Origin: an uncultured Clostridia bacterium
GTDB lineage: Bacteria > Bacillota > Clostridia > UBA1381 > CAJOGA01
Length of the DNA stretch: 46,370 nt
Direction: 5' to 3'
Assembly: GCA_905233855.1 (NCBI GenBank)
Contig: CAJOGA010000002.1
Location: 1 to 46,370, forward strand
Position 1 is the stretch's first letter; each line of letters starts with the position of its first letter. Below are positions 1 through 46,370 of the stretch, piece after piece. The notes under the pieces were generated by a model. It saw only the letters and a program-made list of their open reading frames with translations, made no database searches and was not told the origin of the DNA. The position numbers were made by a program, and so were the translations under genes.

Positions 1-1
1 C

Positions 2-277
2 TTGGGCGTATTGCTCATACCTGTGCTTTATTATACCATAATCGGTATATTCGGAGCAGTTCCCGATTGGATCAATATTCTTATGTTTTATGTAACGGCG
101 GCAATTGTATACATAACGGAAACAAAGCTTTTAAAAAACAACCGTCTGAATTGCAAATCACCGAAAACAGCGGTAACATTTTTACTTTTAATTGCGTTAA
201 CTTTGTCAGCATTAACATTTTTCCCACCGCACATTCCGTTGTTTGAAGACCCTATTACCAAAACATACGGTATATGA
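2..277 (+). CDS. C-terminal fragment of a DUF6512-like integral membrane protein (5' end cut by the window)
   Basis: Hydrophobic ORF open to the window edge; C-terminus FFPPHIPLFEDPITKTYGI resembles the DUF6512 family ending (from memory). Confidence 0.5.
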   Translation: MGVLLIPVLYYTIIGIFGAVPDWINILMFYVTAAIVYITETKLLKNNRLNCKSPKTAVTFLLLIALTLSALTFFPPHIPLFEDPITKTYGI

Positions 278-282
278 AATAA

Positions 283-320
283 TAAAACCTCTTTTGTTAA
301 TGAGAGCAAAAGAGGTTTTT
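283..320. terminator. Rho-independent terminator (possibly bidirectional)
   Basis: aaaacctcttttg-ttaatgagag-caaaagaggtttttt inverted repeat between convergent genes. Confidence 0.8.
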
Positions 321-398
321 GGTTATACATTCAAAGCCGAAATAATTTATTAAGTTTTCCGAAACAAGCCGTCAATTTTGTTTTGACGAAATTCAACC

Positions 399-1260
399 TT
401 ATTTTCCGTGTCTTGCACCTATACTTTGTACGGCTATTCCTCCAACGATAAACAAAAGTGCCGCTACCGATTGCAGATGTATTTTTTCGCCGAAAGATGA
501 CGGACAAAAACGGCGTCAAATAGGCGAGATTTGCAATTGACGCGGTGTTTTCGCTGCCTTTTAATGCCAATGCCCACAATAAATATGCGACGGCGTCAAC
601 AAAAATACCGAGCCAGAGAAGTCCTATCAACTGTATGCCGCTGACGGGCACCCAGCTTTCCAGCATCGCTCCCGACAAAGCGGCACATACGGCAACAGTC
701 AGCCATATAACCGTCATTGTTATGTTTTGATCGTAATCCGCTTTTTTGTTAAGCACAGAGAACAGACCGTAGCAAGCTGCGGCAAGAACACAGCATATGA
801 TGCCGCCGGTTTTGTTTGCACTTTGTCCGCCTTCCATACCCAGAGAAAGTATGATAATCCCTATAAATGAACATATCATTGCCAGCCCTTTCTTCAGCGT
901 CATTTTTTCTTTCAATATGATGACGGAAAAAACAACCAGCATAATCGGCCAAAGATAATTCAAAATACACGCATCCTGTGCCCCGATCCATGCCAGTCCC
1001 TGATAGTACAGAGCCGAGTACAGGAACAAGCCTATAAATCCAAGACCTGCCATCTTGACAAGCTGACCGCATGTATAGCTGCGAATAACCTTGATATGTC
1101 CCGAAATGATATTGATTATGAGCAAAAACGCAAACGCAAAAAAGCTGCTGACCGATAAAGCCTCCAGGTTCGGTATCTCTGTCAGAAGACTTTTAACCAC
1201 AGGAGCCAGGGTTGCCCATATGATGACCGTTGTAATACAAAAAATCAGTTGCTTTTTCAT
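399..1260 (-). pseudogene. EamA/DMT-family transporter with a C-terminal frameshift
   Basis: Good EamA sequence to ...NLAYLTPFLSVIF, then the frame changes; the expected end GEKIHLQSVAALLFIVGGIAVQSIGARHGK* is intact in another frame and stops at 399-401. ATG at 1260 follows a gaagga RBS. Confidence 0.75.
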
Positions 1261-1329
1261 CTTGATTTCCTTCTTGTTCAAATGAAGTATATCGGAGACA
1301 ACGGCACGCAGAATTTAAAAATACCCGAC

Positions 1330-1339
1330 GCACCGGTGC
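1330..1339. promoter_or_regulatory. Palindrome gcaccggtgc downstream of the eamA promoter (possible operator)
   Basis: Perfect 10-nt palindrome with ccgacg on both sides, just downstream of TTGACT-17-TATTAT on the minus strand. Confidence 0.35.
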
Positions 1340-1357
1340 CGACGTGTTTTTAACAAT

Positions 1358-1386
1358 ATAATAAACAGCATATGAAAAAAAGTCAA
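1358..1386 (-). promoter_or_regulatory. Sigma-A promoter of the minus-strand eamA gene
   Basis: Minus strand TTGACT, 17-nt spacer, TATTAT. Confidence 0.55.
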
Positions 1387-1404
1387 TAGCCGGCGTTGCA
1401 TATG

Positions 1405-1438
1405 AAAAATAAACGGCACGGATAAAATCCGTGCCGTA
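1405..1438 (-). terminator. Rho-independent terminator of the NhaC gene
   Basis: acggcacggat-aaa-atccgtgccgt perfect 11-bp stem; on the minus strand it is followed by ttattttt. Confidence 0.8.
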
Positions 1439-1459
1439 AGTTAGTAACTTATTTTGATT

Positions 1460-3091
1460 TTACTGATTAGCTTTTTTTGAAATATAAAGCTTCATAAGAA
1501 GCAATACGCCAATCATAAGCACTATAGCCAGCGGAAGTGTAATCCATACATTCTGAACAAATGCAGCGATGATGTAGGAAACCGTCGAAACACCGGCAAC
1601 CAAAAGTGCGTAAGGTATTTGTGTGGACACATGGATGATATGGTTACACTGTGCACCTGTGGACGCCATAATTGTTGTATCGGAAATAGGCGAGATATGG
1701 TCGCCGCAAACGGCACCTGCCAGACACGCGGAGATTACAATTATCAACATTTCGCTTGAAGCCGGGAATACCGCAACAACGATAGGAAGCAGGATTCCGA
1801 ATGTGCCCCAGGATGTGCCTGTGGCAAATGCCAAGCCCAGAGCAACAAGGAACACAATAGCCGGCAGGAAGAACTGAAGACCGGCAGCACTCTTATCCAC
1901 AAGACCTGCAACAAAGGCATCCGCACCCAGCATAGATGTGATGCCGCTGAGCGTCCAGGCAAAGGTGAGTATTAAAATTGCGGGAACCATGGCGTTAAAG
2001 CCTTTAACCACACATTTTGAAAAATCTTTGAATGTAATTACGCGGCGTGGAATGTAGAGCAAGAACGTGAACACGAGAGCGATAAACGAACCCCATACAA
2101 GACCCACAGAGGCATCGCAGTCAGCAAATGCTTCTATGAAACCGGCTTCGCCGCTGAAAAATCCGCCGGTGTATACCATACCGCCGATGCAGGAGATAAT
2201 TAATACGATTACCGGGAGAATCAAGTCTATAATCTTTCCTTTTGAAGAGCTTTCTTCAACTTCTTCGCTTGCAAACGTACGGTCGTCGGTGCTGAACAAA
2301 TCGCCGTTTTCTGCGTTTTGTTCGTTTTTAGCCATAGGGCCAAAATCCATTTTCAACACAACCATGGTGATGATAGTTACCAATGTCAGCAATGCGTAAA
2401 AGTTATACGGTATTGCACGGATAAACAAATCCAAGCCGTCGTAGCCTTCAACAATGCCTGTTACGGCTGCTGCCCAAGAAGAAATAGGGGCGATAATACA
2501 AACAGGTGCCGCGGTGGCATCTATAATATAAGCGAGTTTTGCTCTTGAGATTTTGAATTTATCGGTAACGGGACGCATAACGCTGCCGACTGTCAGACAG
2601 TTAAAATAGTCGTCGACAAAAATCAGCACACCCAAAGCAAAGGTTGAAAGCAACGCACCTTTTTTTGATTTAATGCGATTGGATGCCCAACGTCCATAAG
2701 CCGCACTTCCGCCCGACTTATTCATCAGTGCGACAATAATGCCAAGAATTACCAGGAAAATCAAAATGCCAACATTCCACGGGTCGGAAAGCTTTTCCAT
2801 CATGGCACCGGTAAAAATGGTGTTTATTGTTCCTTCAAAGCTGAAGTTTGCATAAAGAAGTCCGCCTGTAAGAATTCCGATAAAAAGCGAAAAATAAACT
2901 TCTTTAGTGATAAGTGCCAGCACAATCGCAATAACCGGCGGTAAAAGCGACCAAGCACTCTGATAGAACCACGATGCAGCTTCTTCTGCCTCAGCGGCCA
3001 TACATACAAGCGGCACGCCAACGAACAGAAGAACCAATGATATTATAGCCAAAAGTTTCTTTTTCAACGCCAAATCCCTCCAAAAAAACAA
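1460..3091 (-). CDS. Na+/H+ antiporter, NhaC family
   Basis: 543 aa, about 12 hydrophobic segments, NhaC-like blocks (FVDDYFNCLTVGSVMRPVTDKFKISRAKLAYIID, GDHISPISDTTIMASTGA). Confidence 0.85.
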   Translation of the reverse strand: MFFWRDLALKKKLLAIISLVLLFVGVPLVCMAAEAEEAASWFYQSAWSLLPPVIAIVLALITKEVYFSLFIGILTGGLLYANFSFEGTINTIFTGAMMEKLSDPWNVGILIFLVILGIIVALMNKSGGSAAYGRWASNRIKSKKGALLSTFALGVLIFVDDYFNCLTVGSVMRPVTDKFKISRAKLAYIIDATAAPVCIIAPISSWAAAVTGIVEGYDGLDLFIRAIPYNFYALLTLVTIITMVVLKMDFGPMAKNEQNAENGDLFSTDDRTFASEEVEESSSKGKIIDLILPVIVLIISCIGGMVYTGGFFSGEAGFIEAFADCDASVGLVWGSFIALVFTFLLYIPRRVITFKDFSKCVVKGFNAMVPAILILTFAWTLSGITSMLGADAFVAGLVDKSAAGLQFFLPAIVFLVALGLAFATGTSWGTFGILLPIVVAVFPASSEMLIIVISACLAGAVCGDHISPISDTTIMASTGAQCNHIIHVSTQIPYALLVAGVSTVSYIIAAFVQNVWITLPLAIVLMIGVLLLMKLYISKKANQ

Positions 3092-3174
3092 AAATTTGTT
3101 AAATTATATCATATTTTGTTTGGATTTGTCAATTTATTTTGTGTAATTTTTAAAATTAAAAAGGCGGAAATTTG

Positions 3175-3203
3175 TTGTTTTCAGATTGATGATTTCGTAT
3201 AAT
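3175..3203 (+). promoter_or_regulatory. Sigma-A promoter of the eamA gene
   Basis: TTGTTT-17-TATAAT upstream of the 3268 ORF. Confidence 0.5.
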
Positions 3204-3267
3204 AGAATTATCGGAAACATACGAGGTCAAAAAGCCGTTTCCGTATGTTTGCTTTAGGAGGAGACAC

Positions 3268-4149
3268 ATGAAAAAAAACACACTGAAAGGGAATCTTATT
3301 CTGTTGCTCACGGCTGTGATTTGGGGAATCTCTTTTGTATCTCAACGAGTAGGAATGGAATATATCAAGCCCAACACCTTCAACGGACTGCGTACCATAC
3401 TTGGTGCAATCGTGCTTGTGCCGTTTATTATTTTCAGAGATAAAACACTCAAGAGCAAAAAGAGCGATAAAAAGCTTCTGATAACGGGCGGAGCGGTATG
3501 CGGTGTGTTGCTTTGTCTTGCCAGCACCATTCAAACATGGGGAATGGTTTATACAACATCGGGGAAAAGCGGGTTCATCACCGCAATGTATATGATTTTT
3601 GTTCCGATAATAGGTCTGTTTATCGGCAAAAAGCTCAGAGCACTTACAGTTTTGGGCATTGCGGTAGGCGTTGCCGGAATGTATCTGCTGTCGATACACG
3701 GCGGAGACCTTTCTTTGAACAAAGGAGACCTTTTAACACTTATTTGTGCCGTGATTTTTGCCTTTCATATTCTTGTCATCGACCGTCTGTCCGGCGATGT
3801 GGACGGGGTAAAGCTTGCCTGTTTGCAGTTTTTTGTGGCAGGAAGCATTAATCTTATATTGATGTTTTTGTTTGAAAAACCCGACTGGAGCATGATACGC
3901 GTCTGCACAGTTCCGATTTTGTATTCGGGCATAATGAGCTGCGGCACGGCATACACCCTGCAGATAATCGGTCAGCAATACACCGAACCGACGCCGGCGT
4001 CTATTATTATGAGCTTAGAGTCGGTGTTTGCCGCACTTGCCGGCTGGATTTTGCTTAACGAGGCAATGACGCCCGCCGAAATACTGGGCTGTGTTCTGAT
4101 GTTTGCCGCTATCGTGGTGGTACAGCTTCCGAAAAAAGAAAAAAACTGA
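3268..4149 (+). CDS. EamA/DMT-superfamily transporter
   Basis: 293 aa, two EamA repeats (LTAVIWGISFVSQRVGMEYIKPNTFNGLR; PASIIMSLESVFAALAGWILLNE); RBS aggagg. Confidence 0.85.
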   Translation: MKKNTLKGNLILLLTAVIWGISFVSQRVGMEYIKPNTFNGLRTILGAIVLVPFIIFRDKTLKSKKSDKKLLITGGAVCGVLLCLASTIQTWGMVYTTSGKSGFITAMYMIFVPIIGLFIGKKLRALTVLGIAVGVAGMYLLSIHGGDLSLNKGDLLTLICAVIFAFHILVIDRLSGDVDGVKLACLQFFVAGSINLILMFLFEKPDWSMIRVCTVPILYSGIMSCGTAYTLQIIGQQYTEPTPASIIMSLESVFAALAGWILLNEAMTPAEILGCVLMFAAIVVVQLPKKEKN

Positions 4150-4216
4150 TGCGAATAAAAAACGGATTTTGCATCGTAGCGCTACACAGCCTGCTATATT
4201 ATTTTAAACAAACACA

Positions 4217-4268
4217 TAAAAACACCCTTAATACTTTCTCATTACTAAATATTAAGGGTGTTTTTATT
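4217..4268. terminator. Rho-independent terminator between convergent genes
   Basis: aaaaacacccttaat ... attaagggtgttttt inverted repeat. Confidence 0.8.
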
Positions 4269-4338
4269 TTTGAACTGATAATCTACCGAACAAGGAAATT
4301 AATCTTTAATCTTTTTAATGTTCTATACGGCAACAGCA

Positions 4339-4971
4339 TCATTTATTCAATGCTGCTAAAGCTGTTTTGAGTTGAATTGTCTGTATAGCGTCATACATTC
4401 CGCCTAACAGAGCATTTAAGAAATCATCATCCGATTCTATATTCCAAACCTTGTCTTCACCTTTAACAACTGTAATAACAGCTGTGTTTGTTACCGTCGC
4501 AAGATTCGGTTTGGTAACACTCTCTATAAACATTTCTTCCATCTTTTGGCTTGTTTCTTCTTCTGTCGGTTGTTGGGCAGAACTCAAGCTTGAAGAGAAT
4601 GCATACTGTATTGCGCGTGCAAAAAAATCTGTAAAAACAGGTTTCATATCGATATTCGTAATATCAACAGTAACTTCAACCGTAGAGTTGTCTATCTTTT
4701 CCGATGAAACTATTTTATAATCCAGTTGTTTGAACATACTTTGCATAAACGTTTCAGGGTTTGATATAAATGAGTCTTCTTCATCGCCGGCATTCATCAA
4801 ATCAGCCACGTTCATATATTCGGATATCTTTTCCAAATCAGCCTGCTTCAGCGACGCAAACAAACCGTTTACCGTTTTCTCGGCCTTATTTATTTCTCCA
4901 CAACCTGTAAAAGAAAATATCATCGTAAATACCAATAAAACTGCTGTTAAACCTCTTGAAATTTCTTTCAT
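4339..4971 (-). CDS. Putative lipoprotein of unknown function
   Basis: Signal peptide and lipobox (FSFTGC); soluble alpha/beta C-terminal part; RBS on the minus strand. Confidence 0.7.
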   Translation of the reverse strand: MKEISRGLTAVLLVFTMIFSFTGCGEINKAEKTVNGLFASLKQADLEKISEYMNVADLMNAGDEEDSFISNPETFMQSMFKQLDYKIVSSEKIDNSTVEVTVDITNIDMKPVFTDFFARAIQYAFSSSLSSAQQPTEEETSQKMEEMFIESVTKPNLATVTNTAVITVVKGEDKVWNIESDDDFLNALLGGMYDAIQTIQLKTALAALNK

Positions 4972-5035
4972 AAAAGCTCCTCCTTTTTTCTTTTAATAGA
5001 TTGAATATATACACTTAATATTGCAGAATTCACTA

Positions 5036-6325
5036 TTAATTCAATTTAAATGCAACATTGATTTCTTCTATCTCTTCATCATTTATCATAACAATTTCGC
5101 CAAGGTCTTTGGCTTCTATTATAGCCTTTGCACTGTACTCCAACACTTCAAGTCTGTCAAAAGCGTTGACAAGCGAATTACCCAGTGCAATTATACAGTC
5201 GTTTTCGACCAAAACCACGGGTGTTTTTGTTGAAAGCTCCTTTGCGGTAAGCTCCGGCTGCATAAAGCTTGAACCAAACGGCAACTCTCCGACATCTCTC
5301 AAAGCAATATAGCTTTCAGGTATAAGTCTTGAATCAAACGTTGCATCGGTTACCGCAAACGCCATGATGTACGGCGGATGCGCGATGATAATAGAGTTTA
5401 TGTCAGGATGCGTTTCATATATATACTTATGCAAAAGCACCGATCTGCTCGGGTCCTTCCCTGCCTCTTTTTTGCCGTTTTCAATTCTTACCAAGTCTTT
5501 AGGCTCTATGTATTTTCTGTCAACTCCGTATGGAGTTATGATAAAATTGTTGCCATCGATTCTCTCTGAGAATGTGCCCTGTGTTGCTGTGAAAAGCTGT
5601 TGGTCATAAGAACGGTGAATAAATTCACAAATCTTATTTCTGGCATCGCGTTCAGCACTTGAATAGCTTTCAACGGTAAACTCTTCAAGATGTGCATTAT
5701 TTTTTAGCTTTGATATTTCTATATGACGATTTGACAACCCCCGAGGAGTGCCGATTTTTATGGCATTGATCTGCAAACGTGCACAAAATTCCAATGTTTC
5801 AAACGCCATAAATGCGGAAAACAAGTCTTTCTGTGCCAAAACAACGCCGTGATTTTCCATCATAACCGTGTTTATTCCTTTTGCAAAAACATCAGCTATT
5901 TTCTCTCCAAGCTGCAAGCTACCCGGTAAATCATACGGTGCATACTCAATCTTTCCGCAAATGATATTTGCATTAGGGATGAGCGATGTGTCGGGAATTT
6001 TTCTGACGATGGAAAAGGCAACAAGTGTCGGCGGATGCGCATGTAATATCGCACGCACATCAGGTCTTCTCTTATACACATCCATATGGAACGGAAGCTC
6101 TATGGACGGTTTATGCGGTCCTATAACCGTTCCGTCTGCCTTTACGCACATAATATCGTCGTGAGTTAAAGTACCCTTGTCAATGCCGCTCGGAGTTATC
6201 CAAATATCTCCGTTATCGTCTTTAATAGACAGGTTTCCGCCGGATGTCGTTGTCATACCGTAGTGATAAATTCTGTCCATTATTGTAACCAGCTGGTCTG
6301 CCGGATGCATTAATCTGATATCCAT
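5036..6325 (-). CDS. Tandem class II aldolase/adducin domain protein
   Basis: 429 aa with two aldolase II repeats; domain 1 has SIELPFH, HAHPP and ENHG metal/catalytic motifs. Confidence 0.85.
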   Translation of the reverse strand: MDIRLMHPADQLVTIMDRIYHYGMTTTSGGNLSIKDDNGDIWITPSGIDKGTLTHDDIMCVKADGTVIGPHKPSIELPFHMDVYKRRPDVRAILHAHPPTLVAFSIVRKIPDTSLIPNANIICGKIEYAPYDLPGSLQLGEKIADVFAKGINTVMMENHGVVLAQKDLFSAFMAFETLEFCARLQINAIKIGTPRGLSNRHIEISKLKNNAHLEEFTVESYSSAERDARNKICEFIHRSYDQQLFTATQGTFSERIDGNNFIITPYGVDRKYIEPKDLVRIENGKKEAGKDPSRSVLLHKYIYETHPDINSIIIAHPPYIMAFAVTDATFDSRLIPESYIALRDVGELPFGSSFMQPELTAKELSTKTPVVLVENDCIIALGNSLVNAFDRLEVLEYSAKAIIEAKDLGEIVMINDEEIEEINVAFKLN

Positions 6326-6508
6326 TTTATTATCTCCAATCTGCCGTTTTATATCGGTTTTTTATATAATGTTAAAATTTTATCACAACATAAAGCAAAA
6401 TACAAGTTTTATTGACAGATTTTATCGAAAAAACTGATTTTATTAAAGATATTGCGTTTGGAGTGATATTGTTGTAAAATAAAACAAAAAACAAGAAAGG
6501 TTTTTAAT

Positions 6509-7228
6509 ATGATTTTTGACGATATATTGCTCAACGGCTCGGGAAAAATGAATATTGACATATCCTCATCTCAACTGGATATGGTTAAACAATACTCGTC
6601 TTTACTGCTTGCATGGAACGAAAAAATCAATCTTACAGCCATAACCTCTCCCGAGGAAATTGCAACAAAGCATTTTTTAGACAGCTTCACCCCGCTTACC
6701 ACCGGATATATACCGTCCGACGCAAGCGTGATAGACGTCGGCACAGGTGCAGGATTTCCCGGCTTGCCTATGAAGATAGCAAGCAGCGGTATAAAACTCA
6801 CTCTGCTTGACAGCCTGAATAAACGTATTAACTTTTTAAAAACTGTTATTGATGAACTGTCGCTTACCGATACCGAGTGCGTACACAGCAGAGCGGAAGA
6901 TGCCGGACACGACAAAAAATTCCGTGAAAGCTTTGATGTTGCAGTGTCCAGAGCCGTGGCAAACATGAGCTCTCTTGCCGAGCTTTGCCTGCCTTTTGTA
7001 AAAGTCGGCGGTGTGTTTATGGCTTTGAAAGGGCCGATGGCAGACGAAGAGCTTTCAAAGGCGTCAAACGCAATCCAAACATTGGGCGGACGCTTAGAGA
7101 AGGTTGTCAGCGTTCAGATTCCTTTTTCGGATTTGTCGCACAAAATTGTCGTGATAAAAAAAGACCGACATACACCGACACAATATCCCAGAAAAGCTCC
7201 TGCACCGACCAAAACGCCCATAAATTAA
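6509..7228 (+). CDS. rsmG: 16S rRNA (guanine-N7)-methyltransferase RsmG (GidB)
   Basis: LLAWNEKINLTAITSPEEIATKHFLDSF and VIDVGTGAGFPGLPMKI motifs; followed by noc. Confidence 0.95.
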   Translation: MIFDDILLNGSGKMNIDISSSQLDMVKQYSSLLLAWNEKINLTAITSPEEIATKHFLDSFTPLTTGYIPSDASVIDVGTGAGFPGLPMKIASSGIKLTLLDSLNKRINFLKTVIDELSLTDTECVHSRAEDAGHDKKFRESFDVAVSRAVANMSSLAELCLPFVKVGGVFMALKGPMADEELSKASNAIQTLGGRLEKVVSVQIPFSDLSHKIVVIKKDRHTPTQYPRKAPAPTKTPIN

Positions 7229-7259
7229 ATAAAAATAAATAAAATCAGGACATTTTATA

Positions 7260-7328
7260 GGGAACGCTTTTTCTTTACAATATGGTAAATTATGGTATTA
7301 TTGTAAATGTAAAGCGTGTCCCTTTTTT
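7260..7328 (+). terminator. Rho-independent terminator downstream of rsmG
   Basis: gggaacgctttttctttacaat ... attgtaaatgtaaagcgtgtccc long imperfect hairpin followed by tttttt. Confidence 0.7.
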
Positions 7329-7364
7329 ATTTGATACGCTTTCCGAACATCTTATCCCACACAC

Positions 7365-7404
7365 TTGCCCGACGGCTTTCCCCCACACAAAAACCGTCGG
7401 GCAA
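7365..7404. promoter_or_regulatory. 11-bp perfect hairpin in the noc leader
   Basis: ttgcccgacgg - 18-nt loop - ccgtcgggcaa, about 12 nt upstream of the noc RBS; no U-tract. Confidence 0.5.
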
Positions 7405-7428
7405 AATCCCCCAAACGGAGAAAGTAAT

Positions 7429-8238
7429 ATGTTTACTGCATTTAAAACCATCTTCAATAACAACGAGCATAAAATATATGATATAGATATAAGCCTTATA
7501 CGCCCAAATCCATACGGACTACGTAAAAGTTTCAACAATGATGCATTGTGTGCTTTAGCATTGTCCATAAAGCAATACGGTGTGTTCCAACCGATAACCG
7601 TACGAAAAGACGGTGAATTGTTTGAACTGGTATCGGGCGAACGCAGGCTAAGAGCATCAAAATTGGCAGGTATGACAACCATACCTTGTATTTTAATCGA
7701 TGCAAACGACAACAAAACAGCTTTGTTTTCGCTGCTTGAAAATCTGCAATGTGAGGAATTGTGTTTTTTTGAAGAAGCACAAGGGTATTCAAGCCTTATG
7801 AGTCGATACGATATATCCGCGAAGGAGTTGGGCAAGCGTTTGGGCAAAACCCCGTCAGAGGTTGAAAACAAATTAGAATTGCTGAATTTAAGCGATAAAG
7901 TGCGTGATTTGGTATGCGAAAACGCCTTGACCGAAAAACACGCCAAAGCATTGCTTGCTTTGGAAAACGAATTTTTACAAATCGACGTTATAAACCAAAT
8001 ATGCACCAAGCATTTAAATGTCGAACAGACAAAAGCTTTAATTGACGGAATAAAACAGGAATATAAGCCAAAACCGTATGTAAACATTCCCGGTGCCGTT
8101 ATAAAGGATATTCGCATATTCACAAACACTATCCGTCAGGCTCTTGAGATAATGAAAAACAACGGCTTGAAAACTCACATGGTGCAAAAGGAATTTGATT
8201 GGGGCGTAGAGTATACAATCAAGGTTAAAAACATATAA
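7429..8238 (+). CDS. noc: ParB/Noc-family protein, probable nucleoid occlusion protein Noc
   Basis: ParB N-domain (QYGVFQPITVRKDGELFELVSGERRLRASKLAG), HTH region (ALTEKHAKALLAL); rsmG neighbour. ATG 7429 with ggagaaag RBS preferred over 7282, which lies in terminator sequence. Confidence 0.85.
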   Translation: MFTAFKTIFNNNEHKIYDIDISLIRPNPYGLRKSFNNDALCALALSIKQYGVFQPITVRKDGELFELVSGERRLRASKLAGMTTIPCILIDANDNKTALFSLLENLQCEELCFFEEAQGYSSLMSRYDISAKELGKRLGKTPSEVENKLELLNLSDKVRDLVCENALTEKHAKALLALENEFLQIDVINQICTKHLNVEQTKALIDGIKQEYKPKPYVNIPGAVIKDIRIFTNTIRQALEIMKNNGLKTHMVQKEFDWGVEYTIKVKNI

Positions 8239-8294
8239 TATTCAGACGGCAAAAATCCTCCACCAAAAAACTTTTTATTTTTTGCAGTCTGTCT

Positions 8295-8325
8295 GGCGTG
8301 CCGGATTTACCGACACGCTTTTTAT
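8295..8325 (+). terminator. Rho-independent terminator of noc
   Basis: gcgtgccgg-attta-ccgacacgc followed by ttttttat. Confidence 0.65.
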
Positions 8326-8336
8326 GCATGTAAGTC

Positions 8337-8366
8337 TTGACTAAATTATCCTCACCGTTGTATAAT
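8337..8366 (+). promoter_or_regulatory. Sigma-A promoter of the SPFH gene
   Basis: TTGACT-18-TATAAT. Confidence 0.65.
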
Positions 8367-8404
8367 TAATAATATAATAATGATTATCTGAAGGAGATGT
8401 TTTT

Positions 8405-9364
8405 ATGCAAGTTTTTCTTCCTTTTTTGGCACTGTTTATAGTTGTAGTAGTGCTTTGCAACATCAAAATTGTGCCTCAGGCACATGAGTATGTTATAGAA
8501 TTTTTGGGTAAATACAAAAAAACCTGGTCAGCCGGATTACACGTTAAAATTCCGCTGTTTGAAAAAATTTCAAAGAAGGTTACTCTTAAAGAACAGGTTT
8601 TGGACTCCCCTCCCCAACCTGTAATAACAAAAGATAACGTTACCATGCAGATAGACACCGTTATATACTATGCAATATACGATTCTAAACTGTTTGCGTA
8701 CGGTGCCGTAAGCCCTATTTCCGCATTGGCAAATCTTGCCGCAACAACGCTGCGTAACCTGGTCGGCGAGCTGGAATTGGACGGAACGCTTACATCGCGT
8801 GATACCATAAACGCAAAAATGACAACTATCCTTGACGAAGCCACAGACAAATGGGGTATCAAGGTTAACAGAGTGGAGCTTAAAAACATTATTCCGCCTA
8901 AGGAAATCCAAAATGCCATGGAAAAACAGATGAAAGCAGAACGCGAACGCCGCGAAACCATGCTCCAGGCTGAAGGACACAAAGCCGCCGCAATAACCCG
9001 TGCAGAAGGCGACAAACAGGCTATGATTCTTGCCGCAGAAGGTGAAAGAGACGCACGCATTGCAAGAGCGGAAGGTGAATCACGTGCAATATATCTTCAG
9101 AAAAAGGCCGAGGCAGACGGCTTGGAAGCCTTGAAGAAAGCAAATGTTGACGCAGCTGTGCTGGAGCTTAAAAAGTATGAATCGCTCATTGCAATGTCAA
9201 ACGGAAAAGCAGCAAAAATCATTGTGCCTACAGATACAGTCAATATGGTTAAAAACAACGTTATGTTTGCCGAAACAACAGGTCTGGGCGACAATACATC
9301 ACCTGCTCCCGATGCTCCGCCTCCCGCAAAAAAGCCCGACCCATGCTGTGATGATAAAGAATAG
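8405..9364 (+). CDS. SPFH/Band 7 (stomatin/prohibitin-like) membrane protein
   Basis: N-terminal TM, EYVIEFLGKYKKTWSAGLHVKIPLFEKI, PPKEIQNAMEKQMKAERERRETMLQAEG. Confidence 0.92.
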   Translation: MQVFLPFLALFIVVVVLCNIKIVPQAHEYVIEFLGKYKKTWSAGLHVKIPLFEKISKKVTLKEQVLDSPPQPVITKDNVTMQIDTVIYYAIYDSKLFAYGAVSPISALANLAATTLRNLVGELELDGTLTSRDTINAKMTTILDEATDKWGIKVNRVELKNIIPPKEIQNAMEKQMKAERERRETMLQAEGHKAAAITRAEGDKQAMILAAEGERDARIARAEGESRAIYLQKKAEADGLEALKKANVDAAVLELKKYESLIAMSNGKAAKIIVPTDTVNMVKNNVMFAETTGLGDNTSPAPDAPPPAKKPDPCCDDKE

Positions 9365-9374
9365 TTTAAAACAA

Positions 9375-9414
9375 TTAAAATAATTTTAGCAGAAGTGTTG
9401 TAAAATTATTTTAA
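9375..9414. repeat. 13-bp perfect AT-rich inverted repeat overlapping the promoter of the next gene
   Basis: ttaaaataatttt / aaaattattttaa arms (9375-9387, 9402-9414). Confidence 0.5.
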
Positions 9415-9427
9415 AGTGTGTTATAAT
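9398..9427 (+). promoter_or_regulatory. Sigma-A promoter of the DUF1861-like gene
   Basis: TTGTAA-18-TATAAT. Confidence 0.5.
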
Positions 9428-9462
9428 CTCGCCGTCAGTATATTCAAGGAGGATAAAATTTC

Positions 9463-10365
9463 ATGGCAAGTACAAAAGTAATAGAAGCCGGAGAAATAAA
9501 AGTATACGATAAAGCATTATTAAGCTTTTCAGGCGTTGATGGATTTGACGTTTACAACTGCTCAATACCGTTTAAAAAAGACAACAAAACGTATATTTAC
9601 GGCAGAGTTGAAAGAAGAAACGAATGGGCAAGATCTCATGTACGCTTGTTTGAAGAAACCGAAAAAGACAAATTCACCGTTGTTAAGGATTCAATGATTT
9701 ATAATTATCTGGAAGATCCGTTTATTGCCTTCATAGGTGAAACTCTTGTCCTTGGCGGAACACAAGTTGAATATGACGGCGGTAAGCTGTCGACATATAA
9801 ATCATGTTTTTATCGCGGCACAGATTTGAATGACTTGTATTTGTTCGCAAGTGCTCCCAACCGCATGAAGGACGTCCGTCTTGTTGAATTGGAGAACGGC
9901 AATATAGGCGTGTTTACACGTCCTAACGGAAGAGTCGGTTTTACAATCATAAAAGACCTCAACGAATTAACCGCCGAAAACATGCAAAACGCTCCTTTAA
10001 TAGACGCTGTTGAAGCAGGCGAATACGGCGGCTGCAACCAATGCTATTATCTTAGAAGCGGCAAAATCGGCATTATAGGACATCAGGCCTATCACAAGCC
10101 TGCCGGGGTTGTTCATTATGTTAATATGTCTTATGTTATGGACATAGAAACACGCAAAATCATAGATAAAAAGGTTATAGGCACAAGAAGCTGTTATACC
10201 GACAACGACTCGGACTTCAAGCCTAATACAAACAACTTAAGCGATGTTGCTTTCACCTCCGGTTACGTTATGCGTCCGGACGGAAAAGTTGATTTATACA
10301 GCGGTCTTAAAGACATGTGTGAAGGCAGAATAACTATTGACGATCCGTTTGCGGATTACAGATAA
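9463..10365 (+). CDS. DUF1861-like, predicted five-bladed beta-propeller protein
   Basis: Repeated blade-like motifs (YIYGRVERRNEWARSHVRLFEE; VRLVELENGNIGVFTRPNGRVGFTII); RBS aaggagg. Confidence 0.65.
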   Translation: MASTKVIEAGEIKVYDKALLSFSGVDGFDVYNCSIPFKKDNKTYIYGRVERRNEWARSHVRLFEETEKDKFTVVKDSMIYNYLEDPFIAFIGETLVLGGTQVEYDGGKLSTYKSCFYRGTDLNDLYLFASAPNRMKDVRLVELENGNIGVFTRPNGRVGFTIIKDLNELTAENMQNAPLIDAVEAGEYGGCNQCYYLRSGKIGIIGHQAYHKPAGVVHYVNMSYVMDIETRKIIDKKVIGTRSCYTDNDSDFKPNTNNLSDVAFTSGYVMRPDGKVDLYSGLKDMCEGRITIDDPFADYR

Positions 10366-10378
10366 TTCTTATGCGAAT

Positions 10379-10430
10379 AAAAAAAACACAGGATCTCTTG
10401 TTTTGGCAGGAAATCCTGTGTTTTTTTTAT
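10379..10430. terminator. Bidirectional rho-independent terminator
   Basis: aaaaacacaggat ... atcctgtgtttttttt between convergent genes. Confidence 0.85.
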
Positions 10431-11414
10431 TTATTCACAATAATAATTGCCCAAAAATTCAAAATATTCAAGCGTATCGTTAAGATATAAAAGCAGGCTC
10501 ACGGTTTTTTCATCTTCTATGTTTCCGGCAAAATCAAAATAAAACAAAAACTCAAAATCTTTGTCCGGCAGCGGACGAGATTCTATCTTCAACAAATTCA
10601 ATTTTGCAATATAAAACATATTAAGCAATTCGGAAAGTGAACCCATTTTATGCGGCAATGTCAGGCAAACGCTTATTCTGTCGGCTTTTTTATCTATATA
10701 CACCTGTTTTGTTATACACACAAAAACAGTTCGGTTTGTGGTAGTGTTTTGTATATCCTTTTCCAAAATATTCAAGCCGTAAAGATCTGCACATTTTTCC
10801 GATGCTATCGCGGCAATATTATCATCACTTTCCGCAACCATACGTGCGGCGGCAGCGGTATTGGAATACGGATGTATGTTGATATGCGGATATTGTGCAA
10901 GAAAATCTCCGCATTGCGACAAAGCCTGTTCGTGTGAGTATATATCCGTGATTTTATATATATCGACATTGTTTTTTGCAAGCAGACAATGACGTATATC
11001 AATCAAAACCGCTCTGGAAATGAAAAAGTGGTGCTTTCGCATAAGGTTATACACGCCTATAACAGACCCCGATGTGGAATTTTCTATGGGAATAACGCCC
11101 GCATCCACACTGCCGTTCTCAACAGCGTCAAACACGCTGTCAAAATCCTTGCAGAACATTATGCTTTTGGCTTTGGGAAACAACTTATCACACGCCATGG
11201 AAGAAAATGCACCGTTCACTCCCTGACACGCAATTCTGATATTGCTGTTGTCGGATGAATAAAAATTATTGTTTTTTGCGTTTTTAAGAATGTTCAGCAA
11301 AGAGCTTGACGCTTTACCCTGTACCGATTCAGCTTTCAAACATTTAAAACGCATATCCATAAGCTCGCTGATCTTTGCATCTATATCATTTACGGTACAA
11401 TTATATTCGTTCAA
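10431..11414 (-). CDS. pheA: Prephenate dehydratase with C-terminal ACT domain and a short chorismate-mutase-like N-terminus
   Basis: IACQGVNGAFS, VIPIENSTSGSV, SHEQALSQC, ACT motif IESRPLPDKDFEFLFYFDF; TTG start with ggag RBS, adjacent to aroF. Confidence 0.9.
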   Translation of the reverse strand: MNEYNCTVNDIDAKISELMDMRFKCLKAESVQGKASSSLLNILKNAKNNNFYSSDNSNIRIACQGVNGAFSSMACDKLFPKAKSIMFCKDFDSVFDAVENGSVDAGVIPIENSTSGSVIGVYNLMRKHHFFISRAVLIDIRHCLLAKNNVDIYKITDIYSHEQALSQCGDFLAQYPHINIHPYSNTAAAARMVAESDDNIAAIASEKCADLYGLNILEKDIQNTTTNRTVFVCITKQVYIDKKADRISVCLTLPHKMGSLSELLNMFYIAKLNLLKIESRPLPDKDFEFLFYFDFAGNIEDEKTVSLLLYLNDTLEYFEFLGNYYCE

Positions 11415-11426
11415 AAAAAGACACTC

Positions 11427-12437
11427 CTACATAACTTTATTTTCAGCCTGAATATATTTTTTAAGGCTGCTCATTACGCCGTCGAACTCATCCGGATTGA
11501 GCGACTGTGCACCGTCGGACAAGGCAGCTTTAGGATTGTCATGCACCTCTATTATGAGACCGTCGCATCCTGCGGCAATAGCGGATTTAGACAACGGCTC
11601 AACCAACCATGTAATACCCGATGCGTGCGACGGGTCAACAATAACAGGAAAATGTGAAAGCTTTTTCAAAATAGGCACCGCAGAAATATCCAAAGTATTT
11701 CTTGTGGTCGGCTCAAAGGTGCGTATGCCTCGTTCGCACAAAATGATATTTGTGTTACCTCCTGCCGTGATATATTCTGCACTCATCAGTAATTCCTCTA
11801 TTGTGTTTGCCAAACCGCGTTTCAAAAGGATAGGCTTTTTGCAATGTCCCAACTCTTTCAGCAATTCAAAGTTTTGCATATTTCTTGCCCCAACCTGTAT
11901 AACGTCCACGTCAGCAAACAAATCCAAATGTGAAAGCGACATTATCTCTGTAACGATCGGTAAGCCGGTTACTTTTTTTGCTTCAAGAAGCAATTCTATA
12001 CCCTCTGCACGCAGGCCTTGGAAAGTGTACGGTGATGTCCTTGGCTTGAACGCACCGCCTCTTAAAAAATTAGCTCCCGCCGCCTTAACACGCTGTGCAA
12101 CCTCTATTATCTGATGCTCCGACTCAACCGAGCAAGGCCCGGCTATAACGGCAAAGTTTCCTCCGCCGATTTTTATACCGTTAACGTCAATTACCGTGTC
12201 TTCCGGATGCATTTTTCTGTTAGCGTTTTTGTAAGGCTCCTGAACTCTGGTTACAGTGTCGACAATATCATATGCTCTGATGGCATTAATATCAATTTTG
12301 GATGTATCGCCTATAAGACCGAATACGCTTTTGTGTACGCCGTTTATAGGGGCAATTTTTACATTATAACTTTCAAGCCACGTGTGAAGCTCCTTAACCT
12401 TTTCTTCCGATGCGTTTGGATGTAATACTACAATCAT
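11427..12437 (-). CDS. aroF: 3-deoxy-7-phosphoheptulonate (DAHP) synthase, AroF/KDO8PS-like type
   Basis: FAVIAGPCSVES, LRGGAFKPRTSPYTFQG, PVIVDPSHASG. Confidence 0.95.
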   Translation of the reverse strand: MIVVLHPNASEEKVKELHTWLESYNVKIAPINGVHKSVFGLIGDTSKIDINAIRAYDIVDTVTRVQEPYKNANRKMHPEDTVIDVNGIKIGGGNFAVIAGPCSVESEHQIIEVAQRVKAAGANFLRGGAFKPRTSPYTFQGLRAEGIELLLEAKKVTGLPIVTEIMSLSHLDLFADVDVIQVGARNMQNFELLKELGHCKKPILLKRGLANTIEELLMSAEYITAGGNTNIILCERGIRTFEPTTRNTLDISAVPILKKLSHFPVIVDPSHASGITWLVEPLSKSAIAAGCDGLIIEVHDNPKAALSDGAQSLNPDEFDGVMSSLKKYIQAENKVM

Positions 12438-12471
12438 GATAATTTAATTCCTTTCTGTTTTAAAATAATGT

Positions 12472-12509
12472 AAAAAAGCCGGTATCACGCTTTGTCGCAT
12501 GATACCAGC
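12472..12509 (-). terminator. Intrinsic terminator in the aroF leader (candidate attenuator)
   Basis: Minus strand gctggtatcatgc-gacaaa-gcgtgataccggc-tttttt: 13-bp stem with two G-U pairs plus a U6 tract, between the small ORF and aroF. Confidence 0.85.
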
Positions 12510-12548
12510 TTAATAATTTGAAAAACAATATATTTTCCGAACTAAAAA

Positions 12549-12659
12549 CTAATTACAGACAGACAAAGCTTTGAATTTTGCACGCCAATAAACCTGTGCA
12601 TAATAAAAGACACAAGCTATAAAGGCAAAATATAATGCAAAATTTAAAACTGCTGCCAT
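12549..12659 (-). CDS. Unannotated 36-aa aromatic-rich ORF, candidate leader peptide of aroF-pheA
   Basis: MAAVLNFALYFAFIACVFYYAQVYWRAKFKALSVCN*; 5 Phe, 4 Tyr, 1 Trp; GAAAGGA RBS at 12669-12675; promoter upstream and terminator downstream. Confidence 0.75.
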   Translation of the reverse strand: MAAVLNFALYFAFIACVFYYAQVYWRAKFKALSVCN

Positions 12660-12691
12660 TTTGGTAGTTCCTTTCAATATCATTTTTAAAG

Positions 12692-12721
12692 ACTATAACA
12701 CCGTTTATACGTTTTTGTCAA
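12692..12721 (-). promoter_or_regulatory. Sigma-A promoter of the aroF leader
   Basis: Minus strand TTGACA-18-TATAGT. Confidence 0.7.
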
Positions 12722-12769
12722 TACTGTTTTTTTGATAAAGCAAAAAACATTAAGTTTTATTTGCTGTTT

Positions 12770-13864
12770 TTATACATTAAATCTGAACAACACGATGTCG
12801 CCGTCCTGCATAACATACTCCTTACCCTCTGAACGGACAAGACCTTTCTCCTTCGCTGCCGCCATTGAACCGCATTCCATCAGGTCGTCATATGCAACAA
12901 CCTCAGCACGGATAAATCCGCGTTCAAAATCACTGTGTATCTTTCCTGCCGCCTGCGGTGCTTTTGTGCCTTGAGTGATTGTCCACGCACGAACCTCAGG
13001 CGTTCCTGCTGTAAGATAGCTTATGAGACCAAGCAGTTTATAGCTTGCCTTAACAAGCCTGTCCAAACCTGATTCGTTAATCCCCAAATCGTTAAGGAAC
13101 ATTTTCTTTTCATCAGCATCAAGAGCGGATATTTCTTCCTCTATCTTGGCTGATATAGGCATAAGCTCCGCCTTTTCCGCATCGGCAAGCTCTTTTACTT
13201 TGCTTACGAAAGAATTATTTTCTATACCGTTTACAAAATCATCCTCCGCAACATTTGCCGCATATAAAACAGGTTTTAAAGTGAGCAATGCAATCTCTTT
13301 CACAATTCTGCCTTCATCATCGGTAAAGTCAAGACTACGGGCAGGTTTGCCGCTCTCTAATGTGGCTTTTATTCTTTCTAAAAGTGCAAGCTCGGTTGCC
13401 AAAGTTTTGTCGCCCTTCATGGCTTTTTTCGTTTTGTCTATACGTTTGTCGATCATATCAATATCGGCAAATATGAGTTCATAGTTAATTGTTTCTATGT
13501 CACGTACAGGGTCTATGCTGCCGTCAACATGTGTGATGTTTTCGTCTTCAAAGCATCTTACCACATGGACTATTGCATCAACCTCACGTATGTGAGACAA
13601 AAATTTGTTGCCCAAGCCCTCTCCCCTGCTTGCACCCCGTACCAGTCCTGCAATATCCACAAATTCGATAATGGCAGGGGTTATTTTTTCGGGGTTATAC
13701 ATCTGTGCCAGCTTATCCAGACGTTCGTCCGGCACCGCAACAACACCGACGTTAGGTTCTATTGTGCAAAACGGATAATTGGCAGATTCCGCACCTGCCT
13801 GAGTTATAGCATTAAACAAAGTGGATTTACCGACATTTGGCAACCCGACTATACCTAATTTCAT
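12770..13864 (-). CDS. ychF: Obg-like ATPase YchF
   Basis: GIVGLPNVGKSTLFNAIT, FVDIAGLVRGASRGEGLGNKFLSHIREVDAI, C-terminal TGS domain (EVVAYDDLMECGSMAAAKEKG). Confidence 0.96.
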   Translation of the reverse strand: MKLGIVGLPNVGKSTLFNAITQAGAESANYPFCTIEPNVGVVAVPDERLDKLAQMYNPEKITPAIIEFVDIAGLVRGASRGEGLGNKFLSHIREVDAIVHVVRCFEDENITHVDGSIDPVRDIETINYELIFADIDMIDKRIDKTKKAMKGDKTLATELALLERIKATLESGKPARSLDFTDDEGRIVKEIALLTLKPVLYAANVAEDDFVNGIENNSFVSKVKELADAEKAELMPISAKIEEEISALDADEKKMFLNDLGINESGLDRLVKASYKLLGLISYLTAGTPEVRAWTITQGTKAPQAAGKIHSDFERGFIRAEVVAYDDLMECGSMAAAKEKGLVRSEGKEYVMQDGDIVLFRFNV

Positions 13865-13974
13865 AATACATCAATCTCCCTTTAACTGTTTTCAGCAACA
13901 TTTCACAGTATATCACATCAACTCTGTTTTTTCAATAGCTGCATATTAATATCGGAAGTATTTTTTTTACACAA

Positions 13975-14012
13975 AAAAAACGTATCGCACAAATTGTACG
14001 ATACGTTTTTAT
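13975..14012. terminator. Rho-independent terminator downstream of tuf
   Basis: aaaacgtatcg-cacaaattgta-cgatacgtttt with flanking A/T tracts. Confidence 0.8.
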
Positions 14013-14042
14013 CAGATTGTTTTACAAATCTTCAGTTTAAAA

Positions 14043-15245
14043 TTACGCTTCAATAGCTGTAACAACGCCGGAACCAACTGTTCTGCCGCCTTCACGGATA
14101 GCAAAACGAAGTCCTTCTTCGATAGCTATAGGAGTGATAAGTTCAACGCTCATTGTGATGTTATCGCCAGGCATACACATTTCTGTGCCTTCAGGAAGGC
14201 TGATAACGCCTGTAACGTCTGTTGTTCTGAAATAGAACTGAGGTCTGTAGTTGTTAAAGAACGGTGTATGACGTCCACCTTCTTCTTTGGTAAGAACGTA
14301 AACTTCGCCTTTAAACTTTGTATGAGGATTGATTGTGCCCGGTTTAGCTAAAACCTGACCTCTTTCAATTTCGTTTCTCTGAACACCACGGAGAAGAGCA
14401 CCGATGTTGTCGCCTGCTTCAGCCTGATCAAGAAGTTTTCTGAACATTTCTATACCTGTTACAACAACTTTTCTTGTTTCAGTTGTCAAACCAACGATTT
14501 CAACTTCGTCAGACATGTTAAGTGTACCTCTTTCAACTCTACCTGTAGCAACAGTACCACGGCCTGTGATGCTGAATACGTCTTCAACAGGCATCAAGAA
14601 AGGCTGATCGCTCTTTCTTTCAGGAGTTGGGATGTAGCTGTCAACAGCATCCATAAGATCAAGGATACATTTGTACTCAGGAGCATTGATATCTGTAGAA
14701 TCAGATTCAAGAGCTTTAAGAGCAGAACCGATGATGATAGGAGTATCATCTCCAGGGAAATCGTATTCGTTCAACAAATCACGAACTTCCATTTCAACGA
14801 GTTCGATAAGTTCAGGATCGTCAACCTGGTCAGCTTTGTTAAGGAAAACAACGATGTAAGGAACGCCAACCTGACGAGAAAGCAAGATGTGCTCTCTTGT
14901 TTGAGCCATAGGACCGTCAGATGCAGCTATAACAAGGATAGCACCGTCCATCTGAGCAGCACCGGTGATCATGTTTTTAACGTAGTCAGCATGCCCCGGG
15001 CAGTCAACGTGTGCGTAGTGACGTGTGTCTGTTTCGTACTCAACGTGTGCAGTAGAGATTGTGATACCTCTTTCTCTTTCTTCCGGAGCTTTATCGATCA
15101 TATCGTAAGCTTCGTATGTTGCAGCACCTTTAAAAGATAATACTTTTGTGATTGCTGCTGTAAGAGATGTCTTACCATGGTCAACGTGACCAATTGTGCC
15201 GATATTAACGTGTGGTTTTGTTCTTTCATATTTTGCCTTAGCCAT
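14043..15245 (-). CDS. tuf: Elongation factor Tu
   Basis: [40 protein letters not shown]. Confidence 0.98.
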
Positions 15246-15341
15246 TATTAAATTCCTCCCTCAATAGAAATATTTTATGTTTGTTCTTATTGTATAATTA
15301 ATTACCAAAAAATGCAATAGTTTTTTTACCAAAAAGCTAAA

Positions 15342-17426
15342 TTAATCTTCCTTTTTAGCTCTCGAATTGATAATTTGTTCCTGAATACTCTTAGGCACTT
15401 CTGCGTAGTGGCTTGGCTGCATAGTGTACTGACCGCGACCCTGTGTTCTGGATCTTAACTCAGTAGCGTAACCAAACATTTCGCCGAGAGGTACGTGTGC
15501 TGATATAGCTTGTGCACCTGCTCTTGCTTCCATACCGAGGATCTGTCCGCGGCGTGAATTCAAGTCGCCCATAACATCGCCCATGTATTCTTCAGGAACG
15601 ATAACGTCAACCTGCATGATAGGTTCTTTCAAAACAGGGTCCGCCTTACGCATACCTTCTTTGAAAGCCATAGATGCTGCTATTTTAAATGCCATTTCAG
15701 ATGAGTCAACCTCATGGTATGAACCATCGTAAAGAGTAACTCTTACATCAACAACATTGTAACCTGCAAGAACACCGTTCTGCATTGCACCCTGTATACC
15801 GGCATCGACAGCAGGAATATATTCCTTAGGAATAGCACCGCCGACGATTTCGTTAACAAATTCGTAACCTTTGCCCGGTTCCAACGGCTCCATCTTGAGC
15901 AATACGTGTCCGTACTGACCTTTACCACCGGACTGACGTGCATACTTATGCTCGATATTAACAGGCTTTCTGATAGCTTCTCTGTAGGAAACCTGTGGGT
16001 TACCAACATTAGCTTCAACCTTAAACTCTCTCAAAAGACGGTCAACAATAATTTCCAGATGCAATTCACCCATGCCGGCTATGATAGTCTGACCTGTTTC
16101 TTCATCTGTATAAGTTTTAAATGTTGGATCTTCTTCTGCAAGCTTAGCCAAAGCTATGCCCATTTTTTCCTGGCCTGCCTTTGTTTTAGGCTCAATAGCA
16201 ACACGGATAACCGGTTCAGGGAATTCCATGCTCTCCAGAATTACAGGATGGTTTTCATCACAAAGCGAATCACCCGTAGTGGTGTTTTTCAAACCAACTG
16301 CAGCAGCTATATCACCGCTGTATACGATGTCTATATCTTCTCTGTGGTTAGCATGCATCTGCAATATACGTCCGATACGTTCTTTGTTATTCTTTGTTGA
16401 ATTCAACACGCTTGAACCTGCGTTCAAAGTACCGGAATAAACTCTGAAGAAGCAAAGCTTACCAACAAACGGGTCTGTTGCGATCTTAAATGCCAACGCA
16501 CTGAACGGTGCATTGTCGTCTGCCGGACGCTCTTCTTCCTCATCTGTATCAGGGTTAACACCCTTGATTGCAGGAATATCCAACGGAGACGGCATATACT
16601 CAACAATAGCATCCAACAAAAGCTGAACGCCCTTGTTTCTGTATGATGTACCGCAAAGTACCGGCACTAATTTAACGTCGCAAGTTGCCTTACGGATAGC
16701 CTTTTTGATTTCATCTTCGGTTATTTCTTCGTCTTCAAGATATTTCATTGCAATATCTTCATCAACGTCAGCAATAGCTTCGATCATTGCTATTCTGTAT
16801 TCTTCAGCCTTTTCCTTCATATCTTCAGGAATTTCTTCTTCGGAATAATCCTTACCCAAATCATCGTGATATATTTCAGATTTCATTCGAATAAGATCTA
16901 TGATTCCGCAGAATGAATCCTCCGAACCTATAGGAAGCTGCAAAGGAACAGCATTACAATGTAATCTGTCTTTCATCATGGCTACAACATTATAAAAATC
17001 CGCACCCATAATGTCCATCTTATTTACATAAGCCATACGCGGAACTCTGTATTTATCAGCCTGACGCCAAACAGTTTCCGACTGTGGCTCAACTCCGCCT
17101 TTTGCACAGAAAACGGTAACGCTTCCGTCCAAAACTCTCAACGAACGCTCAACTTCAACTGTGAAGTCAACGTGTCCCGGAGTGTCTATTATATTAATTC
17201 TGTGGCCCTTCCACTGAGCTGTTGTTGCTGCGGATGTGATTGTTATACCACGTTCCTGCTCCTGCACCATCCAGTCCATAGTAGCTGCACCCTCATGGGT
17301 TTCACCTATTTTGTGAACACGGCCTGTATAAAACAATATACGTTCAGTAGTAGTTGTTTTACCGGCATCTATATGAGCCATTATACCAATATTTCTTGTT
17401 TTCTCTAACGAAAAAGCTCTTGGCAT
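15342..17426 (-). CDS. fusA: Elongation factor G
   Basis: [51 protein letters not shown]. Confidence 0.98.
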
Positions 17427-17571
17427 AATATTGTTTCCTCCTTTCCATTAATAATGGAATAACGCCCATCTGACAGGGCATGATAAAATTTTGTGTTTGA
17501 TACATAAAATACTCTGCCGCCATTTATGAAACCATAAACGCGACACGCATCTTGCTTTGACAAACAGCCGA

Positions 17572-18063
<492 letters not shown>

Positions 18064-18169
18064 TTAATAAAAATAATCACAGGTACTCAGTATTACTTTT
18101 TCAACACTGTCAGTGCAGACACTACAAATTCTATATAAAACCCGATATGCCGCACCAATTATTGTGATA

Positions 18170-18607
18170 TTACTTTGATGCTGCAGCCTTAGGCTTTTTA
18201 GCACCGTATTTGGATCTTGCCTGATTACGTCCGTTAACGCCCTGAGCATCCAATGTGCCGCGGATGATATGGTAACGTGTACCAGGAAGGTCTTTAACTC
18301 TGCCGCCTCTGATCATAACAACGCTGTGTTCCTGCAGGTTATGACCAACACCGGGAATGTATGCTGTAACTTCTATACCGTTTGTAAGACGAACTCTGGC
18401 AATTTTTCGAAGTGCCGAGTTAGGCTTTTTAGGTGTAGCTGTTCTGACAGCCGTACAAACGCCTCTCTTTTGCGGAGAGTATACTGTGGTAGTTTTCTTA
18501 TTCAAAGAATTCAAAGTTTTCTGCAAAGCAGGAGCTGTTGATTTCTTTTCAAAAGTTGATCTACCTTTTCTCACCAATTGATTAAACGTTGGCATATCGT
18601 GGTTCAC
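18170..18607 (-). CDS. rpsL: 30S ribosomal protein S12
   Basis: [53 protein letters not shown] within the ORF at about 18595. Confidence 0.97.
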
Positions 18608-18672
18608 CTCCTTGAATATATAATGTGCAAAAAAGCACTCTATTTATAAAAATGTATAAATAGCAAAACAAA

Positions 18673-18918
18673 TTAACCTTTTAAAACAACCGCAACAGCC
18701 GCTCCTATATCTATTCCACAGGCTTTTCCGAGTTCGTGCATACTGCCTATATATTCGACTGTTACGCCGCGTTCGTCGCAAAGATTTTTAACAGGTTGAG
18801 TAAGTTTTTCGTCGGCATCCGACGCTATAAAAGCCTTAGACACTCTGTCATGCTCCAAAGCACGCACGGATTGCTTTATGCCGACATAGACGGGGCTGCT
18901 TTTTAGGTCTGACAACAT
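18673..18918 (-). CDS. L7Ae-family ribosomal protein (YbxF-like)
   Basis: 81 aa, SPVYVGIKQSVRALEHDRVSKAFIASDADEKL; directly upstream of rpsL as in other Firmicutes. Confidence 0.88.
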   Translation of the reverse strand: MLSDLKSSPVYVGIKQSVRALEHDRVSKAFIASDADEKLTQPVKNLCDERGVTVEYIGSMHELGKACGIDIGAAVAVVLKG

Positions 18919-19018
18919 AATACCGTTTCACTCTCCATTAAAATAATAGCAACCTTGCTCAGTTATGCCATGCCGAAGCCCTTACGCACAACTGTACTAA
19001 AATAACATAGCAACAATG

Positions 19019-19047
19019 ATTATACCAATAATGGCTATATTTGTCAA
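19019..19047 (-). promoter_or_regulatory. Perfect-consensus sigma-A promoter of the L7Ae-rpsL-rpsG-fusA-tuf block
   Basis: Minus strand TTGACA-17-TATAAT. Confidence 0.85.
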
Positions 19048-19091
19048 GCATTTTATTTTACGGTTATTTTTTGCAAAAAAACGTTGTAAAA

Positions 19092-20150
19092 TTAACCGTT
19101 GTATATGCTTTCATCGAGTTTTTTCAATTTATCGTTATTGAACGGAATGACAATTATCTTGCTGCCGTGGTTGTCATTCCCCTTTTCTTCCTCTTTGGGA
19201 ATATCTATAACCGCAAAGGTGATTGCCTTCACTTCACCGTTTTCGATATATGCATTCGGACGCTCCCACTTATACCAACGGTTCACCGTTCCGTCGGCAT
19301 AATTGATAATATCGCCTTCGGGTATATATGCGATACCGCCGTGTATCTTCCAATCGTCTATGCCGTTTTTTGACGTCATGTAATATGCTCTTCTTGCATC
19401 CCAACGGTTAACCACACAGTGGAACAAACCGCCGGAATACCAAATTACAGGATCTTCAACATCGCCGTATCCTGCCAGATATTCCATCTTGCTGAAAAGC
19501 CTTTCGTTTTTTGTCTCCCATGAGCCGGTGATCTTGTCGGCAACGGCAATATTGCCGTACCTGTCATAGGCAAGATACTTTCCGTCGGGAGTTGGAATTA
19601 TGCCTATGTTCGACAGTGCAAACCTATCCTGTTCCACCGACATTATGCCTGTAAAATTCCATTCGCCGCCCAGCTTGTCGGTTACAAGAATAGCACCCCT
19701 CATACTTCTTGCCGTGTCGCTCAGAACCATACCGTATTTCATAGGCTTTCCGTTATACGTCTCGCCTTCGTGCAGTCTGAACGGGCAGACATTATGCCCC
19801 GCACCTTCGCATATATTCGGATACACAAGACCTTTATCCTCATACGGCCCGTAAAGATTATCGCTGACAGAGTATATAGCCTTTGAACGTCCCCAGCCTC
19901 TATGGCCCAAATTCTGATCCCAGCGGCTTGCAAACATATAATATTTGCCGCTTTCATCATCCTTTAATATCGCTCCGTCCCAATAACAATAACGCATACC
20001 CTCTGCGTCTGTACCTATAAGCTTGTCCTCCAGACCGTTGTCCTGGTCTCTTGTTCCGACTGTAGCCACGCCCCAACATTCATTTGAAAGCTTGCCGACA
20101 AGCGGAGTGGTCTCAAAACAATCCATAAACTGTTTAACGTCATTTCCCAT
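19092..20150 (-). CDS. Predicted five-bladed beta-propeller glycosidase (GH43/GH117-like superfamily)
   Basis: YCYWDGAILKDDESGKYYMFASRWDQN, LAYDRYGNIAVADKITGSW, DVEDPVIWYSGGLFHCVVNRW; RBS gaaagga before ATG 20150. Confidence 0.6.
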   Translation of the reverse strand: MGNDVKQFMDCFETTPLVGKLSNECWGVATVGTRDQDNGLEDKLIGTDAEGMRYCYWDGAILKDDESGKYYMFASRWDQNLGHRGWGRSKAIYSVSDNLYGPYEDKGLVYPNICEGAGHNVCPFRLHEGETYNGKPMKYGMVLSDTARSMRGAILVTDKLGGEWNFTGIMSVEQDRFALSNIGIIPTPDGKYLAYDRYGNIAVADKITGSWETKNERLFSKMEYLAGYGDVEDPVIWYSGGLFHCVVNRWDARRAYYMTSKNGIDDWKIHGGIAYIPEGDIINYADGTVNRWYKWERPNAYIENGEVKAITFAVIDIPKEEEKGNDNHGSKIIVIPFNNDKLKKLDESIYNG

Positions 20151-20234
20151 ATTTTTCGCTTCCTTTCGTATTACATAAAACATCTTTCAAATCTTTTTCA
20201 AAAAAACAATCTAATGTATCAGACAATGTCTGTG

Positions 20235-21356
20235 TCAGACAGTGTCATCATTCTTTATTTGCAATATAAAATCACACAAATTCTGTGCCGAGTCAGGTTT
20301 GCCTATCTTTTCAACACATTCGGATAGCAATTTAAGCCGCCAGTCGTTTGAAAACATCTGATACACAGCCTCGTCCAACGGATAGGTTTTTGTAACAAGC
20401 ATAGCCGCACCGTTATTCACCAAAAACTCAACGTTTCTGTCCTCCTGCCCCGGGATAGGATTCATAAGTATCAGCGGCAGTTTTTTTGCCAGTGCCTCCG
20501 ACGTTGTCAAACCGCCCGGTTTTGTTACAATACAGTCTGCGGCGTCCATCATAATGTCGATATTATCCACAAAACCGTAGTTATATATTTTCTTATTCCA
20601 TTTCCTTTTGTCTATTGATTTTTTCAATTTTTCGTTGCGTCCGCAAACACATATAATCTGAAGGTCGTAATTTAAGTGATCTACTTTAAAAAGATATTTT
20701 ACCATGTTGCCGTATCCCATCGACCCCATAACAAACAGTATAGTCCGCCTGTCGTCTATATTAAGCACAGACCGTGCCTCCTGTTTTGACACCGAATGTG
20801 AAAATTTACCTTTTATAGGTATGCCGAACGGCAAAACCCTGCTCTGTTCAATCCCTTTTTTCTCCATCTGCTGATACATCTGCTCGTTTGCGGTAACATA
20901 ATAGTCCAGATTTGTTTTTTCCCAGAACGGATGCACCTTGAAATCCGTAACAATGCCTATTGTAACCGCATTGATATGGTGAAACTCTTTCAGATACGTT
21001 ACAATTTGCGACGCAAAAACGTGCGTACACACAATAACGTCAGGGGCATACTCCTGAATAAACGCTATCAGCTTTTTCGACAGCACTTCGTTGAACAACG
21101 CCGTCATAGAAAATTTAGACGAATATGTTTTTGAATGTTTTTCAGCCAATGCATACATCTTGCCGTAAACTGTCGGTGTGAACTTTGTGCTTAACAAATA
21201 TCCGGCAGACACCGATTCACTCAGCACCGGCAAAATATATTCAAAAGCATCTATAATTTCGCACCGTGCACCTTTCGCCGTCAAACAATCGGACAATGCC
21301 TGTGCGGCACTATGATGTCCGAATCCGGTTTTTATTGACAATAAAAGTACCTTCAT
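20235..21356 (-). CDS. MGDG synthase/UgtP-type diacylglycerol glycosyltransferase
   Basis: LLLSIKTGFGHHSAAQALSD N-terminal motif, DCIVTKPGGLTTSEALAKKLPLILMNPIPGQEDRN. Confidence 0.85.
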   Translation of the reverse strand: MKVLLLSIKTGFGHHSAAQALSDCLTAKGARCEIIDAFEYILPVLSESVSAGYLLSTKFTPTVYGKMYALAEKHSKTYSSKFSMTALFNEVLSKKLIAFIQEYAPDVIVCTHVFASQIVTYLKEFHHINAVTIGIVTDFKVHPFWEKTNLDYYVTANEQMYQQMEKKGIEQSRVLPFGIPIKGKFSHSVSKQEARSVLNIDDRRTILFVMGSMGYGNMVKYLFKVDHLNYDLQIICVCGRNEKLKKSIDKRKWNKKIYNYGFVDNIDIMMDAADCIVTKPGGLTTSEALAKKLPLILMNPIPGQEDRNVEFLVNNGAAMLVTKTYPLDEAVYQMFSNDWRLKLLSECVEKIGKPDSAQNLCDFILQIKNDDTV

Positions 21357-21586
21357 TCACGCTCATAGCCTTTCTTTTACGTATTATCATTAACTACGAT
21401 TTTACATTATTTTGTTCAAAAAGGCAACTGTTTATGTCCATATTTTGCAAACTTTTTCAAATGCAATACATTTCACCAATAAATGTGTAATTTTTTGCTT
21501 AAAAGACGTGAAAATTGCCGTTGTTTTATTTTGTAATTTGTGGTAAAATAATTTTTAAATGACGATTAACAAAGAGAGATTTATAT

Positions 21587-22957
21587 ATGGACGTAAAAAC
21601 ACAGCAATATAAAAAACTAACGGAAACACCTATTCCGAGGCTGGTAATTCAGTTAGGCATACCAACAACCATAAGCATGCTTGTAACGAGTGTGTATAAC
21701 ATGGCGGATACCTTTTTTGTAGGTACATACGGCACAAGTGCCTCCGGTGCAATAGGCGTTGTGTTCGGCCTTATGGCAATCATACAGGCATTCGGGTTTA
21801 TGTTTGGTCAAGGTGCCGGTGTTATAAGTTCCCGTGCACTTGGAGCAAAGGACATTAAAACCGCCTCACAATACAGCTCAACCGGATTTTTTCTGGCGTT
21901 ATTGTGCGGCATTGTTATGACAGTATTCGGTTTGATATTTTTGGAGCCGCTTATGTATCTTTTGGGAAGCACGCCTACCATCCTTCCCCACGCAAAAAGC
22001 TATGCGTTATTTATTCTGCTTGCGGCACCGTTTATGTGCAGCAGCTGCGTGCTTAACAACGTACTGCGTTTTGAGGGCAAAGCCGCTTTTTCGATGGTCG
22101 GGCTTTCTTCTGGCGGGTTGCTGAACATATTCCTTGACTGGGTGTTGATGTGCAAGTTTCATTTGGGAGCTGCCGGTGCCGGAATTGCAACGGCAATTTC
22201 GCAGGCAGCAAGCTTTTGTATATTGTTGTCTGTATTCATACGCAAAAAAACGTCGGGAAGGCTTTCCGTCTTTAACATATCGTACAAGTGGTCAACAATA
22301 TGGCGTATATGCACAACCGGTTTCCCGGCTCTTGTCAGACAAGGCACAACCAGCCTGGCAACCATGTTGCTCAATTTCTGTGCTCATGCATACGGCGATG
22401 CTGCGGTGTCGGCAATGAGTATAGTAAATCGCATATGCTTCTTCACCTTTGCCACAGCTTTAGGTATCGGCCAAGGTTTTCAGCCGGTGTGCTCCTTCAA
22501 CTACGGTGCAAAGAAATACGGCAGGGTTATAAAAGCGTTCCTGTTCACTTTTGCGGTAGGTGAAATTTTACTCGGTTCGGCGGCAATTATCGGCTTTCAA
22601 TTTTCCTCAAGCCTGATAGCTCTCTTCCGCAATGATCCTGAAGTTATAAAAATAGGCACATTGGCACTTTCCGCACAGTTTGTGGGACAGTTGTTTCAGC
22701 CTGCCGCGGTATGCTCGAACATGATGTTCCAAGGGGTGGGTAAAGCCGGCATAGCAACATTTTTATCCATGCTGAGAAACGGCTTATTCTTTATCCCGAT
22801 ACTGTTGATTTTATATTTTACACACGGTCTTTTGGGCGTTCAGATTTCACAGGCAATATCCGATATTTTAACAACCGCAGTTGCTGTGCCTTTTTCGATA
22901 GTGTTTATTAAAAAACTCAGTCAGCTGCAAAAGACAGAGGATTCAATGCCAAAATAA
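21587..22957 (+). CDS. MATE family efflux transporter
   Basis: 456 aa, about 12 TM, IPTTISMLVTSVYNMADTFFVG, GQGFQPVCSFNYGAKKY. Confidence 0.93.
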   Translation: MDVKTQQYKKLTETPIPRLVIQLGIPTTISMLVTSVYNMADTFFVGTYGTSASGAIGVVFGLMAIIQAFGFMFGQGAGVISSRALGAKDIKTASQYSSTGFFLALLCGIVMTVFGLIFLEPLMYLLGSTPTILPHAKSYALFILLAAPFMCSSCVLNNVLRFEGKAAFSMVGLSSGGLLNIFLDWVLMCKFHLGAAGAGIATAISQAASFCILLSVFIRKKTSGRLSVFNISYKWSTIWRICTTGFPALVRQGTTSLATMLLNFCAHAYGDAAVSAMSIVNRICFFTFATALGIGQGFQPVCSFNYGAKKYGRVIKAFLFTFAVGEILLGSAAIIGFQFSSSLIALFRNDPEVIKIGTLALSAQFVGQLFQPAAVCSNMMFQGVGKAGIATFLSMLRNGLFFIPILLILYFTHGLLGVQISQAISDILTTAVAVPFSIVFIKKLSQLQKTEDSMPK

Positions 22958-22978
22958 CCGTTAATTCTCAAAAAAATA

Positions 22979-23007
22979 TTGACACACAATAAAGGCTTCT
23001 ATATAAT
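22979..23007 (+). promoter_or_regulatory. Perfect-consensus sigma-A promoter of alaS
   Basis: TTGACA-17-TATAAT. Confidence 0.8.
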
Positions 23008-23062
23008 TTATTTTATGTAGTTATTGAATTTTTTCTTATTTTTATGAAGAGAGGGAATAGAT

Positions 23063-25699
23063 TTGGAAAAATTGGGTTTAAACGAAATACGCGAAAAGTT
23101 TTTGAGCTTTTTTGAAAGCAAAGGACATTTAAGGTTAAGCAGTGCTTCGCTGATACCTAAAAACGATGCCAGCTTATTACTGATAAATTCAGGCATGGCT
23201 CCGCTCAAGCCGTATTTTACGGGTGCACAGGAGCCGCCGAGAAAACGTGTTACAACATGTCAGAAATGTATACGCACGCCCGATATCGAACGTGTTGGCA
23301 AAACCGCACGCCACGGCACTTTTTTTGAGATGCTGGGAAACTTTTCTTTCGGCGACTATTTTAAAATAGAAGCGACAGCATGGGCGTGGGAATTTATAAC
23401 CGAAGTGCTTGAAATGCCTGTGGATAAGCTGTGGGTTACAATATACCAGGATGATGACGAAACCTTTGACATATGGACCAAAAGGCTCAATGTTCCTGCC
23501 GACAGAATTGTACGTATGGGTAAGGAAGACAACTTTTGGGAGCATGGCACAGGTCCGTGCGGTCCGTGTTCCGAAATATACTTTGACCGCGGCGTTGAAC
23601 ACGCTTGCCGTCCCGACTGTAAGCTGGGCTGCGAGTGCGACAGATATGTTGAATTCTGGAACCTTGTGTTCACGCAATTCGACAAGGACGAAAACGGCAA
23701 CTACAACAAGCTTGCTCATCCGAATATAGACACAGGTATGGGGCTTGAGCGTCTTGCGGCAATAATGCAGGGCGTCGACAACCTGTTCGAGGTTGACACC
23801 GTACGCAATATTATGATGCACATATGCAAAATTGCAAACGTTGAATATAAAAAAGACGAAAAAACCGATGTGTCGCTCCGTGTCATAACCGATCACATAC
23901 GCAGCACGGTAATGATGATATGCGACGGCGTTATCCCGTCAAACGAAGGCAGAGGCTATGTATTACGCAGATTGTTAAGACGTGCCGCAAGACACGGCAA
24001 GCTGCTGAATATAAACCGTCCGTTCCTCCATGAAGTTGCCCATACCGTTGTGAATGAGTCTAAACAGGCATATCCGGAGCTGGAAGAAAAAGAGGCTTAC
24101 ATAAGCAAAATTATAAAAATAGAAGAAGAACGTTTTGACGAAACTATCGACAACGGTCTTGCTATTTTAAACGATTATATAGCCGATCTTAAAGCAAACA
24201 ACAAAAAAACGCTTGACGGGTCAATGGCTTTTAAACTGTATGATACATACGGCTTCCCTATTGATTTAACAATAGAAATTGCTGCCGAAAACAACATAAC
24301 CGTCGACGAAGACGGATTTGAAGAACAGATGGAAAAACAGCGTCAGGCAGCACGTGCGTCAAGAAAAGACGGCTCGTCGTGGGATGCTGATGCTCAAATA
24401 GAATTTGACACAAATGTCAAAACCGAATTTGTCGGATATGAAACGCTTTGTGCAAATGCGACTGTGCTTTCTATAAACAACGGCAACGGTGTGTGCACAT
24501 CTCTTTCCGAAACTGAAGAAGGTATTGTTATTTTCGACAAAACCCCGTTCTACGGCGAGAGCGGCGGACAGGTCGGCGATGTTGGTGTAATAAAATCCGA
24601 CAGCGTTACCTGCCTGGTAACAGACACCAAAAAAACTCACGACGGCAAGTTCATGCACTTTGTCAAGGTTACCGCAGGTGAAATACACAAAGGCGACGAA
24701 GTTACACTCATAGTTGACGAAGACAAACGCCACAGCATCGAACGCAACCACTCCTCCACTCACCTTTTGCACAAAGCACTCAGAGAAGTGTTGGGTTCAC
24801 ACGTTGCACAGGCAGGCTCCATGGTAAGTCCCGAACGTTTGCGTTTCGACTTCTCACACTTTGAGCCAATGACTGCAGAACAGATTGCAAAAGTTGAAGA
24901 TTTGGTTAACAACGCTATTTTAAAGTCTATGGACATCGACATAAAGGTTATGCCTATAGACGAAGCTAAAAAGCTTGGAGCAACAGCATTGTTCGGTGAA
25001 AAATACGGCGACTTCGTACGTGTTGTTAAGATGGGCGACTACAGCATAGAATTTTGCGGAGGCTGTCATCTTAAAAACACCGCACAGGCAGGTTTGTTTA
25101 AAATACTTTCCGAAACAGGTATCGCCGCAGGAACACGCAGAATAGAGGCCGTTACAGGTCAGGGCGTTTTGGCTCTTATGCGTGCAAAAGAAAACATCAT
25201 AAGCGATATAGCACAAACCTTAAAAACCACACCTAACGATTTGGTACAACGTGCCGTTTCCGTGGTTGAGGAAATAAGAAATTCACAAAAGAGCATTGAG
25301 CAAATGCGTGAAAAGCTTGCAGGTATTTTCTCTAAAGACGTTATGCAAAGCAAACGCAAAGTCGGCGATGTAACCGTTTTGGCATCGTACGTTGAAGGGA
25401 TGGACAACAACGAGCTCCGAACTATCTGCGACGTTATAAAGAGCAAAGATGCTACCGGCAGTATTGTTGCAATACTTGCAGGCGGCTCCGGCGACAAAAT
25501 AAGTCTTGTCGGCATGGCAACACCCGATGCAACAAAACGCGGCGTACATGTAGGCAAGCTCATAAGCCAGGTTGCTGCGGCAACGGGCGGTAAAGGCGGC
25601 GGAAAGCCTGACATGGCACAAGGTGCCGGAAAAGATGCGTCTAAAATAGATGATGCTTTGTCCAAACTGGATGACTGGGTTCTTGAACAACTAAAATAA
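23063..25699 (+). CDS. alaS: Alanyl-tRNA synthetase
   Basis: [50 protein letters not shown] start. Confidence 0.98.
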
Positions 25700-25718
25700 T
25701 ATTATGGAGGATTATATA

Positions 25719-26294
25719 ATGACTAAAGACGAGATACTGTCCATACTGAAAGAGGCAGGTGTACTTTTGGAAGGACACTTCCTTTTAACATCGGGCAGAC
25801 ACAGTAATAAATATTTGCAATGTGCAAAAATATTCCAAAATTCCAAATACAGCGAGGCTCTCTGCGGCGAACTGGCAAAAAAATATGCAGACGCCGGCGT
25901 TGATGTTGTTATAGGTCCGGCTATAGGTGCAATACAGATGAGCTACGAAGTAAGCCGTCAATTGGGTGTAAAAAACATATTTGCCGAACGCGAAAACGGC
26001 GTTATGACATTGCGTCGCGGATTTACTATCGAAAAGGGACAAAAAGTGCTTGTTGTTGAGGACGTTGTTACAACAGGCGGTTCTGTTAAAGAAGTTTTGG
26101 AAATCGTTAAATCTATGGGCGGCGAGGTAGTCGGTGTCGGCTCTATAGTTGACAGAACCGGCGGCAAGATTGACTTTGGAACAAGATTTGAAGCTGTCAT
26201 CTCCATGGAGGTTGAATCTTTTGAGGCAGATGCATGCCCTCTTTGCAAAGAAGGAATCCCGTTCATAAAACCGGGCAGCAGGCAAATAAAATAA
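25719..26294 (+). CDS. pyrE: Orotate phosphoribosyltransferase
   Basis: [45 protein letters not shown] tggagg. Confidence 0.95.
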
Positions 26295-26324
26295 TTAATC
26301 AAAAATGATAAGGAGCTGCTTTCC

Positions 26325-26990
26325 ATGCATGACGGTCATAGACAAAGATTACGTGAACGCTATGAAAAAGAAGGTCTGGATTCCTTTGCACCACACGAGA
26401 TTTTAGAGCTGTTATTGTTTTATGCAATTCCAAGGAAGGACACAAACCGTCTGGCTCACGCTATTTTAAATAAGTTCGGAACTTTAACCAATGTGTTTCA
26501 GGCAAGTCCCGAAGAACTCCAGACCGTTGAAGGCTTAGGAAAAGGAGCGGCTGTTTTTCTTAGCATAATAAGCGATGTTTTGCGTCGTTGCCAATTAGAA
26601 CAACTTATCAAACTTCCCACTATAAATTCCGTGCGTGAAGCACGTGAATGTGTTATTTCCCTTTTCGCCGGAAAGACTAATGAGGAATGTTATTTGATTT
26701 CGCTGACCAAGCAAAACAAAGTTAAGCACATCAGCAAAATATGCAGCGGAACGCCTGATGAAACTCCGTTTTATCCGCGTCTGATTGCAGAGGCCGCATT
26801 GCTTAACAAAGCGTCAAAGGTTATTATTGCACATAATCATCCCGGCGGAACTTTAACTCCGTCAGAGGCAGACATTGAAACAACCAAAGTTATTAAAAAT
26901 ATGTTTCAGTTGATGGGAATAGAGCTTATAGATCACATAATTGTTGCCGGCAATAATTCCTCAAGCATGGCAATGCTTAATTTTATTTGA
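26325..26990 (+). CDS. radC: RadC/JAB-domain protein
   Basis: N-terminal HhH-like region and JAMM motif AHNHPGGTLTPSEAD. Confidence 0.95.
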   Translation: MHDGHRQRLRERYEKEGLDSFAPHEILELLLFYAIPRKDTNRLAHAILNKFGTLTNVFQASPEELQTVEGLGKGAAVFLSIISDVLRRCQLEQLIKLPTINSVREARECVISLFAGKTNEECYLISLTKQNKVKHISKICSGTPDETPFYPRLIAEAALLNKASKVIIAHNHPGGTLTPSEADIETTKVIKNMFQLMGIELIDHIIVAGNNSSSMAMLNFI

Positions 26991-27022
26991 TTAAACGCCA
27001 AAAAGGCAAAGCAAAAAAACAC

Positions 27023-27051
27023 TTGTAATTTTGTATACTTTGTGATATACT
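27023..27051 (+). promoter_or_regulatory. Sigma-A promoter of the pheST T-box leader
   Basis: TTGTAA-17-TATACT. Confidence 0.6.
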
Positions 27052-27059
27052 GTAAAAAA

Positions 27060-27357
27060 TTGTTAAAGACAATGAAAAAGCACAGTAGGCTGTGTGTTGC
27101 AGTACAGAGAGAAACGTCATAGGCTGAAAGCGTTTCCAAAATGCTTTTGCATTTGCTCGCATATGCTGAACCTTCGGCTTTGGAGTTGCATGGCTGAAAC
27201 CTGTATTTGTTTTTAAAAACAGTATCGGCGTGTAAGTTATGACGTTTACCGTGCGTTAAACGGATTAAAGTGTCGGTTTGTTGGCAAACCGGAATATAGG
27301 TGGTACCGCGGAGATATTAACTTCGTCCTTGTTTTTTGGGGACGAAGTTTTTTTAAT
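27060..27357 (+). ncRNA. T-box riboswitch upstream of pheST
   Basis: agagag ... ggctgaaag Stem I apical elements; T-box core aggtggtaccgcgg at 27298-27311; terminator aacttcgtcc ... ggacgaagttttttt at 27319-27355. Candidate UUC specifier at 27173-27175 (not certain). Confidence 0.93.
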
Positions 27358-27381
27358 ACTTTGAAAGGAGCTTTATTTATA

Positions 27382-28401
27382 ATGAAAGAAAAATTGCAGC
27401 AAATACAAACATCAGTAGAAGAACTTTTAAAACAAATTTCCGATATTTCAGCTCTTGAAAATATAAGAGTACAATATCTGGGCAAAAAAGGCGAACTGAC
27501 CTCTGTGTTAAGAGGCATGGGTTCATTAAGTGCGGAGGAACGTCCGCAGATCGGTGCTTTGGCAAACAAAGTGCGTGAGTTTTTGGAAAAATCCATAGAA
27601 GAAAAGAAAATCTCGCTTGAAAAAGCCGCAAGAGCCAACAACCTTAAAGCGGAGACGATAGATGTTACCATGCCGGGCAAAATCAGTCCTAACGGCAAGC
27701 TTCATCCGCTCACACAGGTTATGAACGAGGTTAAAGACATATTCATCGGTATGGGATTTTCCATTGCACAAGGCCCTGATGTGGAATATGACTACTACAA
27801 CTTTGAAGCGTTGAATATACCAAAACATCACCCTGCACGCGACACGCAGGATACCTTCTATGTTAACGACAACATAGTATTAAGAACACAAACATCGCCT
27901 GTGCAGGTGCGTGTTATGGAAAAACAAAAACCGCCTATACGCATCATCTCGCCGGGAAGAGTGTTCAGAAGCGACGCCGTTGACGCAACCCACTCCCCTG
28001 TTTTTCACCAGATAGAAGGCTTGGTTGTGGACAAGGGCGTTACAATGAGCGACCTTAAAGGCACGCTTGAAACGTTTTTGAAGGCACTCTACGGTAAAGA
28101 TGCACGAGTTCGTTTAAGACCGCATCACTTCCCTTTCACAGAACCGAGTGCCGAGGTTGATGTATCGTGCTTTGTTTGCGGTGGCGAAGGCTGCCGTGTG
28201 TGCAAAAACGAAGGCTGGATAGAAATTTTAGGTGCCGGAATGGTGCATCCGAAAGTGCTCGCCAACTGCGGTATAGACCCTGAAATATACAGTGGTTTTG
28301 CATTTGGCTTAGGCTTGGAAAGAATAACCATGGGCAGATACGATATTGATGATTTAAGATTATTCTATGAAAACGACCTGCGTTTCTTGCAGCAGTTTTA
28401 A
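27382..28401 (+). CDS. pheS: Phenylalanyl-tRNA synthetase alpha subunit
   Basis: [69 protein letters not shown]. Confidence 0.98.
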
Positions 28402-28424
28402 TTAAGGGAAAGGAGAGTATTACT

Positions 28425-30803
28425 ATGAAAGTACCTATGAGTTGGTTTAACGACTATACAGATATATCCGGCGTAACGCCGAAAGAATATAACGACGCAA
28501 TGACAATGTCCGGCTCTAAAGTGGAGGGCATTGAAGAAGTCGGTGCTGAAATATCAAACGTGGTTACAGCTAAGATAACATCAGTTGTAAAACACCCTAA
28601 TGCCGACACACTGTGGGTTTGTCAAGTGGACACAGGCTCTGAACAGCTGCAAATTGTTACAGGTGCCGACAACATTTTTGAAGGAGCTATCGTTCCTGTT
28701 GCACTGCACGGTGCAAAGCTTCCGGGCGATATCACCATAAAAAAAGGTAAATTACGCGGTGAAGTGTCAAACGGAATGATGTGTTCACATCAGGAGCTTA
28801 ATATGAGTGAAGCGGACTTTGATTTTGAAGTTCCGCAGCACGGCATACTCATCCTTCCTGAAGGCACACCTCTCGGCGTTGATGTTAAGGATTTGTTTTC
28901 TCTTAACGAAAATGTTGTGGAATTTGAAATAACATCAAACCGTCCGGATTGTTTCAGTGTTATAGGTCTGGCAAGAGAAACCGCCGTAACCTTTGACAAA
29001 CCGTTTAATCTTCCTAAACCAACATATACCGAAAACAGCGATGACATAAACAAATATCTTACGGTAAAGGTGTCGGACACCGAAAAATGTTTCAGATACG
29101 CTGCAAAAATGGTACAAAACGTTAAAATTGCTCCATCACCAAAATGGCTGTGCGACAGATTAAAGGCATGCGGTGTGCGTCCTATAAACAATATCGTTGA
29201 CATAACAAACTACATTTTGCTCGAATACGGTCAGCCGATGCACGCTTTTGACCTGCGTGATATAAACGGCAGATGTATAAATGTCCGCACGGCATCTGAC
29301 GGCGAAAAAATAACCACTCTCGACAGTCAGGACAGAGTGCTTGATTCGTCCATGCTTGTTATTGCAGACAATGAACGTGCAATAGCTGTTGCAGGTGTTA
29401 TGGGTGCCGAAAATTCTGAAGTAAAGCCTGACACAACAACCGTTATATTTGAATGTGCAACATTTGACGCCGTAAGCGTCAGAAAAGCTGCAAAGAAACT
29501 CGGCTTAAGAACAGAAGCATCTTCACGCTATGAAAAGGGTCTTGACGTTAACAATATCATCCCTGCCCTTTCAAGAGCGTGCGAACTTGTGTGTCAATTA
29601 GGTGCAGGCGAAGTTGCAGGCGGAATAATAGATGAATTTGCCGCTCCTAAATCCCCTAAAGCAATAGAATTTGATCCCGACAAAATAAATAAATTCCTCG
29701 GTGCTGACATATCAAAAGAATTTATGACCGACACCCTCACAAAACTCGGTTTTGAGCTTGACGGAAACACGTTGTATGTTCCAACTTTCCGTCCGGATGT
29801 TGAATCAATGGCAGACGTTGCAGAGGAGGTTGTGCGTATATACGGCTACAACAATATTCCGTCAACGCTACTTTCCGGCGATACAGTGCAAGGCGGAAAA
29901 ACAAAAGCTCAGCAAACAGAGGACAAGGTAAAAAGCATATTGACATCTCAGGGTGCGTATGAAATTATGACATACTCCTTCACAAGCCCTGTAATTTTTG
30001 ACAAACTCAATATCGACGAAGAATCGCCGCTCCGCAAAACGGTTCAGATTACTAATCCGCTCGGCGAAGACACCTCAATTATGAGAACAACAACCGTTGC
30101 ATCTATGATGGATGTTATGGTAAGAAACTATAATCAAAGAACGCCTCAGGCAAGATTGTTTGAGATAGGTAAAATATATATACCCGGCGATGACCCTGCC
30201 AAGCTGCCTACCGAAACTGACGTTATCACCATAGGCGGATACGGTAAAATGGATTTCTATGACATAAAAGGTATGTGCGATGCTGTGTTTGACCAGCTCA
30301 AAATTGAAGTGAAATATGTCGCATGCACCGATAATCCAACCTATCATCCGGGCAGAACTGCCGATATATATATAAACAAAAAACGCATCGGTACTGTGGG
30401 GCAAATTCATCCTGACGTTTGCGACAACTATGGCATAAACGAAGAGTGTTATGTTGCTCAAATTAATTTTGATGAATTATTAAATGTAAAACCGGATAAA
30501 ATATCATATAAACAACTTCCTAAATTTCCTGCTGTATCGCGTGATATTGCAATGCTGGTTGATGACAGCGTTCCTGTTGCGGACATTGAAGCTGTTATTA
30601 AACAGGCATCAGGCAAGATGTTGGAGTCGCTGTCTTTGTTTGACGTATACAAAGGCAAACAGATACCGGACGGCAAAAAGAGTGTGGCATATGCCGCAAT
30701 ATTCCGTTCTGCCGACAGAACTTTAACAGATGATGATGTTAACAAAGTGTTCAACAAGATCCTCAAATCTCTTGAACATAATCTTAACGCACAGTTACGA
30801 TAA
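28425..30803 (+). CDS. pheT: Phenylalanyl-tRNA synthetase beta subunit
   Basis: MKVPMSWFNDYTDI, NRPDCFSVIGLARE, C-terminal FDX-ACB domain. Confidence 0.98.
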   Translation: MKVPMSWFNDYTDISGVTPKEYNDAMTMSGSKVEGIEEVGAEISNVVTAKITSVVKHPNADTLWVCQVDTGSEQLQIVTGADNIFEGAIVPVALHGAKLPGDITIKKGKLRGEVSNGMMCSHQELNMSEADFDFEVPQHGILILPEGTPLGVDVKDLFSLNENVVEFEITSNRPDCFSVIGLARETAVTFDKPFNLPKPTYTENSDDINKYLTVKVSDTEKCFRYAAKMVQNVKIAPSPKWLCDRLKACGVRPINNIVDITNYILLEYGQPMHAFDLRDINGRCINVRTASDGEKITTLDSQDRVLDSSMLVIADNERAIAVAGVMGAENSEVKPDTTTVIFECATFDAVSVRKAAKKLGLRTEASSRYEKGLDVNNIIPALSRACELVCQLGAGEVAGGIIDEFAAPKSPKAIEFDPDKINKFLGADISKEFMTDTLTKLGFELDGNTLYVPTFRPDVESMADVAEEVVRIYGYNNIPSTLLSGDTVQGGKTKAQQTEDKVKSILTSQGAYEIMTYSFTSPVIFDKLNIDEESPLRKTVQITNPLGEDTSIMRTTTVASMMDVMVRNYNQRTPQARLFEIGKIYIPGDDPAKLPTETDVITIGGYGKMDFYDIKGMCDAVFDQLKIEVKYVACTDNPTYHPGRTADIYINKKRIGTVGQIHPDVCDNYGINEECYVAQINFDELLNVKPDKISYKQLPKFPAVSRDIAMLVDDSVPVADIEAVIKQASGKMLESLSLFDVYKGKQIPDGKKSVAYAAIFRSADRTLTDDDVNKVFNKILKSLEHNLNAQLR

Positions 30804-30897
30804 TTACAAATTTATTAAGTTTTAAAAAAAGGTATTGAACAGAATTTGGTTTTGTATTATTATATAGGTGTCAATCTTTTGAAAGGAGTGGCTATGG

Positions 30898-31146
30898 ATG
30901 GATTTTAACGAAACAACAAAATTCACTCTTAATTTTGATAAAGAAGAACAGGTTAGGCAAATAATGACCGAAGTATATGAGGCATTGAAAATCAAAGGCT
31001 ATAACCCCGTAAGTCAGATTGTCGGATATCTTATGTCGGGCGACCCTACCTATATCACAAGCTATGACAACGCAAGAAGCAAAATTTGCAAGCTTGAAAG
31101 AGACGTACTGCTTGAAAATATAATAAAATCGTATTTACAGAATTAA
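30898..31146 (+). CDS. ireB: IreB family regulatory phosphoprotein (UPF0297)
   Basis: [44 protein letters not shown]. Confidence 0.93.
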
Positions 31147-31180
31147 AGATCTGAATTTTCATGCTTTAACAAACATTATT

Positions 31181-31223
31181 CAAAAGAGCGGGCATTTTTT
31201 GTGTGTTTATGTTCGCTCTTTTG
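31181..31223 (+). promoter_or_regulatory. 15-bp hairpin immediately upstream of the proB RBS
   Basis: caaaagagcgggcat - tttttgtgtgttt - atgttcgctcttttg (two G-U pairs). Confidence 0.65.
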
Positions 31224-31244
31224 TTGCATATTTGGAGGTACATA

Positions 31245-32042
31245 GTGGACAAGATTTATAACAGAATTAAAGAAGCAAAACGAATAGTGGTAAAGATTGG
31301 AACATCAAGTCTCACATACAGCACAGGCAAGCTTAACATACGTCAGATAGAAAAACTGATACGCGTCCTCTCCGATATACGCAATCAGGGCCGCGAAGTG
31401 ATTTTGGTATCATCGGGTGCTATAAGTGTGGGTGCAGGTAAACTCGGACTTAAGGAACGTCCGCGTGAAACACGCTTTAAACAGGCTGCGGCATCGGTCG
31501 GGCAATGTGAATTGATGTATTTGTACGACAAACTGTTTTCGGAATACAACAACACCGCTGCTCAAATTTTGCTTACAAAAAGCGATATTGATGAAGACAA
31601 ACGCGTTATCAACACAAAAAACACTATCAACACGCTGTTGGAAATGGGTATTATCCCCGTTGTAAACGAAAACGACACAGTTTCAACAGATGAAATAGAG
31701 TTTGGCGATAACGATACTCTGTCCGCTATTGTTGCAAAGCTTGTGGAAGCTGACCTGCTCGTCATCTTCTCCGATATAGACGGATTATACACCGCCGACC
31801 CGCATAAAGACGAAAACGCAAAGCTCATAGAAATTATAACAGAAATAGATGATTCCGTTAAAGCGCTTGCGGGCGACACAGTAACGAACCGAGGTACAGG
31901 CGGCATGATTACAAAACTGACAGCAGCAGAAATTGCCACAGGCTCAGGCATAGACATGATAGTCGCAAACGGAAATAACGTGGAGGCGTTGTATACCATG
32001 CTGGACGGCAAGCCTCACGGAACAATTTTTACAGCAAAGTAA
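31245..32042 (+). CDS. proB: Glutamate 5-kinase (no PUA domain)
   Basis: RIVVKIGTSSLTYSTGKLN, LVSSGAISVGAGKLGL, GTGGMITKLTAAEIAT; GTG start with tggagg RBS. Confidence 0.96.
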   Translation: MDKIYNRIKEAKRIVVKIGTSSLTYSTGKLNIRQIEKLIRVLSDIRNQGREVILVSSGAISVGAGKLGLKERPRETRFKQAAASVGQCELMYLYDKLFSEYNNTAAQILLTKSDIDEDKRVINTKNTINTLLEMGIIPVVNENDTVSTDEIEFGDNDTLSAIVAKLVEADLLVIFSDIDGLYTADPHKDENAKLIEIITEIDDSVKALAGDTVTNRGTGGMITKLTAAEIATGSGIDMIVANGNNVEALYTMLDGKPHGTIFTAK

Positions 32043-32057
32043 AAGGAGATTTAATAA

Positions 32058-33302
32058 ATGACCGAACTGATTCAAAAAGGCACGGCGGCAAAGAATGCAA
32101 GCTTTAAACTGATGAATTTATCTCAAACAACAAAAAGCAATGTGCTTAAAGCTATTGCCGACGCATTAGTGGAAAACACAGACTATCTCATAAACGAAAA
32201 TGCAAAGGATATAGCAAACGCGAAAGCAAAAGGCATCTCCGACGCTATGTTGGACAGATTGTCTGTAAATGCAAAGCGTATTGCGGATATGGCGGACGGT
32301 GTGCGTTCCGTGGAAGCTTTGCAGGACCCTATCGGCGAAGTTACATATATGACAAAACGTCCAAACGGGTTAATGATAGGTCAGAAGCGTGTGCCGCTCG
32401 GCGTTATCGCCATTATATACGAAGCACGTCCCAATGTTACGGTAGATGCGGCCGCTTTATGCATAAAAACATCAAACGCCGTTATCTTACGCGGCGGAAG
32501 CGAAGCCATAAATTCAAACAAAGCACTTATGTCCGTCATGCAAAAAGCGGCATATGCCGCAGGATTGCCCGAAGGAAGTATAAGCCTTATAGAAGATACT
32601 TCCCGTCAGACAGCAACCGAACTTATGCGTCTGAAGGATTACATAGATGTTTTAATCCCACGAGGCGGTGCAGGTCTTATCAAAAGCGTCGTGGAAAACG
32701 CGACAGTGCCTGTAATAGAAACCGGCACAGGCAACTGCCACGTGTATGTAGACGGAGACTGCGATTTTAAAATGGCTGAAAATATAGTTATCAACGCAAA
32801 AACAAGCCGGCCGTCAGTTTGTAATGCGGAGGAAACCCTGCTTGTAGACAAATCCATAGCAAAGGAATTTTTGCCGGGAATGTTGAAGAAACTGTCCGAT
32901 CTCAATGTTGAGATACGCGGTTGTGAACAAACTCTTCAAATATACCAAGACGCCGTTCCTGCAACGGAAGAGGACTGGTACAAAGAATACAACGACTATA
33001 TCATTGCTGTTAAAGTGGTTGACGGAATCGACGAGGCTATTGCACATATCAATAAATACAACACCAAACATTCCGAAGCTATTGTTACCAACAATTACGC
33101 AAAGGCAAACAGATTTTTGAACGAAATAGATGCGGCAGCGGTATATGTTAACGCATCAACACGTTTCACCGACGGATTTGAGTTCGGATTCGGTGCGGAA
33201 ATTGGCATAAGCACACAAAAAATACATGCAAGAGGTCCGATGGGGCTTAAGGAATTAACCACTTTAAAATACATTATTTACGGCGACGGACAAGTCAGAT
33301 AA
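32058..33302 (+). CDS. proA: Gamma-glutamyl phosphate reductase
   Basis: VPLGVIAIIYEARPNVTVDAAALCIKTSNAVILRGGSEA, VPVIETGTGNCHVYVD. Confidence 0.97.
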   Translation: MTELIQKGTAAKNASFKLMNLSQTTKSNVLKAIADALVENTDYLINENAKDIANAKAKGISDAMLDRLSVNAKRIADMADGVRSVEALQDPIGEVTYMTKRPNGLMIGQKRVPLGVIAIIYEARPNVTVDAAALCIKTSNAVILRGGSEAINSNKALMSVMQKAAYAAGLPEGSISLIEDTSRQTATELMRLKDYIDVLIPRGGAGLIKSVVENATVPVIETGTGNCHVYVDGDCDFKMAENIVINAKTSRPSVCNAEETLLVDKSIAKEFLPGMLKKLSDLNVEIRGCEQTLQIYQDAVPATEEDWYKEYNDYIIAVKVVDGIDEAIAHINKYNTKHSEAIVTNNYAKANRFLNEIDAAAVYVNASTRFTDGFEFGFGAEIGISTQKIHARGPMGLKELTTLKYIIYGDGQVR

Positions 33303-33327
33303 AGGTTTGAATTTTATTTAACTAAAA

Positions 33328-33364
33328 AATGGCACGGCTTTTAAAAAGCCGTGCCATTATTTGT
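33328..33364 (+). terminator. Rho-independent terminator of proBA
   Basis: aatggcacggcttt-taa-aaagccgtgccatt 14-bp stem followed by attttgttttt-like tail. Confidence 0.85.
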
Positions 33365-33386
33365 TTTTTATATTAAAACCATGCAC

Positions 33387-33423
33387 TTTGTACCATCTGT
33401 CATCTCCCGACAGATGGTACAAA
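33387..33423. repeat. 15-bp perfect hairpin
   Basis: tttgtaccatctgtc-atctccc-gacagatggtacaaa. Confidence 0.8.
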
Positions 33424-33448
33424 CAGGAGGTCAATCAATATCACGAAC

Positions 33449-33523
33449 CCGAAAATGGCTTACAAAGCCTTTTTCGGCAATGAAATTGATAAATTTCATT
33501 GAAATGCTTTCGGAAAAGCATTT
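33449..33523. repeat. Three abutting hairpins (possible structured intergenic repeat)
   Basis: ccgaaaa-t-ggctt-aca-aagcc-t-ttttcgg; aatgaaatt-gata-aatttcatt; aaatgcttt-cgga-aaagcattt. Confidence 0.6.
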
Positions 33524-33540
33524 GTTCAGTAGGCATTATA

Positions 33541-36500
33541 TTATTCAGCAAGAGCGTCTTGAGGCACTTCATCAACGTCGTCAAACGTTTCATCAGCTGT
33601 CTCAGGATGATCAACCTGTATGTTGATGTCCTTATACACGCTCATACCGGTACCTGCCGGAACAAGCTTACCGATAACAACGTTTTCTTTCAATCCTAAC
33701 AACGGATCTATCTTTCCTTTGATTGCAGCTTCGGTCAATACTCTTGTTGTTTCCTGGAACGATGCCGCAGACAAGAAGGAATCTGTAGCAAGTGCCGCTT
33801 TTGTAATACCCAATAACACAGGCGATACCGTTGCAGGACGTTTGCCCTCCTGCTCAACAGCTTTATTCGCTTCTGTAATATCGTATATATCGCTCAACGA
33901 GCCAACCAGCAAGGTTGTATCTCCGCTATCTTCAACACGTACCTTACGCAGCATCTGACGTGCAATAACCTCGATATGCTTATCGTTGATATCAACACCC
34001 TGTGTTCTGTACACACGCTGAACTTCCTTGGTAAGATATATCTGAACATCACGCGGGCCTTTTATTCTGAGTATGTCGTGCGGATTGATAGAACCCTGTG
34101 TTATAGGATCGCCTTTTTCAACCACGTCTCCGTCTTTAACCCTTATATTTGAGCCATACGGAATAACATATGTTTTAGCGTCCGGTATTTCATTATTTGT
34201 AACAGTAACCTCACGTCGGCGTTTTGAATCCACAATTGATACAACACCGCCTATTTCTGTTACTATTGCAAGACCTTTCGGCTTACGTGCCTCAAACAAT
34301 TCTTCAACACGAGGCAAACCTTGTGTGATATCGGCATTGGATGCAACACCGCCGGTATGGAACGTACGCATTGTAAGCTGTGTACCCGGCTCACCTATGG
34401 ACTGTGCCGCAATTATACCAACAGCTTCACCTGCCTGAACAAGTTCGTCTGTTGCAAGGTTTGCACCGTAACATTTAGCACAAACACCCACGCGGCTGTT
34501 ACATGTCAATACGCTGCGTACACAAACGTCTGTAATTCCCGCATTAACGATTGATTTTGCAATGTCGTCTGTGATAAGCTCACCTGCAGGAGCAAGAACT
34601 TTATTTGTTTCAGGATCAAGCACATCTTTTGCCGCAACCCTGCCCAAAATTCTGTCATACAACGGCTCAATCATTTCGTTGCCGTCTTTGATATCGTTAA
34701 CCCAGATACCCTCTGTACAACCGCAGTCAAGCTCACGCACGATAACATCCTGGCTGACATCAACCAAACGACGTGTAAGGTAACCGGAGTCTGCCGTTCT
34801 GAGTGCAGTATCTGCCTGACCTTTTCTGGTACCGTGAGTTGATATAAAGTATTCCAAAACGTTCAAGCCTTCACGGAAGTTTGCACGGATAGGTATTTCA
34901 ATTGTACGGCCCGATGTGTTGGACATAAGTCCACGCATACCGGCAAGCTGTCTTATCTGTGTGATACTACCGCGGGCACCGGAATTAGCCATCATGAATA
35001 TCGGGTTGAATTCGTCCAGATGATCCATCAATGCCGTAGTGATATCATCGCTGGCTTTTGTCCAGATTTGTGTAATTTCCTGATATCTTTCGTCATCTGT
35101 TAAGAAACCGCGTCTGAATTCAGCAGTAATCTTATCAACGTCTTTGTCCGCCTGTGCCAATATATCCTTTTTAGCTTCCGGAATTTCCATATCGGACACA
35201 CCGATAGTTATAGCACCTCTGGTGGAGAATTTATATCCCATGCTTTTAATTTTGTCAAGCGTTTCTGCGGTTTCGGCAGTACCGTGTACTCTTATACAAC
35301 GGTCAACTATCTTGCCCAACGCTTTTTTCTCGGCAATAAAGTTGATTTCAAGGTCAAACATTGTTTCCGGATTTGTTCTGTCAACATAGCCCAAATCCTG
35401 AGGAATGCTTTGGTTGAATATTATACGTCCGACAGTTGTTTCAATTATCTTAGACTTCATTTCGCCGTCTACTTCACGGAACATACGCACCTTAATGGTA
35501 GCGTGAAGACCTATAACGCCGGTGTTATATGCTAAAATAGCCTCGTCAACGCTGGAAAATACCATACCTTCGCCCGGCTCGTTCGGCTTTTTGATGGTAA
35601 GATAATAGCTTCCCAATATCATATCCTGTGTAGGTACGGTTACAGGACGACCGTCCTGCGGCTTTAACAGGTTGTTGGTAGAAAGCATCAAAAATCTTGC
35701 TTCTGCCTGTGCCTCAGGCGACAGCGGAACGTGTGCCGCCATTTGGTCGCCGTCGAAGTCGGCGTTGTATGCGGTACAAACCAATGGGTGCAATTTTAAC
35801 GCTCTGTCATCCACCAAAACAGGTTCAAATGCCTGTATACCAAGTCTGTGCAAGGTTGGTGCACGGTTCAAAAGAATAGGATGCTCGCTGATGACATCTT
35901 CAAGCACTGCCCAAACTTCGGGCTTTGCACATTCAACCATGCGTTTTGCACTCTTTATATTATGAGCCACACCGTCTTGAACCAGTTTTTTCATAACAAA
36001 CGGTTTAAACAGCTCTATAGCCATTTCCTTCGGCAAGCCGCATTGATACATTTTAAGCTCAGGGCCTACAACTATAACCGAACGTCCGGAATAGTCAACA
36101 CGTTTACCCAACAGGTTCTGTCTGAAACGTCCCTGCTTACCTTTAAGCATATCGGACAACGACTTTAATGCTCTGTTGCCCGGTCCGGTAACTGTTCTGC
36201 CACGTCTGCCGTTGTCTATCAAAGCGTCAACAGCTTCCTGAAGCATACGTTTTTCATTACGTACGATAATATCAGGTGCACCAAGCTCCAACAATCTCTT
36301 TAAACGGTTGTTTCTGTTTATAACACGACGGTACAAATCATTCAAATCACTTGTTGCAAAACGTCCGCCGTCAAGCTGTACCATAGGACGCAATTCCGGA
36401 GGAATAACCGGAATAACCGTCAGTATCATCCATTCCGGACGGTTACCGGATTGCTTGAAGGATTCCACAACCTCAAGACGTTTTATAAGCTTGCTGCGTT

Positions 36501-37104
36501 TTTGTCCCTGTGCTGTTTCAAGTTCTTCTCTTATTTCGTTTCTTAATTCGTCAAGATCTATATTTTCCAACAACTCTTTAACAGCTTCCGCACCTATACC
36601 GGCAACAAATTTATCACCGTATTTTTCCTTTGCTTCGCGATACTCTTTTTCGCTGATTATCTGTTTTTCAAAAAATGCGGATTTATACGGCTTTATTACT
36701 ATATATGACGCAAAGTACAATACCTTCTCCAGATGTCTTGGAGAAACGTCAAGCAAAAGGCCCATTCTGCTCGGTATGCCTTTGAAATACCATATATGCG
36801 ACACAGGAGTGGCAAGCTCTATATGACCCATACGTTCACGTCTTACGCTTGCTTTTGTAACTTCAACTCCGCAACGTTCACAAATAATGCCTTTATATCT
36901 TATCTTCTTATACTTTCCGCAATGACATTCCCAGTCCTTTTGAGGACCAAATATACGTTCACAGAACAAACCGTCTCTTTCAGGTTTTAAAGTTCTGTAG
37001 TTAATTGTTTCAGGTTTTTTAACTTCGCCATACGACCATTGACGTATTTTTTCAGGTGATGCCAGACCTATCTTTATAGCCTCAAAGCTATTAAATTCCA
37101 ACAC
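33541..37104 (-). CDS. rpoC: RNA polymerase beta' subunit
   Basis: [27 protein letters not shown]; zinc-binding [19 protein letters not shown]. Confidence 0.99.
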
Positions 37105-37160
37105 TATACACCAGTCCTTTCATAAACTATATACCGCACTGTAACAATCTGCCTTATTAC

Positions 37161-40100
37161 CTATTCACCGTCTGTATCTTTGTCCGATTCTTCGTCGATG
37201 AATATATCCAAATCAGGCACATTGGTTTTTTCTGCCGACATTATATCATCACCCACGGCATCCAGGACTAATTTATCTATATCGATATCATCGAGTCCGT
37301 CCGATTCTTCTTCGCTTTCGAGAGGATCGTCAAAAATATCTTCGTCCTGTTCGCTAAGTTCTTCAAATTCCATGCCGTCTGCATCTTCTTCATCGTCAAT
37401 CGTTACTCCCGCAACATCTTGCATTACAGACAGCAACTCGTCTTTATCTTTTATGCTGTAATCGTCATCATCATTATTGCCAATGTCGATTTCCTGCATA
37501 TCACCGTCGAGGATTTTAATATCGAGTGCAAGGCTCTGAAGTTCTTTAACAAGAACCTTAAAGGATTCCGGTATACCTGCTTTCGGAACATTTTCGCCTT
37601 TTACTATTGCTTCATAAGTTTTAACACGGCCTACTATATCGTCCGACTTAACCGTAAGTATTTCCTGAAGCGTGTAAGCCGCACCGTAAGCCTCAAGTGC
37701 CCAAACTTCCATTTCACCGAATCTCTGTCCGCCGAACTGTGCTTTACCGCCCAAAGGCTGTTGCGTAACAAGTGAGTACGGACCGGTTGAACGGGCGTGA
37801 ATTTTATCGTCAACCAAGTGAGCAAGCTTTAATATATACATGTAACCAACCGTTACACGGTTATCAAACGGCTCACCGGTACGTCCGTCATACAACACTG
37901 TCTTGCCGTCTTCGGACAAGCCTGCAAGTTTGAGCGTTTCGGTAATATCCGCTTCGTTTGCACCGTCAAACACCGGTGTGGATATTTTCCAGCCAAGAGC
38001 TTTTGCGGCATATCCCAAATGTACTTCAAGCACCTGACCGATATTCATACGTGAAGGAACGCCCAACGGGTTAAGTACTATCTGCAACGGAGTTCCGTCC
38101 GGCAAGAACGGCATATCCTCTTCAGGAAGCACTCTGGAAATAACACCCTTATTACCGTGTCGTCCTGCCATTTTATCGCCGACCGAGATTTTTCTCTTTT
38201 GAGCAATATAACAACGTACAACCTGGTTAACGCCCGGAGAAAGTTCGTCGCCGTTTTCACGTGTGAACACTTTAACGTCAACAATTATACCGCTTTCACC
38301 GTGAGGCACTCTGAGCGATGTATCACGCACTTCTCTTGCCTTTTCACCGAATATCGCACGCAGCAATCTTTCTTCGGCTGTAAGCTCGGTTTCACCTTTA
38401 GGCGTTACCTTACCAACCAAAATATCCCCCGCACGCACCTCCGCACCTATACGGATGATACCTCGTTCATCAAGCTCACGCAAGCTGTCTTCGCCCACGT
38501 TCGGGATGTCCCTTGTAATTTCTTCAGGCCCCAGCTTTGTATCACGGGACTCACATTCGTATTCCTCTATATGGATAGATGTGAAAACATCTTCTTTAAC
38601 AAGCTTTTCGCTTATCAATATAGCATCTTCGTAGTTGTAACCTTCCCATGTCATGAAGCCTATCAATATGTTCCTGCCCAATGCGATTTCGCCGTTATCT
38701 ATAGCAGGACCGTCAGCAATTATGTCGCCTTTTTTAACCGCTTCACCGCTTTCGACAATAGGCTTTTGATTTATACATGTTCCCTGGTTTGAACGTTTGA
38801 ATTTAATAAGTTTATATCTGTGTCTGCTGCCGTCATTGCCTTTGATTACAATTTCATCGGCAGACACCTTTTCAACAATACCGTCTTCTTTAGCAAGAAC
38901 AGCTGCTCCCGAGTCTTTTGCAGCACGATATTCCATACCTGTGCCGACTACCGGAGAATCAGGCTTTAAAAGAGGCACCGCCTGACGCTGCATGTTAGAA
39001 CCCATCAATGCACGGGTGGAGTCATCGTTTTCAAGGAACGGTATCATTGCCGTAGCAACAGAAACCAACTGTTGAGGCGATACGTCAATATAGTCAACTT
39101 CCGATGCCGACACTTCCAGAATCTCGTCTAAATAACGTGCCGTAACTTTTTTGGAAATAAAGCAGCCGTTTTCGTCAACAGGCTCGTTTGCCTGTGCAAC
39201 AATGTAACCGTCTTCTACGTCGGCTGTCATATATTCAATAATATCCGTAACTCTGCCTTCGCCTTTTATAACTTTACGATACGGTGCTTCGATAAATCCG
39301 TATTCGTTAATTCTTGCGTAAACCGAAAGCGAATTTATAAGACCGATGTTAGGTCCTTCAGGAGTTTCTATAGGACACATACGGCTGTAATGAGTATAAT
39401 GAACGTCTCGCACTTCAAATCCGGCTCTTTCTCTGGACAAACCGCCCGGACCCAATGCTGAAAGACGTCGTTTATGCGTTATTTCTGCCAGCGGGTTCGG
39501 CTGATCCATAAACTGAGACAGCTGTGATGAACCGAAAAATTCGTTTATCGTTGCAACGACAGGACGGATATTTATAAGCGTTTGCGGAGTTATAACGTCC
39601 AGATCCTGTATTGTCATTCTTTCACGGATAACTCTTTCCATTCTTGAAAGACCTATTCTGAATTGATTTTGCAAAAGCTCGCCCACGCAACGCAAACGTC
39701 TGTTGCCCAAATGGTCTATATCATCTGTTTTGCCCACAGAATATGCCAATGCGTTCAGGTAGTTGATGGATGCCAATATATCATCGGCAGTTATATGTTT
39801 AGGTGAGAGCTTATCCAGATTATCTTTGATGGCCTGTTTAGGATCTTCCGCATCTGCAAGTATTTCATTTAATACGCTTAAGCGAACCTTTTTCACTTCT
39901 ATATCGCTGACGTCAAAATCAACATATTCAGCAAGGTGAACAACGCCGTTTGACAATATTCTTATACGTTTACCGTCAACCAAAACGTCAAGTGAGTTAA
40001 CACCGGCTTTTTCAACCGCTTCGGCAAGCTCTTTTGATATAACGCTGTTTGCGTTAACTATTATTTCTCCGGTTCGCGGATCAACAATATCGTCCGCCGC

Positions 40101-40964
40101 AGTTTGTCCGGCTATACGCGAACCCATTGCAAGCTTTTTGTCAAACTTATAACGTCCAACCTTTGCAAGGTCATAACGCTTAGGATCAAAAAACATGCCG
40201 TTTATAAGAGATGACGCACTGTCTATGTTAGGCGGCTCACCCGGTCTTAAACGTTTATAGATTTCCAAAAGTGCTTCTTCGGTGTTGGTAGTGGTGTCTT
40301 TTTCAAGAGTTGCTATCATGCGTTCGTCATCACCGAATAATTCCAATATCTGAGCATCACTCGAAACGCCCAAAGCACGGATAAGAACGGTAACCGGAAT
40401 TTTTCTTGTTCTGTCTATACGCACACTGAACACGTCGTTGGAGTCGGTTTCATGTTCGAGCCATGCACCTCTGTAAGGTATAACGGTTGCGTTAAACAGC
40501 GGTTTGCCCGTTTTGTCTCGGTCAAAATTATAGTACATGCCCGGTGAACGCACCAACTGACTGACTATTACACGCTCCGCTCCGTTGATAATAAAGGTTC
40601 CCTGGTCTGTCATAAGAGGGAAATCACCCATAAATATTTCCTGCTCTTTAACTTCACCGGTCTCTTTGTTTATAAGGCGTACACGCACCTTGAGCGGACC
40701 TGCGTATTTGGCATCACGCTCTTTACATTCCTCAACAGAGTATTTGGAATTATAGTCAAGAGTATAATCTACAAATTCCAAAACAAGATTGCCTGCATGG
40801 TCTGCTATAGGGGAAATGTCGTCAAACACTTCTTTTAATCCCTGTTCAACAAACCATTTGTAAGAATTTTTCTGCACCTCAATAAGGTTTGGCATTTCCA
40901 GGATTTCGTCAATTCTGGAGTAGCTCATACGGGTGTTTTTTCCCATTTTAACCTCATGCACCAT
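37161..40964 (-). CDS. rpoB: RNA polymerase beta subunit
   Basis: [68 protein letters not shown] 40964 after gaggtga. Confidence 0.99.
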
Positions 40965-41281
40965 TAACAAATCACCTCAAAACTTTATTTTTCGATAAAA
41001 ATTCTACATAAACAGTTTTTTACATCCTCTTTTTATTTTGGACGCTATCGCCGCACAAAAATTTTATAACATAAACATTTTAATACTTTTTGCTTTGGAT
41101 TTAACATTTTATATTGAATTATGCTTTAAACCAAACTTTTAAAAAGCTTTTTAACGTTTATTGTTTTATTTTTGCAAACTTCTTATAAACAAAGCAACGT
41201 TTTAAAATGCTTGATATTACTGTATTTACGCCGAAAACCGGTGAAAAACCTCAACAATGTATAGCGATAATACCCCAATTT

Positions 41282-41296
41282 TATGATTAAATCATA
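41282..41296. promoter_or_regulatory. 15-nt perfect palindrome next to the rpoB -10 (possible operator)
   Basis: tatgattaaatcata (7+1+7). Confidence 0.4.
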
Positions 41297-41324
41297 GTAT
41301 AGCACTTTTCATTTAATATGTCAA
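41296..41324 (-). promoter_or_regulatory. Sigma-A promoter of rpoBC
   Basis: Minus strand TTGACA-17-TATACT. Confidence 0.75.
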
Positions 41325-41359
41325 ATGTTTTTTTCTTAATTTATATAAATCATTTTATC

Positions 41360-41388
41360 TTGCTTTTTTAATGAAGTTATGGTAGAAT
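41360..41388 (+). promoter_or_regulatory. Sigma-A promoter of gyrA
   Basis: TTGCTT-17-TAGAAT. Confidence 0.5.
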
Positions 41389-41465
41389 ATACATTAAAAG
41401 GACATGCTGACCGGCACACATTTTCAGCATGTTAAAAAGCAGAAAAAACAAGGAGGTCATTTCTT

Positions 41466-43955
41466 TTGATAGATAATGATTTGCAGAAAATAGTACCTGT
41501 AGAAATAAACAAGGAAATGAGAAAATCCTTTATAGAATATGCCATGAGCGTTATAGTAAGCCGTGCTTTGCCTGATGTCAGAGACGGCTTAAAACCGGTT
41601 CACCGACGCATCATGTATACTATGTACGAAGCTAATTTAACGCCTGATAAGCCGTACAGAAAATCCGCCACCACCGTCGGCGACGTTTTGGGTAAATATC
41701 ATCCTCACGGCGACGCTGCAGTGTATGACGCAATGGTACGTATGGCACAGGATTTCTCGTTGCGTTATCCTCTTGTAGACGGTAAAGGTAACTTCGGTTC
41801 CGTAGACGGCGACGCTGCCGCAGCTTACAGATACACAGAAGCAAGAATGTCAAAAATAGCGGTTGAAATGCTTGCCGACATTGAAAAAAACACCGTTGAT
41901 TTTGTTCCTAACTATGATGACAAGCTCACCGAGCCGGCTGTTTTGCCGTCCAAGGTTCCGGGGCTGTTGGTCAACGGTTCAAGCGGTATAGCGGTTGGTA
42001 TGGCAACAAATATTCCGCCGCATAACATTACCGAAGTCATAAACGGTGCTATTGCTGTTATGGACGATCCGTATATATCACTTGAAGAACTTATGACGCA
42101 TATAAAAGGCCCCGACTTCCCTACCGCCGGCATTATAATGGGTAAAAGCGGCATAAGGGCGGCATACGGTACCGGACGCGGCAAGATAACCGTCCGTGCC
42201 CGAGCGGATATAGAGCAGACAAACGGTTCTCACCAACAGATAATAGTTACAGAGCTTCCATATCAGGTCAATAAGGCAAGATTGATAGAAAAGATAGCCG
42301 AGCTTGTCCGTGATAAGCGTCTTGATGGCATATCCGGCTTGCGTGACGAATCGGACAGAGACGGTATGCGTATCGTTATAGAATTAAAACGCGACGCAAA
42401 CGCAAATGTCGTTTTAAACAATCTTTATAAAAACACACAACTTCAGGAAAGTTTTGGAGTTATCATGCTCGCTTTGGTTGATAACAAGCCTAAAGTGTTA
42501 ACCTTGCGTGAAATGCTGGACAACTACATTGCGTTCCAGAAAGACATAGTAAAACGCAGAACAAAGTTCGATCTTGACAAAGCTCTTGCACGTGCAAATA
42601 TTTTGGAAGGTCTGCGTATAGCAATAGACCACATTGACGAAATCATCAAAATCATACGCAACTCCCCTACCATTGCCGACTCAAAACAAAACCTTATTGA
42701 ACGTTTCGGATTTAACGATCTGCAGGCTCAGGCAATAGTCGACATGCGTTTGGGACGTTTATCCGGCTTGGAAAGAGAAAAGATAGAAGAAGAATATATT
42801 CACTTAACCGCTCTTATAAAAGAGTATCGTGAAATTCTTTCCAGCGAATCGAAGGTTCTGGAAATAATAAAGGAAGAGCTTATAAAGCTCAAAGACAAAT
42901 ACGGCGACGACCGCAGAACCGAAATTATGGCTGTTGAAAACGAAATTGACATAGAGGACTTGATCGAAGAAGAGGACATAATCATAACCCTCACTCACTT
43001 CGGCTATGCAAAGCGTCTTTCCGCCGATACATACAAAAGTCAACGTCGCGGCGGCAAAGGCATAACAGGCCTTACTACACGTGAAGAAGATTTTGTTGAG
43101 CATTTGTTCACAACAACAACCCATCATAACATAATGTTCTTTACCAACAAAGGCGTTGCATACAGCTTAAAGGGCTACGAAATTCCTGAGGCGGGCAGAA
43201 TGGCAAAAGGCACCGCAATGGTGAATCTGCTGCAGCTTGACGCAGATGAAACAATTACTGCCATGATACCTATAAAAGAATTTGAAGACGATATGTATCT
43301 CACCTTTGTAACCAAACAAGGTGTAATAAAAAAGACTCCTCTTATGGATTATTCAAACCTGCGTAAGAGCGGTCTTCGTGCAATAAACTTAGACGATGAC
43401 GACGAGCTGATAAATGTTGAGCTGACCGACGGTGAACGCGACATTATCCTCGGCACGCATAACGGCATGGCAATACGCTTTAACGAGCGTGATGCACGTC
43501 CTATGGGCAGAGTAACCCACGGTGTAAGAGGTATACGTCTCAAAGAAGGCGACTACGTTGTCGGAGCAAGTATCGTAAGCGACGATGCACAACTGCTTGT
43601 TGTAACCGAAAACGGTTACGGCAAAAAAACCGAATTTGATGAATACAAGGTTCAATCACGCGGCGGCATGGGCGTAAGAACATACAAAATAACAAGCAAA
43701 ACCGGTAAAATTGCGGCACTTAAAACCGTGTCCGACACCGACGATTTGATGATGATAACATCGTCAGGCATTATAATCCGATTAAGCACGCGTGATATAA
43801 GCACCATAGGCCGTTCAACGCAAGGCGTAAGGCTGATGCGTATGGACGACGGTGTTTATGTTGTCGGTGTGGCAATAACAAAGGAAAAAGATGAGGGCGA
43901 AGACGATTTGCCGCCGTCTGAAAATCAAGAGGAGGAAATCAACGATGAAAATTAA
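41466..43955 (+). CDS. gyrA: DNA gyrase subunit A
   Basis: [54 protein letters not shown] (GyrA box); TTG start with aaggagg RBS. Confidence 0.97.
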
Positions 43956-44544
43956 AAGAGTTCTCTCATTAATTTTAGCAATTTCGTTATCCGGCATGTT
44001 GCTTGCGGGCTGCGGAACCGTAAACAAACCAAAAACGCAAAAAGAATTGGAGGCAAAAAAAGTGAAAGTTGAAATCACAATGAACGACGGCGGAGTTATG
44101 AAAGCGGAACTGTATCCGGACGTTGCACCGGTAACCGTTGAAAACTTTGTTAAACTTGCAAAAGAAGGTTTTTATGATAACACCATTTTCCACAGAGTTA
44201 TAGCAGGATTTATGATCCAAGGCGGCGGATGCGACCTTGAAACAGGTGCTTTAAAGCCTGCGGCATCCATCCGTGGTGAATTTACCGAAAACGGATTTGA
44301 AAATAACCTTCTTCACGAAAGAGGCGTACTCAGCATGGCAAGAACAAATCAGCCGAACTCGGCATCAAGTCAATTCTTCATCATGCATGAGACGGCACCG
44401 CATCTTGACGGAAAATATGCAGCTTTCGGCAGACTCACCGACGGTTTTGACGTGCTTGACAGAATAGCAACCACGCCTACCGACTCAAACGATGTTCCGA
44501 TAGCAATGCAGGTTATCAAGAGCATACGCGTCGTTGAAGAATAA
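43945..44544 (+). CDS. Cyclophilin-type peptidyl-prolyl cis-trans isomerase lipoprotein
   Basis: Lipobox [46 protein letters not shown]; overlaps the gyrA stop by 11 nt. Confidence 0.93.
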
Positions 44545-44582
44545 TCAAATGATCCGGTAAAACTTGTTGAATTATTGCATAC

Positions 44583-44617
44583 AAACCCGACGGTATTTTC
44601 CGCCGGGTTTATTTTTT
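44583..44617 (+). terminator. Rho-independent terminator
   Basis: aaacccgacgg-tatttt-ccgccgggttt followed by attttttg. Confidence 0.8.
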
Positions 44618-44695
44618 GTAAAAACTGTATATTAGTCCACATACATTCATATATTAAAACATCGGTTAGCATTTATATTCTGCGAGGTTTTTTAT

Positions 44696-45421
44696 ATGAT
44701 AATGTTTATGAAAAAAACAAGTACGTTTCTTATTTTAGCAATTCTTTTAATGTGGGGCATGACGTTGGGCCTTATTTTCAACGAACACCGAATTGCACAA
44801 ACCGCTTCGCTGAACCTGTCGGGCATGCCTGTGGTTGTTATAGACCCCGGACACGGCGGTGTTGACGGCGGCACGCAAGGCACAGACAGCGGCGTGTTGG
44901 AAAAGGACATAAATTTAGCAATAGCAACGCAATTAAAGGATGTGCTGGAATACAACGGCATAAAAGTTGTTATGACGCGTTCAGATGACCGTTCAATTCA
45001 TTCGCCCGACGCAAATACCATACGCAAGCAAAAGGTATCGGATCTGAAAAACCGTGTTGAGCTTATGCGTACCTCCCAGGCAGACATATACATAAGCATA
45101 CACATGAACTCCTTTGAACAGCGTACTCAACGCGGGGCACAAGTGTTTTTTTCAAACTTTGAAAAGGAAAAATCCATGCTTCTTGCACAGTCCATACAAA
45201 ACAATATACAAAACGTTGCACCGTATTCAAACAAACCTGTTAAAAAAGCGTTATCGAATGTGTATATAATGAAACATGCCGTTCTGCCGTCAGTGCTTAT
45301 AGAATGTGGGTTTTTGTCCAATCCCGAAGACGAAACGCTGCTGTCAAACCCTGCATATCAGGAGCGTCTGGCAGCATATATAGCCAAAGGTGTTGAGGAA
45401 TATTATAATACAATACAATGA
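44696..45421 (+). CDS. cwlD: N-acetylmuramoyl-L-alanine amidase, CwlD-like
   Basis: Amidase_3: VVIDPGHGGVDGGTQG, YISIHMNSFEQRTQRGAQVFF, VLIECGFLSNPEDE; N-terminal signal anchor. Confidence 0.85.
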   Translation: MIMFMKKTSTFLILAILLMWGMTLGLIFNEHRIAQTASLNLSGMPVVVIDPGHGGVDGGTQGTDSGVLEKDINLAIATQLKDVLEYNGIKVVMTRSDDRSIHSPDANTIRKQKVSDLKNRVELMRTSQADIYISIHMNSFEQRTQRGAQVFFSNFEKEKSMLLAQSIQNNIQNVAPYSNKPVKKALSNVYIMKHAVLPSVLIECGFLSNPEDETLLSNPAYQERLAAYIAKGVEEYYNTIQ

Positions 45422-45430
45422 AGACGCAAA

Positions 45431-45466
45431 AACAGCCCCGGCCGATTTGGCTGGGGCTGTAAAAAC
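45431..45466. terminator. Rho-independent terminator between convergent genes
   Basis: acagccccggcc-gattt-ggctggggctgt with flanking A tracts. Confidence 0.75.
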
Positions 45467-45479
45467 ACATAGATCGCTT

Positions 45480-46370
45480 TTATAAATTCAACCCTATATT
45501 TTTAAAATGTCTTATCCTTTCGTTCATGTCAGGATATGCATTCTTTGTCTTTTGCGTGAACATGCCGTCGTCGAGACACTTTGTAGCGGCTTTTTCATGC
45601 CCTATCAACGCCCAAGTTGCATCCACAAGGTTTGCAAATTCCGGATTATCCAACGCTTTACAAATAAAGCTTTGACGCGGTGTGTTGATGTCCTCGCCGC
45701 TTATCTGGAAAAATCCTCTTTCATCACAAAGAGACTTGACACGCTTTAACTGGTCTATGCTGTTGCGTGAAGGCATATATGTTACGGCATTAAAGCCAAG
45801 CTCTTGTAATGCGTCAAACAATTCCACAATGTAGTCATCCTCAAACTTTTGTGCCTTTTTGTCGCCCGTTACGGAATCGCCAACATCGCCAAGGTATGCG
45901 TATGCGGAAATCGAGCCCACTTTATTTGACAATGCCACCAACTCCTGAACTGACGGGCATTCATCCGTTGCATCAACATAAAAACGTTCCACAAGACTGC
46001 TCTTTAACACACCCAGCAAATCATATTCATAATACGGATTGGCATTATCGCTTAAAAAGCCTTTTATCTTTGCAGAAACATCCAGTTTCATGGTATCGGT
46101 CAGAAATGATACAAGCTTTTCACCCTTGCCGAATCTTTCAACCAGTTTGAGTGCAAGAGCATAAAGGATATGACGCTCGGTTATCGACCCGCCGCCGTTT
46201 CTTTGGCTTATTGATGCCACGTCTTTTTCAAAATCATAGCAAATGTTATACTCTGCCATGAGCTTGTTTATATTGTCCACCATTTTTTGGTTTCTTATGT
46301 TACGTTTTTGTCTGTACGGTTCAAAAAATGCGTTAACAACATTTATGTTTGTATGCGGCACGCCGTGAAG
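45480..46370 (-). CDS. PHP-domain-like protein, C-terminal part (N-terminus beyond the window)
   Basis: FNAVTYMPSRNSIDQLKRVKSLCDERGFFQISGEDINTPRQSF; frame open to the window edge (LHGVPHTNINVVNAFFEPYRQKR). Confidence 0.6.
   Translation of the reverse strand, partial: LHGVPHTNINVVNAFFEPYRQKRNIRNQKMVDNINKLMAEYNICYDFEKDVASISQRNGGGSITERHILYALALKLVERFGKGEKLVSFLTDTMKLDVSAKIKGFLSDNANPYYEYDLLGVLKSSLVERFYVDATDECPSVQELVALSNKVGSISAYAYLGDVGDSVTGDKKAQKFEDDYIVELFDALQELGFNAVTYMPSRNSIDQLKRVKSLCDERGFFQISGEDINTPRQSFICKALDNPEFANLVDATWALIGHEKAATKCLDDGMFTQKTKNAYPDMNERIRHFKNIGLNL

Follow-up and report, generated by a model that had tools for sequence, protein, structure and literature searches.

The window analysed here is a stretch of 46,370 nucleotides from an uncultured Clostridia bacterium. 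On its minus strand it carries aroF (11427-12437), encoding a DAHP synthase with a ferredoxin-like N-terminal domain (PF00793, PF18152 and TIGR01361 in Pfam and NCBIfam searches), and pheA (10431-11414), encoding a prephenate dehydratase (PF00800 in the Pfam search) and lying 12 nt past the aroF stop codon. These domain matches agree with the identities that an initial annotation, made from the letters alone, had given to both genes. The prephenate dehydratase (10431-11414, minus strand) has a TTG start and, ahead of its PDT domain, about 60 residues that might be what is left of a chorismate mutase. Located 5' of the aroF leader on the same strand is ychF, which ends at 12770.

Upstream of aroF, a short translatable ORF with a ribosome-binding site is present between a promoter and the structural gene, and an intrinsic terminator is present between this ORF and aroF, the first structural gene. 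The sigma-70-type promoter TTGACA-18-TATAGT (12692-12721, minus strand) has 11 of the 12 consensus bases and ranks best among the sites in 10300-14100; its -35 element TTGACA is at 12721-12716, the spacer is 18 nt and the -10 element TATAGT, at 12697-12692, is preceded by TG. The Shine-Dalgarno site GAAAGGA (12669-12675, minus strand), recognised by its sequence, is followed by a leader ORF of 36 codons, MAAVLNFALYFAFIACVFYYAQVYWRAKFKALSVCN (12549-12659, minus strand; ATG at 12659 and TAG at 12549), which is assigned from its sequence and from homologous leaders. Its conceptual translation bears out the aromatic content first read for it, 10 of 36 residues (5 F, 4 Y and 1 W), and the control codons are F7, Y10, F11, F13, F18, Y19, Y20, Y24, W25 and F29. 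The terminator stem-loop, here called segments 3:4 (12476-12511, minus strand; -24.9 kcal/mol), lies 37 nt past the ORF stop, close to the 40 nt originally estimated, and has a U-rich tract on its 3' side. It had been described as a 13-bp hairpin with U6; the terminator with its U-rich tail is present, and its stem (12511-12476) has 15 pairs including G-U, not 13, with a loop of 6. The promoter, ribosome-binding site, ORF, terminator, aroF and pheA were all found where the initial annotation had placed them. The gap between the terminator and the aroF ATG at 12437 is 38 nt and contains the aroF ribosome-binding site. No good promoter for aroF was found 3' of the terminator, where the sites have 9/12 consensus bases and overlap the aroF start codon; aroF should therefore depend on read-through.

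The leader ORF matched no Pfam or NCBIfam family at cut-off, and the leader gave nothing above the gathering score in Rfam, permissive thresholds giving chance-level matches only. The fold of the leader RNA is unusually stable (z -5.5). A DNA similarity search with the leader matched the end of ychF, plus three short, seemingly spurious matches, of which the one overlapping the leader ORF (G028:C14) had no leader at its locus on inspection. No other convincing leader was found in the window and in seven loci of its own genome.

The aroF loci used for comparison came from four sources, namely 80 by genome-contig scan, the same order, an even class draw, and 40 from the same phylum; the first three gave 195 distinct aroF upstream regions, on which the counts are based. 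Under a strict rule, a leader was called where an ORF 12-60 codons long was preceded by a Shine-Dalgarno site, had a stretch of 8 residues with 4 or more F/Y/W and was followed by an intrinsic terminator past its stop codon; 98 of the 195 loci qualified, the classifier having been designed after relatives had been inspected. The same rule recognised 2/195 reverse complements, 4/386 regions upstream of other genes in the same loci and 0/585 dinucleotide shuffles, and none of the 15 loci with a divergent aroF (<55% identity). Relaxing the rule to an ATG start with a weak Shine-Dalgarno site, 5 or more aromatic residues out of 8 and an optional terminator gave 1/195 hits on the opposite strand and 3/390 in shuffles. 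Together, both rules find a leader in 121 of the 180 loci whose aroF has 55% identity or more, and the aromatic positions are kept in these ORFs while other residues drift, which is the pattern of conservation that the initial annotation had set as its check. The leaders of relatives have lengths of 17 to 59 residues, with persistence limited to the aromatic clusters (e.g., MKNMFFAAEYYYYYFFFMDKKE, MAYLVFAAFFFFFSWGFYFSTGSFCCKKILPFKK and MKLNGFYFYGYYFFEPIS). Of these 121 loci, 96 have a promoter of at least 10/12 no more than 130 nt 5' of the leader start, versus 12 on the opposite strand, and 77 have the exact TTGACA. The family extends over dozens of families of the Clostridia and neighbouring classes, and the leader was also seen in other classes of its phylum, in a set of loci with no formal control. 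This type of aroF was additionally observed in contigs labelled Lentisphaerae, Victivallales, Treponema or Spirochaetales (L028, L036, L042, L043, L055, L066, L071 and L078), with Phe/Tyr leaders before aroF in L042 and L043; here, the operon may have been transferred horizontally together with its attenuator, or the contigs may be mis-binned.

Codons for the end products of the pathway are over-represented and conserved in the frame of the ORF, as seen in the 10/36 aromatic residues of the window leader and in comparisons of frames, alignment columns and Tyr share. Among 97 distinct leaders, the ORF frame has 16.6% F and 11.3% Y, versus 9.3% F and 1.4% Y, and 9.5% F and 4.0% Y, in the other two frames of the same DNA; this excess is inflated because the leaders were picked on aromatic clusters, so that the shuffles and the opposite strand are cleaner controls than the frame comparison. 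In an alignment of the nearest group of the window (14 leaders), F, Y and W replace one another in seven columns that are at least 86% aromatic, and identity to the window peptide is only 14-28%. The gene after aroF in the leader loci is tyrA in 69, aroB in 26 and pheA in 6, and the Tyr share, Y/(F+Y), is 0.49 before tyrA versus 0.29-0.30 before aroB or pheA (Mann-Whitney p 1.8e-9). When loci whose aroF genes share 72% identity or more are merged, which is a rough correction for relatedness only, the shares are 0.48 versus 0.31-0.33 (p 0.0025). The natural reading of these sequence data is that the leader would act as a sensor of charged tRNA-Phe and tRNA-Tyr. Sensing of Phe, Tyr and Trp had been proposed initially; the codon content of the leaders agrees with the Phe and Tyr parts, and the part of Trp is minor, with a mean of 0.36 W per leader across the 97 distinct leaders.

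Across the aroF leader family, 1-2-3-4 pairing as known from attenuators of the trp/phe type is enriched. Past the aromatic cluster, and typically around the stop codon, lies a segment whose sequence is complementary to one near the ORF start and also to the 5' arm of the terminator, with an excess of this dual pairing over shuffles (mean z -1.53 ± 0.14, Wilcoxon p 2.6e-14; 37/98 loci at p<0.05). The three segments differ between loci, yet they covary in sequence, as in L024 (CCGCAGTCT, CGACTGCG and GTCCGCAGTCT) and L012 (ATCAGCTTT, AAAGCTGC and GTAGCTTTA). When the RNA downstream of a stalled ribosome was folded as far as the loop of the terminator, upstream pairing took up 74% of the terminator 5' arm, versus 56% in shuffled sequences; a ribosome placed at the stop codon lowered this to 29%. 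Engagement of 60% or more of the arm was found in 86 of the 98 loci in the stalled state, versus 15 in the other state.

In the window leader, segment 1 (GGCAGCAGUUUU; 12646-12657, minus strand) covers codons 1-5, just 5' of F7-F13, and when the complete leader is folded to minimum energy its partner is 12572-12558; F7, Y10, F11 and F13 adjoin segment 1 on the 3' side, as in L024 and L012. Segment 2 (12542-12572, minus strand), defined by folding, comprises the last codons, the stop and a few nt more, and has segment 1 or segment 3 as a partner. The antiterminator hairpin predicted by folding (segments 2:3; 12489-12569, minus strand; -24.8 kcal/mol) has a z of -5.46, and 0 of 200 shuffles were equally stable; the energy of this full hairpin is the window's own support for the pairing. 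In co-transcriptional intermediates, the antiterminator forms with a ribosome stalled 5' of the hairpin; it is absent when a ribosome sits at the stop codon and, by computation, would mask most of the 5' arm of the hairpin. The stall states had all RNA 5' of the ribosome removed, on the assumption that segment 1 is unable to reach round the ribosome, which is safe for F7-F13 and less so for F18-W25. The computed antiterminator and terminator are thus mutually exclusive, the former being permitted by a stall and blocked by a ribosome at the stop codon. The antiterminator is complete once RNA polymerase has transcribed the first nt of the 3' arm of the terminator; in the complete RNA, the terminator is favoured at equilibrium in every modelled ribosome position. 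Because the terminator is more stable once its 3' arm is complete, read-through has to be kinetic. A short-duplex (12-nt) scan for segment 2 in the window was not significant (p 0.93), because the window antiterminator is a longer hairpin with an internal stem in co-transcriptional folding, and the fraction of the terminator arm that is paired was not significant for the window alone (p 0.17). Given the equilibrium preference and these two statistics, the family-wide mechanism is surer than the exact pairing in the window. Another hairpin of the minimum-energy fold, at 12617-12592 with CUUUUAUUAU in its loop, was weighed as a candidate switch and set aside, there being no competition between it and the terminator.

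Here it is proposed that the locus is very probably a ribosome-mediated attenuator, in which the supply of charged tRNA-Phe and tRNA-Tyr, and possibly tRNA-Trp, would set read-through into aroF-pheA. The anatomy, its conservation and the in-frame aromatic selection are obtained directly, as are, by computation, the competing structures; the attenuator suggested in the initial annotation is supported by the conservation of the ORF and by the family-wide enrichment of the predicted terminator/antiterminator logic. From here we infer that the leader is translated, that ribosomes stall on it, and which way and how strongly read-through responds. The leader RNA would start near 12685. With plentiful aromatic amino acids, the ribosome would reach the stop codon at 12549 and mask segment 2 (about 12566-12537), allowing the terminator at 12511-12476 to form and ending the RNA at roughly 215 nt. 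With scarce aromatic amino acids, the ribosome would stall on aromatic codons, most likely in the first cluster, F7-F13, because there it masks segment 1; the released segment 2 would then pair with the 5' arm of the terminator as the antiterminator (12569-12489), before the 3' arm exists, and aroF-pheA would be transcribed. Without translation, the 1:2 pairing would form and the terminator would remain.

Three other explanations can be weighed against this attenuator. The peptide is hydrophobic and its length is close to that of a membrane helix, as would suit a genuine gene for a small membrane-type protein that ends in a terminator of its own, aroF being transcribed from elsewhere. This is very improbable, since leader lengths run from 17 to 59 residues with the aromatic clusters alone persisting, the ORF has no protein family match, aroF lies 38 nt past the terminator with the sole promoter-like sites (9/12) overlapping its start codon, and competition between terminator and antiterminator is predicted across the family. 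It also seems highly unlikely that the ribosome is arrested, in a TnaC-like manner, by a nascent peptide that responds to free Phe or Tyr, instead of tRNA charging being sensed via codon occupancy. Some residues beyond the aromatic clusters do recur, such as an Arg-x-Lys after the last aromatics in the window's group and endings such as FCCK in many leaders; however, the order and length of the peptides drift widely, the clusters are simple F/Y runs, and some of the recurring pieces may be translations of the complementary RNA segments 1 and 2 (e.g., CCGCAGTCT and CGACTGCG in L024). Arrest of this kind by a free ligand normally requires fixed residues.

The presence of ychF 5' on the same strand, with its end at 12770, and the A+T-rich region would allow a terminator that merely ends ychF read-through next to an ORF arising by chance in T-rich DNA. 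This can hardly be reconciled with a rule that recognises 98/195 aroF loci versus 0/585 shuffles and 2/195 opposite strands, nor with a promoter that recurs between ychF and the ORF, in the same place, in 96/121 relatives; furthermore, a terminator for ychF would be expected ahead of the leader promoter. A T-box (stem I with specifier loop and T-box sequence) was also considered for the window aroF leader and rejected, as the leader had no match to Rfam RF00230.

The window genome has five T-box matches. These include a full-length T-box immediately before pheS-pheT (27063-27333, plus strand; 85 bits, just below the Rfam gathering score of 93), and another is found about 700 nt ahead of a trpE-type gene; the trp operon of this genome probably carries a T-box. 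The commoner use of T-boxes in Firmicutes, noted in the initial annotation, holds within this genome in that pheST and, probably, the trp operon carry them. With the aroF leader and the pheS-pheT T-box, one window would contain two kinds of charging sensor for genes of aromatic amino acids. In one other Clostridia family, a T-box lies directly before aroF and replaces the leader in three loci (L150, 528-792; L162, 2314-2585; L173, 2341-2607), and relatives there carry the peptide leader. Four loci of other classes also have a T-box-like sequence, 81-95 nt ahead of aroF. The leader peptide and the T-box appear to be exchangeable at aroF.

Leader-peptide attenuation is classical in enterics, and in common accounts the aromatic genes of Firmicutes are controlled by T-boxes, TRAP and repressors, with leader-peptide attenuation belonging to enterics and Actinobacteria. 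As in the enterobacterial pheA/trp/his attenuators, whose mechanism is restated in PMC9413887 and PMC1183508, the window leader has a short ORF rich in product codons, segments 1-4 and an intrinsic terminator before the first biosynthetic gene; however, its host is a Clostridia-type Firmicute, its target is aroF-pheA, and Phe and Tyr codons are both used, with no Rfam leader matched above the gathering score and no demonstrated sequence relation. The nearest precedent is the uORFC-13-1 motif, known from 24 sequences of Acholeplasma and environmental DNA only, for which attenuation of aroF has been proposed (Brewer et al. 2021, PMC8632094). Like the window leader, it has a predicted uORF with Phe codon(s), a promoter and a terminator before aroF, although it has a U run coding for at least one Phe where the Clostridia family has Phe/Tyr clusters; its text description, which was compared in place of its sequence, is compatible with the window leader (PMC8632094). 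Classical leader peptides with terminator and antiterminator, and their exchange with T-boxes, have also been reported for His in Firmicutes (Bacilli, Peptostreptococcaceae and Erysipelotrichales; Naville and Gautheret 2010, PMC2965389; PMC9413887), but these precede histidine genes in few genomes (17 in PMC9413887). The Leu-rich attenuator of Staphylococcus aureus ilv, with genetic evidence (Kaiser et al. 2018, PMC5794164), is likewise leader-peptide attenuation in a Firmicute, and differs in concerning branched-chain amino acids and the Bacilli. T-box leaders (RF00230) share with the window leader the sensing of tRNA charging ahead of amino acid genes and, in some relatives, the same place before aroF, but bind the tRNA directly and have no ORF. 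No description of a Phe/Tyr leader family of Clostridia aroF operons was found in Rfam or in the open-licence papers searched, and the window leader is apparently a widespread member of a known mechanism, undescribed as a family. Such ORFs are short and diverse enough to escape ORF tracks and Rfam.

It is reasonably likely that a clade-wide family of these leaders governs aroF operons in Clostridia and neighbouring classes, swaps with T-boxes, and has its Phe:Tyr mix tuned to tyrA versus pheA or aroB. If true, few amino acid leader-peptide systems outside the Proteobacteria and Actinobacteria would be as widespread as the aroF leaders. The two kinds of tRNA-charging sensors would become directly comparable within one cell and at one gene, and the leaders would form a natural series for following how the amino acid mix of a sensor tracks the gene content of the operon. 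In a large group of Clostridia whose genomes also have T-boxes, leader-peptide attenuation appears to be a common control of the entry enzyme of the aromatic pathway.
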